DNA of 64,000 bases, taken from contig NZ_CP070950.1 of NCBI RefSeq assembly GCF_017084525.1, positions 496,001 to 560,000 on the forward strand, in the 5' to 3' direction. A program made the position numbers and the translations under genes. Below the pieces are notes generated by a model, which worked only from the letters and a program-made list of their open reading frames with translations, was not told the DNA's origin and ran no database searches. This DNA comes from Conexibacter sp. SYSU D00693. Its GTDB lineage: Bacteria; Actinomycetota; Thermoleophilia; Solirubrobacterales; Solirubrobacteraceae. The stretch's first letter is position 1; each line of letters opens with the position of its first letter. Below are positions 1-64,000 of the stretch, in pieces.

Positions 1-492
1 CGCCCCGACATGGTCGTCGGGGACATGGACTCGGTCTCCGACGCGACGCTGCGCTGCGGCGCCGAGGTCGTCGTCCACGCCTACCGCGACGGCCGCGCTC
101 CGGGCAGCGAGCGCCTCGAGCGCCTCGGCATCCCGCACAAGGTCCTGCCCGCGCCGGGCACCAGCCAGGACGTCGCGATGCTCATCGCCTACGAGAAGGG
201 CGCCGAGCTCATCGTCTCGGTCGGCTCGCAGTCCAACCTCGTCGAGTTCCTCGACAAGGCCCGGCGCGGCATGTCCTCGACCTTCCTCACGCGCCTGCGC
301 ATCGGGGAGGTGCTCGTGGACGCCAAGGGCGTGTCGCGGCTGTACCGTCCGCGCCCCGGCCTGGGACCGCTGCTGGTGGTCGCCGCCGCGGGCCTGCTCG
401 TCCTGGTGCTCGTGATCGCGCTCACGCCGGGCCTCAGCGACGTCGCCGACCTGCTGTGGCTCAAGCTCGAGGTCCTGCTCGGGATCGACTAG
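1..492 (+). CDS. steA: SteA-like cell-separation protein, C-terminal part
   Basis: The frame is open from base 1, so the gene starts before the window; 163 residues are visible. It contains GDMDSVSD, the thiamine-pyrophosphokinase-like signature of the SteA family, then a predicted membrane helix near the C-terminus (VVAAAGLLVLVLVIAL). In Corynebacterium SteA works with SteB at the division septum to promote RipA-dependent cell separation; that role is family knowledge. The next gene begins two bases after the stop and is SteB-like, so the two are almost certainly co-translated. The SteA-SteB-pyrG-xerD neighbourhood supports the call more strongly than the fragment alone. Confidence 0.75.
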   Translation, partial: RPDMVVGDMDSVSDATLRCGAEVVVHAYRDGRAPGSERLERLGIPHKVLPAPGTSQDVAMLIAYEKGAELIVSVGSQSNLVEFLDKARRGMSSTFLTRLRIGEVLVDAKGVSRLYRPRPGLGPLLVVAAAGLLVLVLVIALTPGLSDVADLLWLKLEVLLGID

Positions 493-494
493 CC

Positions 495-1342
495 GTGTTC
501 GACTTCCGCTACCACGCCGCCTCGCTGGCGGCCGTCTTCCTCGCCCTGGCCGTCGGCCTCCTGCTCGGCATCGCCGTGGGTGACCGCGAGCTCGTGTCCT
601 CGGCGCGTGAGGAGCTCGAGCAGTCGCTCGAGGGCGACGTCCGCGAGCAGCGGGCGCAGTCCGCGCGGCTGCGCGACGAGCTGCGCCGCCAGGACCGCTT
701 CGCCGGCGCGGTGATCCCGCTGCTCGTGCGCGACGAGCTCGACGGCCGCCGGATCGGGCTCGTCTTCCTCGGCGAGGCGCAGGAGCGCGTCGCCGACCTG
801 GTGCGCGACGGGCTGGAGGACACCGGCGCCGAGCTGGCCTTCGCCGGCGCCCTGCGGCTGCCGCCGGACCGCGCGCAGATCGCCGCGCTGGCACGCGGCA
901 CCCGCTACGCCGCCCTGGCCACCGAGGACGACCTCCTCGAGCCCTTCGCCTTCCGCATGGGGGTGCAGCTCGGGCTCGGGGGCCGGCTCGTCGAGCGGGT
1001 CCGCCCGGCCCTGCTGCAGTCGTTCTCGGGCAGCCTGCGCCGCATCGACGGCCTGGTCGTCGTCCGCGGCGAGCCCGAGGAGGGCGACGACGCCTCGGCT
1101 GCCGCGCGCGCCATCGCGGAGGGGGCGGCGGCCAGCGGCGTGCCGGCCGTGGGCGTCGAGCTCGCGGGCACGCAGCCGTCGAACGTCGACTGGTACCGCG
1201 ACCGGGGCCTCAGCTCGGTCGACAGCCTCGACCAGGTGGCGGGCCGCGCCGCGCTGGTCTTCGCGCTGCAGGGCGCGGAGGGCGCCTTCGGCTTCAAGCC
1301 CTCCGCGCAGGCGCTGCTGCCGCCGCTGGCCTCCCGGGACCC

Positions 1343-1346
<4 letters not shown>
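495..1346 (+). CDS. SteB/MctB-family membrane protein (copper transporter-like, DUF3186)
   Basis: The 283-residue protein begins FDFRYHAASL, the usual N-terminus of this family, which fixes the GTG start two bases after the SteA stop. A membrane helix (about residues 8-28) is followed by a charged coiled coil (about 30-70) and an extracytoplasmic alpha/beta domain. In M. tuberculosis the homologue MctB is linked to copper efflux, and in Corynebacterium SteB partners SteA in septal cell separation. The tight pairing with SteA favours the cell-separation role here. The stop codon overlaps the stop of the convergent msrB gene by four bases (CTAG). Confidence 0.8.
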
Positions 1347-4304
<2,958 letters not shown>

Positions 4305-4313
4305 CCCGCGGGC

Positions 4314-5444
4314 GTGCGGCGGGCGTCGGCGGCCGAGCGGGCACAGCTCGGCGAGCTCTTCGCCGAGCTCTGCGCGATCCCGAGCGTCTCCGGCCAGGAG
4401 GCGGCGGTCAGCGCGCGGCTGCGGGCGCTGCTCGAGGGCGAGCTCGGCCTGGAGGTCGAGGAGGACGCGGCGGGCAACCTGCTCGCGCGCATCGCGCCGC
4501 CGCCGGCGGCCGAGGGCCGGTCAGTGCTGCTGTGCGCGCACATGGACACCGTCCCGCACGGCGACGTGACGATCGAGCCGGTGCTGGTGGACGACGGCTG
4601 GGAGAACGCCAACGACGCGATCCTCGGCGCCGACAACAAGGCGGCGGTGGCGGTCATCGTCCAGGCGGCGCGCGCCGCGGTGGCCGGCGGCGCGCCGTGC
4701 GGCGTCGAGCTGCTCTTCACCGTCGAGGAGGAGACGGCGCTCGCCGGGGCCAAGCAGTTCGACGTCGGCCGGCTGCAGTCCCAGTTCGGCTACGTGCTCG
4801 ACCACGCGTCGCCGATCGGCGAGGTCGTGGTCGCGTCGCCGACGTACTTCAGGCTCGAGGCGGAGTTCCGGGGCCGCGCGGCGCACGCGGGCATCCGGCC
4901 CGAGGACGGGCGCTCGGCGATCGCCGCCGCGGCCCGCGCGATCGCGGCGATGCGCCTGGGACGGCTCGACGAGCAGACGACGGCGAACGTGGGCTGGATC
5001 TCCGGCGGCTTCGAGGGCGCGACGAACGTCGTGCCGGACCGCTGCGTGCTGCTGGCCGAGGCGCGGTCGCTCAGCGACGCGGAGGCCGAGGACGTGATCG
5101 CCGAGATGGTCGACCACTGCCACGACGCTGCGAACGACCCGGTCTGCGACTGCGACCTCGACGTGACCGTCGAGCGGCTGTTCCAGGGCTACCGCCACAA
5201 GGCCGGTGCGCCGGCGGTCGTCGCGGCCGAGGCGGCGCTGCGCGCGTGCGGGTACGAGCCGCGGCGGATCCTCACGGGCGGTGGCTCGGACGCCAACGCG
5301 TTCGAGGCGCAGGGCTTTGCGTGCACGAACCTCGCCAACGGCACGGAGCGCAACCACGAGCCGACCGAGCGCGTGAGCGTCGCAGCGCTCGACGGGATGC
5401 TCGACGTCGTGCTCGCGATCCTCGGCGAGGTGGGCCGCGGGTGA
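4314..5444 (+). CDS. M20-family zinc metallopeptidase (PepT/tripeptidase-like)
   Basis: A 376-residue cytosolic aminopeptidase-type hydrolase. Metal-site motifs occur in the expected order: AHMDTV, GADNKAA, VEEETALAGAK with the catalytic glutamate, LDHAS, and the C-terminal histidine in RNHEPTERV. The central RAAHAGIRPEDGRSA belongs to the dimerisation/lid domain. The layout resembles peptidase T and related di/tripeptidases, so cleavage of short peptides is likely but the substrate is not fixed by sequence. The GTG start lies nine bases after pyrG; its TGA overlaps the next GTG. Confidence 0.9.
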   Translation: MRRASAAERAQLGELFAELCAIPSVSGQEAAVSARLRALLEGELGLEVEEDAAGNLLARIAPPPAAEGRSVLLCAHMDTVPHGDVTIEPVLVDDGWENANDAILGADNKAAVAVIVQAARAAVAGGAPCGVELLFTVEEETALAGAKQFDVGRLQSQFGYVLDHASPIGEVVVASPTYFRLEAEFRGRAAHAGIRPEDGRSAIAAAARAIAAMRLGRLDEQTTANVGWISGGFEGATNVVPDRCVLLAEARSLSDAEAEDVIAEMVDHCHDAANDPVCDCDLDVTVERLFQGYRHKAGAPAVVAAEAALRACGYEPRRILTGGGSDANAFEAQGFACTNLANGTERNHEPTERVSVAALDGMLDVVLAILGEVGRG

Positions 5445-6493
5445 CCCGCCTGGTCCTGCGTCGCGGGACCGTGGTGGAGGCCGGCCCCGCCGACGGGCCG
5501 GAGCAGCGGCTCGTCGTCGACGTCCCCGGGCGCGGGCCGCGCCCGGCGGTGGGCGACGTGGCGCTCGTCGGGGCGGGGGAGGTGGGCGACGACGTCGTCG
5601 TGAACACGCAGGCGGCGGACCTCGCGCTCGGCTCGGGCGGCTTCGACGTCGTCCACGTCAACCTGTCGCGGGGACTGGGCGGCGCGGGTGTCCCGGGCGC
5701 CCACGTCATGAAGCTCAACTACGCCTCGCTGCAGCACGCGGTGGTGCCGGTGGAGGAGACCGCGGGTGGCGACGGCGGGGCGCGCGCGGTCGAGGGGGAG
5801 GAGCGCTCCGCGGCCGAGGTGCCGGTCGGGGTCTTCGGCCTCCACGGGCAGCTGCCGGCGATCGCCTGGGCGGTGGGCCAGGCCGCGCCGGGCGCGCGCC
5901 TGGGCTACGTGCAGACCCCCGGCGGGGCGCTGCCGGGCTCGCACTCGCGCGTCGTGCGCGAGCTGCGCGAGCGCGGCCTGCTGGCCGGTCACCTCACCGC
6001 GGGTGCGGCCTACGGCGGCGCCGACGGCGACGCCATCACGACGGCGGGCGCCCTGGACCACGGGGTGCGCGAGCTGGGCTGGGACGCGGCGGTCGTCGGG
6101 CCGGGCCCGGGCATCCTCGGCTCCGGCTCGGCCTTCGGCCACGGCGGGATGGTGGCGCTGGAGTCGGCGCACACGGCGCTCGCCCTGGGCCATCCGGTCG
6201 TCCTCTGCGCGCGGATGTCCGGCAGCGACCCGCGCCCGCGCCATCGCGGGCTCAGCCACCACACCGCGACGGTCCTGCGGCTGCTGCTGCGGCCCGTCGT
6301 GGTCGCGCTGCCCGCCGGGGAGGCGCCGCCGTCCGAGGTCGCCGGCGCGCACGGCTGGGTCTTCCCGCCCGCCGACCTCGAGGGCTACGCCGCCAGCGGC
6401 CTGCCGGCCACGTCGATGGGCCGCGAGGACCCGCTGTTCTTCGCCGCGGCCCTCGTGTGCGGCATGGCGCTGACGGGCAGCGTCGGCCCATGA
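5441..6493 (+). CDS. DUF3866 family protein
   Basis: A 350-residue protein of unknown function. It begins TRLVLRRGTVVE and carries the glycine-rich stretches typical of DUF3866, such as HVMKLNYASLQH, GHGGMVALESAH and CARMSGSDPRPRHRGLSHHT. The histidine/arginine/serine cluster near residue 270 could form an active site; that is inference. No signal peptide or membrane helix is visible. It is coupled to the peptidase before it (GTGA) and to the NUDIX gene after it (ATGA), suggesting a shared pathway with these two hydrolases. Confidence 0.8.
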   Translation: MTRLVLRRGTVVEAGPADGPEQRLVVDVPGRGPRPAVGDVALVGAGEVGDDVVVNTQAADLALGSGGFDVVHVNLSRGLGGAGVPGAHVMKLNYASLQHAVVPVEETAGGDGGARAVEGEERSAAEVPVGVFGLHGQLPAIAWAVGQAAPGARLGYVQTPGGALPGSHSRVVRELRERGLLAGHLTAGAAYGGADGDAITTAGALDHGVRELGWDAAVVGPGPGILGSGSAFGHGGMVALESAHTALALGHPVVLCARMSGSDPRPRHRGLSHHTATVLRLLLRPVVVALPAGEAPPSEVAGAHGWVFPPADLEGYAASGLPATSMGREDPLFFAAALVCGMALTGSVGP

Positions 6494-7038
6494 GCGACCG
6501 CGACTTCACCGCCCTCGGCGGCGACACGATCCACGAGGGCAAGATCTTCACCGTCCGCTCGGAGCGCTTCCGCTTCGCCGACGGCGACGAGGTCACCCGC
6601 GAGGTCGTCCGCCACGGCGGCGCGGTCGGGATGGTCGCGGTCGACGACGAGGACCAGGTCGTCCTCGTCCTGCAGCCCCGCGAGGCCGTCGGCGATCCCG
6701 ACTCCCTCGAGCTCCCCGCCGGCCGCCTGGACAAGGAGGGCGAGGAGCCGCTCGAGACCGCCAAGCGCGAGCTGGCCGAGGAGGTCGGCCTGCAGGCCGA
6801 GCGCTGGGAGCACCTGACGACCTACCGCTCCTCGGTGGGCTTCACCGACGAGGTCGTCCACCTCTACCTCGCCGAGGGCCTGTCCGAGGCGCCGCCCGCC
6901 GACTCCGGCGAGGACGAGCGCATCGAGGTCGTCCGCCGGCCGCTGGCCGAGATGGACCGGCTCGTGGAGGAGATCACGGACTCCAAGACGCTGCTGGGGC
7001 TGTTGCTGCTGGAGCGGCGGCGGCGCCAGCGGGGTTGA
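6490..7038 (+). CDS. NUDIX hydrolase, ADP-ribose pyrophosphatase-like
   Basis: A 182-residue hydrolase cleaving a nucleoside diphosphate linked to another group; position and sequence resemble ADP-ribose pyrophosphatases. The Nudix helix ends KRELAEEVGL with the metal-binding glutamates, preceded by LELPAGRLDKEGEEP, the form with one extra residue in the loop common in ADPRases. The ATG at 6490 overlaps the DUF3866 stop. M. tuberculosis has the same type of gene between pyrG and xerD. Confidence 0.9.
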   Translation: MSDRDFTALGGDTIHEGKIFTVRSERFRFADGDEVTREVVRHGGAVGMVAVDDEDQVVLVLQPREAVGDPDSLELPAGRLDKEGEEPLETAKRELAEEVGLQAERWEHLTTYRSSVGFTDEVVHLYLAEGLSEAPPADSGEDERIEVVRRPLAEMDRLVEEITDSKTLLGLLLLERRRRQRG

Positions 7039-7449
7039 GCTCCGCTGGGGCGCTCCGGGTGCCTCGGGTGGTCGTCGCTCGGCATTGAGGAGAGGGAGCG
7101 CAATGCGCCTCGCGTCCTCCGCCGGCGGTCGCGGGGTCCGGCGGCCGTAGGTGGGGACTCGGCAAGCGGCTCGAGCTCTCGCTGGCGCGTTGCCGCTCTC
7201 GACGTCCGTGACCCTGAAGTTGACCGCCATGTAGGCGGTCAACTCCAGGCTCGCGGTCGTGCGGCCCCGAACGGTTCGCGCCGGGCGCCACCGTGGCTGG
7301 CGCCCACCCTCCTTCGGTGCAGATCCGCGACCGCGGCGAACCCTGCGACGAACCGTGCGGAACGCCACCCCCGTCCGCTGCACGCCTCCGTCGCCGCAGC
7401 CCGCCTTGCAGCGGCAGGCGGCGTCCCCACGGCGTCGAAGCCGCACCGG
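7039..7449. other. Non-coding gap with hairpins and one dispersed repeat
   Basis: No credible gene is visible in these 411 bases. It holds a small inverted repeat (GCATTG at 7082-7087 with CAATGC at 7101-7106), the dispersed palindrome at 7210-7258, and a second perfect hairpin at 7283-7305 (GGGCGCCA with TGGCGCCC around a seven-base loop). An in-frame extension of xerD further upstream has no similarity to the Xer family. Confidence 0.7.
7210..7258 (-). repeat. Solo copy of the dispersed palindromic repeat
   Basis: This 49-base element matches the two repeats that flank the AbiEi/DUF559 gene at 17.7-18.7 kb and has the same orientation as the right-hand one. Bases 7213-7249 fold into a 16-bp stem with one mismatch and a five-base loop (ATGTA); the inner ten pairs, GTTGACCGCC with GGCGGTCAAC, are perfect. 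No nuclease or transposase gene adjoins this copy. It lies between the NUDIX gene and xerD. Confidence 0.8.
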
Positions 7450-8391
7450 ATGGCCGCCACGGAGACCGACGCCCACCAGGGCACGTTCGAGCACCACGTC
7501 CTGGACTTCCTCGCCTACCTCGAGTTCGAGCGGGGGCTGAGCCGCAACACGCTCGAGGCCTACCGGGGCGACCTGCTGCAGCTCGGTGCGTCGCTGCGCC
7601 GGCGCGGGGTGGACCTGCTCGACGCGCAGCACCCCGACCTCCAGGGCTTCCTCAGCGAGCTGGCCGAGGGCGGAGAGGGTCGGGCGCCGGCGAGCCCGGC
7701 CACGCTGCAGCGCAAGGCCGCGTGCCTGCGCTCGTTCTTCCGCCACCTGCGCCGCGAGTCGGTCATCACGCACGACCCGACCGCGGACCTGCGCGCGCCG
7801 CGCAAGACCCAGCGCCTGCCGAAGGTCCTCAGCCGCGGGGAGGTCACGAAGCTCCTCGCGTCGCCCAGGGGGACCGAGACCGCCGCCCTGCGCGACCGGG
7901 CGCTGCTCGAGCTGATGTACGCGTGCGGCCTGCGCGCCTCGGAGGCCGTGAACCTCGACGTGGGCGACGTCGACCTGCGCCACGGCGTCCTGCGCGCCTC
8001 GGGCAAGGGCAACAAGGAGCGCCTGGTCCCGATCGGCCGCGAGGCGATCGCCGCGACCGCCGCGTGGCTCCAGCGGGGCCGGCCCGAGGTCGTCCGGCTG
8101 CGCGACGAGCCGGCGCTGCTCACGAACCTGCGCGGCGGCCGGCTCACGCGGCAGGGGCTCTACAAGGTCGTGCAGCGCCACGCCAAGGCGGTCGGGCTGC
8201 AGGACCGCATGAGCCCGCACACGCTGCGCCACACCTTCGCGACGCACCTGCTCGCCGGCGGCTGCGACCTGCGCTCGGTCCAGGAGATGCTCGGCCACGC
8301 CGACATCGCCACGACGCAGATCTACACGCACCTGTCGGCCGAGCGCCTGCGCGACGTCTACCACCGCGCCCACCCTCGGGCGGGCGGCTGA
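7450..8391 (+). CDS. xerD: Site-specific tyrosine recombinase XerD
   Basis: A 313-residue recombinase that resolves chromosome dimers at dif with its partner XerC. The N-terminal SAM-like domain (FLAYLEFERGLSRNTLEAY) is followed by the catalytic domain: Arg162 in CGLRASE, the lysine in SGKGNKERLVP, HTLRHTFATH, GHADIATTQ and the nucleophile Tyr292 in QIYTHL. All catalytic residues are present and the length is normal. The position after the NUDIX gene is conserved in Actinobacteria and supports XerD over a mobile-element integrase. Confidence 0.95.
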   Translation: MAATETDAHQGTFEHHVLDFLAYLEFERGLSRNTLEAYRGDLLQLGASLRRRGVDLLDAQHPDLQGFLSELAEGGEGRAPASPATLQRKAACLRSFFRHLRRESVITHDPTADLRAPRKTQRLPKVLSRGEVTKLLASPRGTETAALRDRALLELMYACGLRASEAVNLDVGDVDLRHGVLRASGKGNKERLVPIGREAIAATAAWLQRGRPEVVRLRDEPALLTNLRGGRLTRQGLYKVVQRHAKAVGLQDRMSPHTLRHTFATHLLAGGCDLRSVQEMLGHADIATTQIYTHLSAERLRDVYHRAHPRAGG

Positions 8392-8394
8392 CCG

Positions 8395-8400
8395 TATGCT
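8395..8400 (+). promoter_or_regulatory. -10 hexamer TATGCT, leaderless
   Basis: TATGCT ends ten bases before the ATG at 8411. The alternative upstream ATG at 8396 lies inside this hexamer, which argues for the downstream start. Confidence 0.5.
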
Positions 8401-8410
8401 CTGGGCGCGG

Positions 8411-8989
8411 ATGCGCCTGCCCCTCGTCCTGGCACCCCTCGCCGCCTCGGCCGCCCTCGCGGCCACCGGCTGCGGCAACGACGAGACGCCCCCGCCGGAC
8501 ACCACGACGCCCGGCCCGGCGCTGGGCTCCGAGGTCAAGAGCTACCCGCGCCACGGCATCTCCTTCCGCGCGCCCGCGGGCTGGAACCTCGACGACGGCC
8601 AGGCGCCCCTGGTCGCGACGATCGCGACCGGCCAGGCGACGATCGCCATCTGGCGCTACCCGCGCAGCGAGGAGCTCCCGAACAGCCAGGCCGAGCTGAA
8701 GGCCGCGCGCGACGCCCTGCTGACCGCGGCCAAGCGGCGCGACGACACCTTCCGCGAGATCAAGAGCGCGCCCGCCGAGATCGCCGGCAAGCCCGCCGTG
8801 CAGATCCGCGCGCGCGAGACGATCCAGGGCCAGCCCCGCGTCGTGCGGTCGACGCACGTCTACGCCGACGGCGCCGAGGTCGTGGTCGACGCCTTCGCGG
8901 GCGCCGACGACTTCCGCCGCGTCGACGCCGAGGTCTTCCGGCCGCTCCTGCGCTCCCTGCGCCTGCAGGCGCCCCAGGGCGCTCCGTGA
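8411..8989 (+). CDS. Secreted lipoprotein of unknown function
   Basis: A 192-residue protein with a lipoprotein signal peptide (MRLPLVLAPLAASAALAATGC; the lipobox ATGC gives the lipidated cysteine at about residue 21). A Pro/Thr-rich linker precedes a globular domain beginning YPRHGISFRAPAGWNL, a pattern seen in PsbP/LpqN-like surface lipoproteins with the SFxxPxGW motif. It would be anchored on the outer face of the membrane. The TGA overlaps the deoB start (GTGA), so the two genes are coupled although no functional link is obvious. Confidence 0.75.
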   Translation: MRLPLVLAPLAASAALAATGCGNDETPPPDTTTPGPALGSEVKSYPRHGISFRAPAGWNLDDGQAPLVATIATGQATIAIWRYPRSEELPNSQAELKAARDALLTAAKRRDDTFREIKSAPAEIAGKPAVQIRARETIQGQPRVVRSTHVYADGAEVVVDAFAGADDFRRVDAEVFRPLLRSLRLQAPQGAP

Positions 8990-10140
8990 GCCGCCGGGCC
9001 GCCGTCGTCGTCCTCGACGCGTGCGGCATCGGCGCCCTGCCCGACGCGGAGGCCTACGGCGACGCCGGCGCCCACACGCTCGCGCACGTCGCGGCGCGCG
9101 TCGGCGGCCTCGACCTGCCGCACCTCCAGCGCCTCGGACTCGGGTCGATCGACGCGATCCCCGGCGTGGCGCCCGCCGAGCACCCGGTGCTCCACGGCAA
9201 GCTCCACCCGCTCGGTCCCGGCAAGGAGTCGGCGACCGGCCACTGGGAGCTCATGGGGGCGGTGCCGCGCCGGCCGCTGCCGGCGTACCCCGACGGCTTC
9301 CCGGAGGACGTCGTCGCCGCCCTCGAGCACGCGACGGGCCGGCGCTTCTGCTGCAACGCCCCGGCCAACGGCCTGCACGTCCTCGAGGAGTGGGGCCCGC
9401 ACCACCTGCGCACGGGCGAGCTCATCCTCTACACGTCGGTCGACAGCGTCCTGCAGGTCGCCGGCCACCACCACGTCCTCGGCGAGGACGAGCTGCGCGA
9501 CGTCTGCCGCGCGGCGCGTGAGGTGATGACGGGCGAGCACGCCGTCGGGCGCGTCATCGCCCGGCCCTTCATCGGCTCCCCGGGGGCGTTCGAGCGGACC
9601 GCCGGGCGCAAGGACCTCGCCGTCGCGCCGCCGGGCCCGACCGCGCTCGAGGCGCTCACGCACGCCGGGGTCCCGGTCCACGGCGTCGGCAAGGTGCCCG
9701 ACCTGTTCGCGGGCCGCGGGATCGGCCAGGCCCACCCTGGCGCGACGAACAGCGTCGCCCTGCAGAGCACGACGGAGCTGCTGCGTGGCCTCGACCACGG
9801 CCTGGTCTTCACGAACCTCGTCGAGACCGACCAGGTCCACGGCCACCGCAAGGACGTCGAGGGCTTCCACGGGGCGCTGCGGGAGATCGACGCGGCGGTC
9901 GGCGTCTGGCTCGACCTGCTCGGACCGGACGACCTCCTCGTCCTCACGGCCGACCACGGCTGTGACCCGGACATGGCGCACTCCGACCACACGCGCGAGC
10001 ACGCGCCGCTGCTCGCCGTCTTCCCCGGCCACGGCGGCCGGCGCCACGACGGCCCGCTGGCGGACGTCGGTCAGAGCGTCCTGCACTGGCTCACCGGTGC
10101 GCCCGGCCCGGACCTGCCGGGCACGAGCTTCGTAGGCTGA
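8986..10140 (+). CDS. deoB: Phosphopentomutase
   Basis: A 384-residue alkaline-phosphatase-superfamily enzyme interconverting (deoxy)ribose-1-phosphate and -5-phosphate for nucleoside salvage. Metal sites are visible as VVLDACGIGALPDA at the N-terminus and LTADHGCDPDMAHSDHTREHAPLL near the C-terminus. The phospho-threonine loop is GKESATGHWELMG, where most family members have GKDTTTGHWE; the threonine before GHW is kept. Length is normal. The GTG start overlaps the lipoprotein stop. Confidence 0.95.
   Translation: MSRRAAVVVLDACGIGALPDAEAYGDAGAHTLAHVAARVGGLDLPHLQRLGLGSIDAIPGVAPAEHPVLHGKLHPLGPGKESATGHWELMGAVPRRPLPAYPDGFPEDVVAALEHATGRRFCCNAPANGLHVLEEWGPHHLRTGELILYTSVDSVLQVAGHHHVLGEDELRDVCRAAREVMTGEHAVGRVIARPFIGSPGAFERTAGRKDLAVAPPGPTALEALTHAGVPVHGVGKVPDLFAGRGIGQAHPGATNSVALQSTTELLRGLDHGLVFTNLVETDQVHGHRKDVEGFHGALREIDAAVGVWLDLLGPDDLLVLTADHGCDPDMAHSDHTREHAPLLAVFPGHGGRRHDGPLADVGQSVLHWLTGAPGPDLPGTSFVG
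10133..10138 (+). promoter_or_regulatory. -10 hexamer TAGGCT, leaderless
   Basis: TAGGCT ends eight bases before the mutM GTG and runs into the deoB stop codon. Confidence 0.55.
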
Positions 10141-10146
10141 GGGCGC

Positions 10147-11052
10147 GTGCCCGAGCTGCCCGAGGTCGAGACGATCCGCCGCCAGGTGGCGCCCGTGGTC
10201 GAGGGGCGCTGCGTCGAGCGCCTCGACGTGCTCGACCCGCGCTGGTGCCTGCCGCTGACGCCCGAGGAGCTGCGCGACGCCGTCGAGGACCGCCGCGTCC
10301 TGCGCCTCGGCCGCCGCGGCAAGTACCTCGTCTGGGAGCTCGCGGGCGACGTCTTCCTCCTGCTGCACCTGCGGATGACCGGCACGCTGCTGGTGGAGCC
10401 GCCGGCCGACGTCCCCTACCAGCGCGTGGTCTGGACGCTGAGCGACGGCGGGACGCTGCGCTTCTGCGACCCCCGGCGCTTCGGGACCGGCGAGCTGGCC
10501 GTCGGCATCGACGCGCTCGACGCGTTCTTCGCGCAGCGCCTCGGGCTCGAGCCGCTCGACGAGGGCGCGCTGACGGGCGCGGCGCTGCGGGCGATGGCCA
10601 AGGGCCGCACCGCCCCGATCAAGGCGTTCCTGCTCGACCAGCGGCGGATCGCCGGCGTGGGCAACATCTACGCCGACGAGGCGCTGCACCGCGCGGGCGT
10701 GCACCCGCTGCGTCCGGCCGGCTCGCTCAAGGCCGCGCAGTACGACGCGCTGGCGCGGACGGTCCGCGAGGTGCTCGAGGACGGCATCGACGCGGGCGGC
10801 GCGACGATCGACGACTTCCGCCACGCCGACGGCGTGATGGGCGCCTTCCAGCACCGCTTCCTCGTGCACCGCCGGGCGGGCGAGGGCTGCCCGGGCTGCG
10901 GTGCCGAGATCGTGAAGATGGTCGTGGGCGGGCGCGGGACCTACGTCTGCGAGACCTGCCAGCCGCGCCCGCGGCTGCGCCGCGCGACTAGGCCGCGGCC
11001 TGCAGGAGCTGCGCGAGGCGACCGGAGCGGTCGGCCTGCACCGTCTCGGTGA
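10147..11052 (+). CDS. mutM: Formamidopyrimidine-DNA glycosylase (Fpg/MutM)
   Basis: A 301-residue base-excision repair enzyme that removes oxidised purines such as 8-oxoguanine and cuts the abasic site. It begins PELPEVETIRR, where the N-terminal proline is the nucleophile and the next glutamate is catalytic. GRRGKYL and the C-terminal zinc finger CPGC...CETC are intact. The frame continues about 20 residues beyond the finger and overlaps the antiparallel glutaredoxin gene by 65 bases. It begins GTG seven bases after deoB. Confidence 0.95.
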   Translation: MPELPEVETIRRQVAPVVEGRCVERLDVLDPRWCLPLTPEELRDAVEDRRVLRLGRRGKYLVWELAGDVFLLLHLRMTGTLLVEPPADVPYQRVVWTLSDGGTLRFCDPRRFGTGELAVGIDALDAFFAQRLGLEPLDEGALTGAALRAMAKGRTAPIKAFLLDQRRIAGVGNIYADEALHRAGVHPLRPAGSLKAAQYDALARTVREVLEDGIDAGGATIDDFRHADGVMGAFQHRFLVHRRAGEGCPGCGAEIVKMVVGGRGTYVCETCQPRPRLRRATRPRPAGAARGDRSGRPAPSR

Positions 11053-11254
11053 ACCCGCCGATGAGCTCCTCGCCGACCAGGACCTGGGGGAAGGTCATCA
11101 TCCCCGTCTTGGCGACCAGCTCGGCGCGACCGTCCGGGTCGCGTGCCAGGTTGATCTCCTCGTACGCGTACCCGCGGGCGTCCAGGAGCTGCTTGGCCCG
11201 GATGCAGTAGGGGCAGGCGTCGGTGCTGTAGACGGTGATCTTCGCGGTGTCCAC
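10988..11254 (-). CDS. Glutaredoxin-like thiol-disulfide oxidoreductase (mycoredoxin/GrxC type)
   Basis: An 88-residue thioredoxin-fold protein with the active site CPYC in YSTDACPYCIRAKQLL, the cis-proline in TFPQVLVG and a GGFTE motif that contacts the co-substrate thiol. Actinobacteria often use mycothiol rather than glutathione, so a mycoredoxin role is possible but not shown. The GTG at 11254 gives the normal N-terminus and sits seven bases from TACACT. It is divergent from recO, and its 3' end overlaps mutM in antisense. Confidence 0.88.
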   Translation of the reverse strand: MDTAKITVYSTDACPYCIRAKQLLDARGYAYEEINLARDPDGRAELVAKTGMMTFPQVLVGEELIGGFTETVQADRSGRLAQLLQAAA

Positions 11255-11261
11255 TTCAGAA

Positions 11262-11267
11262 AGTGTA
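11262..11267 (-). promoter_or_regulatory. -10 hexamer TACACT, leaderless
   Basis: Read on the minus strand, TACACT ends seven bases before the glutaredoxin GTG. Confidence 0.55.
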
Positions 11268-11293
11268 GCGCTCGGTCCGGAGGTGTCCTGGGG

Positions 11294-12016
11294 ATGCCCG
11301 GGTCGCTGAAGGCCCAAGCCGTCGTCCTGCGCTCCATGCGCTACGGCGAGGCCGACCGCATCCTGCACCTCTACACGCTCGAGCACGGGCGCCTGGGGGC
11401 GATCGCCAAGGGCGTGCGGCGCACGCGCAGCCGCTTCGGCGGGCGGTTGGAGCCGTTCAGCCGGGTCGACCTCGTGCTGCACCAGGGCCGGTCGGACCTC
11501 CTGACCGTCACGGGCGCCGACGCCGTCGCGCCCTTCCACCGGCTGCGCGAGAGCGCCGAGGCCCTCGACGCCGCGGCGCGCGCGTGCGACGCGGTCTCGC
11601 GGCTCTTCGAGGACAGCGACCCGCACCCGCCGGTCTTCCACCTGCTGTGCAACGAGCTCGCGCTGCTGGACGCGGGTGGCGCGCAGGCGGCGACGCTCGG
11701 CAACCAGCTGGCCTTCCGGCTCAAGCTCCTCGTGGCGGCGGGGCTCAACCCGCAGCTCGGCTCGTGCGCGACCTGCGGGGAGGGCGACCACCTCACCGGC
11801 TTCAGCGGCGCGGCGGGCGGCGTGGTGTGCCAGAGCTGCGAGGGCGGCGCCTTCGCCCTGGGGGAGGAGGCGCACGCGTTCATGGTCGGCGCGCTGGCGG
11901 CGCCGCTGCGCGAGGCGCCGACCGCGTCCCCGCGCGCGCTCGGACAGGCCGAGCGGGCCTTGCGCGAGACCGTCGAGCACCACGCCAACGTGCGGCTCCG
12001 GGCGGCCGCTCCATGA
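11294..12016 (+). CDS. recO: DNA repair protein RecO
   Basis: A 240-residue recombination mediator that helps load RecA onto SSB-coated gaps with RecR. The N-terminal OB fold begins LKAQAVVLRSMRYGEADRIL and contains AKGVRRTRSRFGGRLEPF; the C-terminal part has a zinc-binding pair CATC and CQSC. Length is typical. The stop overlaps the next start (ATGA). The recO-dgt-dnaG neighbourhood is common in Actinobacteria. Confidence 0.95.
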   Translation: MPGSLKAQAVVLRSMRYGEADRILHLYTLEHGRLGAIAKGVRRTRSRFGGRLEPFSRVDLVLHQGRSDLLTVTGADAVAPFHRLRESAEALDAAARACDAVSRLFEDSDPHPPVFHLLCNELALLDAGGAQAATLGNQLAFRLKLLVAAGLNPQLGSCATCGEGDHLTGFSGAAGGVVCQSCEGGAFALGEEAHAFMVGALAAPLREAPTASPRALGQAERALRETVEHHANVRLRAAAP

Positions 12017-12642
12017 GGCGCCCACCGCTCACCCCGAGGCTCTTCGGCCAGCGCGGCATCAAGCGCGCGGAGAAGCTCGGCATCGACCCGGCGCGCCTGC
12101 CGCCGGGGCAGTCGCCGACGCTGAAGTTCCCGCTCTTCACGTCGATGGGCGAGCCGGACGTCGACACCGCCGAGTGGTCGCTGAGCGTCCACGGCAACGT
12201 CCACGAGCCCTTCGCCCTGCGCTGGGACGAGCTCCTGGCGCTCCCGCAGACGTCGCTGACGACCGACCTGCACTGCGTCACGCGGTGGTCGAAGTTCGAC
12301 ACCGCCTGGCGCGGCGTCCGCGTCCGCGACCTCCTGGACCGCGCGCAGCCCTTCGCGGGCGCCGAGCACGCCCTCGCGTCCTGCTTCGACGGCTACACGA
12401 CGAACCTCCCGCTCGAGGTCCTGCGCCACGACGACGTCCTCATCGCGTGGGAGCACGACGGCCGGCCGCTGCCGCGCGAGCACGGCGGTCCGGCGCGGCT
12501 GCTCGTCCCGGAGCGCTACCTGTGGAAGAGCGCCAAGTGGATCCGCGGCCTCGAGGTCACGCGCGAGCGCAAGCTCGGCTTCTGGGAGCGCAACGGCTAC
12601 CACCCCGAGGGAGACCCGTGGCAGGAGCAGCGTCACTGGTGA
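12013..12642 (+). CDS. Molybdopterin-dependent oxidoreductase (sulfite oxidase/MsrP-like domain)
   Basis: A 209-residue single-domain protein. The molybdenum-ligating cysteine is Cys88 in TDLHCVTRWS, and downstream RLLVPERYLWKSAKWIRGLEV matches the molybdopterin-binding fold of sulfite oxidase and MsrP (YedY). No Tat or Sec signal is visible and no dimerisation or heme domain is present, so it should be a cytosolic minimal enzyme; the substrate is unknown. The ATG overlaps the recO stop. Confidence 0.88.
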   Translation: MRRPPLTPRLFGQRGIKRAEKLGIDPARLPPGQSPTLKFPLFTSMGEPDVDTAEWSLSVHGNVHEPFALRWDELLALPQTSLTTDLHCVTRWSKFDTAWRGVRVRDLLDRAQPFAGAEHALASCFDGYTTNLPLEVLRHDDVLIAWEHDGRPLPREHGGPARLLVPERYLWKSAKWIRGLEVTRERKLGFWERNGYHPEGDPWQEQRHW

Positions 12643-12667
12643 CGCGCGGCGTGGCAGGGTGGAGGGC

Positions 12668-13690
12668 GTGACGACCGTCGCCGCCGCCTTCGCCGCGCGC
12701 CACGCCGCCTGGGAGGAGGAGCACCTCAGCCCGCTGGCGGCGCGCTCCTACCCGGCCCGCCGCCAGGTGCCCGAGGAGGACTGCGGGCTGCGCACGCCGC
12801 TGCAGCGCGACATCGGCCGCATCGTCCACTGCAAGGCCTTCCGGCGCCTCAAGCACAAGACCCAGGTCTTCGTGGCGCCGGAGAACGACCACCACCGCAC
12901 GCGGCTGACCCACACGCTCGAGGTCACCCAGATCTCGCGGGCGGTGGCGCGGGCGCTGCGCCTCAACGAGGACCTCGTCGAGGCGGTCGGGCTCTCGCAC
13001 GACCTCGGCCACCCGCCGTTCGGCCACATCGGCGAGGACGTCCTCGACCGCTGCCTGCGCGACCGCTTCGGCCGGTCCTTCAAGCACTTCGAGCACTCGC
13101 TGCGCGTCGTCGACGTGCTCGAGCGCGAGGGGGCAGGGCTCAACCTCACCGACGACGTGCGCGACGGGATCCTCGGCCACTCCGGGCGCTCGCCGACGCC
13201 GCGGACGCTCGAGGGCAGGATCGTGCGGATCGTCGATCGCGTCGCCTACGTCAACCACGACATCGACGACGCGCTGCGCGCGGGCGTCCTGCGCGAGGAC
13301 GCGCTGCCGGCCGACGCGATCGCGGTCCTGGGCGACACGGGCTCCAAGCGCATCGACGCGCTCGTCCACGACATCGTCGAGCACTCCGAGCGCGCGGGCG
13401 ACGTCGTCCAGGGCCCGGAGGCCGCGGCGGCGATGGACGCGCTGCGGACCTTCATGTTCGAGCACGTCTACCTCGGTCCGGTGGCGCGGCGCGAGCACGC
13501 GAAGGTCGAGGGCGTCGTGCGGACGCTCTTCGCGCACTGGTGCGACCGGCCCGAGCTGCTGCCCGACGGTGGCGGCGCCCCCGGGGCCGACCTGCCCCAG
13601 CGGGTGACGGACTACCTCGCGGGCATGACCGACCGCTACGCGATCTCGGTCTTCCGCGCGCTCACCGTGCCCGAGGGGTTCGCCGCGTAG
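12668..13690 (+). CDS. dgt: Deoxyguanosinetriphosphate triphosphohydrolase-like protein
   Basis: A 340-residue HD-domain enzyme that hydrolyses dNTPs to nucleoside and triphosphate. The HD metal site is seen as HHRTRLTHTLEVTQI and LSHDLGHPPFGHIGE, and the later conserved AYVNHDIDDALR is present. Length fits the shorter dGTPase type 2 subfamily. The GTG at 12668 is preferred; a GTG nine bases earlier is in frame. It lies just before dnaG, the usual actinobacterial order. Confidence 0.93.
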   Translation: MTTVAAAFAARHAAWEEEHLSPLAARSYPARRQVPEEDCGLRTPLQRDIGRIVHCKAFRRLKHKTQVFVAPENDHHRTRLTHTLEVTQISRAVARALRLNEDLVEAVGLSHDLGHPPFGHIGEDVLDRCLRDRFGRSFKHFEHSLRVVDVLEREGAGLNLTDDVRDGILGHSGRSPTPRTLEGRIVRIVDRVAYVNHDIDDALRAGVLREDALPADAIAVLGDTGSKRIDALVHDIVEHSERAGDVVQGPEAAAAMDALRTFMFEHVYLGPVARREHAKVEGVVRTLFAHWCDRPELLPDGGGAPGADLPQRVTDYLAGMTDRYAISVFRALTVPEGFAA

Positions 13691-13693
13691 GCT
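13688..13693 (+). promoter_or_regulatory. -10 hexamer TAGGCT, leaderless
   Basis: TAGGCT ends six bases before the dnaG GTG and overlaps the dgt stop codon. Confidence 0.55.
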
Positions 13694-13699
13694 CGGCGG

Positions 13700-15520
13700 G
13701 TGGCGCGCTACACCGCCGACTCCCGCGACAAGGTGCGCGAGGCGGTCGACATGGTCGACCTGGTCTCGACGCGCACCGAGCTCAAGCGTGCCGGCGGCGG
13801 GCGGTTCACCGGGCGCTGTCCGTTCCACGAGGAGCGCACGCCGTCGTTCTCGGTCAACGCCGACGACGGGCTCTACCACTGCTTCGGCTGCGGCGTGGGC
13901 GGCGACATGTTCACGTTCGTGCGCGAGATGGAGGGCCTGGACTTCGTCGGGGCGCTCGAGTGGCTGGCCGCCCGCTACGGCGTCGAGCTCGAGGTCGAGG
14001 ACGAGGACCCGGCGGCGGCCGAGCGCCGGCGCCGGCGCGAGCGGCTGCTGGACCTGCTCGAGCGCGCGCAGCGCTTCTACGTCCGGCTGCTGTGGGACAG
14101 CGACGAGGCGGCGGGCGCGCGGCGCTACCTCGCCGAGCGGGGCCTCGAGGAGGAGACGCTGCGGGCGTTCCGCGTGGGCTACGCGCCCGACCGGTGGGAC
14201 GGCCTGCTGACCGCGGCGCGCAAGCAGGGCTTCTCCGACCAGGAGCTCGAGGCGTGCGGGCTCGTGCGCAAGCGCTCGTCGGGCTCGGGGATCTACGACT
14301 TCTTCCGCGGCCGCGTGCTGTTCCCCCTGTGCGACGTGCGCGGGCGGGTGCTCGGCTTCGGCGGGCGCTGGCTCGGGCCCGACGACCAGCCCAAGTACGT
14401 CAACAGCGTCGACAACGAGGTCTACCGCAAGGGCAAGCACCTCTTCGGGGCCGACGTCGCGCGCGTGCACGCGACGCGGGCGGGGACCGTCGTGCTCGCC
14501 GAGGGCTACACCGACGTCCTGGCGCTGCACCAGTCCGGCGTGCGCAACGCGGTGGGGCTGATGGGGACGGCGCTGACCGAGGAGCAGGTCGGCGAGCTCG
14601 GGCGGCTGGCGCGGACGGTCCTGCTCGCGCTCGACGCCGACAGCGCCGGCCAGGAGGCGATGCTGCGCGCGGCGAAGGTCGCGGCGGGGCGCAACCTCGA
14701 GCTGCGGGTCGTCCCGCTGCCGCCGGGCCAGGACCCGGCCGACCTCGTCCAGGCCGAGGGGCCGGCGGCCGCGCAGCGCCTCGTCGAGGCCAGCGTCCCG
14801 TTCGTGCGCTTCCGGGTGGAGCGCGAGCTGTCGCGCGAGACGCTGGACGACGCGGAGGCCAAGGACCGGGCGATCGCCGCGCTCAAGCCGGTCTTCGCGA
14901 CGCTCGAGCCGTCCGCGCTGCGCGAGGAGCTCGTCGGGGTGGTGGCCGAGCGCACGGCGTTCCCCGTCGGGACGGTCGCCGGGTGGCTGCCGGCGCCGCG
15001 GTCTGCCGCGCGGCCCGGGCCCGCACGGCCCGACGGCGGGTCGGCGGGGCCCGCGCGCCCGCCGCTGCGACCGCGGGTCGAGGGCGCCGCCGACCCGGTC
15101 CGCCGCGCGCAGCGCCAGTTCGTCCTCATGTGCCTCGCGGCGCCGGGCGAGGGGGAGCGCGCCCTCGCGGAGGTCCCGGACGAGGCGTTCGTCGACGACG
15201 CGCTGCGCCGCGCGGTCGGCCACCTGCGCACCCACCTGCGCCAGCCGGGGGAGGGCCTGGACCACGAGGACGGCGAGCTCGTGGGGCTCATCGCCTCGCT
15301 GAGCGCCGCCGCGGAGCGCATCGAGCGCCCCACGGCCTCGGGCGTGCGCGCCCAGCTGGCCACGATGCAGCTGGCGCAGATCGACCGCCAGATGGCCGAG
15401 GCCCGCGCGTCCGGGGCGGGAGGCATCGCCGCGCTGCGGACCAAGCGCGATGCGGTCAAGCGCGACTACGACGCCATGGTGCGCGAGCAGATGGCCGCCA
15501 CGAAGGCGCCGGACCCGTGA
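13700..15520 (+). CDS. dnaG: DNA primase
   Basis: A 606-residue primase that lays RNA primers at the replication fork. The N-terminal CHC2 zinc site is Cys40, His43, Cys61 and Cys64 (CPFH...CFGC). The catalytic core has FGGRWLGPDDQPKYVNS and the TOPRIM motifs AEGYTDVLALHQSG and LALDADSAGQEA. A Pro/Ala-rich linker near residues 430-460 leads to the C-terminal helicase-binding region. Length and domain order are normal. Confidence 0.97.
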   Translation: MARYTADSRDKVREAVDMVDLVSTRTELKRAGGGRFTGRCPFHEERTPSFSVNADDGLYHCFGCGVGGDMFTFVREMEGLDFVGALEWLAARYGVELEVEDEDPAAAERRRRRERLLDLLERAQRFYVRLLWDSDEAAGARRYLAERGLEEETLRAFRVGYAPDRWDGLLTAARKQGFSDQELEACGLVRKRSSGSGIYDFFRGRVLFPLCDVRGRVLGFGGRWLGPDDQPKYVNSVDNEVYRKGKHLFGADVARVHATRAGTVVLAEGYTDVLALHQSGVRNAVGLMGTALTEEQVGELGRLARTVLLALDADSAGQEAMLRAAKVAAGRNLELRVVPLPPGQDPADLVQAEGPAAAQRLVEASVPFVRFRVERELSRETLDDAEAKDRAIAALKPVFATLEPSALREELVGVVAERTAFPVGTVAGWLPAPRSAARPGPARPDGGSAGPARPPLRPRVEGAADPVRRAQRQFVLMCLAAPGEGERALAEVPDEAFVDDALRRAVGHLRTHLRQPGEGLDHEDGELVGLIASLSAAAERIERPTASGVRAQLATMQLAQIDRQMAEARASGAGGIAALRTKRDAVKRDYDAMVREQMAATKAPDP

Positions 15521-15563
15521 GCGAACGCGTGCCCTGGCGCTCCGGCGGGGACCACTAGGCCCC

Positions 15564-16445
15564 ATGCGCGCCGCAGCCCGCCGCGTGGTCGGGTTCTACT
15601 GGGGCGACGGCATCGCCGACGACGTCCCGGCGCTGACCTACTACCTGGTCCTCTCGCTGGGCCCGCTGATCCTCGGGCTGGCGGCGCTCGAGGCGCTGCT
15701 GCTGCAGGACTACCTGTCGGCGCTGGACGTCGTCCGGCAGGTCAACCGCTTCCTGCCGGACTCCGTGCACGGCGACGTCGAGCAGCTCGTGCTCGGGACG
15801 CGCGAGGACTCCACGTGGCTGCTGCTCCTGGCGATCGCCTCGATGCTGTGGACGACGTCGGGCGCGATCGGCGTGCTCGAGCGCTGCCTGTCGCGGATCC
15901 TCGACTGCCAGCGCCACTCGATCGTCGTCGGGCGGCTGCGCAACCTCGCGCTCGGGGTGGGCGTCGCGGCGATGCTCGTCCTCGCGGCGGCGGGGACGCC
16001 GGCGCTCGGCGAGGTGGCGGACGTGCTCTCGCTGCGCGGGCGGCTGCCGGGCGCGTTCTTCATCCTCGAGACGGTGGGCTTCGTCGTCGTGCTCGGGGCG
16101 ATCTACCGCTACGCGCCGCTGTACACGATGAGCTGGCGGGCGTCGCTGCTGGGGGCGATCCCGGCCGGCGTCGGCGTGCAGGTCGTCCCGTCGGTGATCG
16201 GCGCGTACGTCGAGGCGGCGGCGGGGTTCGCGGCGGCGCGGCTCTTCCTCGCCCTGGCCGTCGTGCTGTTCGGCCTCTACCTCATGGCGCTGTTCCTGCT
16301 CGTCGGCGCGGGGCTGGCCGCACGAATCGAGTGCGCCATGGAGCACCGCGAGGCGGGCAGCACCCCGCGCGCGCCGGAGGAGGGCCTGCGCACGCCCCGT
16401 CCACCGGTTCCTGGTCGATCGGACCGGGTCCGCGAACCTGCGTGA
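15564..16445 (+). CDS. YihY/virulence factor BrkB family membrane protein
   Basis: A 293-residue polytopic membrane protein, formerly called ribonuclease BN. It begins in the family pattern (FYWGDGIADDVPALTYYLVLSLGPLILGL) with about six hydrophobic helices, SMLWTTSGAIGVLERCLSRI, and YRYAPLYTMSWRASLLGAI near the fourth helix. The function is not established; the ribonuclease name is historical. The tail is hydrophilic. Thirteen codons of open frame between dnaG and this gene (GTG at 15518) are probably not a gene. Confidence 0.85.
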   Translation: MRAAARRVVGFYWGDGIADDVPALTYYLVLSLGPLILGLAALEALLLQDYLSALDVVRQVNRFLPDSVHGDVEQLVLGTREDSTWLLLLAIASMLWTTSGAIGVLERCLSRILDCQRHSIVVGRLRNLALGVGVAAMLVLAAAGTPALGEVADVLSLRGRLPGAFFILETVGFVVVLGAIYRYAPLYTMSWRASLLGAIPAGVGVQVVPSVIGAYVEAAAGFAAARLFLALAVVLFGLYLMALFLLVGAGLAARIECAMEHREAGSTPRAPEEGLRTPRPPVPGRSDRVREPA

Positions 16446-16463
16446 GCGGGTCCGGCGCGGCCG

Positions 16464-16469
16464 TAGGAT
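16464..16469 (+). promoter_or_regulatory. -10 hexamer TAGGAT, leaderless
   Basis: TAGGAT ends six bases before the GTG of the sigma-factor gene. Confidence 0.5.
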
Positions 16470-16475
16470 GTCGCC

Positions 16476-17465
16476 GTGCCGACCCCGCAGTCGTTCGCCC
16501 TCCAGGACCGGTCCGGCGAGCTCGAGGCGCACCGCCGCGAGCTGACGGGCTACTGCTACCGGATGCTCGGCTCGGGCTTCGAGGCCGAGGACGCCGTGCA
16601 GGAGACCATGGTCCGCGCCTGGCGCGGCCTCGCGTCGCTCGAGTCCAGGGCGGCGATGCGCTCGTGGCTGTACCGGATCGCGACGAACGTCTGCCTCGAC
16701 ATGCTCCAGCGCCCGCAGCGCCGCGCGCGGCCGATGGACTTCGGCCCGGCGTCGACGGCCGACGGCGAGCTCGGCGTGGGCCTGCCGGAGAGCACGTGGG
16801 TCCAGCCGATCGCCGACGCCCGCGTCCTGCCCGCCGACGTCGACCCGGCGGAGCTCACGGCCCTGCGCGAGACCGTCCGCCTGGCCTTCGTCGCCGCCCT
16901 GCAGCACCTGCCGCCCAAGCAGCGGGCGGTGCTCGTCCTGCGCGAGGTCCTGCACCTCCAGGCCAGCGAGGTCGCCGAGCTCCTGGACACCTCCGTCGCG
17001 TCGGTCAACAGCGCCCTCCAGCGCGCCCGCGCGACCCTCCAGTCCCTCGACCTCGAGCCCGCCGGCGCCACGAACGCGGTGGCCGCCGAGCAGGAGGAGC
17101 TGCTGGCGAAGTACGTGGACGCCTTCGAGGCCTACGACGTCGACCGCTTCGTCTCGCTGCTCAAGGAGGACGCCGAGTTCTCCATGCCGCCCTGGTCGCT
17201 CTGGCTCGAGGGTCCGGACCAGGTCGCCCGGTGGCTCGTGGGGCAGGGCGCGAAGTGCGAGGGCTCCAAGCTCCTGCCGACCTGGGCCAACGGCGGCCCG
17301 GCCTTCGGCCACTACCACCCGACGGAGGACCCGAAGGTCTTCCTGCCGTGGGCGCTCGTGGTCGTCGAGCTCGACGGCGACCGGGTTGCGGGCATCCACA
17401 ACTTCGTGGACGCGGCGCTCTTCCCGGAGTTCGGGCTGCCGGAGCGCCTCGAGCTCGGGGCCTGA
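16476..17465 (+). CDS. ECF-type RNA polymerase sigma factor with SnoaL-like C-terminal domain (SigG-like)
   Basis: A 329-residue sigma-70 family protein. Region 2 is visible as YRMLGSGFEAEDAVQETMVRAWRGL and WLYRIATNVCLD; region 4 as LQHLPPKQRAVLVLREVLHLQASEVAELLDTSVASVNSALQRA in sections. About 130 C-terminal residues form an NTF2/SnoaL-like domain (YVDAFEAYDVDRFVSLL), as in SigG and the ECF41/ECF56 groups, where the domain controls sigma activity in place of a classical anti-sigma factor. No anti-sigma gene adjoins it, which agrees with that mode. Confidence 0.9.
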   Translation: MPTPQSFALQDRSGELEAHRRELTGYCYRMLGSGFEAEDAVQETMVRAWRGLASLESRAAMRSWLYRIATNVCLDMLQRPQRRARPMDFGPASTADGELGVGLPESTWVQPIADARVLPADVDPAELTALRETVRLAFVAALQHLPPKQRAVLVLREVLHLQASEVAELLDTSVASVNSALQRARATLQSLDLEPAGATNAVAAEQEELLAKYVDAFEAYDVDRFVSLLKEDAEFSMPPWSLWLEGPDQVARWLVGQGAKCEGSKLLPTWANGGPAFGHYHPTEDPKVFLPWALVVVELDGDRVAGIHNFVDAALFPEFGLPERLELGA

Positions 17466-17472
17466 ACGACGA

Positions 17473-17493
17473 AGCGCCCGCTGGGCGGGCGCT
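17473..17493. terminator. Bidirectional GC hairpin between sigma gene and tRNA-Asn
   Basis: A perfect nine-pair stem (AGCGCCCGC with GCGGGCGCT) around a three-base loop lies eight bases after the sigma stop and downstream of the convergent tRNA. There is no long T tract, so efficiency is uncertain. Confidence 0.5.
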
Positions 17494-17504
17494 GCGTCTC
17501 AAGC

Positions 17505-17575
17505 TGCGGGGGTGGGACTCGAACCCACAACCCTTCGATTAACAGTCGAATGCTCTGCCATTGAGCTACCCCGCA
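17505..17575 (-). tRNA. tRNA-Asn (anticodon GTT)
   Basis: All four arms fold from the minus strand: acceptor TGCGGGG with CCCCGCA, D arm GCTC/GAGC, anticodon stem TTCGA/TCGAA around CTGTTAA, and T arm GTGGG-TTCGAGT-CCCAC. It is 71 nt and the CCA end is not encoded. The inverted-repeat mobile unit begins about 130 bases upstream of it. Confidence 0.97.
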
Positions 17576-17588
17576 ATCGACGACGGCG

Positions 17589-17594
17589 ATTCTA
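17589..17594 (-). promoter_or_regulatory. -10 hexamer TAGAAT of tRNA-Asn
   Basis: On the minus strand TAGAAT ends 13 bases before the mature 5' end of the tRNA, leaving room for a short leader removed by RNase P. Confidence 0.5.
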
Positions 17595-17704
17595 GCGAGG
17601 GGTCGGCAGACTCGCCCCCGAGCTTGAGCTCCGCGTGTCCGCGCGGCGCAGAGACGGCACACCTGAGCGCTGATCCGTGACGCTTCCGGCGCCACGATCG
17701 CCCG

Positions 17705-18661
17705 GTGTTCCGCGAGCCTGAGGTTGACCGCCGCAGAGGCGGCGAACTCCAGGGTCGTCGGCGTGAGGTCGCCATCAGCGCCCTGGCCGGGACGCAGAAG
17801 GGGGCGGTCAGCCGCCAGCAGCTCGCGATGCTCGGGCTCGGCGACGACGCGATCGCCTCGCGGCTGGCGGCTGGCCGACTGATCCCGCTGCACCGCGGCG
17901 TGTACCTCGTCGGCCATCGAGCGATGCACCCGCAGGCGCCGTGGATGGCCGCCGTGCTGGCGGGCGGCGACGGGACGGTGCTCAGCCACCGCTCCTGCGC
18001 GGGATTGCGGGCGCTGTTGCCGGTGCCCTCCGGCGACATCGACATCACCGTCCCCGATGAGCGTGGCCGCGGCCGAGCCGGGCTGCGGGTGTGCGTGCGG
18101 GAGCTGGTCCCACAAGATCGCGATGCGGTGGACGGCATCCCGTGCACCTCGGTCGCGCGGACGCTGCTCGACCTCGCCGAGCGAGTCCGGCCCTCGCTCC
18201 TCACCGCCGCCTGCGAGGCCGCGGTCCGCGAGGGGCTCTTCGACGCATCCGCGATCGCCGAGGTCCTCGACCGGTGCCGCGGGCATCGAGGCGCCAGGCG
18301 GCTGCGCATCGCCGTCAGCGAGCTCACCGACGACCCGGATGTCCTGCGCAGCGAGCTCGAGCGGCGGCTCAAGGCGCTGCTCGAGGGCTCGGCACTGCGA
18401 CAGATGCCCCGCTTCAACCGCCACGCAGATGGCGCCTCGGGCACGTTGTGGGAGGTCGACGCGCTGTGGCGCGCGCAGCGACTCGTGGTCGAGGCAGACA
18501 GCTGGGCGTTCCACGGCACCCGCAGCGCCCGGGATCGAGACGCCAACAAGCAGCGCGACCTGGAGGCCGCCGGGTGGGAGGTCTGGCGCGTCACGTGGAA
18601 GGACGTCCACGCCGGGAGGGTTGCGCTCCTCCGTGCCCTGGACCGTCGCACCCGCCGGTGA
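17705..18661 (+). CDS. AbiEi-type winged-helix / DUF559 (Vsr-like) protein
   Basis: A 318-residue two-part protein. Residues about 20-95 match the N-terminal AbiEi antitoxin-like winged helix (GAVSRQQLAMLGLGDDAI, HRGVYLVGHRA). The C-terminal 90 residues match DUF559, related to Vsr mismatch endonucleases, with acidic positions Glu250, Asp252, Glu263 and Asp265, and ANKQRDLEAAGWEVWRVTW. Nuclease activity is inference. The only usable start is GTG at 17705, so the left palindromic repeat encodes about the first 17 residues (FREPEVDRRRGGELQG). Its stop touches the right repeat. Codons such as CGA, GCA and GAT are commoner than in neighbours, hinting at transfer. Confidence 0.8.
   Translation: MFREPEVDRRRGGELQGRRREVAISALAGTQKGAVSRQQLAMLGLGDDAIASRLAAGRLIPLHRGVYLVGHRAMHPQAPWMAAVLAGGDGTVLSHRSCAGLRALLPVPSGDIDITVPDERGRGRAGLRVCVRELVPQDRDAVDGIPCTSVARTLLDLAERVRPSLLTAACEAAVREGLFDASAIAEVLDRCRGHRGARRLRIAVSELTDDPDVLRSELERRLKALLEGSALRQMPRFNRHADGASGTLWEVDALWRAQRLVVEADSWAFHGTRSARDRDANKQRDLEAAGWEVWRVTWKDVHAGRVALLRALDRRTRR
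17709..17756 (+). repeat. Left 48-bp inverted repeat (palindromic)
   Basis: This matches the reverse complement of 18660-18707 at all but two of 48 positions. Internally it folds as a 16-bp imperfect hairpin with loop GCAGA. It spans the first codons of the AbiEi/DUF559 gene. Similarity continues outward more weakly (a GGCGCC-containing stretch) on both flanks. Confidence 0.85.
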
Positions 18662-18707
18662 CCCTGGACTTCGCCGCCTCTGCGGCGGTCAACTTCAGGC
18701 TCGCGGA
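18660..18707 (-). repeat. Right 48-bp inverted repeat (palindromic)
   Basis: Reverse-complement partner of the repeat at 17709, with loop TCTGC. It fills the space between two convergent genes: the AbiEi/DUF559 stop ends at its edge, and the TGA of the glycosyltransferase on the minus strand (18695-18697) lies inside it. Confidence 0.85.
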
Positions 18708-19921
18708 GCGGCGGGCGGTTCACGCGGCGCCCCGGCCGCCGCCAGCCTCTCCACCAGCTCCGCCGCCCGCGCGCCCGCGTCATGCGTCGCCGACCACGCC
18801 GCCAGCTCGCGGGCCTGCTCGCGGAAGCGGGGTTCGCCGAGGGCGCGCTGGACCGCCAGGCGCACGGCAGCTGGGGAGGAGACGAGGCGGCGGGGGAGGC
18901 GGACGCCGGCGCTGGCCCAGTCGACGCGGGCGGCGTTCTCGTTCATGTCGCCGGCGGCCGGGCAGGCGACGACGACGCAGCCGCTGGACAGCGCGCGCAC
19001 GACGGTGCCGTGGCCGGCGTGGCAGACGACCGCGTCGCAGTGGGGCATGGTCCGCGCGTAGGAGACCCACTCGACGAGCCGGGCGTTGGCGGGGACGCGG
19101 AGCGGGACGGGCGGGAGGCGGCGGTTGTAGGTCGCCAGGACGCGGATGGGGAGGTCCGCTAGGCCGGTCAGGGCCGCGCGGAGCATCGCGTGGTCGCGGT
19201 CCTGCGAGGTCGACGGCGCGACGAGGACGAGCGGGTCGTCGCCCGGGGGCAGCTCCACGGCCTCGAAGGGCGGCTCCCACTGCAGCGGGCCCACGACGTG
19301 CGTGGCGGGCTCGCCGGCGCCCGGCCGCGGGTACTCGAGCTGGGGGAACGTGGCCACGAGGCACAGCTGGTCGGAGATCCCGCCGTGGACACGTGCCTGG
19401 GGCGGGAGGCCGAGGCGCCGGCGCGTCTCGTTGAGCTCGACACGCCCGTGCTCGAGCCCGGCGGCCATCGCGCGTGCGGCCGCGTCCCACACCGCCCGCC
19501 CGGCAGCCGTGCGCGGCAGCCGCACCCCCGCGGAGTACGGCGGGAAGCCCGGCGCGCTGCGTGGATCGACGTGCGGGACGACCGTCGCGACCGGCACGCC
19601 CTCGAGCTCGCCGGCCAGCGCCGGCGCGAGCGTGAGGATGTCCGCGACGACGACGTCCGGACGTTCGGCCCGGACGAGCTCGCGCGTGTGGACGGCCGCC
19701 CGCGCGACCGCCTCGTAGGGCTTGAGCGGCCGCTCGCGCGTGGGGAAGACGTGGTACTCGGGCGACGCCGCGAAGCGCAGCCCCTCACCTTCGGCGTAGG
19801 GGCGCCAGCGCTCCCACGTCTCGAGCACGACGTCGTGCCCGCGGGCGCGCAGCGCCCGCCCGAGCGCCAAGACCGGGAACGCGTGGCCGGGGTCGCCGAA
19901 CGCCCCGAGGAGGACCTTCAG
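18695..19921 (-). CDS. MGT-type UDP-glycosyltransferase (GT1 family)
   Basis: A 408-residue GT-B fold enzyme like those glycosylating lipids, macrolides or other small molecules. The N-terminal GAFGDPGHAFPVLALGRAL is the acceptor-domain start, and the nucleotide-sugar site is PHCDAVVCHAGHGTVVRAL. No ATG, GTG or TTG precedes that N-terminal strand; a TGA blocks the frame further up, so CTG at 19921 is the best start (TTG at 19870 would cut off the first beta strand). The last residues and the stop come from the palindromic repeat. It follows the LLM gene by 11 bases on the same strand. Confidence 0.82.
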   Translation of the reverse strand: MKVLLGAFGDPGHAFPVLALGRALRARGHDVVLETWERWRPYAEGEGLRFAASPEYHVFPTRERPLKPYEAVARAAVHTRELVRAERPDVVVADILTLAPALAGELEGVPVATVVPHVDPRSAPGFPPYSAGVRLPRTAAGRAVWDAAARAMAAGLEHGRVELNETRRRLGLPPQARVHGGISDQLCLVATFPQLEYPRPGAGEPATHVVGPLQWEPPFEAVELPPGDDPLVLVAPSTSQDRDHAMLRAALTGLADLPIRVLATYNRRLPPVPLRVPANARLVEWVSYARTMPHCDAVVCHAGHGTVVRALSSGCVVVACPAAGDMNENAARVDWASAGVRLPRRLVSSPAAVRLAVQRALGEPRFREQARELAAWSATHDAGARAAELVERLAAAGAPREPPAAPRA

Positions 19922-19932
19922 CGGCGCCGGGG

Positions 19933-20973
19933 TCAGAGCGACTCGAGGACCTCAGCCGCCAGGCGCAGCTGCTCGAGGCGCTCGTCCTTCGTCCAGGCCA
20001 GCGGCGTGATGCCCAGCGTGCCGACGCCGGCCTCGGCGTACACGCGCATCCGCTCGCGCACGACGTCCTTGGGCCCGACGAGCGAGACGAGGTCGATGAG
20101 CTCGTCGGGCAGCGCCGCCGCGGCCTCGTCCTTCCTGCCCTCGAGGTAGAGGTCCTGGACCTCCTTGGCCGCCGCCTCGAAGCCGTAGCGCTGGACGAGC
20201 TGGTTGTAGAAGTTCTTGTCGCGCGAGCCCATGCCGCCGACGTAGAGCGCCAGGAACGGCCGCGCGAGGTCCCGCGCGCCGGCCTGGTCGTCGGTGATGC
20301 GGACCTGGACCGTCGGCGCGATGTCGAAGCCGTCGAGCGAGCGGCCGACCTTCGCCGCGCCCTCCTCGAGGTTCTCGCGCAGCATCGGCAGGTGCTCGGG
20401 GGAGAGGAGCGTCGGGATCCAGCCGTCCGCGATCTCGCCCGCCAGCGCCGTGTTCCTCGGCCCGATCGCCGCGAGGTAGATCGGGATGCGCTCCTGCACC
20501 GGCGCGATCGTGAGCTTCAGCGCCTTGCCGGGACCGTCGGGCAGCGGGAGGTCGATCGACTCGCCGTGGAACTCGACGCGCTCGCGGGCGAGCGCCTGGC
20601 GCACGACGTGGATGTACTCGCGCGTGCGCAGCAGCTGCTTGCCGAAGCGCACCCCGTGCCAGCCCTCGGACACCTGCGGTCCGGACGAGCCGATGCCCAG
20701 CAGCATGCGCCCGTCGGAGAGCTGGTCGAGCGTCGCCGCGGTCATGGCGGTCATCGCCGGCGACCGGCCGGGCATCTGGAAGATCGCCGACCCGATCTTG
20801 ATCGTCGACGTCTGACCGGCGATCCAGCCGAGGATCGTCGCCGCGTCCGAGCCGTAGGCCTCGGCGGTCCAGACCGAGTCGTAGCCCAGCCGCTCGGCCT
20901 CCAGCACGATCTCGCGCTGGTCCTCGCGGGTGAGGCCGAGCCCCCAGTAGCCGATGTGGACGCCGAGCTTCAC
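19933..20973 (-). CDS. LLM-class F420-dependent oxidoreductase
   Basis: A 346-residue luciferase-like monooxygenase-family TIM barrel. It begins KLGVHIGYWG, then LGYDSVWTAEAYGSDAATILGWIA and LLGIGSSGPQVSEGWHG, all typical of F420-dependent actinobacterial members. The redox partner is probably coenzyme F420; the substrate is unknown. The GTG start follows a purine-rich AAAGGGA site. The glycosyltransferase 11 bases downstream may be co-transcribed. Confidence 0.88.
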   Translation of the reverse strand: MKLGVHIGYWGLGLTREDQREIVLEAERLGYDSVWTAEAYGSDAATILGWIAGQTSTIKIGSAIFQMPGRSPAMTAMTAATLDQLSDGRMLLGIGSSGPQVSEGWHGVRFGKQLLRTREYIHVVRQALARERVEFHGESIDLPLPDGPGKALKLTIAPVQERIPIYLAAIGPRNTALAGEIADGWIPTLLSPEHLPMLRENLEEGAAKVGRSLDGFDIAPTVQVRITDDQAGARDLARPFLALYVGGMGSRDKNFYNQLVQRYGFEAAAKEVQDLYLEGRKDEAAAALPDELIDLVSLVGPKDVVRERMRVYAEAGVGTLGITPLAWTKDERLEQLRLAAEVLESL

Positions 20974-21070
20974 GGTGCAAGTTCCCTTTCAGTGGGAGGA
21001 GCAGGGCTTCCCGTTGCGACGCCGGCATGGGACGATGCGCGGGCCGCTGCGGAGAAGGCGGCGCCACTCT

Positions 21071-21649
21071 ATGCCACGCCGCCACAGCTCGCCCATCGAA
21101 GACCTCCGTCGCGTCATCGACTGCCTGCCGGTGAAGACCCGGCAGGCGATGCTCGACGGCATCCGCTCCAACGACATCATCGTCGGCGCGTACACCGACC
21201 GCGAGGGCGGGGTCTGCCCGATGCTCGCCGCGCACCGCTGCGGCGGGCGCACGAGCTTCGTCTCGTTCGCGCGCGCCTGGGACCGCTTCACCCAGGCCAA
21301 GCACGCCCGTCCCGCGACGGACCGCGAGCTGAAGATCCTCGAGGCCCACCTCGAGGCCAGCCTCCTGGCCGAGGAGGAGGTCGTCGACCTCCACGCCGCG
21401 ATCCGCGACCACAAGCGCCTCGTCGCCGCGCGCCCGGCGCGCCGCCGCGACCGGGAGGGCCGCATCCGCCCCGGCGACCCGGACCGCTCGAAGGAGCTGC
21501 GCCGCAAGGGCGGCTGGCAGTGGCTGCGCCCGTTCCGTCGGCTGGACGACTACGAGCGCGCGCTGGCGATGGTCGAGGCCGAGCGCGATCGCCTCGCCGC
21601 CGCGCACGTCGAGGACGACGCGCGCGACCGCGAGCTCACGACCGCCTAG
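21071..21649 (+). CDS. Hypothetical protein, unknown family
   Basis: I do not recognise this 192-residue protein. It starts MPRRHSSPIEDLRRVIDCLP and contains IVGAYTDREGGVCPMLAAHRCGGRTSF, with two cysteines that could bind a metal or be redox-active, then a long charged helical C-terminus rich in Arg and Glu. No signal peptide or membrane helix is visible. The frame extends 39 codons upstream, but ATG 21071 gives the more protein-like N-terminus. It is divergent from the LLM gene and convergent with the SDR gene. Confidence 0.6.
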   Translation: MPRRHSSPIEDLRRVIDCLPVKTRQAMLDGIRSNDIIVGAYTDREGGVCPMLAAHRCGGRTSFVSFARAWDRFTQAKHARPATDRELKILEAHLEASLLAEEEVVDLHAAIRDHKRLVAARPARRRDREGRIRPGDPDRSKELRRKGGWQWLRPFRRLDDYERALAMVEAERDRLAAAHVEDDARDRELTTA

Positions 21650-21679
21650 CCGGCCCGAGCGACCCCGGGGCGTCCCCTG

Positions 21680-22402
21680 CTACATGTCATCCCCGGGGCG
21701 CACGAACTGCACCTCGGGGACGATGCACGCAGGCGACATCCGCAGCAGCAGGCGGACGGTCTCCGCGATGTCCTCGGGGCGGATCATGTCGTCGGCCGGG
21801 ACCTGGCCCTTGACGAACTCCGTCATCGGCGTGTCCACGAAGCCGGGGCACAGCGCGGTGGACTTGATGCCCTCCTGCGCGAGCTCCTTGTGCATGGACT
21901 GCGTCCACCCGACGACGCCGGCCTTCGTGGCCGAGTACACCGACAGCCACGCCTGCCCGTACTTGCCCGCGATCGACGCCGTGTTGACCACGAGCGCCTT
22001 GCGGTGCTCGGCGCCGGCCGCGCGCAGCAGGTCGACCGTCTCGCGGTGGAAGAGGATGATCGACCGCAGGTTGAGGTCGAGCTGCATGTCCATGCGCTTC
22101 GTCGAGATCTCGCCCACCGCGGCGCCGATGCCGACGCCGGCGTTGTTCACGAGGCAGTCGAGGCGCCCGAAGCGCTCGCGGTGGGCCGCGACGACCTTCT
22201 GGACCTCCTCCTCCTCGGTCAGCGACGCCGCCACGACCTCGACGTCGTAGCCCTTGTCGCGCAGCTGGCCGGCTGCCTCCTCGAGCTTGTCGGGACGCCG
22301 AGCCGCGACGGTGAGCCCGTAGCCCTCCTGGCCCAGCACGTCCGCGATGGCCAGGCCGATGCCGCTCGAGGCACCCGTGATGATCGCTGCCCGCTCTGCC
22401 AT
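21680..22402 (-). CDS. Short-chain dehydrogenase/reductase
   Basis: A 240-residue classical SDR. The NAD(P) site is TGASSGIG, LVNNAGVGIG follows, and the catalytic YSATK is present with the upstream serine in NTASIAG. The acidic/basic residues after the second strand (AARRPDK) favour NADPH. The substrate cannot be read from sequence. A purine-rich AGAGGGAAC lies just before the ATG, so this gene has a conventional ribosome-binding site, unlike many neighbours. Confidence 0.93.
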   Translation of the reverse strand: MAERAAIITGASSGIGLAIADVLGQEGYGLTVAARRPDKLEEAAGQLRDKGYDVEVVAASLTEEEEVQKVVAAHRERFGRLDCLVNNAGVGIGAAVGEISTKRMDMQLDLNLRSIILFHRETVDLLRAAGAEHRKALVVNTASIAGKYGQAWLSVYSATKAGVVGWTQSMHKELAQEGIKSTALCPGFVDTPMTEFVKGQVPADDMIRPEDIAETVRLLLRMSPACIVPEVQFVRPGDDM

Positions 22403-22455
22403 GTTCCCTCTCGACCCTCTCCTGGTGTGGTGGCGCGCGACATCCAACCAGGTCC

Positions 22456-22461
22456 TAAGGT
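22456..22461 (+). promoter_or_regulatory. -10 hexamer TAAGGT, leaderless
   Basis: TAAGGT ends ten bases before the ATG of the thioredoxin-like lipoprotein. Confidence 0.55.
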
Positions 22462-22471
22462 CACCGGCTGG

Positions 22472-23461
22472 ATGTCCGCCCGCCCTCGCTGGTCCCCGCT
22501 CGCCCTCCTCCTCGGCGCCGCGCTCGTCGCCGGCTGCGGCTCGAGCGACGACGACACCGCCACCGCGCCGCCCACCCAGCCGGCCGCGACGGCGAGCGCC
22601 GAGGACTTCCCGAGCGCCAAGGGCAAGACGCTGGGCGACCTCCAGGGCTCGATCGCGGAGGGGCCCGTCCTCGCGCCCGCCGTCTCCATTCTCAAGCCGG
22701 GCCGCAACCGCTTCGCCTTCGCGCTGTTCGACCGCGCCCGCAAGCAGGTCAGCGGCGCGCAGGTGGCCGTCTACGTCTCGCGCACCGACGGCTCGCGCCT
22801 GCGCGGCCCGTTCGTGGCGCGCGACGAGTCGCTCGTGGTCAAGCCGCAGTTCCGCAGCCGCCAGACCGCGACCGACCAGGACTCCACGAAGTCGGTCTAC
22901 GTCGCCGACGTCGACCTGCCGTCGAAGGGCAACGTCGCGCTGATGGCGGTGGCCCGGCTCGACGGCCGCCTGCTGGCGACGAGCCCGTACGGGTCCAAGC
23001 TCACGCAGCGCACGACGGCGGGCCCGCCCGACGTGGGCGACAAGGCGCCGGTCATCCACACGCTGACGCGCGGGGACGTGGGCGGGGACCTGGCGAAGAT
23101 CGACACCCGCATCGAGCCGATCCCGGCCTTCCACGAGGTCGACTTCGCCGACGTCGTCGGTCGCAAGCCGGTCGTGCTCGTCTTCGCCACGCCGCAGCTC
23201 TGCGCCAGCCGCGTGTGCGGACCGACGGTCGACGTCGCCTACCAGGTCTCCAACGGCGTGGGCGACCGCGTCGACTTCATCCACCAGGAGATCTACAACG
23301 ACAACCAGATCAACAAGGGCTTCCGGCCGCAGGTCGGGCAGTTCCGCCTGGCGTCGGAGCCCTGGACGTTCGTCGTCGGCAGCGACGGGCGCATCGCGTC
23401 GCGCTTCGAGGGCGCGATGAGCGTCGGTGAGCTCGAGCGCGCCGTCGCGAAGGTGAAGTAG
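22472..23461 (+). CDS. Lipoprotein with thioredoxin-like C-terminal domain
   Basis: A 329-residue extracytoplasmic protein. The signal peptide ends in the lipobox LVAGC (lipidated cysteine near residue 22), followed by a Thr/Ala/Pro linker. A beta-rich middle domain (about 60-170) precedes a thioredoxin-like domain (about 210-329) with VVLVFATPQLCASRVCGPTVD; the cysteines form CX4C instead of the classical CXXC and resemble SCO/peroxiredoxin-type folds. TFVVGSDGRIASRFEG is the family-like C-terminal strand pair. A redox or metal-delivery role is plausible but unproven. Confidence 0.78.
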   Translation: MSARPRWSPLALLLGAALVAGCGSSDDDTATAPPTQPAATASAEDFPSAKGKTLGDLQGSIAEGPVLAPAVSILKPGRNRFAFALFDRARKQVSGAQVAVYVSRTDGSRLRGPFVARDESLVVKPQFRSRQTATDQDSTKSVYVADVDLPSKGNVALMAVARLDGRLLATSPYGSKLTQRTTAGPPDVGDKAPVIHTLTRGDVGGDLAKIDTRIEPIPAFHEVDFADVVGRKPVVLVFATPQLCASRVCGPTVDVAYQVSNGVGDRVDFIHQEIYNDNQINKGFRPQVGQFRLASEPWTFVVGSDGRIASRFEGAMSVGELERAVAKVK

Positions 23462-23463
23462 CC

Positions 23464-23835
23464 CTAGGCCGGGTCGGGCAGGCCCGCGTCGACGAGCCAG
23501 TCGCGCACCGCGGGCGACGGGTCGCCGAGCTCTGCGTCGGACGCGAGGCGCAGCAGGCGGTCGTCCGTCTCGCCGATGGCGTCACGGCGGAAGCCGAGGT
23601 ACGTGACGATCGCGCCGGCGACGACGATGACCGGCTCCTCACCCTCGGGGTCGACGATGCCGCACGCCTCGGCCACCTGCGTCTCGAGGTCGCCGACGGC
23701 GGTGATCGGCTCGTCGCGGTCCTCGAAGCGCTCGAGCCACTCGCCGACGAGGGCGTCCTCGCCGTCGGGGTCCACCACCTCCGCGGCGCGCCGCGCGGCG
23801 GCGGAGAGCGACAGGACCTCGGGCTCCGTGGGCAT
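23464..23835 (-). CDS. Hypothetical acidic protein
   Basis: A 123-residue, strongly acidic soluble protein of no family I recognise. It has GEWLERFEDRDEPITAVGDLETQVAEACG and IVVAGAIVTYLGFRRDAIGETDDRLLRLA in sections, suggesting an alpha-helical fold. It lies back to back with the aldehyde dehydrogenase and ends two bases from the lipoprotein stop. The start ATG 23835 is chosen because similarity-like composition begins there; the open frame continues upstream. Confidence 0.6.
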   Translation of the reverse strand: MPTEPEVLSLSAAARRAAEVVDPDGEDALVGEWLERFEDRDEPITAVGDLETQVAEACGIVDPEGEEPVIVVAGAIVTYLGFRRDAIGETDDRLLRLASDAELGDPSPAVRDWLVDAGLPDPA

Positions 23836-23905
23836 GGCACCGGCTGTACCCGTCGCGCCAGGTCCATGCATGTCCTGATCCGGACCAGGGCAGCCGGGGG
23901 CGGAG

Positions 23906-25336
23906 ATGAGCGCCGTCACCGCCACCGTCCACCACGCGACCGCCGCGTCCTCCGCCACCATCGAACGCCGCGACCCCGCGACGGGTGAGGTCCTCGGGAC
24001 GATCCCCGCCGGGGACGCGGAGACCGTCCACGAGGCCGTGCTGGCCGCGCGCGCCGCGCAGGGTCCCTGGGCGCGCACGGCGCCCGGCGACCGCGCCGGC
24101 CACCTCAAGGCCGCCGCGCGGCGGCTGCGCGAGCACGCCGAGGAGCTCGCCGAGCTGCAGACGCGCGAGATGGGCAAGCCGCTGGCCGACTCGCGCGGCG
24201 GCGTCGACGCGGGCATCGGCGCGATCGAGCAGTACGCCGAGCTCGGGCCGCTGCACCGCGGCGCGAGCCTCCAGGGCGGGTGGCTGGCGACCGACGCGAT
24301 GGTCCACGAGCCCTACGGCGTGGTGGCGCTGCTCGTGCCGTGGAACGACCCGGTGGCCATCGCCTGCGGCCAGGTCGCCGCGGCGCTCGTGACCGGCAAC
24401 GCCGTCGTCCTCAAGCCCTCCGAGCGCTCGCCGTTCTCCGCGCAGCGCCTGCACGAGCTGCTCTGCGAGGACCTGCCGGAGGGCGTCCTGCAGCTCGTGC
24501 TCGGCGACGCGCGGGCCGGCCGGCCGCTCGCGGCCCACGCGGACGTCGACGTGGTCCTCCACACCGGGTCCGTCGCCACCGGTCGCGAGGTCGCCGAGGT
24601 CTGTGCCCGGCGCGGGGCCAAGGCGCTGCTCGAGCTCGGCGGCAAGGACCCGCTCCTCGTGGACGCGGGCGTCGACCCGCAGTGGGCGGCCGAGCAGTGC
24701 GCGGCGGGCGCGTTCGCCAACGCCGGCCAGGTGTGCACGAGCGTCGAGCGCGTCTACGTCCACCGCGAGGTCGCCGGCGCGTTCGTCGACGCGCTCGTGG
24801 GCGAGGCCCGGGCCCACCGGCCGGGGCCGGGGATGGACCCGCAGACGACGCTCGGCCCGCTCGTCGACGACGTCCAGCTCGGCCTCGTCGCCGACCAGGT
24901 CCGCGAGGCCGTGGAGGCGGGCGCGACCGTCCGCTGCGGCGGCGAGCGGCTGGACCGCGACGGGTCGTTCTACGCCGCCACGGTGGTGACCGACGTCCCG
25001 GACGACGCGCGCCTCATGCAGGAGGAGACGTTCGGCCCGGTGGCGGCCGTCCGGGTCGTCGAGGACTTCGACGAGGCGCTGCGCCTGGCGACGACGACGC
25101 CCTACGGCCTGGCCGCGACGGTCCTGACGTGCGACCAGGGCCACGCTGCGCGCGCGGTGCGCGAGCTCGACGCCGGCACCGTCAAGGTCAACGCCGCGTG
25201 GGGCGGGGCGCCCGGCGGCGCTGCGCAGCCGCGCCGGGCCAGCGGCCAGGGCTTCGGCTACGGCCCCGAGCTCCTCGACGAGCTGACGCTGACCAAGGTG
25301 GTGCACCTCGAGCCCGGGGTGCCGGCGCGCGCGTGA
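23906..25336 (+). CDS. Aldehyde dehydrogenase family protein
   Basis: A 476-residue NAD(P)-dependent aldehyde dehydrogenase. The catalytic cysteine is Cys277 in ANAGQVCTS and the general base Glu243 in LLELGGKDP; the cofactor loop is PWNDPVAIACGQ and LKPSERSP. EETFGPV and the C-terminal AWGGAPGG loop follow. It resembles succinate-semialdehyde or betaine-aldehyde type enzymes, but the substrate is not clear. A GGGGGCGGAG ribosome-binding site precedes the ATG. Its TGA overlaps the hydrolase start (GTGA). Confidence 0.92.
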   Translation: MSAVTATVHHATAASSATIERRDPATGEVLGTIPAGDAETVHEAVLAARAAQGPWARTAPGDRAGHLKAAARRLREHAEELAELQTREMGKPLADSRGGVDAGIGAIEQYAELGPLHRGASLQGGWLATDAMVHEPYGVVALLVPWNDPVAIACGQVAAALVTGNAVVLKPSERSPFSAQRLHELLCEDLPEGVLQLVLGDARAGRPLAAHADVDVVLHTGSVATGREVAEVCARRGAKALLELGGKDPLLVDAGVDPQWAAEQCAAGAFANAGQVCTSVERVYVHREVAGAFVDALVGEARAHRPGPGMDPQTTLGPLVDDVQLGLVADQVREAVEAGATVRCGGERLDRDGSFYAATVVTDVPDDARLMQEETFGPVAAVRVVEDFDEALRLATTTPYGLAATVLTCDQGHAARAVRELDAGTVKVNAAWGGAPGGAAQPRRASGQGFGYGPELLDELTLTKVVHLEPGVPARA

Positions 25337-26190
25337 TCGCCACGGCACGGCTGCTGCGCGACCTGGTGCGGCGGCCACGGCGGGTCGCCTACGGCCCGCA
25401 CCCCGACCAGGTCGCCGACCTCCTCGTGCCCCGCGGCCGCGGGCCGCATCGCGTGGCCGTGCTCGTCCACGGGGGCTCGTGGCAGGCGAGGTTCTCGAAG
25501 GTCGTCATGCGCGGCCTCGCGGGCGACCTGCTGCGCCGCGGCTGGGCGGTGTGGAACCTCGAGTACCGGCGCGTGGGGGAGGGCCAGGACGGCGGCTGGC
25601 CGGCGACCTTCGAGGACGTCGCGGCGGGCGTCGACCACCTGGCCGCCGTGGCCGACGAGGCGCGCCTCGACCTCGAGCGGGTGCTGCTCGTGGGCCACTC
25701 GGCCGGCGGGCAGCTCGCGCTGTGGGTCGGCGGCCCGCGACGCGGCGGCCCAGGCGGGCCGGCCGTGGTCCGTCCGTGCGCGGTCGTCGCGCAGGCCGGC
25801 GTGGCCGACATGACGCGGGCATGGGGTGGGCGCGGCGACAGCGTGGACGCGGTGATGGGCGGCGGACCGCGCGAGGTCCCCGAGCGCTACGACGCCGTCG
25901 ACCCGGTCCGGCAGGTCCCGATCGACGCGCCCGTCCTGCTCGTGCACGGCACGGAGGACGCGACGGTCGGCATCGCCCGCAGCCGGGCCTACCTGACCGC
26001 GGCGCGTGGCGCCGGGGGCGACGCCGAGCTCGTCGAGGTCCCGGGTCCCGCCGGGGGCCACCGCCGGCACATCGACCCGCGCGGCCCGGCCTGGGCGGCG
26101 GTCGTCGACTGGCTCGCCCGGCGGCAGATCGGCACCGTAGGCTCCGGCCCGCGGGCCGGTAGCTCAATGGTCAGAGCAGCGGGCTCATAA
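25333..26190 (+). CDS. Alpha/beta hydrolase (esterase/BD-FAE-like), 3' end inside tRNA-Met
   Basis: A 285-residue hydrolase. The oxyanion region is VAVLVHGGSWQARF, the nucleophile serine lies in LLVGHSAGGQLALW, the acid is probably in LLVHGTEDATVG, and the histidine in GGHRRHIDP. This matches the kynurenine-formamidase/BD-FAE type. No stop occurs before the tRNA: the frame runs 38 bases into it and ends at the TAA formed by the anticodon loop. The GTG start is coupled to the dehydrogenase stop, suggesting both act on one aldehyde/ester substrate. Confidence 0.85.
   Translation: MIATARLLRDLVRRPRRVAYGPHPDQVADLLVPRGRGPHRVAVLVHGGSWQARFSKVVMRGLAGDLLRRGWAVWNLEYRRVGEGQDGGWPATFEDVAAGVDHLAAVADEARLDLERVLLVGHSAGGQLALWVGGPRRGGPGGPAVVRPCAVVAQAGVADMTRAWGGRGDSVDAVMGGGPREVPERYDAVDPVRQVPIDAPVLLVHGTEDATVGIARSRAYLTAARGAGGDAELVEVPGPAGGHRRHIDPRGPAWAAVVDWLARRQIGTVGSGPRAGSSMVRAAGS
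26138..26143 (+). promoter_or_regulatory. -10 hexamer TAGGCT of tRNA-Met
   Basis: TAGGCT inside the hydrolase coding region ends nine bases before the mature tRNA 5' end. Confidence 0.5.
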
Positions 26191-26225
26191 CCCGTCAGAT
26201 CTGGGTTCGAGTCCCAGCCGGCCCA
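26153..26225 (+). tRNA. tRNA-Met, elongator (anticodon CAT)
   Basis: A 73-nt cloverleaf: acceptor GGGCCGG with CCGGCCC, D arm GCTC/GAGC, anticodon stem GCGGG/CCCGT around CTCATAA, T arm CTGGG-TTCGAGT-CCCAG. The acceptor's first pair is matched, so it is not the initiator. A CAT anticodon could also belong to the lysidine-modified Ile tRNA; elongator Met is the likelier reading. No CCA is encoded. Confidence 0.93.
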
Positions 26226-26277
26226 CCTCCCGCGCGTTGGCGCGCTCGATCGCGGTGCGCCGGGCAGGTGGGAGGGC

Positions 26278-26811
26278 ATGAAGGAGCAGCGCATCCTCGA
26301 CCTGCCGGTCCTCGCCGGCATCGTCATCTCGATCGCGGCGATCGCCGCGGCGGTCGTCGTCCTGGCCACCCACGACGCCGGCGCCGACGGCGCCCGCTCG
26401 TCGCTCGCGCCCGGCGCGACGGTGCCCACGGAGTCCCCGGCGCTCCAGCTCGAGGACGTGGAGACGGCGATCGAGGAGGGCGGCATCGTCGACATCCAGG
26501 AGGACCGCGCGGACGCCGCGCTCGACGAGTACAGCGACCCGGCGCCGGTCGACTCGGCCCGCTACGCGCTCCAGGGCCAGGGTCCGGCCGACCAGGGCCT
26601 CGCGGTCCTGGTCTACGCCGACGAGTCCGCCGCGGCGGCCGCCCTGCCCGACATCCAGCAGCAGGCCAAGGCCGACGTCGGCGGCGAGGTCGCCCAGGTC
26701 CAGAACCTCGTCGTCGTCACCCCGCGCGGCGGGGAGGGCGACACCGGCCGCCAGCTCCTGGACCGCCTGCGCCGGCGCGCCGCCCAGGGCGACGCGACCG
26801 CCTCCGGCTGA
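26278..26811 (+). CDS. Hypothetical membrane-anchored protein
   Basis: A 177-residue protein with a short cytoplasmic N-terminus, one membrane helix (about residues 10-32, VLAGIVISIAAIAAAVVVLAT) and an extracytoplasmic domain. The outer part is acidic and Ala/Gln-rich (YALQGQGPADQGLAVLVYADE). I see no known motif. A GTGGGAGGGC ribosome-binding site precedes the ATG. It lies 52 bases after tRNA-Met. Confidence 0.7.
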   Translation: MKEQRILDLPVLAGIVISIAAIAAAVVVLATHDAGADGARSSLAPGATVPTESPALQLEDVETAIEEGGIVDIQEDRADAALDEYSDPAPVDSARYALQGQGPADQGLAVLVYADESAAAAALPDIQQQAKADVGGEVAQVQNLVVVTPRGGEGDTGRQLLDRLRRRAAQGDATASG

Positions 26812-26865
26812 GCGTCCGGACACGGACACCACGCGCGCGTGCGTGCATGGCGCGCGCGAGAGCTG

Positions 26866-27023
26866 GACACCTCGGTGGCCACAGCCGAGGGATCCCCAGT
26901 CGGCGCGGCGCCTCATAACCCCCGCTCCACGTCGCCCCTCGTCGCAGGCCCACCCTGGCGGAGACGGCGCGGGCCTGCACTCCCACACGAACGACGCGCC
27001 CGGTCCCTCCCGGGCGCGTCTTT
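26866..27023 (+). ncRNA. Candidate structured RNA or leader ahead of the RpiR gene
   Basis: This intergenic stretch has no plausible gene but several consecutive hairpins: CTCGG with CCGAG (about 26871-26889), GCAGGCCC (26944-26951) with GGGCCTGC (26971-26978), and then the strong terminator-like stem at 26993-27020. The order of hairpins plus terminator is what a small RNA or an attenuated leader would show. It matches no RNA family I can name; the 5' end is a guess. Confidence 0.3.
26993..27023 (+). terminator. Rho-independent terminator
   Basis: An 11-bp perfect stem (GACGCGCCCGG with CCGGGCGCGTC) with a six-base loop is followed by TTT. It lies about 180 bases after the membrane-anchored protein and 87 before the RpiR gene. 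Confidence 0.7.
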
Positions 27024-27109
27024 CGTCGTGCGCCCCTCCGTCCGGGGCACCTGCTTGGCAGTCCGCTTGGAGGAGTCCGCCCGCGAGACGTCGAACTGCG
27101 GTGGCGCCC

Positions 27110-27997
27110 ATGAAGAGGACCGCCGCGACCATGCCCGCGCCGCCCCACGAGGTGCGCGGCCACCAGACGCTCTCCGCGTACATCCAGGCCCGCTTCGACG
27201 AGTTCTCGCGCTCCCAGAAGGACGTGGCGCAGTACATCGTCGACCACCTCGACGAGGTGGCCTTCCAGACGGCGGAGGAGCTCGCGCGGCGCGCCAACAC
27301 GTCGTCCTCGACGGTCGTGCGCTTCTCGCAGGCGCTGGGCTTCGAGGGCTTCCCCGAGCTGCAGCAGTCCGCGCGCGAGGAGTTCCGCCGCCGCATCGCG
27401 GTCACCTCGCGCCCCGCGGCCGCCCCGGTGTCCGCCGAGCCGCTCTTCTCGCTGGACCAGAACGAGTTCGAGCAGCTCATCGCCGCCGACTACGCCAACG
27501 TCGAGGAGACGGCCCGCAAGGTCTCGCGCTCGGAGGTCGAGGCGGCGATCAGCGCGATCGTCGAAGCCGAGCGTGTCCTCGTCGCCGGCACGGACCAGAT
27601 GGCGTTCTTCGCCAGCTACTTCCGCCACCTGCTCATGCTGCTCGACCTCCGCGCGGAGATCGTCGCCAGCCCGTCGCAGGAGGCGCTGAGCCGCCTCGGG
27701 CGCATCGACGAGCGCACCCTCGTCGTCGGCCTGAGCGCCGGCCGCCCGCACCCGCTCGTCGTCCGCGCGCTGAAGCTCGCGCGCCACCGCAAGGCCCCGA
27801 CCCTCGCGATCACGGACGCGACGCTCTCCGAGGTCGCCAAGCTGGCCCAGGTGCGGCTCTACTACTCGTCGAACAGCCCGGCCTACGTCCGGTCGCACAC
27901 CGCCCTGCTCGCGACGCTCCAGGCCCTGGCCTACGGGGTCTACTCGCGCGACGAGCAGCAGTACGCGGATCGCATCAAGGCGTTCCGCCTGAAGTGA
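27110..27997 (+). CDS. MurR/RpiR-family transcriptional regulator
   Basis: A 295-residue regulator. The N-terminal helix-turn-helix domain (about 20-95) includes FSRSQKDVAQYIVDHLDEVAF and ANTSSSTVVRFSQALGFEGF; the C-terminal SIS domain (about 130-280) binds a phosphosugar in RpiR relatives (VLVAGTDQMAFFASYFRH, VVGLSAGRPHPLVVRALKLA). The ligand is unknown. The glycine/serine residues of the SIS loop are partly altered, so ligand choice may differ. It lies just upstream of pdxS and could control it, but no direct evidence links them. A second in-frame ATG is seven codons in. Confidence 0.9.
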   Translation: MKRTAATMPAPPHEVRGHQTLSAYIQARFDEFSRSQKDVAQYIVDHLDEVAFQTAEELARRANTSSSTVVRFSQALGFEGFPELQQSAREEFRRRIAVTSRPAAAPVSAEPLFSLDQNEFEQLIAADYANVEETARKVSRSEVEAAISAIVEAERVLVAGTDQMAFFASYFRHLLMLLDLRAEIVASPSQEALSRLGRIDERTLVVGLSAGRPHPLVVRALKLARHRKAPTLAITDATLSEVAKLAQVRLYYSSNSPAYVRSHTALLATLQALAYGVYSRDEQQYADRIKAFRLK

Positions 27998-28087
27998 CGT
28001 CCCCGGCCGTCGAGCCCGGGCGCTCGGGTGACGTCGCCGGAGGTCCGAGCTCGTGAGGACCGCAGGCGACACCGCGGTCGTGCGGTC

Positions 28088-28116
28088 ACGAACGCGGTCG
28101 GGGCCCCAGCGTTCGT
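28088..28116 (+). promoter_or_regulatory. Candidate operator at the pdxS promoter
   Basis: A perfect inverted repeat, ACGAACGC at 28088-28095 and GCGTTCGT at 28109-28116, separated by 13 bases. The right arm abuts and shares its last T with the -10 hexamer, so a protein bound here should block polymerase. The regulator is not known. Confidence 0.45.
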
Positions 28117-28121
28117 AGACT
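28116..28121 (+). promoter_or_regulatory. -10 hexamer TAGACT, leaderless
   Basis: TAGACT ends nine bases before the pdxS ATG. Confidence 0.55.
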
Positions 28122-28130
28122 GAGCGCCAG

Positions 28131-29015
28131 ATGCGCGACGAAGCGACGTTCCGGGTCAAGGCCGGCCTTGCCGAGATGCTCAAGGGCGGCGTCATCATGG
28201 ACGTCGTTGACGCCGAGCAGGCCAAGATCGCCGAGGAGGCCGGCGCCGCCGCGGTGATGGCGCTCGAGCGCGTGCCCGCCGACATCCGCCGCGACGGCGG
28301 GGTGGCCCGCATGAGCGACCCGCTCATGATCAAGGGCATCCAGGAGGCCGTGACCATCCCGGTCATGGCCAAGGCGCGCATCGGCCACTTCGCCGAGGCC
28401 CAGGTCCTCGAGGCGCTCGAGGTCGACTACATCGACGAGTCCGAGGTCCTCACCCCGGCCGACCACGCCCACCACATCGACAAGTGGGCGTTCAAGGTCC
28501 CGGTCGTCTGCGGCGCGACGAACCTCGGCGAGGCGCTGCGGCGCATCGGCGAGGGCGCGGCGATGATCCGCTCCAAGGGCGAGGCGGGCACCGGCGACAT
28601 CGTCGAGGCGGTGCGCCACCTGCGCGAGATCCGCGGCGAGATCAAGCGGCTGGGGACCCTGGACGACATGGAGCTCGCGACGGCGGCCAAGGAGCTGCAG
28701 TCCCCGCTGGACCTCGTCCGCGAGGTCGCCGCGAACGGCAAGCTGCCCGTCCCGCTCTTCTGCGCCGGGGGCATCGCCACGCCGGCCGACGCCTCGCTGG
28801 TCATGCAGCTGGGCGCCGAGGCCGTCTTCGTCGGCTCGGGCATCTTCAAGAGCTCGGAGCCGGAGCGCCGTGCCCGGGCGATCGTCGAGGCCACGACGCA
28901 CTTCGCCGACCCTGAGCGGGTCGCCGCGGCTTCCGAGGGCCTCGGCGAGGCGATGGTCTCGCTGGAGGCGCGCAAGCTGGACGAGACGCAGGTCCTCGCG
29001 TCTCGCGGCTGGTAG
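28131..29015 (+). CDS. pdxS: Pyridoxal 5'-phosphate synthase, synthase subunit PdxS
   Basis: A 294-residue TIM-barrel subunit that makes PLP from ribose-5-phosphate, glyceraldehyde-3-phosphate and ammonia supplied by PdxT. Conserved stretches include [39 protein letters not shown], the active-site lysine in MAKARIGH, and the second lysine in [12 protein letters not shown]. Length is typical. pdxT follows immediately in the same frame after the TAG stop. Confidence 0.98.
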
Positions 29016-29018
29016 GCG

Positions 29019-29609
29019 CTGAGCGCCGCCGCTGACCGCCCGCTCGTCGGCGTCCTCGCCCTCCAGGGCGGGTTCGACGCCCACGCCCGCATGCTGCGCC
29101 AGCTGGGCGCGGAGGTCCGCGAGGTCCGCGTGCCGGCGGACCTCGAGGGCCTGGACGGCCTGGTGATGCCCGGCGGCGAGTCGACGACCATGACGCTGGG
29201 CATCGCCCGCGAGGGCCTGGCCGGGCCGCTGCGCGACCTCGCCGCCACCGGCACGCCGGTGCTCGGCACCTGCGCCGGGATGATCATGCTCGACCGCGAG
29301 CACCTCGGCATCGCCGGGTGGTCGTGCGAGCGCAACGCCTTCGGCCGGCAGGTCCGCTCGTTCGAGGAGGACCTCGCGCTGCCGGGGATCGCCACGGCGG
29401 ACGACCCGGTGCGCGCCGTCTTCATCCGCGCCCCCTGGGCGCGCGACGTGGCCGAGGACGTCGAGGTCCTCGCCGCCGTCGACGGCCACCCCGTGGCGGT
29501 GCGCCAGGGGGCGGTCCTGGCGGTCGCCTTCCACCCGGAGCTCAGCGGCGAGCGCCGGGTGCACGAGGCGTTCCTCGCCGCGGTGCGCGAGCGCACCGCG
29601 GCGAGCTAG
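29019..29609 (+). CDS. pdxT: Pyridoxal 5'-phosphate synthase, glutaminase subunit PdxT (CTG start)
   Basis: A 196-residue class-I glutaminase that feeds ammonia to PdxS. GVLALQGGFDAHARML, MPGGESTTM, the nucleophile Cys85 in GTCAGMIML and the His-Glu pair in FHPEL are all present. The first ATG/GTG/TTG after pdxS is ATG 29091, which would delete the essential LQG strand; the only start keeping it is CTG at 29019, three bases after the pdxS TAG. The same reading frame continues from pdxS through the stop, so coupled re-initiation is likely. Confidence 0.93.
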   Translation: MSAAADRPLVGVLALQGGFDAHARMLRQLGAEVREVRVPADLEGLDGLVMPGGESTTMTLGIAREGLAGPLRDLAATGTPVLGTCAGMIMLDREHLGIAGWSCERNAFGRQVRSFEEDLALPGIATADDPVRAVFIRAPWARDVAEDVEVLAAVDGHPVAVRQGAVLAVAFHPELSGERRVHEAFLAAVRERTAAS

Positions 29610-29624
29610 AGGCGGGAGGCGGCG

Positions 29625-30821
29625 CTAGCCGCGGGCGCGGGCGATGCGCGCCCGCACGCGGCGCCGGCCGGCGAGGCCGAGCGCCCAGCCGGCGGTGAGC
29701 GCCAGCAGCGCGAGGATGAGGCCGGTGCCCGGGCCCATGCCCGAGTCGGCGCTCGCCGGGTTCGTCGCGACGCCGGCGGTGCGGCAGCGGACCGGGGCGA
29801 CCGTGCTGCGGGTCGGCGTGGGCTGGTCCGCCGTGTCCTTGCGGCCGTAGTCGGCGACGACCGCGCCGTTGTGGACCGCGTAGAGCGAGAACTTGCCCTC
29901 ACGCTTGTCGATGTCGTCGACCGTCGCGATGTTGAGCTTCGTGAAGTACGGCAGCCACGTCGGCTCGGTCGTGCTGAGCTCGACGCCGGCCGTGGGGACC
30001 TTGCGCTCCGTGCCGTCGACGGCCGGGACGAGCTCGTCGCGGACCCCGACGACGAAGCTGCGCACGAAGCGGTCGCGCAGCCGGTCCTCGTCGTCGGAGA
30101 GGTCGGTCTCGGCGTCCTCGTCGTGGGTGAAGACGATCATCGACGGGAGCCCGAGCTCGCCCTCGAACTCGTCGAAGAGGGTGTCGCGCTCGGCGCGGAT
30201 CAGGGCGCCGGGCGTGACGGCCTGACCGCCGAGCTCCTTGGCCAGCGCCTTGAGCAGCGCCGTGTCAGACGCCTTGAGGTCGGCGAAGCGCGTGCCCTTC
30301 GCTGCGGCGGCCAGGCCCTCGACGTCGATGGGCTCGTTGATCGCCGCGACGTAGATCGGCTCGCCGAGTGCCTCCTCGACCTCCTCGTCGATGCGAGGCT
30401 CGCCGCCGCCGAGGTGGATGATCGCGTAGGTCCGGCAGCCCGGGGCGCCACCGGCCGCGCCGGGACGGGTGTTGACGACGATGGGAGACGCGGGGTTCGC
30501 GCCGCCGGACTCCTGGTCGCCGGCGATGCCGCCCTCGTCGGGGCCGATGCCGTCGTCGTCGCCCTCGTCGGAGTCGGGCGCGATGTCTCCGTCGTCGTTG
30601 CGGGAGGGGGCGGTCGAGGTGGTCTGCTGCCCCGCGACCTGCTGGTTCTGCGTGAGGCCGTTGGTGACGGTGTTCGTCACCGTCGTGGTCACGGTGTTCG
30701 TGATGGTGGTCGTCCCACCGGGATAGACGTCGTCAGCGGGGCCCTGCGCGAACGCCGCGCTGAGCACCCCGAGCACGGTGGCCACGACCACCGCGAGCCC
30801 GAACATCGCCTTCGTCCTCAC
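29625..30821 (-). CDS. Secreted acidic protein with C-terminal membrane anchor, unknown function
   Basis: A 398-residue protein with an N-terminal signal peptide (AMFGLAVVVATVLGVLSAAFAQG), a Thr/Asn-rich then Asp/Glu/Gly-rich stretch (about 35-110), a folded domain (about 125-320) and a C-terminal helix (GLILALLALTAGWALGLAG) followed by arginines. That order suggests export and anchoring by the C-terminal helix. Two cysteines (APGCRTY, PVRCRTAG) may form a disulfide. No family is recognised. A strong ribosome-binding site, AAGGGGGG, precedes the GTG. Confidence 0.75.
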   Translation of the reverse strand: MRTKAMFGLAVVVATVLGVLSAAFAQGPADDVYPGGTTTITNTVTTTVTNTVTNGLTQNQQVAGQQTTSTAPSRNDDGDIAPDSDEGDDDGIGPDEGGIAGDQESGGANPASPIVVNTRPGAAGGAPGCRTYAIIHLGGGEPRIDEEVEEALGEPIYVAAINEPIDVEGLAAAAKGTRFADLKASDTALLKALAKELGGQAVTPGALIRAERDTLFDEFEGELGLPSMIVFTHDEDAETDLSDDEDRLRDRFVRSFVVGVRDELVPAVDGTERKVPTAGVELSTTEPTWLPYFTKLNIATVDDIDKREGKFSLYAVHNGAVVADYGRKDTADQPTPTRSTVAPVRCRTAGVATNPASADSGMGPGTGLILALLALTAGWALGLAGRRRVRARIARARG

Positions 30822-30850
30822 AGACGCCCCCCTTGGAACCGTTCCCCTGC

Positions 30851-30871
30851 GGCCAGACCCCGCGTCTGACC
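30851..30871 (-). terminator. Weak hairpin downstream of P5CDH
   Basis: On the minus strand GGTCAGAC pairs with GTCTGGCC (one G-T pair) around a five-base loop, about 60 bases past the P5CDH stop and 30 before the next gene. No T tract follows, so it is a tentative terminator. Confidence 0.3.
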
Positions 30872-30928
30872 TGCGTCCCTACACGAGAGGACAGTACCCC
30901 AAGTTCCGGCTGGACGCCAGAGACCACG

Positions 30929-32497
30929 TCAGGCACCGGGGACGACCAGCCCGTGGCGGATCGTGCTCTCGGTGACGACCCGAGGCTCGACGAAGTGTCG
31001 CAGGTAGTCCGGTCCACCCGCTTTCGTGCCGGTCCCCGAGAGCCGGTTGCCGCCGAAGGGCTGCCGGCCGACCATGGCGCCGGTGATCGGCCGGTTGACG
31101 TAGAGGTTGCCGACGGGCGAGCGCTCGACCACCCGGGCGACCGTCCGGGGATCGCGCGAGAAGAGCCCGCCCGTGAGCGCGAAGGGCAGCGCGTCGACGC
31201 GATCGCACGCCTCCTCGACGCCGGCGACCGGCTCGACGGTGAGGACCGGCCCGAAGACCTCCTCGTGGAGGATCGCCGCGTCGGCCGGGAGGTCGGACAG
31301 GAGGGTGGGGGCGACGTAGTGGCCGTCGTCCGGCACGGCGGCGTGGCGTGCGGAGATCCGCCCGGCGGCGCCCGCTTCGGCCACGAGCCGCTCGAGGCGC
31401 TCCCGCGCCTCGCGCTCCACCACCGGCGGGACGTCGGTGCCGAACGCGTCGGCCGGCCCGACCTGGAGGACCTCGACCGCCCCGGCGAGCCGCTCGAGCA
31501 GCGCGTCGTGGACCGCCTCGTGGACGAGCACCCGCCCGGCGGCCGAGCACTTCTGCCCCGCGTAGGGGAAGGCGGAGCGCACGATGCCCGGCACGGCGTC
31601 GTCGAGGTCCGCGTCGCTGTCGACGATGACGCAGTTCTTGCCGCCCATCTCGATCACGCAGTGCTTGAGGTGCCGCTGGCCGGCCGCGACGGTCGCGGCG
31701 GTCCGCAGGATCTCCAGCCCGACGGCGCTGCTGCCGGTGAAGGCGACGGCGTGGACGCCGGGGTCGCCGACCAGCGCGGCGCCGATCGCCCCGTCTCCGG
31801 GCACGAGGGCGAGGACGTCGTCGGGCACGCCGGCCGCCCGCAGCGCGTCGACGACGACCGCGCCGCAGCCGGGCGACTGCTCGGCGGGCTTGAGGACGAC
31901 GGCGTTGCCGGTGGCCAGCGCCGCGGCGACCATGCCCATCGGGATCGCGATGGGGAAGTTCCAGGGCGCGACGACCGCCACCACGCCGCGAGCGACGTAG
32001 CGCAGCGCGTTGCGCTCGCCCGGGACCTGGAGGAGCGCCGGTCCCGCGTCGAGGGCGACGGCCTCGCGGGCGTAGAACTCGAGGAAGTCGATGGCCTCGC
32101 AGACGTCGGCGTCCGCCTCGGGCCAGGGCTTGGCGGTCTCGCGGACGCACAGCGCCGCGAGGCGCGGCCGGCGCTCGCGCAGCCAGGCCGCGGCGCGCTG
32201 CAGGGCGGCGGCGCGCTCGGCGACGGGCGTGCGCGACCAGGCGGGTGCCGCGGCCGCGGCGACGCGGACCGCCACCCGCGCCTCCTCCTCGGTGGCGGCC
32301 GGGCCGACGGCGACGAGGCGGTCCGGTCGCGCGGGGTCGGTCGACACGAGGTCGTCGCCGTCGCGCCGGTCCCCGCCGATGCGCACCGCGAAGCGCAGCG
32401 GCAGGTCGGCGTCGAGCTCGGCGAGCGCCTGCGTCAGGCGCTCGCGCTCGGCGGCCCGGCGCAGCTCGAGGGTCGGCTCGTTGACGAACGCCGTCAT
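30929..32497 (-). CDS. 1-pyrroline-5-carboxylate dehydrogenase
   Basis: A 522-residue aldehyde dehydrogenase that oxidises glutamate semialdehyde to glutamate, the second step of proline breakdown. The N-terminus MTAFVNEPTLELRR with the FVNEPT motif is characteristic. The cofactor loop PWNFPIAIPMGM, the glutamate in VIEMGGKN and the catalytic cysteine in AGQKCSA are present, as is the C-terminal RPITGAMVGRQPFGG. The ATG overlaps the proline dehydrogenase stop (ATGA). The pair does the work that fused PutA does in other bacteria. Confidence 0.95.
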   Translation of the reverse strand: MTAFVNEPTLELRRAAERERLTQALAELDADLPLRFAVRIGGDRRDGDDLVSTDPARPDRLVAVGPAATEEEARVAVRVAAAAAPAWSRTPVAERAAALQRAAAWLRERRPRLAALCVRETAKPWPEADADVCEAIDFLEFYAREAVALDAGPALLQVPGERNALRYVARGVVAVVAPWNFPIAIPMGMVAAALATGNAVVLKPAEQSPGCGAVVVDALRAAGVPDDVLALVPGDGAIGAALVGDPGVHAVAFTGSSAVGLEILRTAATVAAGQRHLKHCVIEMGGKNCVIVDSDADLDDAVPGIVRSAFPYAGQKCSAAGRVLVHEAVHDALLERLAGAVEVLQVGPADAFGTDVPPVVEREARERLERLVAEAGAAGRISARHAAVPDDGHYVAPTLLSDLPADAAILHEEVFGPVLTVEPVAGVEEACDRVDALPFALTGGLFSRDPRTVARVVERSPVGNLYVNRPITGAMVGRQPFGGNRLSGTGTKAGGPDYLRHFVEPRVVTESTIRHGLVVPGA

Positions 32498-33849
32498 GCC
32501 GGCGGCGCCAGGAGCTCGTCGAGCGGGACGCCGCTGGCGCGCTCGTGCAGGAACGACTCGTTGCTCGTGCCCTCCAGCAGCCGGCGCACGAGGTAGGCCA
32601 TGCCGGCGACGAGGTCGCCGACGGGGCAGTACGTCCGCACCCGCAGGCCGCGGGTGGCCAATGCGTCCTGCAGGTCGTCGCCCAGGCCGCGCAGCACCTG
32701 GAGCTCGAGGTCCTGGTCGTCGAGCCCGAGGGCGCGCGAGCACGCGACGGCGTGGGCGACGGAGCGCAGGTTGTGCGAGGCGATGGCGGGCCGCAGCGGC
32801 GTGCCGGCGGCACGGGCCTCGAGGAGCAGGCGGGTGAGCGCCTCGAAGTTCGCGTCGGACTGCGCCTTGACGGTGAACACCGGCTCGGACCAGCCGTGCT
32901 GGCGGGCCTCGACGACCTCGTGGTCCCAGTAGGCCCCCTTCACGAGCCTCACGAGCAGGGGGTGGGCGCGCTGGGTCTCGCCGGCGAAGCGGACGAGGCG
33001 GCGCGCGAGGTCGGGCGAGTCGCGCAGGTAGGCCTGCAGGACCACGCCGGCGCTCGGGCCTTCGGCGAACTCCGGCTCGGCGAGGAGCTCGAGGACGAGG
33101 TCGGTCACCGCCTCACGGGAGTCCAGCGACTCCATGTCGACGTGGAGGTGGGCGCCCTGGTCGCGCGCGCGGCGCAGCAGGTCGCGCAGCCGGGTGGCGG
33201 CGTCGCGCTTGCCCAGCTCGGGCGCCTCGGGCTTGAGCAGGGGGGTGAGGGCGCTGACCTTCACCGAGAGGTTCACCCGGGCGATGGGCCCCAGCCCGTC
33301 CTGCTCGAGCGCGGACCGCGCCGGCAGCGGCGCGTGGACGCGGTGCAGCGCATCGAGGGCGGCGGCGCAGCGCGCGGCGTAGGCGTCGGCCTCGGCGCGG
33401 GTGACGGTCGCCTCGCCCAGGAGGTCGACGGACGTGGCGATCCCCCGGTCCCAGAGCCCGGTGATGACCTTCGCGGCGCGCTCGGGGGTCTCGCCGACGA
33501 TGAAGCGATGGGCCATGTGGCGCACGCCCGCCGCCGCGGCGGTCCCCAGGGCGGCGCGGCCGGCCTTCGTCCCCGAGACGCGCATCGCCGCCGCGATCGG
33601 CGGCGGGTGGTCGCCGACCTCGCCGAGGAAGCTCGTCAGGTGGCGGGCGAGGTCGTCGACGCCACGGCAGGCGGGGACGACGTCGACGAAGCGGAACAGC
33701 GCGGCCCGCAGCTCGGCGTCCTGCGTGGCCAGGTCCATCGCGCGGTCGTCGAGGGCCCGCAGCGGACGGCGCGCGGCGGACGGCAGGGCGGCGGCGAGGT
33801 CGCGCCCGACCTCGAGGACCTGGTCTTCGAGGGAGGCGGGCGCGCCCAT
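32494..33849 (-). CDS. Proline dehydrogenase
   Basis: A 451-residue FAD-dependent TIM-barrel enzyme oxidising proline to pyrroline-5-carboxylate. It has an N-terminal helical arm (about 1-110) like the PutA proline dehydrogenase region, then NLSVKVSALTP, HVDMESLDSREAV, VVLQAYLRDSP, RLVKGAYWDHEVVEARQ, and ASHNLRSVAHAVA. It is longer than the compact PRODH of Thermus (about 300 residues), close to a PutA module. It is the first gene of a two-gene operon. Confidence 0.93.
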   Translation of the reverse strand: MGAPASLEDQVLEVGRDLAAALPSAARRPLRALDDRAMDLATQDAELRAALFRFVDVVPACRGVDDLARHLTSFLGEVGDHPPPIAAAMRVSGTKAGRAALGTAAAAGVRHMAHRFIVGETPERAAKVITGLWDRGIATSVDLLGEATVTRAEADAYAARCAAALDALHRVHAPLPARSALEQDGLGPIARVNLSVKVSALTPLLKPEAPELGKRDAATRLRDLLRRARDQGAHLHVDMESLDSREAVTDLVLELLAEPEFAEGPSAGVVLQAYLRDSPDLARRLVRFAGETQRAHPLLVRLVKGAYWDHEVVEARQHGWSEPVFTVKAQSDANFEALTRLLLEARAAGTPLRPAIASHNLRSVAHAVACSRALGLDDQDLELQVLRGLGDDLQDALATRGLRVRTYCPVGDLVAGMAYLVRRLLEGTSNESFLHERASGVPLDELLAPPA

Positions 33850-33855
33850 GGAGCC

Positions 33856-33861
33856 AGGCTA
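33856..33861 (-). promoter_or_regulatory. -10 hexamer TAGCCT, leaderless
   Basis: On the minus strand TAGCCT ends six bases before the proline dehydrogenase ATG. Confidence 0.55.
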
Positions 33862-33869
33862 CCCCGGGC

Positions 33870-35381
33870 CTAGGGCGCCGGAGCCTCGGTGCCGGCTCCG
33901 CCGGTGCCGGTCGCCGTCCCGTCGCCGGTCGTCGCGTCGTCCTCGGGGGTGGTCGCCCCGTCGGCCGGCGTCGTGGTGCCGGGCGTCGTCGTGCCCGCGC
34001 CCGGTGTGGTGGCCGCGCCGGGGGCCGTCGTGGTGCCGTCCGGGGCGGTGGGTGTCGGCGGCGGCTCGGGCACCTCGACCGGCAGCGGCGTGGTGACCGG
34101 CTCCTCGATGCGGACGGCCGGCGTGCTGCGGGTGGCCTGGACGGGCTCGGCCTCGTCGCCCCCGAACAGGCCGGAGAACGCGAGGGTCGCGACGAGGCCG
34201 CCGAGGACGACGACGGCGGGGAGGATCGTGGCGAGGCGGCGGCGCCGCTCCTCGGGGGTGAGCGGCGGGCGACGCTCGCGCGCCTCTCGGCGTCGCGTGC
34301 GGCGGGCCTCGCGGCCGCGGGACAGGACGCTGCCCAGCGGTGCGGCGTCCTCGGCGCCGCGGTGCTCGGGCGGCTCGTCGGCCTCCTCCCACGGCAGGCG
34401 TCCCGCTGGCTCGTCGTGGAGGGGCTCGAGGTCGTCGAAGGCGGGGTCGTGCTCGACGGCCGGGAAGACCGCGGTGTCCTGGAGGGCGTCGTCGTCGAGC
34501 GGCCCGTCGGGTGGGGCGTCGTCGTTGTAGCGGGGGTCGTCCGTCCCCGGTTCGTCGTCCTCGGGCTCCGTCCCGGCGACCGGCTCGACGTCGGTCTCCG
34601 GGGCGGCCTCGGTCTCCGGTTCGTCGGCCTCGGGGTCCGGCGGGTCGAGCGGCTCGGGCTCGGGTTCCGGCTCGGGTTCGGGCTCGGGCTCGTCGAGCGG
34701 TGCGGGTTCGACCTCGGGCGGCGCCGGCTCGAGCTCGGGCTCCAGCGGCGGGAGGTCCTGGCGCTCCTCGGGCGGCGCGGGCGGCTCGGGGTCCAGCGGC
34801 GCCGGCTCGAGCAGCGCGTCGAGGTCCTGTGCCTCCGCGGGCTCGTCCTCCAGCCCGTCCAGGGGGTCGCCGGCGACGGGCGCGGCGGCGGCCATCGCCG
34901 TCAGCGCCATCCGGAAGGTCGGCTCGTGGATGCGCTGGCGCGACGCGCTGCGGTACGCGGCCTCGGCGGCGATGAACGCCTCGGCCAGCGCCGCGCACGT
35001 GTCGCACTGCGCGAGGTGCACGTCGAGCTGCTGGGACTCGCCGGCCGAGAGCGTCCCGGCCGACCGGGCGGCGAGCAGGCCGGCGGTGGCGGCGCAGCGG
35101 CCGTCCGGACCGGGCGGCACGAGCGACGCCGCCGCGTGGCGCGTCGCGCCGAGCAGCAGCGCGTCCGGGTCGGCGCCGCCGAGGTCGGGGACGTCGACGA
35201 CGAGTGCGCGGAAGCGGGCGAACGCCTCGGCCGTCGCGCGGGCGGCGGCCTCCGGCGCGAGGATCGCCTCGCAGAAGCCGAGGACGGCCGCGCCGCGCAG
35301 CGCCACGAGGGCGCGCAACGTCTCCGGCCGCCCCTCGCGAATGCCCGCGGGGGTCACCCCGGCGCGTTCGTCTCCCGCCAT
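33870..35381 (-). CDS. Membrane anti-sigma-like protein with sigma-region-2-like N-terminus
   Basis: A 503-residue single-pass protein. Residues about 20-100 read like a degenerate sigma-70 region 2 (LRGAAVLGFCEAILAPEAAA, then DALLLGATRHAAAS). A zinc-finger anti-sigma motif HLAQCDTC follows at about 120-130. A Pro/Glu-rich spacer (including [13 protein letters not shown]) reaches a membrane helix near 380-405 (TILPAVVVLGGLVATLAFSG), then a Thr/Pro/Gly-rich outer tail. The zinc finger suggests regulation of a sigma factor across the membrane; the partner is not in the immediate neighbourhood. The start is supported by TAGGGT nine bases upstream. Confidence 0.7.
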   Translation of the reverse strand: MAGDERAGVTPAGIREGRPETLRALVALRGAAVLGFCEAILAPEAAARATAEAFARFRALVVDVPDLGGADPDALLLGATRHAAASLVPPGPDGRCAATAGLLAARSAGTLSAGESQQLDVHLAQCDTCAALAEAFIAAEAAYRSASRQRIHEPTFRMALTAMAAAAPVAGDPLDGLEDEPAEAQDLDALLEPAPLDPEPPAPPEERQDLPPLEPELEPAPPEVEPAPLDEPEPEPEPEPEPEPLDPPDPEADEPETEAAPETDVEPVAGTEPEDDEPGTDDPRYNDDAPPDGPLDDDALQDTAVFPAVEHDPAFDDLEPLHDEPAGRLPWEEADEPPEHRGAEDAAPLGSVLSRGREARRTRRREARERRPPLTPEERRRRLATILPAVVVLGGLVATLAFSGLFGGDEAEPVQATRSTPAVRIEEPVTTPLPVEVPEPPPTPTAPDGTTTAPGAATTPGAGTTTPGTTTPADGATTPEDDATTGDGTATGTGGAGTEAPAP

Positions 35382-35390
35382 CGACGCGCC

Positions 35391-35396
35391 ACCCTA
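35391..35396 (-). promoter_or_regulatory. -10 hexamer TAGGGT, leaderless
   Basis: On the minus strand TAGGGT ends nine bases before the ATG at 35381. Confidence 0.55.
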
Positions 35397-35413
35397 GCTG
35401 GAAGGGCGGCGGG

Positions 35414-37332
35414 TCAGGCGAGGACGACGGCGCGCTGCACGGTCGTGCTCCGGTTCCCGGCGCGATCGACCGAGCGGGCCTTGATGACGATGGGCCCCTT
35501 GATGCTCCGCGGCAGGCGCAACGTCCAGCGGCGCAGGCCCTTTGCAGCGACGAAGCTCTGGCGGAGGCAGTTCGTCGTCTCGAACCGGCGACCGGTGAAG
35601 AGCTGGCAGCCCTTGAGCGAGAAGTAGACGACGCTGACCTCGACGCGCGCGAGCCCCGACCCTCGGTCTGCGGCCCGGCCGCGGACGACGCGCAGGGAGC
35701 GACCACGCGGCTGGGTCACCCGGATGGTCGGCCTGCGGGCGTCCTTGCGCGGGGCGATGTCCACGCCCTCGGGGTCGACGAGCATGCCCGCGCCGGTGGC
35801 GCGCACGGTGAGGCGCTTGCCGTAGACGGCGCGGATGGAGGTCGTCGGCTTGCAGTAGAAGGCCGGCTGGCTGTCGAGCTTGCAGAGGAACAGGTCGGCC
35901 TTCGGGTCATCCGCCGAGACCGTGAACGACAACCGCTTGGACGTCGGACGTCGTTCGAGCTTGGTCGCGGGAGCGTCCATCCGGCGCACGAAGACGTCGG
36001 CCGCGTTGTTCGTGTCGCCGGGCACGAGGTTCGAGGACGTCGCGGCGAAGACGGCGACCCTGCCGTCGTTCGAGATCGCGGGCCGCTGGAGGAACTGGCC
36101 CTCGGGGCCGCCCGTGGGCAGCCCGCCGGTGGACGTGATGGACGCGACGCTCGTGGCACCGCCTCGCAGGTCGCGCACGAACACGTCCTCGCCGACGCCG
36201 TCCTCGTCGGGCGGGACGAAGTTCGAGGCGAACGACTGGAACGTCAGGAACTGGCCGTTGGCGGAGATGCGCGGGTTGAAGGAGTCGTTGTTGCCCTGGA
36301 CGTTCACCGAGCTCGCGCTCACCAGCCGCGTGGTCTTCGCCCTGACGTCACGCAGGAAGATGTCGGTCCGCTTGTTCGCATCCTGCGTGGTGAGCTTCGT
36401 CGCGTCGGACTCGAAGACGACGTAGCGGCCGTCGGCGCTGAGGTCGGGCGCCATCGTGAACGGCGGGGACACCGCCTTGTCCTGCTGGGTGCCGTCCGTC
36501 GCGACCGACACGCGCTCGGTCCGCTCGGCCACCTGGTCGCGGATGAAGACGTCGGAGACGCCGTTGGAGTCCTTGTCGACCAGGTTCGTCGCCGCCGACT
36601 CGAAGACGACGTAGCGCCCGTCGCGCGACACGGCCGGCTGGCTGGAGCGGCTGTTGGAGGCCGCCTTGCCCGTGCTGACCAGCAGCGTGCGGTTCGTCGT
36701 GAGGTTCCGGGCGAAGACGTCGGCCTTGCCGTTCGAGTCCCCCTGGACGATGTTCGACGCCTCCGACGTGAAGACCACCCACCGGCCGTCGGAGGAGATG
36801 TCGGGCTGGTAGCTCGGGCCGTTGGCCAGGCCGCCGTCGAACGCCGTGCTGGCACGGACGATCGCGCCACGGCCGTCGCGCACGAAGACGTCGGGCTGGC
36901 CGTTGGTGTCGCCGCCGCCCGCGAAGTTCGTCGCGTAGGACGTGAACGCGACCACGCGGCCATCCCCCGAGATGCTGGGCGTCAGCGACGGGCCGTCGCC
37001 GTTCTCGGAGACGAGGCGGCGCGCCTTCGTGGTGAGGTCGACCGCGACGATGTCGCTGACGTCGCCGTTGGTGTCACCGTCGGCGAGCCCGGGGGCCGTG
37101 GACTCGAACGCGGCGAAGCGCCCGTCGACGCTGACCACCGGGTTCTGCGAGGCACCCGCGGCGTCGCCGCCGCCGGCCGCGGTGGACACGCGCAGCGTGC
37201 GCTCCGGCAGCGAGGTGGAGCTCGCGCCCGCGGGCAGCAGGCACCCGGCGGCCAGGACGATGCCGGTGGCGGCGACGAGGACAGGACGACGACCCGGCCG
37301 AGGGCCGGTGAGACGGTGCGGCATGGCGAAGA

Positions 37333-37336
<4 letters not shown>
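35414..37336 (-). CDS. PD40/TolB-like beta-propeller lipoprotein
   Basis: A 640-residue exported protein. The signal peptide carries arginines and a lipobox LAAGC, so lipidation is likely. About seven repeats of the pattern SxDGRxVxFxSxAxNxVxxDxNxxxDVFxRD fill residues 45-430, as in WD40-like PD40/TolB propellers. A C-terminal domain with two cysteine pairs (LFLCKL...FYCK, GCQLF...NCLRQ) and an Ig-like end ([15 protein letters not shown]) follows. The ATG overlaps the stop of the upstream zinc-finger protein (ATGA), so the two are made together. A sensing or wall-binding role is inference. Confidence 0.8.
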
Positions 37337-39120
<1,784 letters not shown>

Positions 39121-39208
39121 GCGCGAGGGCGCCATCCCACACGGCGCATCCCCAGTATGGGGGTGGGCGCCGACGGGGCGCAACCTCCTACCGGTGCGTC
39201 GGCGCGGC

Positions 39209-40750
39209 TCAGGCCCCGCGGCGCCCGACCATCACGGGCAGGGTGCGGAGGATGAGCTTCACGTCGTTCCACAGTGACCACTCGGCCACGTAGAGGTAGT
39301 CGAGCTTGACCATCTCGTGGAACGGGATGCGGTTGCGACCGAGGACCTGCCACGGGCCGGTGAGCCCCGGAGTCAGGTCCAGACGCGCGCGGTGCCAGCC
39401 GATGACGTGGTCATCCTCGACCGGGATGAGCGGCCGCGGCCCGACGAGGCTCATGTCCCCGCGCAGGACGTTGAAGAGCTGCGGGAGCTCGTCGATGCTC
39501 GTGCGCCGCAGGAACCGGCCGACGCGCGTGACCCGCGGGTCCTCGGCGATCTTGAACATCGGCCCGTCGCCCATCTCGTTGAGGTGGGCGAGGTCGGCCT
39601 TGAGGTCCTCGGCGCCGTCGACCATCGAGCGGAACTTCCACATCCGGAACTCGCGGTCGCGCCGGCCGATCCGCCGCTGGCCGAAGAAGATCGGACCGCG
39701 CGAGTCGACCTTCACGGCGATCGAGACGGCGATGAGGAGGGGGGAGAGCAGGAGGATCCCGATGCCCGCACCCGCGACGTCCATCGCGCGCTTGAGCATC
39801 AGCGTCGAACGCGACAGCTGCAGGCTCTTGAGGCCGAGCAGCGTCATGCCCTCGATCTGGTCGATCGCCACGCCGTGGCCGATGACCTCGAAGAGCCGCG
39901 GGACGACGCTGATCTTCAGCCGCAGGCGCTTGCCCATGCGGATGAGGTCCAGCAGCGCCTCGTGCTCGAGGTTCGAGAACGCGATGACGACGCGCTCGAC
40001 GTCGTGCTCGCGGCAGACCTGCTCGAAGTCGGCGACGTCGCCCAGGCGGTCCAGCTCGCCCACGGTCGGGCCCTCGTCGGCGTGCGGGACGTCGAGGTAG
40101 CCGACGAGGCGGGCGCCGTACTCGGGGTGCTGGCCGATCTTCTCCGCCACGACGGAGGCGACATGGCCCGCGCCGATGATGAGGACGTGCTCGGGCTCGA
40201 AGCTGCGCCGGACGCTCGCCCGCGCCGCCGAGCGCAGGAGCGGCGTGAGCGCCATGGCGAAGAGCCACCAGACGACGACCGGCCCGCGCAGCAGCTCGGC
40301 GCCCGGGATCAGGATGGGTCCCAGCAGGTACAGCAGCGCCGTGCCCAGCGTGAGCGAGTGGACGATCTGCGGGAGCTCGTTGAGCGTCGAGCGGTGGATG
40401 AGGCTGCCGTCGCGGTCGTAGAGCCCGAGGACCTTGTTGAGCACGATCCACAGCGGCAGGACCGGCAGCAGGACGAGGTCGTCCAGGACGTCGCCGGGCG
40501 GCGGCGCCACGAGCCACATGAGCCCCCACGCGAGCACGAGCGCCGACAGGTCGGCCAGCGCGAGCGAGCGCCGGCGCCACGAGTCGCGCCGCGGGGTCTG
40601 GACGTCGGCGCCGAAGAGGAAGCCGCCGGAGGTGTCCAGCGGCGCCACGGGCGCGAGCGGCCGGACGGCCGGACGGCGGTAGCGGGGCGGTTCGTCGCCC
40701 ACGGCGCGGCGGGGCGACGCTGCAGCGTCGTCAGCGATGACGTCGGACAT
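39209..40750 (-). CDS. Polyprenyl-phosphate sugar-1-phosphate transferase (exopolysaccharide initiation)
   Basis: A 513-residue PNPT-type enzyme that loads the first sugar phosphate onto undecaprenyl phosphate. Four N-terminal membrane helices and a Rossmann-like domain ([19 protein letters not shown]) precede a fifth helix and the catalytic domain: [61 protein letters not shown]. This is the WbaP/CpsE-like layout. ATG 40750 follows a GTGAGAGG site; an in-frame GTG is three codons earlier. It heads the surface-polysaccharide locus. Confidence 0.95.
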
Positions 40751-40863
40751 GCCTCTCACCCCCCACCAGCGTTCGTCCCTCCCTAGAACTCCGCGCGTCG
40801 TGCCCTACCACAGAAGCGCGTGCGAGCCAGGATAGACACGGGTCCGCGCCAGGCGCAACCGCT

Positions 40864-41295
40864 TCACCGGCCGAGAACACGGACCTGGAAGGCCGGGGGC
40901 AGCACCGCGCGCGGGTTGAGCCGCAGGGTCCGCTGCGCCTGCCGGCGCGCCCCCTGGACGTCGCCGCGGACCGCCAGGACGGTGGCCAGGTCGCGCCGGG
41001 CGCGCCAGTCCGACGGCCGCCGCTCGATCGCGGTGCGCAGGTCGCGCTCGGCGCCCGGGAGGTCGCCGAGGACCACGGAGATCCCGCCGGCGAGGACGGC
41101 CGCACGGCCCTCGGCCTGCCCGCCCACCTGGCGCGCGACGTCCCGCGCCTGCTGGAGGTCGCCCGACTGCAGCGTGCTGCGCGCATCGGCCAGCCGGACC
41201 TCGTCGTCGCGCACGCTCCCGAGGTACCCCGCGGCGCCGAGCGCGGCGACCGCCGCGACCAGCGTCGTTGCTCTGGGTCCTGGTGCGACGCGCAT
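40864..41295 (-). CDS. TPR-containing membrane-anchored protein
   Basis: A 143-residue protein with one N-terminal membrane helix (TLVAAVAALGAAGYLG) and two to three tetratricopeptide-like repeats (SGDLQQARDVARQV, LPGAERDLRTAIERRPSDW, RGDVQGARRQAQRTLRLNP). It is divergent from the O-antigen ligase gene, 26 bases away. A scaffolding role in the polysaccharide machinery is possible but not shown. Confidence 0.75.
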   Translation of the reverse strand: MRVAPGPRATTLVAAVAALGAAGYLGSVRDDEVRLADARSTLQSGDLQQARDVARQVGGQAEGRAAVLAGGISVVLGDLPGAERDLRTAIERRPSDWRARRDLATVLAVRGDVQGARRQAQRTLRLNPRAVLPPAFQVRVLGR

Positions 41296-41309
41296 CCCGC
41301 GGGCGAGGC

Positions 41310-41315
41310 TACAGT
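41310..41315 (+). promoter_or_regulatory. -10 hexamer TACAGT, leaderless
   Basis: TACAGT ends six bases before the GTG of the O-antigen ligase-like gene. Confidence 0.55.
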
Positions 41316-41321
41316 GCCCCG

Positions 41322-42896
41322 GTGCCGTGGCAGGGAGGTTCCCGCTGGGCCTCCTGGCCGACGTTCGCTGCCCTCGCGGTGCTCGTCGTCGTCCTCGTCG
41401 CGCTGGCCTTCGACGACGGCGGCTACTTCCCGCCGGCCTTCCTCGCGGGCGGTGTGGCGGTCTTCGTCGCGCTCGCGGTCCTGCTCGTCCTGCGCCTGCC
41501 GCGCTTCGAGCTCATCACCCACGCGCTGGTCGCTCTCGGCGCCCTTGCGGCGTTCGCCGCGTGGATCGGCCTGTCCTCGGCCTGGTCGCCGATGCCCGAC
41601 CAGGCGACGGTCGACTTCCAGCGCGCGCTCTTCTACGTGGGCCTCTTCGCCCTCGCGCTCATGGCCGCGGGCACCGGACGCCACGTCTCGCTGCTGCCGT
41701 GGGCGGCGCTCGTCGTCTGCTGCATCGTCGTGGGGGACGGGCTCATCGCCCGTCTGCGGCCGGACCTCATCGAGGGCGCCGGCGACGTCACCCGCCTCGC
41801 GGGCTTCCGCCTCGAGCACCCCTTCGGCTACTGGAACACCTTCGGGGGCATGGCGGCGTTCGGGACGGTCCTTGCCGCCGGCCTGGCGGCCGACCCCCGC
41901 GCGAAGGACTGGGCCCGCGCGCTGGCCGCGGGCGTCGCCGTCCCGCTGGCGGTCGCGATGTACCTCTCGCTGTCGCGCGGATCGTGGCTCGCGCTCATGG
42001 TCGGCGGCGTCGTCCTCGTGGTGCTCACGCCGTACCGCTTCTCGGCGCTCATCACCGGCGCGCTGGTCGGCGCCGCCGCCACGATCTGCCTGCTGCGGCT
42101 CAGCGCGCTCGACGCGCTGGTCGACGACCCCGCGGCCGGCTCCGGCCAGCTCAGCCAGGGCAAGAGCTTCACCCCGCTCCTGCTCCTCATGGGCATCGCC
42201 GCGGCCAGCGCGCAGCTCGTCGTCGCGCGGGTGCGTCAGTCGACGGGCATGCAGCTCGCCGCCGACGAGTTCCGCCGCCGGATGCTGCTGCCGCTCACGG
42301 GCGTGGTGCTGCTCGCGGGGATCGTCGGCTACGCGATGACCAGCACGCAGGTCGAGGGCGGGTCGGCCAAGGCGCTCGAGGACGCGGGGGACTGGGTCGA
42401 CCGCCAGTGGGACGACTTCCTGCTCACCTCGACCTACAGCGTCTCGGGCACGGAGCGCCTCACGAGCTCGCGCGGCACGCGCAGCGACCTGTACCGCGTG
42501 GCCTGGCAGGGCTTCGAGGGCCATCCCCTGTGGGGCGACGGCGCCGGCGGCTTCGAGTGGCGCTGGTACCAGGAGCGTGAGGTCCAGGAGGACACGCGTG
42601 AGCCGCACTCCCTCTGGCTCGGCACGCTCGGCGAGCTCGGCGCCGTCGGCCTCGCGCTGCTCGTCGCGTTCCTGGCGGCGGTCGGCGTCGGCGCGGCCCG
42701 CGGACTGCGCCGCCCCGCGGGACTGCGCCGCGCCGAGACGGCAGCCGTCGCGGCCGCGAGCGTCGTCTGGCTCGCCCACGCCTCGGCCGACTGGGACTGG
42801 GAGATGCCGGCCTTCACCGGCACCGCGCTGCTGGCGATGGCTGCCGTGCTGCCGGCGGGGCGCTCGCGCCGGCGCCGGCGCCGCGCGACCGCCTAG
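41322..42896 (+). CDS. O-antigen ligase/polymerase family membrane protein
   Basis: A 524-residue protein with about twelve membrane helices. The large outer loop holds GEGHPLWGDGAGGFEWRW-type sequence (GFEGHPLWGDGAGGFEWRWY) and EPHSLWLGTLGELG, the Wzy_C hallmark of O-antigen ligases and polymerases. It would join or polymerise lipid-linked glycans on the outer face. The N-terminal start is supported by the adjacent hexamer. It converges with the next gene, the stops overlapping as CTAG. Confidence 0.88.
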   Translation: MPWQGGSRWASWPTFAALAVLVVVLVALAFDDGGYFPPAFLAGGVAVFVALAVLLVLRLPRFELITHALVALGALAAFAAWIGLSSAWSPMPDQATVDFQRALFYVGLFALALMAAGTGRHVSLLPWAALVVCCIVVGDGLIARLRPDLIEGAGDVTRLAGFRLEHPFGYWNTFGGMAAFGTVLAAGLAADPRAKDWARALAAGVAVPLAVAMYLSLSRGSWLALMVGGVVLVVLTPYRFSALITGALVGAAATICLLRLSALDALVDDPAAGSGQLSQGKSFTPLLLLMGIAAASAQLVVARVRQSTGMQLAADEFRRRMLLPLTGVVLLAGIVGYAMTSTQVEGGSAKALEDAGDWVDRQWDDFLLTSTYSVSGTERLTSSRGTRSDLYRVAWQGFEGHPLWGDGAGGFEWRWYQEREVQEDTREPHSLWLGTLGELGAVGLALLVAFLAAVGVGAARGLRRPAGLRRAETAAVAAASVVWLAHASADWDWEMPAFTGTALLAMAAVLPAGRSRRRRRRATA

Positions 42897-44956
42897 CCTG
42901 CCGGGACGCCGGCGGCCGCCCGGGCCGCGGCGGCGAGCTCCGGCTTGGCGTAGAGGGCCAGCCGGCGACTGCGGGTGACCTCCTCGAGGCCCGCCTGCCG
43001 CGCGTAGGCCTCCTCCGGCGCCCGCTCGCGCGGCACCGTGCCGAGGCCGACGACGAGGACGTCGAGGTCCTCCCGGCGCACCTGCGCGGCGAACGCCCGC
43101 CCGTCGCGCAGCTCGCGCAGCCAGCCGTCGTCCTCGACGCCGACGTAGCGCACGTCGTTCTGCATCCGGTCGCCGAAGGCCGGCCACACCGGGGCGATGC
43201 CGTCCAGCGACCACGTGCCGGTGACGCCGACCTCGAGCGGGGGCGAGGACTGCAGGAGCGCGAACGTCGGGTCGAAGGTGCGGTAGCGGAAGGCGTTGAA
43301 GCGGTCCTCCGTGCGGTCGAGGTAGGCGACGAGCACGACCGCGGCGGCGAGCCCTGCGGCGGCGGTCGCGAGCGTGCGCCGCCCCTCGGGCACCACGAAG
43401 CGCAGGATCGCCGCGACGGCGACCACCGCCGCCACGACCATCGCCGCGAGGACGAGGCTCTTCGCACGCAGGGGGTCGAACGCGTTCGGGATCGCCGCCA
43501 GCACGCAGCCGAGCAGGACGGCCTCCGCAGCGAAGCGGGTGCGCAGCCGGCCCGCCAGCCAGGCGACGAGCATGACGGCCACGATGAGCGCCGGGACCGC
43601 GTAGCGGGCGTTGGAGCGCGTGAGGAACGGCGCGCCCTCACGCCCGAGCGCCGTGTACGGCGTGACGGCGTAGGCGACGGCGAGCCCGAGCGCCGCCAGC
43701 GCGACGACGAGGACGAGCCGCCGTCCCGGGCGCCGCCCGGCCACGAGGGCGACGACGGCGGCGACGACGCCCGAGACCGCCACCGGTCCGAGCGCGGAGA
43801 GCACGTCGGGCACGATGCTGGAGCGCAGGACGTCGAAGTCCGTGGCGTAGTGGGCGACGGAGAAGCCGACCTGCTCGCGCACGACGTCGGGCGCGGCGTC
43901 GAAGATCGGGCCGACCTTGACGGGGAAGATCGGGTTGCCGATCTCGACCAGGTTGCGGATGAGCCACGCGCCGCAGGCGAGGAACGCGACGCCCGCCACG
44001 ACCGTCCCCTCGCGCAGCGTCGCGACCACGTCGCGCCGGCTCACGAGCCGCGCGCCCGCCCACACCACGAGGAGCACGACGGCCGCCGTCGCGCCGTACC
44101 ACTTGGTCGCGACGCCCAGGCCGATGCCCAGGCCCGCAAGGACGAGGTCCGAGCCGCGCCCCGACCGCGCGTGGCGCACCAGGAAGAGGCCGCCGGTCGT
44201 CATCGCCGCGTAGAGGAGCACGTCGGGGAAGGCGTGCTCGAGGGTCGCCTCGGCCGCGATCGGCGCGGCCAGCAGGGCGCAGGCCGCCAGGAGGGCGGCC
44301 GAGGCGCGGGCGCCGAGCTCCCGGGCCAGCGCGTAGGCCGCCACGCCCCACCAGGCGTAGACCGGCACGACGACCGCGCGGACCAGCACGTCGTTGTCGA
44401 GCGGCAGCATCGCCCAGACGAAGAGCAGCATGCCGCTGCCGGGGTACGACGCGTGCGCCTGCAGGGGGACGTACTCGTCGAGCTGCCAGAGGCTCCCGGT
44501 CTCGATCCACCGCGCGGCCTGCGGGAGGTTGCCGGCGACGACGTCGAGGTTGAAGAACTGGTTGGGCAGCGCCCAGCGGATGCTCGCGATGGCGCCGACG
44601 GCGATCGCGGCGGCTCCGAGGAGGGCGAGCCCCCAGCCGACCGGGTCGCCCGGGGGCGCCTCCGGCGCCGCGGCCTCGCCGTCCGCGGCCCTCCGCACGG
44701 GGCGCAGTGCCAGCGCCCCCGCGGCCACGACGCCGGTCGCCACGAGGACCGTCGCCTGCGAGAGCGCCCCGAGGAAGAGCGGCAGGAGGTGGATGGCGAC
44801 GATCGCCGTGAAGGCGATGAGGAAGCCCGCCGCCAGCGCCTGCTCGCCGCGCAGGTGTGCCATGCGACCCACGACGATGCGCCACGCGAGCAGCGCGGAC
44901 GCGAGCGCGGGCAGCGCGACGAGCGCGATGCCTCCGACCAGCTCCCCCCTCGACAC
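42893..44956 (-). CDS. GT-C (GT39/PMT-like) membrane glycosyltransferase or mannosyltransferase
   Basis: A 687-residue polytopic protein with about twelve to thirteen helices. NQFFNLDVVAGNLPQAARWIETG and DEYVPLQAHASYPGSGMLLFVW form the first outer loop with acidic residues, as in GT-C enzymes that use polyprenyl-phosphate sugars. ATKWYGATAAVVLL and RNLVEIGNPIFPVKVG also fit. A soluble C-terminal domain (about 560-687) follows. Donor and acceptor are unknown. GTG start seven bases after TACCCT. Confidence 0.75.
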   Translation of the reverse strand: MSRGELVGGIALVALPALASALLAWRIVVGRMAHLRGEQALAAGFLIAFTAIVAIHLLPLFLGALSQATVLVATGVVAAGALALRPVRRAADGEAAAPEAPPGDPVGWGLALLGAAAIAVGAIASIRWALPNQFFNLDVVAGNLPQAARWIETGSLWQLDEYVPLQAHASYPGSGMLLFVWAMLPLDNDVLVRAVVVPVYAWWGVAAYALARELGARASAALLAACALLAAPIAAEATLEHAFPDVLLYAAMTTGGLFLVRHARSGRGSDLVLAGLGIGLGVATKWYGATAAVVLLVVWAGARLVSRRDVVATLREGTVVAGVAFLACGAWLIRNLVEIGNPIFPVKVGPIFDAAPDVVREQVGFSVAHYATDFDVLRSSIVPDVLSALGPVAVSGVVAAVVALVAGRRPGRRLVLVVALAALGLAVAYAVTPYTALGREGAPFLTRSNARYAVPALIVAVMLVAWLAGRLRTRFAAEAVLLGCVLAAIPNAFDPLRAKSLVLAAMVVAAVVAVAAILRFVVPEGRRTLATAAAGLAAAVVLVAYLDRTEDRFNAFRYRTFDPTFALLQSSPPLEVGVTGTWSLDGIAPVWPAFGDRMQNDVRYVGVEDDGWLRELRDGRAFAAQVRREDLDVLVVGLGTVPRERAPEEAYARQAGLEEVTRSRRLALYAKPELAAAARAAAGVPAG

Positions 44957-44963
44957 GCGCGGC

Positions 44964-44969
44964 AGGGTA
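44964..44969 (-). promoter_or_regulatory. -10 hexamer TACCCT, leaderless
   Basis: On the minus strand TACCCT ends seven bases before the GTG at 44956. Confidence 0.55.
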
Positions 44970-45006
44970 GTCGACCGCCCCGGCGGTGGGCGTCACCGCG
45001 AGGCGT

Positions 45007-46521
45007 TCACGAGGCGGCGGCGGCCGGGCGCAGGTAGCGCACGGCCTCGCGCAGCAGGCGGCCCTCGATGAGCCACGTCGAGACGGCCGTCAGGGCGCCG
45101 TAGAGCAGGAGCTCGAGGGCCGCCTGCGTGGCGCTGCGCTCGCCCCCGTGTTCGACCAGCCGCACGAGCAGCACACACGCGACGGGCGGGACGAGCGGCG
45201 TGACGGCGCGGATCGCGTGGGGTGTGAGGTCGAAGCCGTCGAAGAGCCGCCCGAGGAAGTGGAAGCGGACCACCACGTGGACGAGCGCCTGCGCCCACAG
45301 CCCGAGGGCGAAGCCGTCGAGCCCCTCGAGGTAGAGGCCGGGGATCCCCACCAGCAGGAACGCCACCATCGCGGCGACCGAGGCGACGGCCATCGGCTTC
45401 GTGTCGCCGCGGGCCCGGAAGTACGCGTCCCAGTTGTAGCCGAGGTGCGCGACGGCGGCCGTGATGCCCATGACCTGCAGGAGCGGGATCGCCTCCTCCC
45501 ACTTGTCGCCGATCACGTGGTGGACGAGGTCGGGGGCGAAGAGGGCGAGGCTCACGCCGAACGGCATGGCCCACATCAGGGAGAGCCGGTTGGACTTCAC
45601 GAAGGACTCGAACAGCAGGTCGGTGCGGTCGCGCACCGCGCAGATGGCGGGGTAGAGCGTGCCGGTCATGATCGAGTCGACCTTGTCGGTCAGCTGCGTG
45701 ACCTGTGCGGCGAGCGTGATGGCGCCGGCGCCCGCGAGGCCGACGGCGTCCTCGCCGCAGATCATCGACGTCTGGGCGATCACCAGCGAGCCGCCGCTGG
45801 CGATGAACAGCGGCCAGGAGTAGCTCGCGTAGCTGTGCAGCGACCCGCGCTCGAAGCGCAGGCGCAGCTTGTGCGGGGAGGCGAGGACGGACACCAGCGC
45901 CGCGGACCAGGCGCCGGCCAGGAGACCGAGGACCAGCGCCCAGACGCCCATGCCGAGGGCGGCGAGGACGACCGAGGCGACGAGCCCGACGAGCGGGTCG
46001 ACCGACTGCAGCATCCGCTGGCGGCCGAACTCCATCTTGCGGTAGTAGGCCCACAGCGGCGTCTGCAGGGCGCCCGCCGGCAGCACGAGGAGCGTGACGA
46101 GCGCGGGGGCGATGATCCGGGGCTCGCCGTAGAGCAGCGCCAGCAGCGGGGTGAGCAGGCCGAGCGCCAGCGTGAACAGCAGCGTGAAGTACAGCTCGAG
46201 CGTGAAGGCCTTCTGGAACGCGAGCTCCTGGTCCTCCTCGTCCTGCTGGATGTACTTGTCGCCGATGCCGACCTGCTTGAGCCAGGTCAGCGTGCCGAAG
46301 GCGACGACGATGATGCCCCAGATGCCGTAGTCGTCGGGGTCCAGCAGCCCGGCGAGGGCGAAGCCCTTGAGGAAGCCCAGCAGGCTGATGAGCAGCAGGA
46401 ACGCGCTGTTGATCAGCGTCCCCCGGGCGGCGTGCTGGCGCAGCGAGCGCCCGCGCAGCTTGAAGCGGCCCTTGTAGTCGCGATCCTCGGCGCGCGCAGC
46501 CTCCTCGGTCGCGTCCCCCAC
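45007..46521 (-). CDS. Oligosaccharide flippase (Wzx/MOP superfamily)
   Basis: A 504-residue protein with a charged N-terminus and about fourteen helices in the MOP pattern: GTLINSAFLLLISLLGFLKGF, LLDPDDYGIWGIIVVAFG, LKQVGIGDKYIQQ. It would move lipid-linked repeat units across the membrane. The GTG at 46521 is preferred because TACGTT ends seven bases before it; a TTG three codons earlier lies inside that hexamer. Upstream of it on the same strand are GT2 and GT4 genes. Confidence 0.9.
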   Translation of the reverse strand: MGDATEEAARAEDRDYKGRFKLRGRSLRQHAARGTLINSAFLLLISLLGFLKGFALAGLLDPDDYGIWGIIVVAFGTLTWLKQVGIGDKYIQQDEEDQELAFQKAFTLELYFTLLFTLALGLLTPLLALLYGEPRIIAPALVTLLVLPAGALQTPLWAYYRKMEFGRQRMLQSVDPLVGLVASVVLAALGMGVWALVLGLLAGAWSAALVSVLASPHKLRLRFERGSLHSYASYSWPLFIASGGSLVIAQTSMICGEDAVGLAGAGAITLAAQVTQLTDKVDSIMTGTLYPAICAVRDRTDLLFESFVKSNRLSLMWAMPFGVSLALFAPDLVHHVIGDKWEEAIPLLQVMGITAAVAHLGYNWDAYFRARGDTKPMAVASVAAMVAFLLVGIPGLYLEGLDGFALGLWAQALVHVVVRFHFLGRLFDGFDLTPHAIRAVTPLVPPVACVLLVRLVEHGGERSATQAALELLLYGALTAVSTWLIEGRLLREAVRYLRPAAAAS

Positions 46522-46528
46522 GGCGAGC

Positions 46529-46534
46529 AACGTA
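46529..46534 (-). promoter_or_regulatory. -10 hexamer TACGTT, leaderless
   Basis: On the minus strand TACGTT ends seven bases before the flippase GTG. Confidence 0.5.
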
Positions 46535-46551
46535 GCACCGGGTCCTGGGGT

Positions 46552-47505
46552 CTACCGCCGGTCCAGCGACCCGGGGTCGCGCAGCCCGCGCGCGTGGATC
46601 CGCGCCCACGTGGCGTTCGCGGCGCGCGCTCCCGCCCAGCGCCGGGGGCGCGCGCGAGCGAGGGGGGTCATCCACGCGACGCGGGTCACCGCGCCGCCGA
46701 CGTTGACCGCCGCCGCCGCGCGCGCGACCGTCGCCCCGCGCCGGCGGGCCAGCCAGGCGTAGGTGGCGTCCTGGGCGCGCTGGACGCGCGCGTCGCCGAA
46801 GGCCTGCGTCGTGCTCTGGCTGACCATGTGCCCGACCCGGGCGCCGGGCACGTAGCGGGTCGGGAAGCCGGCGCGGGCCAGGCGCCACCCGAGGTCGAGG
46901 TCCTCGGCGTACATCCACTGGTCGTCGTCGAAGCCGTCGATCGCGTCCCACGCCTCACGGCGCACGAGGAGGAACGCGCCGTGGGCCCAGTCCACGCGGC
47001 GCTCGCGCTCGGGCGTCCAGTAGCCCTCGAGCCCGAGGCGATCGCCCAGGCCGGGGACCACGCGCTGCAGCCCGAGGTTGAACGCGGCCAGGCGCGGGAG
47101 GGTGGGGAAGGGGTGCACCGAGTGCTGCGTGGCGCCGTCCGGGAGGACGAGCCGCGGGGCGAAGGCGCCGTCGTCGGGCGTGCGCTGCGCCGCGTCGAGC
47201 AGGGTCCGCAGCGCGTCCGGCTCGAAGACGAGGTCGCTGTTGGCCGGGGCGACGAACGGCGTCGAGGTCGCGCGGGCGACGAGGTTCACTGCGGGCCCGT
47301 AGCCGGGGTTGTCGGGCCGCTCGAGCAGCGAGACCCACGGGAAGTCGTCGCGGACCATCGCCGGGGAGCCGTCGGTCGAGCCGTTGTCGACGACCCAGAC
47401 CTCGGCGCGGCCGGCGTCGGCGTCGGCCCGCAGCGAGGTCAGGCAGTCGCGCAGGAGCTCGCGCGTGTTCCACGAGACGACGCCGATGGCGACGGCGGCG
47501 CTCAC
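46552..47505 (-). CDS. GT2 glycosyltransferase, rhamnosyltransferase-like
   Basis: A 317-residue GT-A enzyme. It begins AVAIGVVSWNTRELLRDCLTSL, has VWVVDNGSTDGSPAMV, the metal-site region FVAPANSDLVFEPDALRTLL, and the acceptor-side FDDDQWMYAEDLDLGWRLARAG. This is the rhamnosyltransferase-like GT2 type with YxEDxDLxxR. The canonical DXD is replaced by NSD, as in many of that group. The GTG overlaps the stop of the GT4 gene (GTGA), so they form an operon. Confidence 0.9.
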   Translation of the reverse strand: MSAAVAIGVVSWNTRELLRDCLTSLRADADAGRAEVWVVDNGSTDGSPAMVRDDFPWVSLLERPDNPGYGPAVNLVARATSTPFVAPANSDLVFEPDALRTLLDAAQRTPDDGAFAPRLVLPDGATQHSVHPFPTLPRLAAFNLGLQRVVPGLGDRLGLEGYWTPERERRVDWAHGAFLLVRREAWDAIDGFDDDQWMYAEDLDLGWRLARAGFPTRYVPGARVGHMVSQSTTQAFGDARVQRAQDATYAWLARRRGATVARAAAAVNVGGAVTRVAWMTPLARARPRRWAGARAANATWARIHARGLRDPGSLDRR

Positions 47506-48587
47506 GCGGCGAGGAGCTCCGCGTACAGCGCCTCGTAGCGGTCGGTCGTGGCCCGCGCCGAGAACGCCGCGGCCCGGGCACGGCACACCGCGCGGGTGCC
47601 GGGGTCCTCGGCGAGCTCGAAGGTCTCGAGCAGGGCGCGGGCCAGGTCGTCGGCGCCGCCCTCGAACAGCCGCCCGACCTCCGGGCGGTCGATGATCTCC
47701 GGGAACGCGCCGCCGGCCGAGCCGACGACGGGCGTGCCGGTGGCCAGCGCCTCGACGAGCACCAGGCCGAACGCCTCGCCGAACGACGGCAGCGCGGCGG
47801 CCCAGGCCTCGCCGCTCATGCGCGCGAGCTCGGCGGAGTCGTCCATGTCGACGAGCTCGACGCCGTCGCCCGCGTAGCGCCGGGCCACCCCGGGGTCGCG
47901 CGGCCGGTTGAGCAGCAACCGCGCCCCGGGGCGCTCGCGGCGCACCGCGGGCCACGCCTCCACGAGGAGGCGCACGCGCTTGCGGTCCTCCTCGAGGGCG
48001 GCCGAGCAGACGACGGTCGGCTCCTCCGTGCGCGTCGTGCCGAGCGGGAAGCGGTCGAGGTCGACGCCTGGAGCGATCACGCGGGCCTCGTGGCCCAGCC
48101 ACGTCCAGAACGCGTCGGCCGCGTACTTGCTCAGCGCGACCGTGGCGGCCGAGCCCTCGACGGCGGCGAGCGTGAGCTCGAGGCGCTTGCGCCGCCACAT
48201 GAGCCCGGCGTGATCGGGCACGCCCATGAACGAGAAGACGGCCGGCCGGCCCGTCGCCTTCGACCACCGCGCCGCCGCCGCCCCGTCGGGCGGGGCGAAG
48301 GCGTTGACGACGTCCGCCCCGCCGGCGCGCAGCAGGGGGTAGGCCATGGGCAGGTGCGTGAGGTGGTCCTCGAACTTGCGCCGCCGCAGCCGCCCGTCGG
48401 GCAGCCGGGTGACGCGCCAGACCGGGACGCCGTCCTGCTCGAGGCGGTCGGGCCTGCCCCACTTCGAGGTGACGATCCGGGGCTGGTGGCCGTCCTCGAG
48501 CAGGTCGGTGGCCAGCTCGTGGACGAAGCGCTCGGTGCCACGGCGCACCTCGGGCCAGAAGCACGGGGTCAGCAGGTCGACGCGCAA
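47502..48587 (-). CDS. GT4 glycosyltransferase
   Basis: A 361-residue GT-B enzyme. The N-terminal RVDLLTPCFWPEVRRGTERFVHELA is the family start; the donor domain has AALEEDRKRVRLLVEAWPAV and the EX7E site in PSFGEAFGLVLVEALATGTPVVGS. The sugar is not predictable. TTG at 48587 is the start because it gives the canonical first strand and lies ten bases after TAGGGT. It precedes and overlaps the GT2 gene. Confidence 0.9.
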   Translation of the reverse strand: MRVDLLTPCFWPEVRRGTERFVHELATDLLEDGHQPRIVTSKWGRPDRLEQDGVPVWRVTRLPDGRLRRRKFEDHLTHLPMAYPLLRAGGADVVNAFAPPDGAAAARWSKATGRPAVFSFMGVPDHAGLMWRRKRLELTLAAVEGSAATVALSKYAADAFWTWLGHEARVIAPGVDLDRFPLGTTRTEEPTVVCSAALEEDRKRVRLLVEAWPAVRRERPGARLLLNRPRDPGVARRYAGDGVELVDMDDSAELARMSGEAWAAALPSFGEAFGLVLVEALATGTPVVGSAGGAFPEIIDRPEVGRLFEGGADDLARALLETFELAEDPGTRAVCRARAAAFSARATTDRYEALYAELLAA

Positions 48588-48597
48588 GGCGGCGCGG

Positions 48598-48603
48598 ACC
48601 CTA
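48598..48603 (-). promoter_or_regulatory. -10 hexamer TAGGGT, leaderless
   Basis: On the minus strand TAGGGT ends ten bases before the TTG start at 48587. Confidence 0.5.
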
Positions 48604-48608
48604 GAGGG

Positions 48609-49781
48609 TCAGGCGACGACCACGCGCAGGAGCGCCGCCAGCCGCGCGGCCTCGCGGCGCGCGTCGCAGTGCTCGGCCACGAACGTCCGGCCGGCGAGTC
48701 CCATGGCGTGGCGTCGGGCCGGGGGCAGCGCGAGCAGCTCGTCGAGCGCGTCGGCCAGGGCGGCGGGGTCGTGTGGGGGGACGAGGCGGCCCCAGCCGTC
48801 CCGCACGACCTCCGGCAGCCCCACCTCGTCGGTGGCGACGACCGGCACCGCGAGGGCCAACGCCTCCTTGACGACCACGGGCATGGAGTCCCGATCGCCG
48901 TCGGCCGCGACGACGCACGGCATCGCCAGCAGGTCGTGCTCGGCCACGAGGGCGGGGACGTCGTCGTGGTCGATCGCGCCGACGAGCTTCGCCCCCGGGA
49001 TGCCGGCGGCGAGCGCCTCGAGCTCGTCGCGCAGGGGACCGTCCCCGGCGATCGTCAGGCGGTCCAGCGGCCGGCCGCGCCCGGCCAGGAGCGCCGCGGC
49101 GCGCAGCAGGTCGGCGAAGCCCTTCTTCTCCACGAGGCGCCCGACGGCGACGACGGACCGCCCGCCGTCGGCCGGCGCGTCGCGCGGGCGCAGGGCGTCC
49201 GGGTCGATGCCCATGACGACGACCTCGACCCGCGCCGCCGGGGCCACCTCGCGCAGCGTCCGGGCGGTGTAGGCGCAGCCGGTCGTCGCCAGCGCGGCGT
49301 GCTCGAGCTTCTCGTGGAGGTTCGCGGGGGTGACGTAGATGTCGTTGGCGTGCGCGGTGACGCTGTAGGGGACGCCGAGCAGCCGGTGCAGCCGCAGCGC
49401 CTCGAGCGCGGCCGACCAGGCGAAGTGCGCGTGCAGGACGATGCCGTCGCCGTCGCGCGCCACCCGGCGCGCGGCCGGGGCCAGCCAGCGCAGGGGCTGC
49501 ACCTGCTCCTGGCGCCGCCAGCGCCGCCGGGCGGCGAGGTCGCGCACGCAGCCGAGCGGGTGCCTGGCCACGAGCCAGGCCAGCGCGCCCAGGCGCTGCG
49601 CGGTGGTCTCGTGCTCCCAGACGTGCTCGGCCACGGCCACGTCCGGGGCGGGGTCGGTCGGTGACGCGAGCGCCTCGACCACCACGTCGACGCCGGCCGC
49701 GCGCAGCCCGGCGGTCTCCGCGGCGATGAACGTCTCCGTGCGCTGGCCGAAGCGCTCGACGAGGAGGCGGACCCGGCGCAC
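48609..49781 (-). CDS. GT4 glycosyltransferase, WcaL/colanic-acid-like
   Basis: A 390-residue GT-B enzyme. RLLVERFGQRTETFIAAETAGL is the ETF signature of the WcaL-like group; LHAHFAWSAALEALRLHRLL, PYSVTAHANDIYVTPANL and VGRLVEKKGFADLLRA follow, with the donor site MPVVVKEALALAVPVVATD. It is a clear paralogue of the gene at 60439-61668. It diverges from the next GT2 with 44 bases between their starts. Confidence 0.9.
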   Translation of the reverse strand: MRRVRLLVERFGQRTETFIAAETAGLRAAGVDVVVEALASPTDPAPDVAVAEHVWEHETTAQRLGALAWLVARHPLGCVRDLAARRRWRRQEQVQPLRWLAPAARRVARDGDGIVLHAHFAWSAALEALRLHRLLGVPYSVTAHANDIYVTPANLHEKLEHAALATTGCAYTARTLREVAPAARVEVVVMGIDPDALRPRDAPADGGRSVVAVGRLVEKKGFADLLRAAALLAGRGRPLDRLTIAGDGPLRDELEALAAGIPGAKLVGAIDHDDVPALVAEHDLLAMPCVVAADGDRDSMPVVVKEALALAVPVVATDEVGLPEVVRDGWGRLVPPHDPAALADALDELLALPPARRHAMGLAGRTFVAEHCDARREAARLAALLRVVVA

Positions 49782-49787
49782 ACGTGG

Positions 49788-49793
49788 ATCATC
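49788..49793 (-). promoter_or_regulatory. Start-proximal hexamer GATGAT
   Basis: On the minus strand GATGAT ends six bases before the GTG at 49781, in the position other genes have TANNNT. Confidence 0.35.
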
Positions 49794-49809
49794 CCAGCCG
49801 GGCGGCTGG

Positions 49810-49815
49810 CATCAT
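49810..49815 (+). promoter_or_regulatory. Start-proximal hexamer CATCAT
   Basis: CATCAT ends ten bases before the ATG at 49826. Confidence 0.3.
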
Positions 49816-49825
49816 GCCCGCCGCC

Positions 49826-50746
49826 ATGGGGGAGGTCGAGGTCACCGTCGCGGTTCCCGTCAAGGACCGCAAGGACCAGATGGAGCGGTGCCTGGAGGCG
49901 GCGCTGGCGCTCGACCACCCGAGCTTCGAGGTGCTCGTGGTGGACAACGGGTCGACCGACGGCACCAAGGAGATGGTCCTCGAGCGCGCGCGCAGCGCGA
50001 AGGTCCCCGTCCGCCTCGAGGAGGTCCCGGGCAGCGTCGGTCGCGTGCGCAACGAGGCGGCGCGCCTCGCCCGCGGCGAGGTCATCGCGTTCACGGACTC
50101 CGACTGCCTGCCCGAGCCACAGTGGCTCACCGCCGGCCTGCGGCCCTTCGCGGACGACGCGCGGGTGGGCATCGTCTGCGGCCCCACGCTGCCCGAGCAC
50201 GCGCCCGCGCAGGGCTGGGCCGCGACGCAGGACATCGCCGGGTTCTCCGGGCGCTTCGAGACCTGCAACGTGCTCTTCCGGCGCTCGGCGTTCCTCGAGG
50301 GCGAGGGCTTCGCCGAGGACGGCTTCGGCTGGGAGGACACCGCCGGCGCCTACGCCGTCAAGCGCCGTGGCTGGAAGGTCGCGTTCGCGCCGGAGGCCGT
50401 CGTGCGCCACGACGTCACCTACCCGGGCTTCTGGTGGCACGTGCGCCGCCAGCGCATCCACCTGCAGATCGCCCAGATGGTCCGCGACTACCCCGAGGTC
50501 CGCCGCGAGCTGCTGTTCGCCGGGGTCTTCATGAACGAGCGCCACGCGAAGTTCGTGGGCTTCGTCGTCGGCCTGGCGCTCGCCAAGCGCTTCCCGCCCG
50601 CGATCCTGCTGACGATCCCGTACTGGCGCTTCCTGGCGCAGTGGCAGATCACGCCCCGGTCGGTCGCCCAGGGCGTGCTCTACGACGGCGCGACGACGGT
50701 CAACGTCCTGCGCAGCGCCGTCCGCTACCGGCGCTTCGTCCTCTAG
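49826..50746 (+). CDS. GT2 glycosyltransferase
   Basis: A 306-residue GT-A enzyme. VTVAVPVKDRKDQMERCL, VLVVDNGSTDGTKEMV and VIAFTDSDCLPEPQWL (DSD metal site) form the donor domain; FGWEDTAGAYAVKRRGWKVAF is the ED motif region. A C-terminal hydrophobic segment may contact the membrane. ATG 49826 is chosen; two in-frame starts lie upstream. It converges with the methyltransferase gene, 10 bases apart. Confidence 0.9.
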   Translation: MGEVEVTVAVPVKDRKDQMERCLEAALALDHPSFEVLVVDNGSTDGTKEMVLERARSAKVPVRLEEVPGSVGRVRNEAARLARGEVIAFTDSDCLPEPQWLTAGLRPFADDARVGIVCGPTLPEHAPAQGWAATQDIAGFSGRFETCNVLFRRSAFLEGEGFAEDGFGWEDTAGAYAVKRRGWKVAFAPEAVVRHDVTYPGFWWHVRRQRIHLQIAQMVRDYPEVRRELLFAGVFMNERHAKFVGFVVGLALAKRFPPAILLTIPYWRFLAQWQITPRSVAQGVLYDGATTVNVLRSAVRYRRFVL

Positions 50747-50756
50747 GCGCCGCGCG

Positions 50757-51596
50757 TCAGACGCGGACCGGCGGGGCCTGGAGCCGCGGGCGGGCCAGCA
50801 GGCCGGCGTGCGGCACGCCGTCGTCGCCCGTCGTGACCTTGCGCGTCACGGTGCGCGCGAGCTCGCCCGGCGCCTTGGACGGCTTGGGGTGCGCCTCGCC
50901 GTAGGGCTCGACGTAGGGCCGGGTCTGGCGCAGCACCTCGAAGCCCGCGGCCTCCACCATGCGGCGGTGCCCGGCGGTGTTGACGACCCACCACTGGCAC
51001 AGCTCGTCGTCGAAGCGCAGCTCGGCGACGGGGCGGCGCGGGTGGCGCAGCGTCATGCCCAGCGAGATCTCCTCGAGGCTCATGAACTCGCCGGTGCACA
51101 CCGAGCGGATGGCCTCGAGGGCGCGGACGGGGTCGCGCAGGTGGAGCATGAGGCTCCCGCAGACGACGACGTCGAAGGTCCCCACCTCCTCGGGCGACAG
51201 GTGGTAGACGCTGATCTCGCGCCGCTGGACCTTGGAGCCGAGCGCCTCGTGCGCGGTGCGGAAGCCCTTGCCCTTCTCCGGGCCCGCGAGCTTGGCCAGC
51301 GCGGCGCCGCCCTGGGCGCGCGCGCCGGCGGGCCAGTCCCAGTCCTCGTGGTTGGGGATGTCGGTGGCCACGACCTCGGAGGCGCCCCGGCGCTCGAGCT
51401 CCCACGCGAGGAAGCCGTCGTAGGTGCCGACGTCGAGGCAGCGCTTGCCCCGGACGTCGGGCCACGGGAACTTGTCGATCAGCCCGCGCAGGTCGAACGC
51501 GCCGGGCGTCGTGACCCCGCCGGGGAGGTCGATCGTGTGGTACCAGAGCGGGACGGCATCGACGGCCGCGCGCACGTCCATCGCGGTGGTGCTCAT
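50757..51596 (-). CDS. Class I SAM-dependent methyltransferase (DUF1698/CmoB-like)
   Basis: A 279-residue methyltransferase. The SAM motif is KRCLDVGTYDGFLAWELERRG; VVATDIPNHEDWDW and FDVVVCGSLMLHLRDPVRALE follow, resembling TIGR04290/DUF1698 members that act with surface-sugar clusters. The ATG sits five bases after the stop of the preceding methyltransferase with an AAGGAGG site overlapping that gene's end, so the two form an operon. Confidence 0.85.
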   Translation of the reverse strand: MSTTAMDVRAAVDAVPLWYHTIDLPGGVTTPGAFDLRGLIDKFPWPDVRGKRCLDVGTYDGFLAWELERRGASEVVATDIPNHEDWDWPAGARAQGGAALAKLAGPEKGKGFRTAHEALGSKVQRREISVYHLSPEEVGTFDVVVCGSLMLHLRDPVRALEAIRSVCTGEFMSLEEISLGMTLRHPRRPVAELRFDDELCQWWVVNTAGHRRMVEAAGFEVLRQTRPYVEPYGEAHPKPSKAPGELARTVTRKVTTGDDGVPHAGLLARPRLQAPPVRV

Positions 51597-51601
51597 CGGT
51601 C

Positions 51602-52324
51602 CTAGGCCTCCTTGCGCAGCCGCAGGTAGCAGAACTGGGTGCCCTCGCCGAGGAGGAGCTCGATCGTCAGGCCGCCGTCCGCGACGGCCTGGCGCAGGCG
51701 GTCGAGGTCCACGGCGGAGCCGCGCCACGCGGGGTCGCGCTGGCCCTTGGGCGCGAGGCCCAGGGCGGTGCGCAGCCGCGACGGCGGCTTGTAGGCGCCC
51801 TCGTGGATGGCGGGGTCGTTGGAGACCTGGAAGGCCGCCCAGCCGCCCGGCCGCAGCACCCGGCCCATCTCGCGGATGTAGCCGTAGGTGATCTCGGGGT
51901 CCGGGATGTGCTGGAAGACGACGTGGGAGACGATGCCGTCGGCGCTGCGGTCGGCGATCGGGCCCAGCGACGTGCCGTCGCCGTGGTGCCAGGTGACGTT
52001 CGTGAGGTCCTTGTGGTGCTCGCGGGCCTGGGCGAGCATCTCCTCGGAGACGTCGATGGCCTGGACCGACTTCGCGCGGCCGGCGAGGACGCGCGTGAGG
52101 CGCCCGACGCCGCAGCCGATGTCGACCACGTCCTCGTCGGGGCGGACCTCGACCTCGGTCTGGCGCAGCAGGTCGTCGAGCTGGCGCTCGCCCTCGGCGA
52201 AGAACCGCTCGGGGGTCTGCTTGCGGTACTCGCCGGTGTTGTCGACGAAGTAGAAGGCGTCTTCCTTGGCGCGCGCGTCCCAGAAGCGGCGCATGTGGTC
52301 GGCTTGCTGCGTCGGCTCCCCCAT
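51602..52324 (-). CDS. Class I SAM-dependent methyltransferase
   Basis: A 240-residue methyltransferase. DVVDIGCGVGRLTRVLAGRA is the SAM-binding motif, then VQAIDVSEEMLAQARE and FQHIPDPEITYGYIREMGRVL. The target, probably a glycan or lipid-linked sugar given the context, is not known. First gene of a two-methyltransferase operon. Confidence 0.9.
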   Translation of the reverse strand: MGEPTQQADHMRRFWDARAKEDAFYFVDNTGEYRKQTPERFFAEGERQLDDLLRQTEVEVRPDEDVVDIGCGVGRLTRVLAGRAKSVQAIDVSEEMLAQAREHHKDLTNVTWHHGDGTSLGPIADRSADGIVSHVVFQHIPDPEITYGYIREMGRVLRPGGWAAFQVSNDPAIHEGAYKPPSRLRTALGLAPKGQRDPAWRGSAVDLDRLRQAVADGGLTIELLLGEGTQFCYLRLRKEA

Positions 52325-52335
52325 GGCGGCCGGGA

Positions 52336-52341
52336 AGCGTA
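52336..52341 (-). promoter_or_regulatory. -10 hexamer TACGCT, leaderless
   Basis: On the minus strand TACGCT ends eleven bases before the ATG at 52324. It lies back to back with the hexamer of the divergent GT2. Confidence 0.45.
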
Positions 52342-52351
52342 GAGCACGGGG

Positions 52352-52357
52352 TAGGGT
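52352..52357 (+). promoter_or_regulatory. -10 hexamer TAGGGT, leaderless
   Basis: TAGGGT ends nine bases before the ATG at 52367. Confidence 0.55.
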
Positions 52358-52366
52358 CCCGCGCCG

Positions 52367-53323
52367 ATGTCCGTGCGCGTCAGCGTGATCGTCCCCGCCC
52401 GCGACGCGCAGGCGACCCTCGGCGCGACGCTGCGCGCGCTCGAGGCCCAGGACCTGGGCGAGCCGTTCGAGGTCGTGCTCGTCGACGACGGCTCGCGCGA
52501 CGCGACGCGGGCGATGGCGCAGGCCTCGCCCGTCGTCACCCACGTGTTGCCCGGCACCGCCTCCGGGCCCGCCGCGGCGCGCAACCTCGCCGTCTCGCGC
52601 GCGACGGGCGAGGTGCTGGCCTTCACCGACGCCGACTGCGAGCCCGAGCCGGGCTGGCTGCGCGCCGGCCTCGCCGCGCTCGACGCGGGCGCCGACGTCG
52701 TGCAGGGCAAGGTCACGCCGCCCCCCGACGCCCGGCCGGGCCCGTTCGACCGCACCGTCGGCGTGGGGCAGCTCTCCCACCTCTACGAGACCGCCAACCT
52801 CTTCGTGCGCCGCGCGTGGTTCGACCGGGTCGGCGGCTTCGAGGAGGGCTGGCTGCTGCCGGGGCGCTCGAAGGAGCTCGGCGAGGACGTGTGGCTGGGC
52901 TGGCGGCTGCGGCGCGCGGGGGCGCGGATCGCCTACGACCCGGCGCCGCTCGTGCGCCACGCGGTCTTCCCACGCGGGCCGGGCGGCTACGTCGCCGAGC
53001 GCGCGCGGCTGCGCTACTTCCCCGAGATCGTGCGACGCATCCCGGAGATGCGCGAGGTCTTCTGCTGGCACCGCGTCTTCCTCAACCGCCGGACCGCGGC
53101 GTTCGACCTCGCGGTGGCGGGCCTCGCGGCCGCCGCGGTGACCCGCCGCCCGTGGCCGGCGCTCGCGGCGGCGCCCTACGCGCGGACGGCCTGGCGTCAC
53201 GCGTCCTTCCGGGGCGGGCGCCGTCGCGGCCCGCTCGTCCTGGCCGTCGACGTCGCCGCCGACGCGGTCGGCCTGGGCGCCATGGCGCTCGGCAGCATGC
53301 GGTACCGCGCGCCGCTCGCCTGA
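52367..53323 (+). CDS. GT2 glycosyltransferase
   Basis: A 318-residue GT-A enzyme: VSVIVPARDAQATLGATLRAL, VVLVDDGSRDATRAMA, and the metal site VLAFTDADCEPEPGWL. LGEDVWLGWRLRRAGARIAY holds the catalytic acidic residues. The C-terminus is hydrophobic. Sugar specificity is unknown. The acyltransferase gene follows 16 bases later on the same strand but has its own hexamer. Confidence 0.9.
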   Translation: MSVRVSVIVPARDAQATLGATLRALEAQDLGEPFEVVLVDDGSRDATRAMAQASPVVTHVLPGTASGPAAARNLAVSRATGEVLAFTDADCEPEPGWLRAGLAALDAGADVVQGKVTPPPDARPGPFDRTVGVGQLSHLYETANLFVRRAWFDRVGGFEEGWLLPGRSKELGEDVWLGWRLRRAGARIAYDPAPLVRHAVFPRGPGGYVAERARLRYFPEIVRRIPEMREVFCWHRVFLNRRTAAFDLAVAGLAAAAVTRRPWPALAAAPYARTAWRHASFRGGRRRGPLVLAVDVAADAVGLGAMALGSMRYRAPLA

Positions 53324-53325
53324 GC

Positions 53326-53331
53326 TACCCT
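53326..53331 (+). promoter_or_regulatory. -10 hexamer TACCCT, leaderless
   Basis: TACCCT ends eight bases before the GTG at 53340. Confidence 0.55.
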
Positions 53332-53339
53332 GCCGCGCC

Positions 53340-54572
53340 GTGGGGATGGGGAAGCAGGTCGACCGGCCGGGCCTCGTCATCGGGGGCGACGCGCTGCGCG
53401 GCATCGGCATGATGTGCGTGATGCTGTTCCACGCCGCCGCGGCCACGGCGGCGAACGTCTCCCAGGAGGCGGCGATGAACCCGGTCGACGCGTTCGGCCC
53501 GGTCATCGGGCACGTGATCTTCCGCCTGGACCCGGTGGTCTGGTGCTTCTTCGCGCTGTCGGGCTACCTCGTCGGCGGCTCGTTCGTCCGGGCCTGGGTC
53601 GAGGGCAAGCCGTTCCCGAAGTTCGGCAAGTACGCCGGCCGGCGCCTGCGGCGCATCCTGCCGGCGTTCTGGGTCTCCGTCGCGGTCCTGTACCTGATCT
53701 ACGGCGGCTTCGGGGCCTCCAAGCAGGAGCTCGCGTTCGTCTGGTTCTTCGCGCAGACCTACGACCGATCGGGCTTCGAGGCGGTCTTCGTCCAGGGCTG
53801 GACGGTCGGCGCCGAGATGCTGTTCTACTTCGGCCTGCCGCTCATCGCGTTCGCGATCTCGCGCCTGGGGCTGGTGCGCGGGACGCGCGAGGGTCGCCTG
53901 CGCTTCCTGCTCGTGGTGCTCGCCGTCATCACGGTCGCGTCGCTGGCCGTGCGCATCAACAGCGAGCCCGGCGGCGAGGTGGGCCGCAGCCTCTTCGCCG
54001 TCCTGTGGTGCTTCACGCCCGGCCTCGCCATGGCCGCGCTCGAGAAGGACCTGCGCGCGAAGCTCGTGGGCACCCGGCTGGGCAAGCAGGTCGCCCTCGC
54101 GCTCAGCGCCATCGCCGTCGGCTCCTGGGTGTCCTACTACGTGACCTTCGACCACAGCGGCACCTTCTGGGGCGAGCTGCAGTCGTTCCTCATCGCCGCG
54201 TCGGTCCTGCCGGCGCTGATGGTCTCCCAGTGGGCGTGGGGCGCGCTGCCGGCGGTCATCGACAACCCGGTCAACCACGCGCTGGGCAAGTGGTCCTACG
54301 GCTTCTACCTCGTGCACGTGGCGATCGTGCGCGAGCTCGCGCTCAACCTGCCCGACAGCCTCGGCGCGACCGAGGCGCTCTTCTACGTCGCCGGCATCAC
54401 GGCGGTGAGCGGCCTCAGCCTCGCGGCGCTGTCGTGGTGGCTGCTGGAGGAGCCGTTCATCGAGCGCCGGCTGCCGCGGATGCCGTGGCAGGCCGTGCGC
54501 GAGGCGGCCGAGCCACCCCAGCCGCCGGCCGAGGAGCCCAAGGCCGCGGCCGCGAGCGCGGCCGCTCGCTAG
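53340..54572 (+). CDS. Acyltransferase family 3 (OafA/YrhL-like) membrane protein
   Basis: A 410-residue protein with about ten helices. DALRGIGMMCVMLFHAAAA carries the catalytic histidine, and CFFALSGYLVGGSFVRAW with GRRLRRILPAFWVSV are the other family motifs. It would acetylate or otherwise acylate glycan units of the surface polymer. The tail is Ala/Pro-rich and cytoplasmic. It converges with the GT2 gene through a CTAG overlap. Confidence 0.92.
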   Translation: MGMGKQVDRPGLVIGGDALRGIGMMCVMLFHAAAATAANVSQEAAMNPVDAFGPVIGHVIFRLDPVVWCFFALSGYLVGGSFVRAWVEGKPFPKFGKYAGRRLRRILPAFWVSVAVLYLIYGGFGASKQELAFVWFFAQTYDRSGFEAVFVQGWTVGAEMLFYFGLPLIAFAISRLGLVRGTREGRLRFLLVVLAVITVASLAVRINSEPGGEVGRSLFAVLWCFTPGLAMAALEKDLRAKLVGTRLGKQVALALSAIAVGSWVSYYVTFDHSGTFWGELQSFLIAASVLPALMVSQWAWGALPAVIDNPVNHALGKWSYGFYLVHVAIVRELALNLPDSLGATEALFYVAGITAVSGLSLAALSWWLLEEPFIERRLPRMPWQAVREAAEPPQPPAEEPKAAAASAAAR

Positions 54573-55540
54573 ACCATCGGGCTGCGGTGCTTCACCGCGC
54601 CCGACACCACGGCGGCGATCTCGACGGCCTCGCCAACGGCCTTGTCGGGCAGCTCGAGGACGTTGCGGATGCGCCCGCGCGGGTTCGAGCGGCCCTGGGG
54701 CATCGTGTGGATGACCCACGGCAGCGCGAGCAGCCCCCACAGCGGGTTGCGGAACGAGCGCACCGCGCCCAGCACCGCCACTGGGAACCACAGGTGGGTG
54801 CGCTTCCAGAAGACGTAGAAGGTGAGGTCCTTGCGCAGGTGCGGGTGGCGCTTGAACAGGACCGGGAGGTCCTTCCAGCGCCAGCGCCGCTTCATCGCGC
54901 CCCACCAGCTCGACTCGAGCACCGCGTGGTACGTGAGGACCTCCGGCGCGCCGACGTACGGCGTGCCCGCCGCCCGGCAGCGCAGCGCGAGGTCGGTGTC
55001 CTCGCCGGTGTACGTGTCCTCCTCGAAGCCGCCGGCGGCCTCGAGCACGTCGCGGGGGTAGAGGATGTTGCAGCACTCCGCCCACGGCGTCGGCGGGTGG
55101 ATGAGCTGCGACGTCCAGTGCGGGGCCAGCAGGAGGTTGGCCTCCCGCGGGTCCTTCTGCGTCGCGCCCTGGACGATCGCGCCGGGGTTGGCCTGCGCCG
55201 CCGCCAGCGCGTTGGCCACCCAGTCCTCCGGCGGGCGGCAGTCGTCGTCGGTGAAGGCGATGACCGGCGCCCGAGCGATGCGCCAGGCCGCGTTGCGATT
55301 GCGCCCTGGGGGCGCGGTCCCGGGCGCGGACGCGACGTGGCGCAGCGTGCCGTCGGCCGCCAGCGGGTGGGAGTGCAGCAGCTCCTCGGTCTCCGGACCG
55401 GCGGAGTCGTGGCCGACGACGACCTCCCAGCGGCCGCGCTCGAGCGTCTGCTCGGCCAGCGCGTTGAGCAGCCAGCGCAGGCGCAGCGGCCGGTCGTGGG
55501 ACGGGACGACCACGGAGATCTCGGGGGTGCGCTGCGCCAT
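54569..55540 (-). CDS. GT2 glycosyltransferase
   Basis: A 323-residue GT-A enzyme: ISVVVPSHDRPLRLRWLLNAL, VVVGHDSAGPETEEL, APPGRNRNAAWRIARAPVIAF followed by the DDD metal site, and GGFEEDTYTGEDTDLALRCRA. The C-terminal part (KRRWRWKDLPVLFKRHPHLR, VFWKRTHLW) is shared with the GT2 at 61647-62606, marking them as paralogues. A second in-frame start lies upstream. Confidence 0.9.
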   Translation of the reverse strand: MAQRTPEISVVVPSHDRPLRLRWLLNALAEQTLERGRWEVVVGHDSAGPETEELLHSHPLAADGTLRHVASAPGTAPPGRNRNAAWRIARAPVIAFTDDDCRPPEDWVANALAAAQANPGAIVQGATQKDPREANLLLAPHWTSQLIHPPTPWAECCNILYPRDVLEAAGGFEEDTYTGEDTDLALRCRAAGTPYVGAPEVLTYHAVLESSWWGAMKRRWRWKDLPVLFKRHPHLRKDLTFYVFWKRTHLWFPVAVLGAVRSFRNPLWGLLALPWVIHTMPQGRSNPRGRIRNVLELPDKAVGEAVEIAAVVSGAVKHRSPMV

Positions 55541-55549
55541 CGGCGCGCC

Positions 55550-55555
55550 ATCATG
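55550..55555 (-). promoter_or_regulatory. Start-proximal hexamer CATGAT
   Basis: On the minus strand CATGAT ends nine bases before the ATG at 55540. Confidence 0.3.
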
Positions 55556-55566
55556 CCAGCCGCCAC

Positions 55567-55572
55567 TAAGGT
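55567..55572 (+). promoter_or_regulatory. -10 hexamer TAAGGT, leaderless
   Basis: TAAGGT ends ten bases before the ATG at 55583. Confidence 0.55.
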
Positions 55573-55582
55573 CCCGCCGCCG

Positions 55583-56833
55583 ATGCCCCGACCGCCCGTG
55601 AGCGTGGTGCTGCCCTTCCACGGCACGACGGCCGATGCCGAGGAGGCACTGGCCGCGCTGCGCCGTCTGGACCTGCGCGAGGAGGACGAGGTCCTCGTCG
55701 TGGACAACACGGGCAAGGGCGTCGTCCCGCAGCGCGACGGCGTGCGCGTCGTCGACGCTCCGCGCGAGCCGTCGTCCTACTACGCGCGCAACGAAGGCGC
55801 CGCCGTCGCGCGCCACGAGTGGCTGCTGCTGCTCGACGCCGACTGCGTGCCGCGGCCTGACCTCGCCGACCGCTACTTCGACGAGGAGCCCGACGAGCGC
55901 TGCGGCGCGGTGGTGGGGGAGGTCGAGGCCGTCGAGGGCCAGACCGCGCTCGTCGCCCGCTACGCGCGATCGCGCGGCCACCTTGGCCAGAAGATGCACA
56001 TGGAGTGGCCGTTCCGGCCCTGGGGCGTGACGGCGAACATGCTCGTGCGCAAGGCCGCCTGGGCCAGTGTCGGCGGCTTCCAGGAAGGCGTGCGCTCCGG
56101 CGGGGACACCGAGTTCTCCTGGCGGCTGCAGGACGCGGGCTGGACGCTCGAGTACCGCCCGCAGGCCGCCGTCGCCCACGCCCACCGCGAGTCGGTCAAG
56201 GCGCTGGCCCGTCAGGCCGCCCGCTACGCCGCGGGCCGGCGCTGGGTGATGTCGCGCTACCCCGGCTCCTTCGAGCGTCCGACGATCGCGCGAGACCTCG
56301 CCCGCTGCGCCGCGGGCATCGTCGTGTGGACGCTCACGCTCCAGCCCCAGCGCGCGCTGTTCAAGGCGCTCGACGGCGTGTACGTCACCGCGCGCTGGCC
56401 TGCCTTCCTGCTGAGCAACACGCCGCCGGGCTCGCAGACGGTGCCGCGAGCGGACATCGCCGTCGTCGCCGGCGCCTTCCCGGCGCAGGACGATCCCGCG
56501 CCGCTGGCAGTCATCGACGAGCAGAGCGCGCCGACGCTCGTCGATGCCCAGGCCAGGCCTGTGCGGGTGGACCGCGCCGCCGCGCGCCGCCTAGCCATCC
56601 GCTACGCGGAGGACGACGGCCACCTGCGCCGCGTCGAGGGCCTCGCGCGACTTGCGGCGCGACCTTGGACGCTGCTGCGAGCCCGGCGCGCCGTGGACGG
56701 CTTCGGCGCACTGCTCGCCCTCGCACCACGCGCTCACAGGCTGCGCCTCGCCGGCGTGCGCCGCATCGTGGCCGCCACGTCGCAGGACGAGCCTACGGCG
56801 AGAGCGCTGCGGCTGCTGACCGGCGCACACTAG
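55583..56833 (+). CDS. GT2 glycosyltransferase with C-terminal extension
   Basis: A 416-residue GT2 enzyme. VSVVLPFHGTTADAEEALAAL, VLVVDNTGKGVVP and LLLLDADCVPRPDL (DAD metal site) form the donor domain, and GGDTEFSWRLQDAGWTLEY the acceptor side. About 140 residues beyond the usual GT2 length follow a hydrophobic segment; this tail (from about 285) has no domain I recognise. The codon mix near the 3' end is less GC-biased than in neighbours. Confidence 0.87.
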   Translation: MPRPPVSVVLPFHGTTADAEEALAALRRLDLREEDEVLVVDNTGKGVVPQRDGVRVVDAPREPSSYYARNEGAAVARHEWLLLLDADCVPRPDLADRYFDEEPDERCGAVVGEVEAVEGQTALVARYARSRGHLGQKMHMEWPFRPWGVTANMLVRKAAWASVGGFQEGVRSGGDTEFSWRLQDAGWTLEYRPQAAVAHAHRESVKALARQAARYAAGRRWVMSRYPGSFERPTIARDLARCAAGIVVWTLTLQPQRALFKALDGVYVTARWPAFLLSNTPPGSQTVPRADIAVVAGAFPAQDDPAPLAVIDEQSAPTLVDAQARPVRVDRAAARRLAIRYAEDDGHLRRVEGLARLAARPWTLLRARRAVDGFGALLALAPRAHRLRLAGVRRIVAATSQDEPTARALRLLTGAH

Positions 56834-56846
56834 CCGCCTAGTGCTC

Positions 56847-56852
56847 TAGCTT
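56847..56852 (+). promoter_or_regulatory. -10 hexamer TAGCTT, leaderless
   Basis: TAGCTT ends eight bases before the ATG at 56861. Confidence 0.5.
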
Positions 56853-56860
56853 CCGGCCGG

Positions 56861-58429
56861 ATGGTCCGGAGGAGGGTCGCAAAGCGGCTGGGCGCCGCCG
56901 TCGCCGTGGCAGCGATCATCGGCGCGCCCGCTGCGGCGTCGGCCAAGCCGATCGTGCGCGCGTCCGCCAGCGCGAAGACGCTGGGTCCGCGCATCCCCAA
57001 CTCCTTCTGGGGCTATTCGTTCGAGTACGAGAACGTCCTGCAGAACCTCGGCTCGCCACAGCTCGGCGTCAACACCGCGCTCGTCGGGCTCTTCCGGGAC
57101 ATCGCCGCGCGTGGCGGCGGCCCGCCGGTGCTGCGCTTCGGTGGCGGGTCCCAGGACCTCGCATGGTGGAACCCGACGCACGCGCCGTCGACGCCCGACC
57201 TGCGCTTCAACATCGACGAGCCCTTCCTGACGTCCGTGCGCCAGTTCCTCGACGCGAGCGGCTCCAAGCTGGTGTTCGGGCTCAACCTGGCCAACGGCAA
57301 CCCGCAGCTGGCGGCCGACGAGGTGCGGGCGGTGGACGCGCTGCTCGGTCCGGGCCGCGTCGCGGGCTACGAGCTCGGCAACGAGCCCGACTTCTACCCC
57401 GACCGCATCCACTTCAAGGCGCCGGACGGCAGCATCGTCTACTCGCGGCCCCGGAGCTACGGGCCGCGCGAGCACGGCCTCGAGTTCGACCGCGCTCACG
57501 CCGCGGTGGCGGCCACCGGCACGCGGGTGCCGATCGGCGGGCCGAGCACCCAAGCGACGCCGTACATGAAGCGGCTGCCCGCGTTCGTCAAGGCGCGCGC
57601 CTCGCGGCTCGGCCTGCTGACGACACACGACTATCCACTCACCGCGTGCAAGGACGTCGTCAAGCAGTTGCCGCACGCCGGCATCCTGGTGGAGGACGGC
57701 GTCATCACTGGCGCCGCCAACCGCGCCCGTCGCTTCACGCGGCTCGGGCGGCTCTACGGCATCCCGGTCCGGATCACCGAGGCGAACTCCGTGTCGTGCG
57801 GTGGCCTGCACCAGGTCAGCGACGTGTTCGCCTCGACCCTCTGGTCGCTCGACTATGCCTACACGATGGCCCTGACCGGCATCGAGGGCATCAACTTCCA
57901 CGCGTCGCCGGCGTTCTACCGGCCGTTCACCGCCGGTCACTTCAACGGGTGGGGCGTCACACCGGCGCCGATGCTCTACGCACATCTCGCCTTCAGCGAG
58001 GCAGCACCGGCCGGCTCCCGGCTCCTCCCCGAGGCGATCTTCGGCCAGCAGAAGGCGAAGGACAGCCTCGTGCGCACCTGGTCGACGCTGGACCCCGACC
58101 GCCGCACCGTCCGCACCTTCGTCTTGTACAAGGCCGGGACGCGCGACGGCGAAGCGATCATCAAGGTCCCGGGCGGCCGGTCGGCCGGGACCCTCAAGTT
58201 CCTCGATGCGCCGTCGCCCCTGAGCGACTACGCGGGTGTGAAGTGGGCGGGCCAGCAGTTGCCGGTCCTGTCGCGCGACGGCAGGCTGCGGGGGCCGTAC
58301 GAGAGCCGCCGCTTGCGTCGCAAGGACGGCGCCTTCCGGTGGACGATGCGGCCCTACACGGCGGCGTTGCTCACCGTGCGCCTGGCCAAGCCCGTGCCGC
58401 GCCTGCCGCCCAGCCGGCCCGGGGGCTAG
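56861..58429 (+). CDS. Secreted glycoside hydrolase, GH79 (beta-glucuronidase/heparanase-like)
   Basis: A 522-residue exported enzyme. The signal peptide has a twin-arginine-like start (RRRVAKRLGAAVAVAAIIG). Family features are IPNSFWGYSFEYENV, LRFGGGSQDLAWW, the acid/base Glu175 in YELGNEPDFY, and the nucleophile Glu307 in VRITEANSVSCGG. A beta-sandwich C-terminal domain ends in TAALLTVRLAK. GH79 enzymes cleave beta-glucuronides, so the polymer made nearby may contain uronic acid; that is inference. Its GC3 looks slightly lower than flanking genes. Confidence 0.82.
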   Translation: MVRRRVAKRLGAAVAVAAIIGAPAAASAKPIVRASASAKTLGPRIPNSFWGYSFEYENVLQNLGSPQLGVNTALVGLFRDIAARGGGPPVLRFGGGSQDLAWWNPTHAPSTPDLRFNIDEPFLTSVRQFLDASGSKLVFGLNLANGNPQLAADEVRAVDALLGPGRVAGYELGNEPDFYPDRIHFKAPDGSIVYSRPRSYGPREHGLEFDRAHAAVAATGTRVPIGGPSTQATPYMKRLPAFVKARASRLGLLTTHDYPLTACKDVVKQLPHAGILVEDGVITGAANRARRFTRLGRLYGIPVRITEANSVSCGGLHQVSDVFASTLWSLDYAYTMALTGIEGINFHASPAFYRPFTAGHFNGWGVTPAPMLYAHLAFSEAAPAGSRLLPEAIFGQQKAKDSLVRTWSTLDPDRRTVRTFVLYKAGTRDGEAIIKVPGGRSAGTLKFLDAPSPLSDYAGVKWAGQQLPVLSRDGRLRGPYESRRLRRKDGAFRWTMRPYTAALLTVRLAKPVPRLPPSRPGG

Positions 58430-59202
58430 GCGCGCCAGGCCCAGAGGTGTCCGACCGCGATGTCGGGCGCCTGGAAGACCGTCCGGGTCGTGTAGCCCGC
58501 CTCGCGCAGCAACCGGGGCGCCTCGGCGTGGGCGTCGGCTTCCGGCAGCGGGTGGTACTCGAGGACCATCGCGGGCGGTCCCGTGCTCTTGAGGCGCGGG
58601 TCGCGCAGGATCGGCCACTCCGCGCCCTCGATGTCGACCTTGGCGAGGTCGGCGGCGGCCAGCGCCGGCAGGACGTCGTGGCCCGGGACCTCGATCCCGC
58701 CGTCCTCCCGCACGCGCGAGTAGGACTCCGCGCCCGCGGCGAAGCGCACGCTGCCCTCGGCCGTCATCGCCGCGGCGGCGACGACGTCCCAGCGCTCCTG
58801 CGCGGCGTTGGCCACGCGGCACGCCTCGAGCAGGGCGAGGTTCGACGGGTCGGGCTCCCACGACGTCACGCGGGCCTGGGGCCAGCGCTCGAGGGTGCGC
58901 ACGGCGAAGAGGCCGATGTTGCCGCCCAGGTCGAGGACCTTCGGGGCGGCCGGCAGCAGCGCGGTCACCTCGGCGGGCACCTCGTAGCCGTCGCGCAGGA
59001 GGACCTCGTGGACGATCTCCATGTCGCGCGTGCGGTGGCGCACGTAGAAGCTCAGCCCCGAGCGGCGCAGGACGTGCCGGGCGACGCGCCCCGTGGGGGC
59101 CGCCACCTCGAAGGCCGTGAAGCGCACCGGGTCGCGGACGATGGTCGCGCGCAGGGCGGCGATCGTCAGCGGGTTCTTGAGCAGCTCGCGGGCAGTGGCC
59201 AC
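58426..59202 (-). CDS. FkbM-family SAM-dependent methyltransferase
   Basis: A 258-residue methyltransferase. KVLDLGGNIGLFAVRTLERWPQ is the SAM motif, VTSWEPDPSNLALLEACRVAN follows, and LAKVDIEGAEWPIL is the FkbM hallmark. FkbM members O-methylate sugars or polyketides, here probably a glycan hydroxyl. It converges with the GH79 gene (CTAG overlap) and diverges from a GT4 gene. Confidence 0.92.
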   Translation of the reverse strand: MATARELLKNPLTIAALRATIVRDPVRFTAFEVAAPTGRVARHVLRRSGLSFYVRHRTRDMEIVHEVLLRDGYEVPAEVTALLPAAPKVLDLGGNIGLFAVRTLERWPQARVTSWEPDPSNLALLEACRVANAAQERWDVVAAAAMTAEGSVRFAAGAESYSRVREDGGIEVPGHDVLPALAAADLAKVDIEGAEWPILRDPRLKSTGPPAMVLEYHPLPEADAHAEAPRLLREAGYTTRTVFQAPDIAVGHLWAWRA

Positions 59203-59208
59203 GCGCAG

Positions 59209-59214
59209 ATCATG
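59209..59214 (-). promoter_or_regulatory. Start-proximal hexamer CATGAT
   Basis: On the minus strand CATGAT ends six bases before the GTG at 59202. Confidence 0.3.
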
Positions 59215-59221
59215 CCGCGTC

Positions 59222-59227
59222 TAAGGT
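59222..59227 (+). promoter_or_regulatory. -10 hexamer TAAGGT, leaderless
   Basis: TAAGGT ends ten bases before GTG 59238 and overlaps the alternative GTG at 59226, which supports the downstream start. Confidence 0.5.
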
Positions 59228-59237
59228 GCGCGCCCTC

Positions 59238-60428
59238 GTGCGCGTGCTCCGCCTCAGCCTCCACGTCGACTGGCGCGCGGTGCAGCCGCCGCCCGAGGGT
59301 GCCGCGCGGGCGCAGGTGGGCGGTCAGGCGGCGCAGGTCGCGCGGCTGACGGAGGCGCTGGACCGCCTCGGCGTCCAGCAGGCGATCGTCACGGGGCCGG
59401 TCGCGGGCGCGCCGCTCAGCGGCCGGCTCGCCGGCGCCACGGTCCAGGCGGTGGGGCCGGGCGGGGTCCCGGGGGTCCACCGGCGCACGGCGGCGTGGGG
59501 GGCTGCCGCTCTGCGGGCCGTCGCGGCCGCGGGACGCCGCGCCGACGTCGTCCACGTGCACGCCGACGGCATCGCCGAGCCGCTGGCGCTCGCGGCGCTC
59601 GTCCCGGCGGTCGCCCGCCGGCCGGTCGTCCTCACGCTGCACTGCTCGGCCCAGGCGACGTACGTGCCCGTCAGCCGAAAGGACGAGGCGGTGCAGGTCG
59701 TGACGCGGTGGGCCGAGCGGCGCGCGCTCGGCGCAGCGGCGCGCACGCTCGTCCTCACCGAGCGCACACGGGCGAAGCTCGCCGCCCAGGGCGACGTGGA
59801 GGTCCATCCCGACGCCGTCGACGCCCGCGCCATCACCGAGCGCGCACAGGCGGGGCGCTCCGGGGCGGTCCACGAGCGGCTCGGGCTGCCGGCCGAGGTC
59901 CCGCTGGTGGTCTACGTCGGCCGGCTGTCGCCCGAGAAGGGCTGTGGCGACCTCCCCGCCCTCAGCGACGCGATCGCCGGGACGGGCGCGGTGGTCGCCG
60001 CGGTCGGCGACGGGCCGATGGCCGGGGAGCTGCGCTCGGCGGCGCAGGAGCGCCCCGGCCGACTGCTGCTCACGGGCGCGCTCGCCTCCGAGCAGGTGCA
60101 TCAGCTGCTCGGTGCGGCCGACGTGCTGGTCCTGCCCTCGCGCCACGAGGAGCTCGGGAGCGTCCTGCTCGAGGCGCAGGCCGCCGGCTTGGCCTGCGTC
60201 ACCGCGGACGCCGGCGGGACGCGCGAGGCCGTGCAGGAGGGCACGACGGGGCTCGTCGTCCCGCGCGGCGACCCGGCCGCGCTGGCCCACGCCGTGCGCG
60301 CGGTGCTCGCCGACGACGGCCTGCGGGCCCGCGCCCGCGTCGCCGGTCCGCGCTGGGTCGCCGAGCGCTTCGACGTCGCCGTCGCCGCCCGCCGCACCCT
60401 GCAGGTCTACGAGGCCGTCGTGCGATGA
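59238..60428 (+). CDS. GT4 glycosyltransferase
   Basis: A 396-residue GT-B enzyme. GGQAAQVARLTEALDRLGVQQAIV in sections and VVHVHADGIAEPLALAALV form the acceptor domain; VVYVGRLSPEKGCGDLPAL and the donor site PSRHEELGSVLLEAQAAGLACVTA the second domain. The usual EXFGLVXXE motif is EELGSVLLE, a common variant. The next GT4 starts ten bases after the stop on the same strand. Confidence 0.9.
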   Translation: MRVLRLSLHVDWRAVQPPPEGAARAQVGGQAAQVARLTEALDRLGVQQAIVTGPVAGAPLSGRLAGATVQAVGPGGVPGVHRRTAAWGAAALRAVAAAGRRADVVHVHADGIAEPLALAALVPAVARRPVVLTLHCSAQATYVPVSRKDEAVQVVTRWAERRALGAAARTLVLTERTRAKLAAQGDVEVHPDAVDARAITERAQAGRSGAVHERLGLPAEVPLVVYVGRLSPEKGCGDLPALSDAIAGTGAVVAAVGDGPMAGELRSAAQERPGRLLLTGALASEQVHQLLGAADVLVLPSRHEELGSVLLEAQAAGLACVTADAGGTREAVQEGTTGLVVPRGDPAALAHAVRAVLADDGLRARARVAGPRWVAERFDVAVAARRTLQVYEAVVR

Positions 60429-60429
60429 T
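60424..60429 (+). promoter_or_regulatory. Start-proximal hexamer GATGAT
   Basis: GATGAT overlaps the stop of the preceding gene and ends nine bases before the GTG at 60439. Confidence 0.3.
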
Positions 60430-60438
60430 GGCCGCGCC

Positions 60439-61668
60439 GTGCGGCTGACCGTCCTCGTCGACCACTTCCCGGCGCTCTCCGAGACCTTCGTGCTCAACGA
60501 GATCCTGTCGCTGCGGCGGATCGGGCACAACGCGGTCGTCGAGACGGCGGTGTGGGCGCAGGCCCGCGCGGAGTGCCCCGACGACCTCCCGATCCACGCG
60601 TGGGAGGACGACGGCCGCCTCGCGCAGGTGCGCGACCTCGCCTGGCTCGTCGCGCGCCGGCCGCTGCGCTGTCTGGCGGACCTGCGTGAGCGCCGCCGGT
60701 GGGCGCGCGAGGAGCCCGTGCGGCCGCTGCGCGTGCTGGCCCCGGCGATCCGCCGCATCCACCGGCGCGAGACGGAGCACGTGCACGCGCACTTCGCGGC
60801 CGGGGTCGCTCTGGACGCCCTGCGCATCAACCAGCTGATCGGCCTGCCGTACTCGGTGACCGCCCACGCCTACGAGATCTATCGCTCGCCGGCGAACCTC
60901 GGCGAGAAGCTCCAGCGGGCGACGCTGGCCACGGGGGAGTGCGAGTACTCGGTGCGCGACCTGCGGACAGCCGCGGGTCCTGAGGCAGCGCGCCACGTGC
61001 ACGTCGTGGCGATGGGGGTCGACCACGAGCGCTTTCGCCGCACGACGCCGCTGCCGGGCGGCAAGACCGTCCTCGCCGTCGGCCGGCTGGTCGAGAAGAA
61101 GGGCACCCGCCACCTGCTCGACGCGCTGCCGGCGCTGCTCGAGCGCCACCCCGACGCGTGCGTGGTGCTGCTCGGCGACGGGCCGCTGCGCGAGCCGCTC
61201 GAGGCGCAGGCCCGCACGCTGGGCGTGCAGGACGCCGTCACCTTCCTCGGCGCCCGCACCGCCTCCGGCGTGCGCGACGCGCTCGAGGAGGCCGACGTGC
61301 TGGCCTTCCCGTCGGTCTACCTCGACGACGGCGACCGCGACGTGCTGCCGCTCGTGCTCGCCGAGGCGCTGGCGATGGAGCTGCCCGTGGTGGCCAGCGA
61401 CATGGTCGGCATCCCCGAGGTCATCCGCCCGCCGTGGGGCCGGCTCGTGGCGCCGGGCGAGCCGGCGCCCCTGGCCGACGCGCTGGCCGAGGTGCTGGCG
61501 CTCGGACCCGAGGAGCGGGCGGCCGCGGGCGCCGAGGGACGCCGGTTCGTGGTGGCCACGCGCGACCTGCTCGACGCCGCCCGCCGCCTGGAGCAGCTCA
61601 TCGCCGCGCCCACCGACCCGCCGCCGCTGCCCGCGGCACCGCCGCTTCAGACGACCCAGGTGCGGTAG
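60439..61668 (+). CDS. GT4 glycosyltransferase, WcaL/colanic-acid-like
   Basis: A 409-residue GT-B enzyme. LTVLVDHFPALSETFVLNEIL is the ETF start; VHAHFAAGVALDALRINQLI, PYSVTAHAYEIYRSPANLGEK and VGRLVEKKGTRHLLDALPAL match the paralogue at 48609-49781 closely. The donor site is LPLVLAEALAMELPVVASD. The C-terminus is a Pro-rich tail that overlaps the convergent GT2 gene by 22 bases. Confidence 0.9.
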   Translation: MRLTVLVDHFPALSETFVLNEILSLRRIGHNAVVETAVWAQARAECPDDLPIHAWEDDGRLAQVRDLAWLVARRPLRCLADLRERRRWAREEPVRPLRVLAPAIRRIHRRETEHVHAHFAAGVALDALRINQLIGLPYSVTAHAYEIYRSPANLGEKLQRATLATGECEYSVRDLRTAAGPEAARHVHVVAMGVDHERFRRTTPLPGGKTVLAVGRLVEKKGTRHLLDALPALLERHPDACVVLLGDGPLREPLEAQARTLGVQDAVTFLGARTASGVRDALEEADVLAFPSVYLDDGDRDVLPLVLAEALAMELPVVASDMVGIPEVIRPPWGRLVAPGEPAPLADALAEVLALGPEERAAAGAEGRRFVVATRDLLDAARRLEQLIAAPTDPPPLPAAPPLQTTQVR

Positions 61669-62606
61669 CGCACGCCGCCGCGGACCGCCGCGGCGAGCTC
61701 GACGGCGTCGTGCACCAGGAAGTACGGCGCGCTCCAGACCTTGCCCTGGCCCTCGACCTGCGCGCGCTCGAGGTACGCCGGTGCGATGGGCGCCAGGCAC
61801 CAGGCCCGCAGCAGACGCATGCGCTTGGGCAGCACCAGGCCGATCAGGGCGCGCACGAGCAGGTAGTGCGACTTCTTCCAGAAGACCTTGTAGGTGAGCG
61901 TCTCGCGCATCGCCGGATGGCGCGCGTAGAGGCGCATCGTCTCCGACCAGCGCCAGGCGACCTTGAGCTTGGCCACCGGCCCCAGCTCGTGCACCGCGTG
62001 CTGCACGCGCGCGTCGTCGGCGAACACGGCGTGGGCGCCGGTGTCGAAGCAGCGGCGGGCGAGGTCGCAGTCCTCGCCACCCGGCACGGAGAACGTCTCC
62101 TCGTCGAAGCCGCCGACCCGCTCGAGCAGCGCGCGCGGGTACATGACGTTGCACGTCTGGAAGAACGGCCCGAGGGAGCGCACCCGGAGCGTGCGCGTGA
62201 AGGGCCCCTCGCGGTCGAGCTCTGACGGGATCGGGTCCGTGCGCCCCTGCACGACGCGCTCGGCGTCGCCGTCCCACGCGCGCAGGCCGGCCTCGAGCCA
62301 CACGGGCGTGGCGACGCAGTCGTCGTCGGTGAACGCGACGAACGGGGTGCTCGCGGCCCGCCAGCCGGCGTTGCGCGCGACGGCCGGGCCACGGCCCGGC
62401 TGCAAGCGGATCGCGGTGAGCTGGAGGACGCCGCGGGCCTCGGCATCGGCGAGGACCTCGGCCGTGTGGTCGCTCGAGCCGTCGTCGACGACGACGACCT
62501 CGAACTGGTCGGTCGGGACGGTCTGCTCCTCGAGGGAGCGCAGCAGCGCCCGCAGCCGCTCGGCGCGGTTGTGGGTGGCGAACACGACGGAGGCGACGGG
62601 CGGCAC
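61647..62606 (-). CDS. GT2 glycosyltransferase
   Basis: A 319-residue GT-A enzyme: VASVVFATHNRAERLRALLRSL, VVVDDGSSDHTAEVLA, FVAFTDDDCVATPVWL (DDD metal site) and GGFDEETFSVPGGEDCDLARR. The C-terminal KVAWRWSETMRLYARHPAMR and VFWKKSHYLL identify it as paralogous to the gene at 54569-55540. GTG 62606 lies ten bases after TAGAGT. It converges with the GT4 gene. Confidence 0.9.
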   Translation of the reverse strand: MPPVASVVFATHNRAERLRALLRSLEEQTVPTDQFEVVVVDDGSSDHTAEVLADAEARGVLQLTAIRLQPGRGPAVARNAGWRAASTPFVAFTDDDCVATPVWLEAGLRAWDGDAERVVQGRTDPIPSELDREGPFTRTLRVRSLGPFFQTCNVMYPRALLERVGGFDEETFSVPGGEDCDLARRCFDTGAHAVFADDARVQHAVHELGPVAKLKVAWRWSETMRLYARHPAMRETLTYKVFWKKSHYLLVRALIGLVLPKRMRLLRAWCLAPIAPAYLERAQVEGQGKVWSAPYFLVHDAVELAAAVRGGVRYRTWVV

Positions 62607-62616
62607 GCGGCGGCGC

Positions 62617-62622
62617 ACTCTA
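62617..62622 (-). promoter_or_regulatory. -10 hexamer TAGAGT, leaderless
   Basis: On the minus strand TAGAGT ends ten bases before the GTG at 62606. Confidence 0.5.
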
Positions 62623-62649
62623 GTGCGGCAGGACGGCGCTGGTGGTCGG

Positions 62650-62655
62650 TAGCCT
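62650..62655 (+). promoter_or_regulatory. -10 hexamer TAGCCT, leaderless
   Basis: TAGCCT ends eleven bases before the ATG at 62667. Confidence 0.45.
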
Positions 62656-62666
62656 GCCCGTGCTCG

Positions 62667-64000
62667 ATGTTCGCCTCCGCCGTCCACCGCGCACGAGCGC
62701 TGTCGCCCGGCGAGAGCGTCGCCGTCGCCGCCTGCGCCCTGTTCGTGGTGGTCATGGTCGCGGCCCTCGCGGGCCGTGGACCAGGGGCGCTGCTCTACGC
62801 GGTTGTGCTGCCGCTGGCGGCCTGGGCGGTGGCCTCGACGCGCGAGCGGCCGATGACGCCGGTCGAGTCCCAGGCGCTCGGCCTCTCCGGTCTCGTCGCC
62901 GGCGCGGTGGCGTTCGCCGTCCTCGCCGACAGCTTCGCGCTGTACCTGGCGCTGGCGCCGATCGTGCTGGTCGCCGGCGTCGCGATCGTCCGCTTCCCGG
63001 TCCCGTCGATCCTGCTGACCTTCGTGTTCACCGGGGTGTTCGGGACCTTCCAGGCCTACATCGGGCTGCCCAGTGCCGCGTTCGTCGACCTGCTGCTCGC
63101 CTGCCTCTGGGGCGGCACGATCGTCGCCTGGCTCGCCGGCGCCCGCCACCACGCCGCGTGGCTGTGGCCCGGGATCGTCGCCTTCGCCATCTACATCGTG
63201 ATCACGGGCTTCGGCGTGCTGATGGCCGACATCCCGCGCGTCGGCCTCGAGAGCTTCCGCGCCTCCACCTGGTACATGGCGGCGGCCCTGCTCATCGCCT
63301 TCTCGCCGCTCACCGAGCGCCAGCGCGGCCTCATCCTCCGCGGCATCCTGGTGGTCGCGCTCGCCGTCGGCAGCTACGCGAGCCTGCGCTGGGTCATCGG
63401 TCCCTCGGGCGCCGAGCAGGAGTTCGCCTACCTCTCCTTCAACAACTTCCTGGACGGCGAGCTGCGCACCATCGGCTCCTTCCCGACCGCCAAGCAGCTC
63501 GCGGCGTGGACGGCCACCGTCGTGCCGTTCCTCTTCGCCGCGTCGCTCGGGCTGCGCGGCGCCTGGCGGCTGGTCGCCATCGCCGCGGTGGGTGCCTGCA
63601 CGATCGGCATGCTCGCGCCGGACGTCCGCGCCGCGCCGGCGGCCGCCGTGCCCGGGTGCGCGCTCGTGCTCGTCCTCTTCGCCGCCTCGCCGGCCTTCGG
63701 CGTGCGGCGCATCGCGATCACGCTCGTCGCCGCGGCGCTCGCCGTCGGCGGCGCGGTCGGGGGGTTCGCCCTGACGCTCGGCGACAAGTCCGACACGGGC
63801 AACCGCTACGAGGCGATCCTGAACCCGACGTCCGACGCGAGCTACCAGGCGCGCCTGTTCAAGTGGGACAAGGCCCTGTCGGACATCGACGACCACCCGC
63901 TGGGGCACGGCATGGGGACCGCGGGACGTTCGCAGTCGTTCTTCGGGCGCTTCTACAACATCGCCTCCTTCGACATCGACAACAGCTACCTGAAGGTCGG
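62667..64000 (+). CDS. O-antigen ligase/polymerase-like membrane protein, 3' truncated by window
   Basis: The frame stays open from ATG 62667 to the last base (444 complete codons). About eleven membrane helices are seen, then a long outer loop with ALSDIDDHPLGHGMGTAGRS and FDIDNSYLKVG, the Wzy_C pattern of O-antigen ligases and polymerases (HPLGxGxGT then DNxYL). It is only loosely similar to the one at 41322-42896, so the locus probably has two such activities, one polymerising and one ligating; which is which cannot be told here. Confidence 0.85.
   Translation, partial: MFASAVHRARALSPGESVAVAACALFVVVMVAALAGRGPGALLYAVVLPLAAWAVASTRERPMTPVESQALGLSGLVAGAVAFAVLADSFALYLALAPIVLVAGVAIVRFPVPSILLTFVFTGVFGTFQAYIGLPSAAFVDLLLACLWGGTIVAWLAGARHHAAWLWPGIVAFAIYIVITGFGVLMADIPRVGLESFRASTWYMAAALLIAFSPLTERQRGLILRGILVVALAVGSYASLRWVIGPSGAEQEFAYLSFNNFLDGELRTIGSFPTAKQLAAWTATVVPFLFAASLGLRGAWRLVAIAAVGACTIGMLAPDVRAAPAAAVPGCALVLVLFAASPAFGVRRIAITLVAAALAVGGAVGGFALTLGDKSDTGNRYEAILNPTSDASYQARLFKWDKALSDIDDHPLGHGMGTAGRSQSFFGRFYNIASFDIDNSYLKV

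Follow-up and report, generated by a model that had tools for sequence, protein, structure and literature searches.

We describe a gene of Conexibacter sp. SYSU D00693 whose product joins an AbiEi-type DNA-binding region to a predicted nuclease domain of the Vsr/EDxHD type; the gene lies between two near-identical copies of one palindrome, further copies of which are scattered singly ("solo" copies) through the same genome. Several paralogues and many relatives carry palindromes of their own in the same two positions, and at one locus of a relative the complete palindrome-gene-palindrome cassette alternates with a solo palindrome. We think it probable, on the strength of sequence comparisons, that these are self-contained nuclease-palindrome units, in which the nuclease would recognize its own palindrome and the gene would be gained, exchanged and lost through it. 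The combination suggests an undescribed kind of selfish DNA unit.

The window is the whole stretch of 64,000 nucleotides that was analyzed, and positions are counted from its first base. The features discussed below are:

17705–18661, plus strand: gene of 318 aa encoding the AbiEi-type DNA-binding region and the Vsr/EDxHD-type (DUF559/MTES_1575) nuclease domain (open reading frame with GTG start; Pfam)
17712–17758, no strand: 5' copy of the palindrome (P42), within the first codons of the gene, just past the GTG (palindrome search)
17774–18298, plus strand: AbiEi region, residues 24–198 (PADLOC AbiEi model, E = 2.8e-28; Pfam AbiEi_4 at residues 24–69)
18350–18655, plus strand: nuclease domain, residues 216–317 (profile hits; invariant residues)
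18658–18704, no strand: 3' copy of P42, which holds the stop codon TGA at 18659–18661 (palindrome search)
7208–7254, no strand: solo P42-family copy elsewhere in the window (genome hit 503207–503252)

An AbiEi-nuclease gene between paired palindromes

The two ends of the unit (17709–17756 and the reverse complement of 18660–18707) are identical at 46 of 48 positions, each hairpins by itself (−24.3 and −20.9 kcal/mol, z about −2.3), and a single reading frame (17705–18661) lies between them, as the initial annotation of this DNA had described; the element itself is about 47 bp, which corrects the 48 bp given there. A repeat search stretches the arms to 65 nt at 89% identity. The 5' and 3' flanks of the gene match each other with a score of 53; the best of 200 single-letter shuffles scores 23. 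At a score of at least 18 this gene alone has paired flanks among the 42 genes of the window (called with an ad hoc gene caller), the runner-up reaching 15.5. The GTG start is the sole ATG, GTG or TTG within the first 48 codons of the open frame, and since the 5' copy of P42 begins 7 bases past the first base of this codon, it is translated. The neighbors of the gene are a sigma factor gene, tRNA-Asn and a glycosyltransferase gene, with the tRNA-Asn gene (17503–17575, minus strand) lying just upstream of the nuclease-palindrome unit.

In the window protein, Pfam AbiEi_4 and DUF559 lie above their cut-offs and MTES_1575 lies below its curated cut-off. The genome encodes ten members of this family including the window gene (two further weak rows were excluded), all ten of which are matched by PADLOC AbiEi models. 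A Pfam scan of the ten recovered seven families at E ≤ 0.1 (AbiEi types, MTES_1575, DUF559, RepB_primase_C and HEAT_2): AbiEi_4 is found in 10/10 members, MTES_1575 in 10/10 and DUF559 in 9/10 (in the C-terminal third; E 0.1), and RepB_primase_C and HEAT_2 in one member each. There was no HUH transposase family among the Pfam families of the ten members at this threshold, nor any transposase family among the Pfam matches of the window gene product and its ten-member family.

Searched against solved structures at E ≤ 0.01, the ten-member profile matched 3hrl (an endonuclease-like protein, 1.8e-5) and 3r3p (a mobile intron protein, 0.0036), the latter of which we take to be the catalytic domain of I-Bth0305I. 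Six residues (E219, D252, E263, D265, H270, and D279) are invariant in all ten members and, judged from the family, are putative catalytic residues. The Vsr model TIGR00632 matches one member of the ten, at E = 0.1, and the family shows weak matches to anti-phage nucleases. A structure model built from the single sequence had a mean pLDDT of 44.8, too poor for use.

Gene-specific palindromes and their solo copies

The 4.43-Mb genome has P42 at 20 places: the window gene accounts for two, and the other 18 include the copy at window positions 7208–7254. Thus, the solo copies that the initial annotation had envisaged exist. The same repeat was also looked for beside the paralogues, and none of its places (E 0.001 or better in one search) lies within 3 kb of the nine other members. 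P42 is therefore literally absent next to the other DUF559 genes, yet five of the nine carry a different palindrome pair in the same places, and because these five and many relatives have pairs of their own, the absence does not refute the idea of a nuclease tied to its flanking palindrome. In an alignment, the two closest paralogues (70% and 67% identical) have a different palindrome in the same two positions. A matching end pair is found in six of the ten members (L042, which is the window gene, L043, L044, L046, L047, and L051), the sequence differing from pair to pair and each pair beating all 200 shuffles. The ends of L045, L048, L049, and L050 do not match each other beyond shuffles, though a 5'-end palindrome is present in L045, L048, and L049. 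L062, picked up by the DUF559 model alone and examined as an eleventh locus, is without matching ends; an unrelated hairpin adjoins it.

Three palindrome families were searched within the window genome, namely P42, P44 (the palindrome of L044, at 13 places, 11 of them solo) and P46 (that of L046, at 9 places, 7 of them solo; 40 of 66 candidates scored). A fourth, P137, belongs to the gene L137 of genome G027; its 27 hits resolve into 15 places, of which the gene accounts for two. The four families (P42, P44, P46, P137) measure 47, 49, 49 and 51 bp, with 7 to 18 solo copies each. Restriction to a single genome was examined for two palindromes, P42 and P137, across 61 genomes (the window genome and 60 relatives). 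For P42, the window genome alone matches at E 0.001, with 15 of 29 candidates scored there, so that its own-genome count from that search is a lower bound, and with six congeners in the set that are distant (best homologue of the protein about 43% identical). P137 has no hit in the other 60 genomes, in a search that scored 15 of 26 candidates and in a set that holds no congener of G027.

The solo copies have sharp edges and mostly unrelated flanks. Among 35 solos of the three families of the window genome (a count from which the copy at 7208, found later, was left out), 17 fall in convergent gaps, 14 in tandem gaps, none in divergent gaps and 4 in a called gene, as called with the ad hoc gene caller. 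Convergent gaps make up 13% and divergent gaps 20% of the intergenic bases in the window; taking this one window as the base, the chance of 17/31 intergenic solos being convergent is 4.6e-8 and that of 0/31 being divergent is 0.001. With none of the 31 in a divergent gap, the solos do not look like a regulon, and a reading of the palindromes as a regulon of operators was rejected on their position. The nuclease motif was found within about 1.5 kb of none of 46 solo loci (35 in the window genome and 11 in G027); all four positive controls show it. Compensatory change in the solo arms was not above shuffles in any of the four families, in a count that left out L013, L018, L020, L091, L097, the gene-flanking copies and solos without a fetched locus. 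A hairpin kept by compensatory change had seemed apparent by eye in P137, but the counts do not exceed shuffles.

Solos of the unrelated families P42 and P44 lie less than 300 bp apart at three places (G000:C1:39393/39492, 909306/909367, and 196943/197202), as if some gaps collect palindromes. Same-family solo pairs 150–290 bp apart occur at G000:C1:1214170 and 1214447, at 3788224 and 3788513, and at 3076849 and 3077003; the first two pairs have common flanking sequence, pointing to local duplications. Pairs around unrelated genes, had they been common, were named at the outset as evidence against the unit, and for the three families in the window genome they are not: the other close P42 or P46 pairs are less than 300 bp apart and therefore too close to enclose a gene of such size.

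Homologues at E 1e-10 were found in 46 of the 61 genomes, up to 11 per genome, and 79 loci were analyzed (10 from the window genome, 29 from this search and 40 fetched). A palindrome with a score of at least 13 is centered between −80 and +20 of the match start in 27/79 loci, the other 100-bp bins along the start axis holding 0–3; along the end axis, the two gene-end bins hold 11 and 8 of 78 and the other bins 0–4. At a score of at least 20, the two flanks (5' and 3') of one gene match in 25/78 genes (six from the window genome) versus 0/624 mixed-gene pairings; at a score of 18 the figures are 27/78 and 1/624. No pair was seen in 53/78 genes at score 20, and none in 4/10 own members at the shuffle threshold.

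At the level of the phylum, the family profile (E 1e-15) matches 144 of 396 sampled genomes. Outside the class, 32 genes were analyzed: in 19 the ends match at score 20 and in 13 they do not, versus 0 of 320 mismatched pairings; the 32 comprise 13 genes from the phylum search, whose own-class loci were unused, and 19 of 20 fetched (L243 was dropped at a contig end). Six plasmid records hold relatives, and in the one examined the palindromes are paired: plasmid NZ_LR134454.1 of Tsukamurella tyrosinosolvens has a DUF559 gene with a copy of one palindrome on either side (score 34.5). No relative in phage or viral DNA emerged from two scans of viral contigs and one phage search, and phage carriage of the family was discarded on these results. 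A related-loci search of genome contigs gave three loci; L103 (at a contig end, with its 5' side unreadable) and L104 have no paired palindrome, and L105 encodes a different, long protein. In one relative (L230, genome G404), the 5' flank consists of two tandem palindrome copies about 55–60 bp apart and the 3' flank of the same doublet (match score 92), an arrangement that resembles a BIME. The nuclease gene has an in-frame stop in some copies (L278 and rows of genomes G024, G014, and G017), so these units decay.

The palindromes are placed in a recurrent way at both gene ends. A 5' palindrome was recorded at 59 loci with a score of at least 10, a lax threshold that admits some chance ones, and an in-frame start lies in or near the palindrome in 51 of them, no more than 4 bases from its center in 28/51. 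Across those 28 loci, positions −39 to −34 are G in 18 to 25, positions −13 and −12 are each C in 19, position −11 is T in 21 and position −10 is A in 12. This recurrent G-rich stretch, with CCTA-like bases at a fixed distance before the start, suggests the promoter of a leaderless transcript. The sequence GGGGGGCGA is absent from both strands of the window. The window gene, L043, L044 and most genes of the L235 locus (described below) have their stop codon inside the 3' palindrome; in others the palindrome lies downstream of the gene. An excerpt of a published study reports that AbiEi binds a 49-bp site in its own promoter, made up of two 23-bp inverted repeats with 3 bp between them (PMC7319586), and the length and position of the palindromes described here fit such operators.

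Occupied, solo and empty sites at one locus of a relative

The initial annotation had suggested a comparison with empty sites in sister strains. Such sites were found in sister species of a relative, not at the window locus. The relative is genome G341, from a densely sampled genus of the same phylum (g100), whose L235 locus has the order palindrome-gene-palindrome. The joined flanks of L235 match 288 of 297 genomes of the genus at E 1e-10, among the matches listed mostly via the upstream half. Thirty L235-type loci were read out of the 288 matching genomes: 14 hold the nuclease gene (recognized by its motif, and interrupted by a stop in L278), 8 hold a solo palindrome and 8 hold neither. Among the solo-labelled sites, the palindrome scores 10–17 in L255, L260, L261, and L267 and is degenerate (5–8) in L263, L265, L269, and L272. 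Alignment is good on both sides of the solo in L255, L263, L267, L269, and L272; a short part of the downstream flank aligns in L260 and none of it in L261 and L265. L255 has 52 bases where L257, L258, and L259 hold 1011–1012 bases with a palindrome at both ends, the end palindromes being of the L255 type in L257 and L259 and of another type in L258. The palindrome at this locus gives last codons and a stop both to the upstream reading frame and to the nuclease gene, and it therefore shapes the 3' end of the neighboring gene.

A tree of the upstream flanks (22 rows, with 42% of the columns filled in L256) requires no fewer than five changes between gene and solo states; gene-bearing rows lie on both sides of the midpoint root, and the gene label is weakly clustered (50 of 500 shuffles were as low). 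Repeated loss leaving a solo palindrome would most simply account for this tree, although such counts cannot separate gain from loss. The nuclease tree joins L257 and L259 (100/100), whereas the flank tree groups L257 with L255, L258, and L256 (100/99). This conflict points to cassette exchange, and since L257 and L259 also share their palindrome type, the cassette was probably exchanged between hosts.

Across 13 genes of the locus (L278 dropped), the distance between 3' palindromes tracks that of the nuclease domain (r 0.77, p 0.003) and not that of the flank (r 0.23, p 0.14). For the DNA-binding part the correlation is r 0.41 (p 0.02), with p 0.17 once the nuclease domain is allowed for. The DNA-binding domain as the palindrome's specific partner had appeared suggestive by eye in eight close genes, and was set aside as not significant after the nuclease correction. 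At E 0.001, the L257 palindrome matches 18 of 30 genomes of the genus, at the L235 locus or elsewhere, and is therefore common to several species and not private to one genome; many of the matches are at 78–80% identity and may represent a related type. Among 30 loci of this palindrome that were read, 9 have the nuclease motif within about 1.5 kb (some being the two ends of one gene) and 21 do not.

A proposed cycle, its rivals and its closest known counterparts

We propose that the AbiEi-nuclease, presumably as a dimer, would recognize its own palindrome of about 50 bp as two half-sites of about 23 bp with a short spacer, the half-site and spacer geometry being that of the published AbiEi operators; that the palindrome is the protein's site is a prediction we make with considerable confidence. 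The 5' copy covers the start and, in a number of relatives, a promoter-like stretch, so that binding probably represses the gene, a step that we regard as likely. The 3' copy provides the stop codon in the window gene and several relatives, and the solo palindromes elsewhere would be recognition sites. There, the nuclease would nick or cut, which we hold to be somewhat more probable than the contrary, and repair or recombination between copies would insert the cassette at a solo site in a homing-like manner, or delete it and leave a solo. Since the palindrome is nearly the same on both strands, an inverted pair amounts to a direct pair, and end-to-end recombination could remove the gene and leave one copy. 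Occasional copying would spread palindromes to new places, although whether nuclease action is what causes their dispersal is, in our estimate, an even question. We infer binding, autorepression, cleavage and the role of the nuclease as the cause of movement from the patterns described above. If the nuclease cut some 20 places in the chromosome, the cell should die, unless the enzyme makes nicks, is kept under tight repression or acts conditionally.

The most serious competitor, which we consider possible though distinctly less likely, takes the palindromes as operators and terminators only. The protein would then be an autoregulated DNA-binding factor, with the 5' copy as its operator, the 3' copy and solos as bidirectional terminators or protein-bound gene boundaries, and a nuclease domain that drives no movement. 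The start codon within 4 bases of the palindrome center in 28/51 loci, with the promoter-like stretch ahead of it, agrees with this view, as does the autorepression of AbiEi proteins via such sites described in the excerpt cited above (PMC7319586); solos at convergent gene ends, where 17 of 31 intergenic copies fall versus 13% of the window's intergenic bases, equally suit terminators. However, plain terminators are not expected to match at both ends of one gene or, as seen for two palindromes, to stay in 1 of 61 genomes, and the putative catalytic residues are invariant in 10/10 members. The alternation of cassette and solo at one locus and the apparent exchange of cassettes between hosts also count against operators and terminators alone, and the absence of intergenic solos from divergent gaps (0/31) is unlike a regulon. 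A second possibility is that an unlinked transposase spreads the palindromes as REP- or MITE-like elements, and that the gene merely borrows one as operator and terminator. Discrete elements of 47–51 bp, most copies of which have unrelated flanks, and at least three solo families in one genome speak for such spread, but every paired member has a palindrome of its own in these two positions and the two palindromes queried in 61 genomes are confined to the genome of their gene, and we judge this account improbable.

AbiEi is part of a type IV toxin-antitoxin and phage-abortive system, every one of the ten members has a PADLOC AbiEi match, and the family has its weak anti-phage nuclease matches; an addiction or phage-defense module, with a repressed nuclease toxin and palindromes serving as operator and decoys, is nonetheless improbable as well. 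The window gene is neighbored by the sigma factor gene, the tRNA and the glycosyltransferase gene rather than by AbiEii, the viral contig and phage searches found no relative, and 8 of the 30 L235-type loci keep a solo palindrome or its remnant without the gene, unexpected for an addictive gene. The genome is G+C-rich and unrelated hairpins do occur in it (as beside L062), but chance hairpins are hardly credible as an explanation in view of the shuffle, mismatched-gene, positional and window-gene controls.

We compared the proposed nuclease-palindrome unit with known systems. REPtrons have a gene with its own palindromes and many intergenic solo copies, according to an extract of the literature on them (PMC8266576), and here, too, one gene is tied to its own palindromes, a pair flanks the gene, and solos are many and mostly intergenic. 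The initial annotation's idea of a REPtron-like unit without a transposase is in keeping with the palindrome pair around one nuclease gene, the solos in the same genome and the empty sites in sister species of a relative. Unlike a REPtron (REP with the TnpA-REP/RAYT HUH transposase), the unit has an AbiEi-nuclease in place of an HUH protein, no HUH family having been found, and no GTAG or CGTC is shared at the edges of P42, P44, P46, and P137. The palindromes also differ in being 47–51 bp in the four families, in their double-stranded-operator geometry, and in showing no significant compensatory arm change. The absence of a transposase family from the matches of the gene product likewise separates the unit from DDE and HUH insertion sequences.

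Genes for EDxHD homing endonucleases such as I-Bth0305I, which acts as a dimer on a target of nearly 60 bp according to a review excerpt (PMC3943268), resemble the unit in a putatively related nuclease domain (profile hits to 3r3p, E = 0.0036, and 3hrl, E = 1.8e-5), a very long putative target, and occupied and empty forms of one site (here at the relative's L235 locus). In contrast to them, insertion leaves the putative target intact with a copy at each end, the targets are dispersed palindromes instead of a conserved gene, and the DNA-binding part is AbiEi. The AbiE type IV toxin-antitoxin shares the AbiEi region and, judged by length and position, a palindrome of about 23-3-23 over its own start, but no AbiEii (DUF1814) adjoins the window gene, a nuclease is fused, and the operator-like site is also found 3' and dispersed. 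The Vsr mismatch endonuclease has a distantly related nuclease domain (DUF559/Vsr-like), from which the single TIGR00632 match among the ten members (E = 0.1) sets the family apart. Thus, the unit is not a REPtron because it has neither an HUH family nor GTAG, not a classical homing gene because its putative site is preserved at either end, and not an AbiE pair because the window gene has no AbiEii next to it; in its proposed working it resembles the first two, but it lacks a defining feature of each. In searches of the open-licence literature, the titles and abstract openings of the papers listed gave no description of such a nuclease-palindrome unit; the DUF559 literature seen in this form includes a Vsr-like protein of Caulobacter (PMC12907096).

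On a phylum-wide reading, to which we give even chances, selfish units of this sort form a large, undescribed class: each site-specific AbiEi-nuclease would mobilize and amplify its own palindrome (about 50 bp), and new target specificities would arise repeatedly, so that one genome would hold several nuclease-palindrome families that do not interfere with one another and that each have copies scattered about. The HUH protein of REPtrons (RAYT) is the best-known gene-linked route for scattered palindromes in bacteria; if our reading is true, there would be a second such route, which combines an antitoxin-type DNA-binding region with a homing-type nuclease. It would also give a function to a common "unknown" annotation (DUF559/AbiEi-family), the family being present in the 144 of 396 sampled phylum genomes noted above. 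The units would further offer many natural pairs of a long DNA site and a nuclease, of differing specificity, and would allow tests of how a selfish nuclease comes to switch targets.
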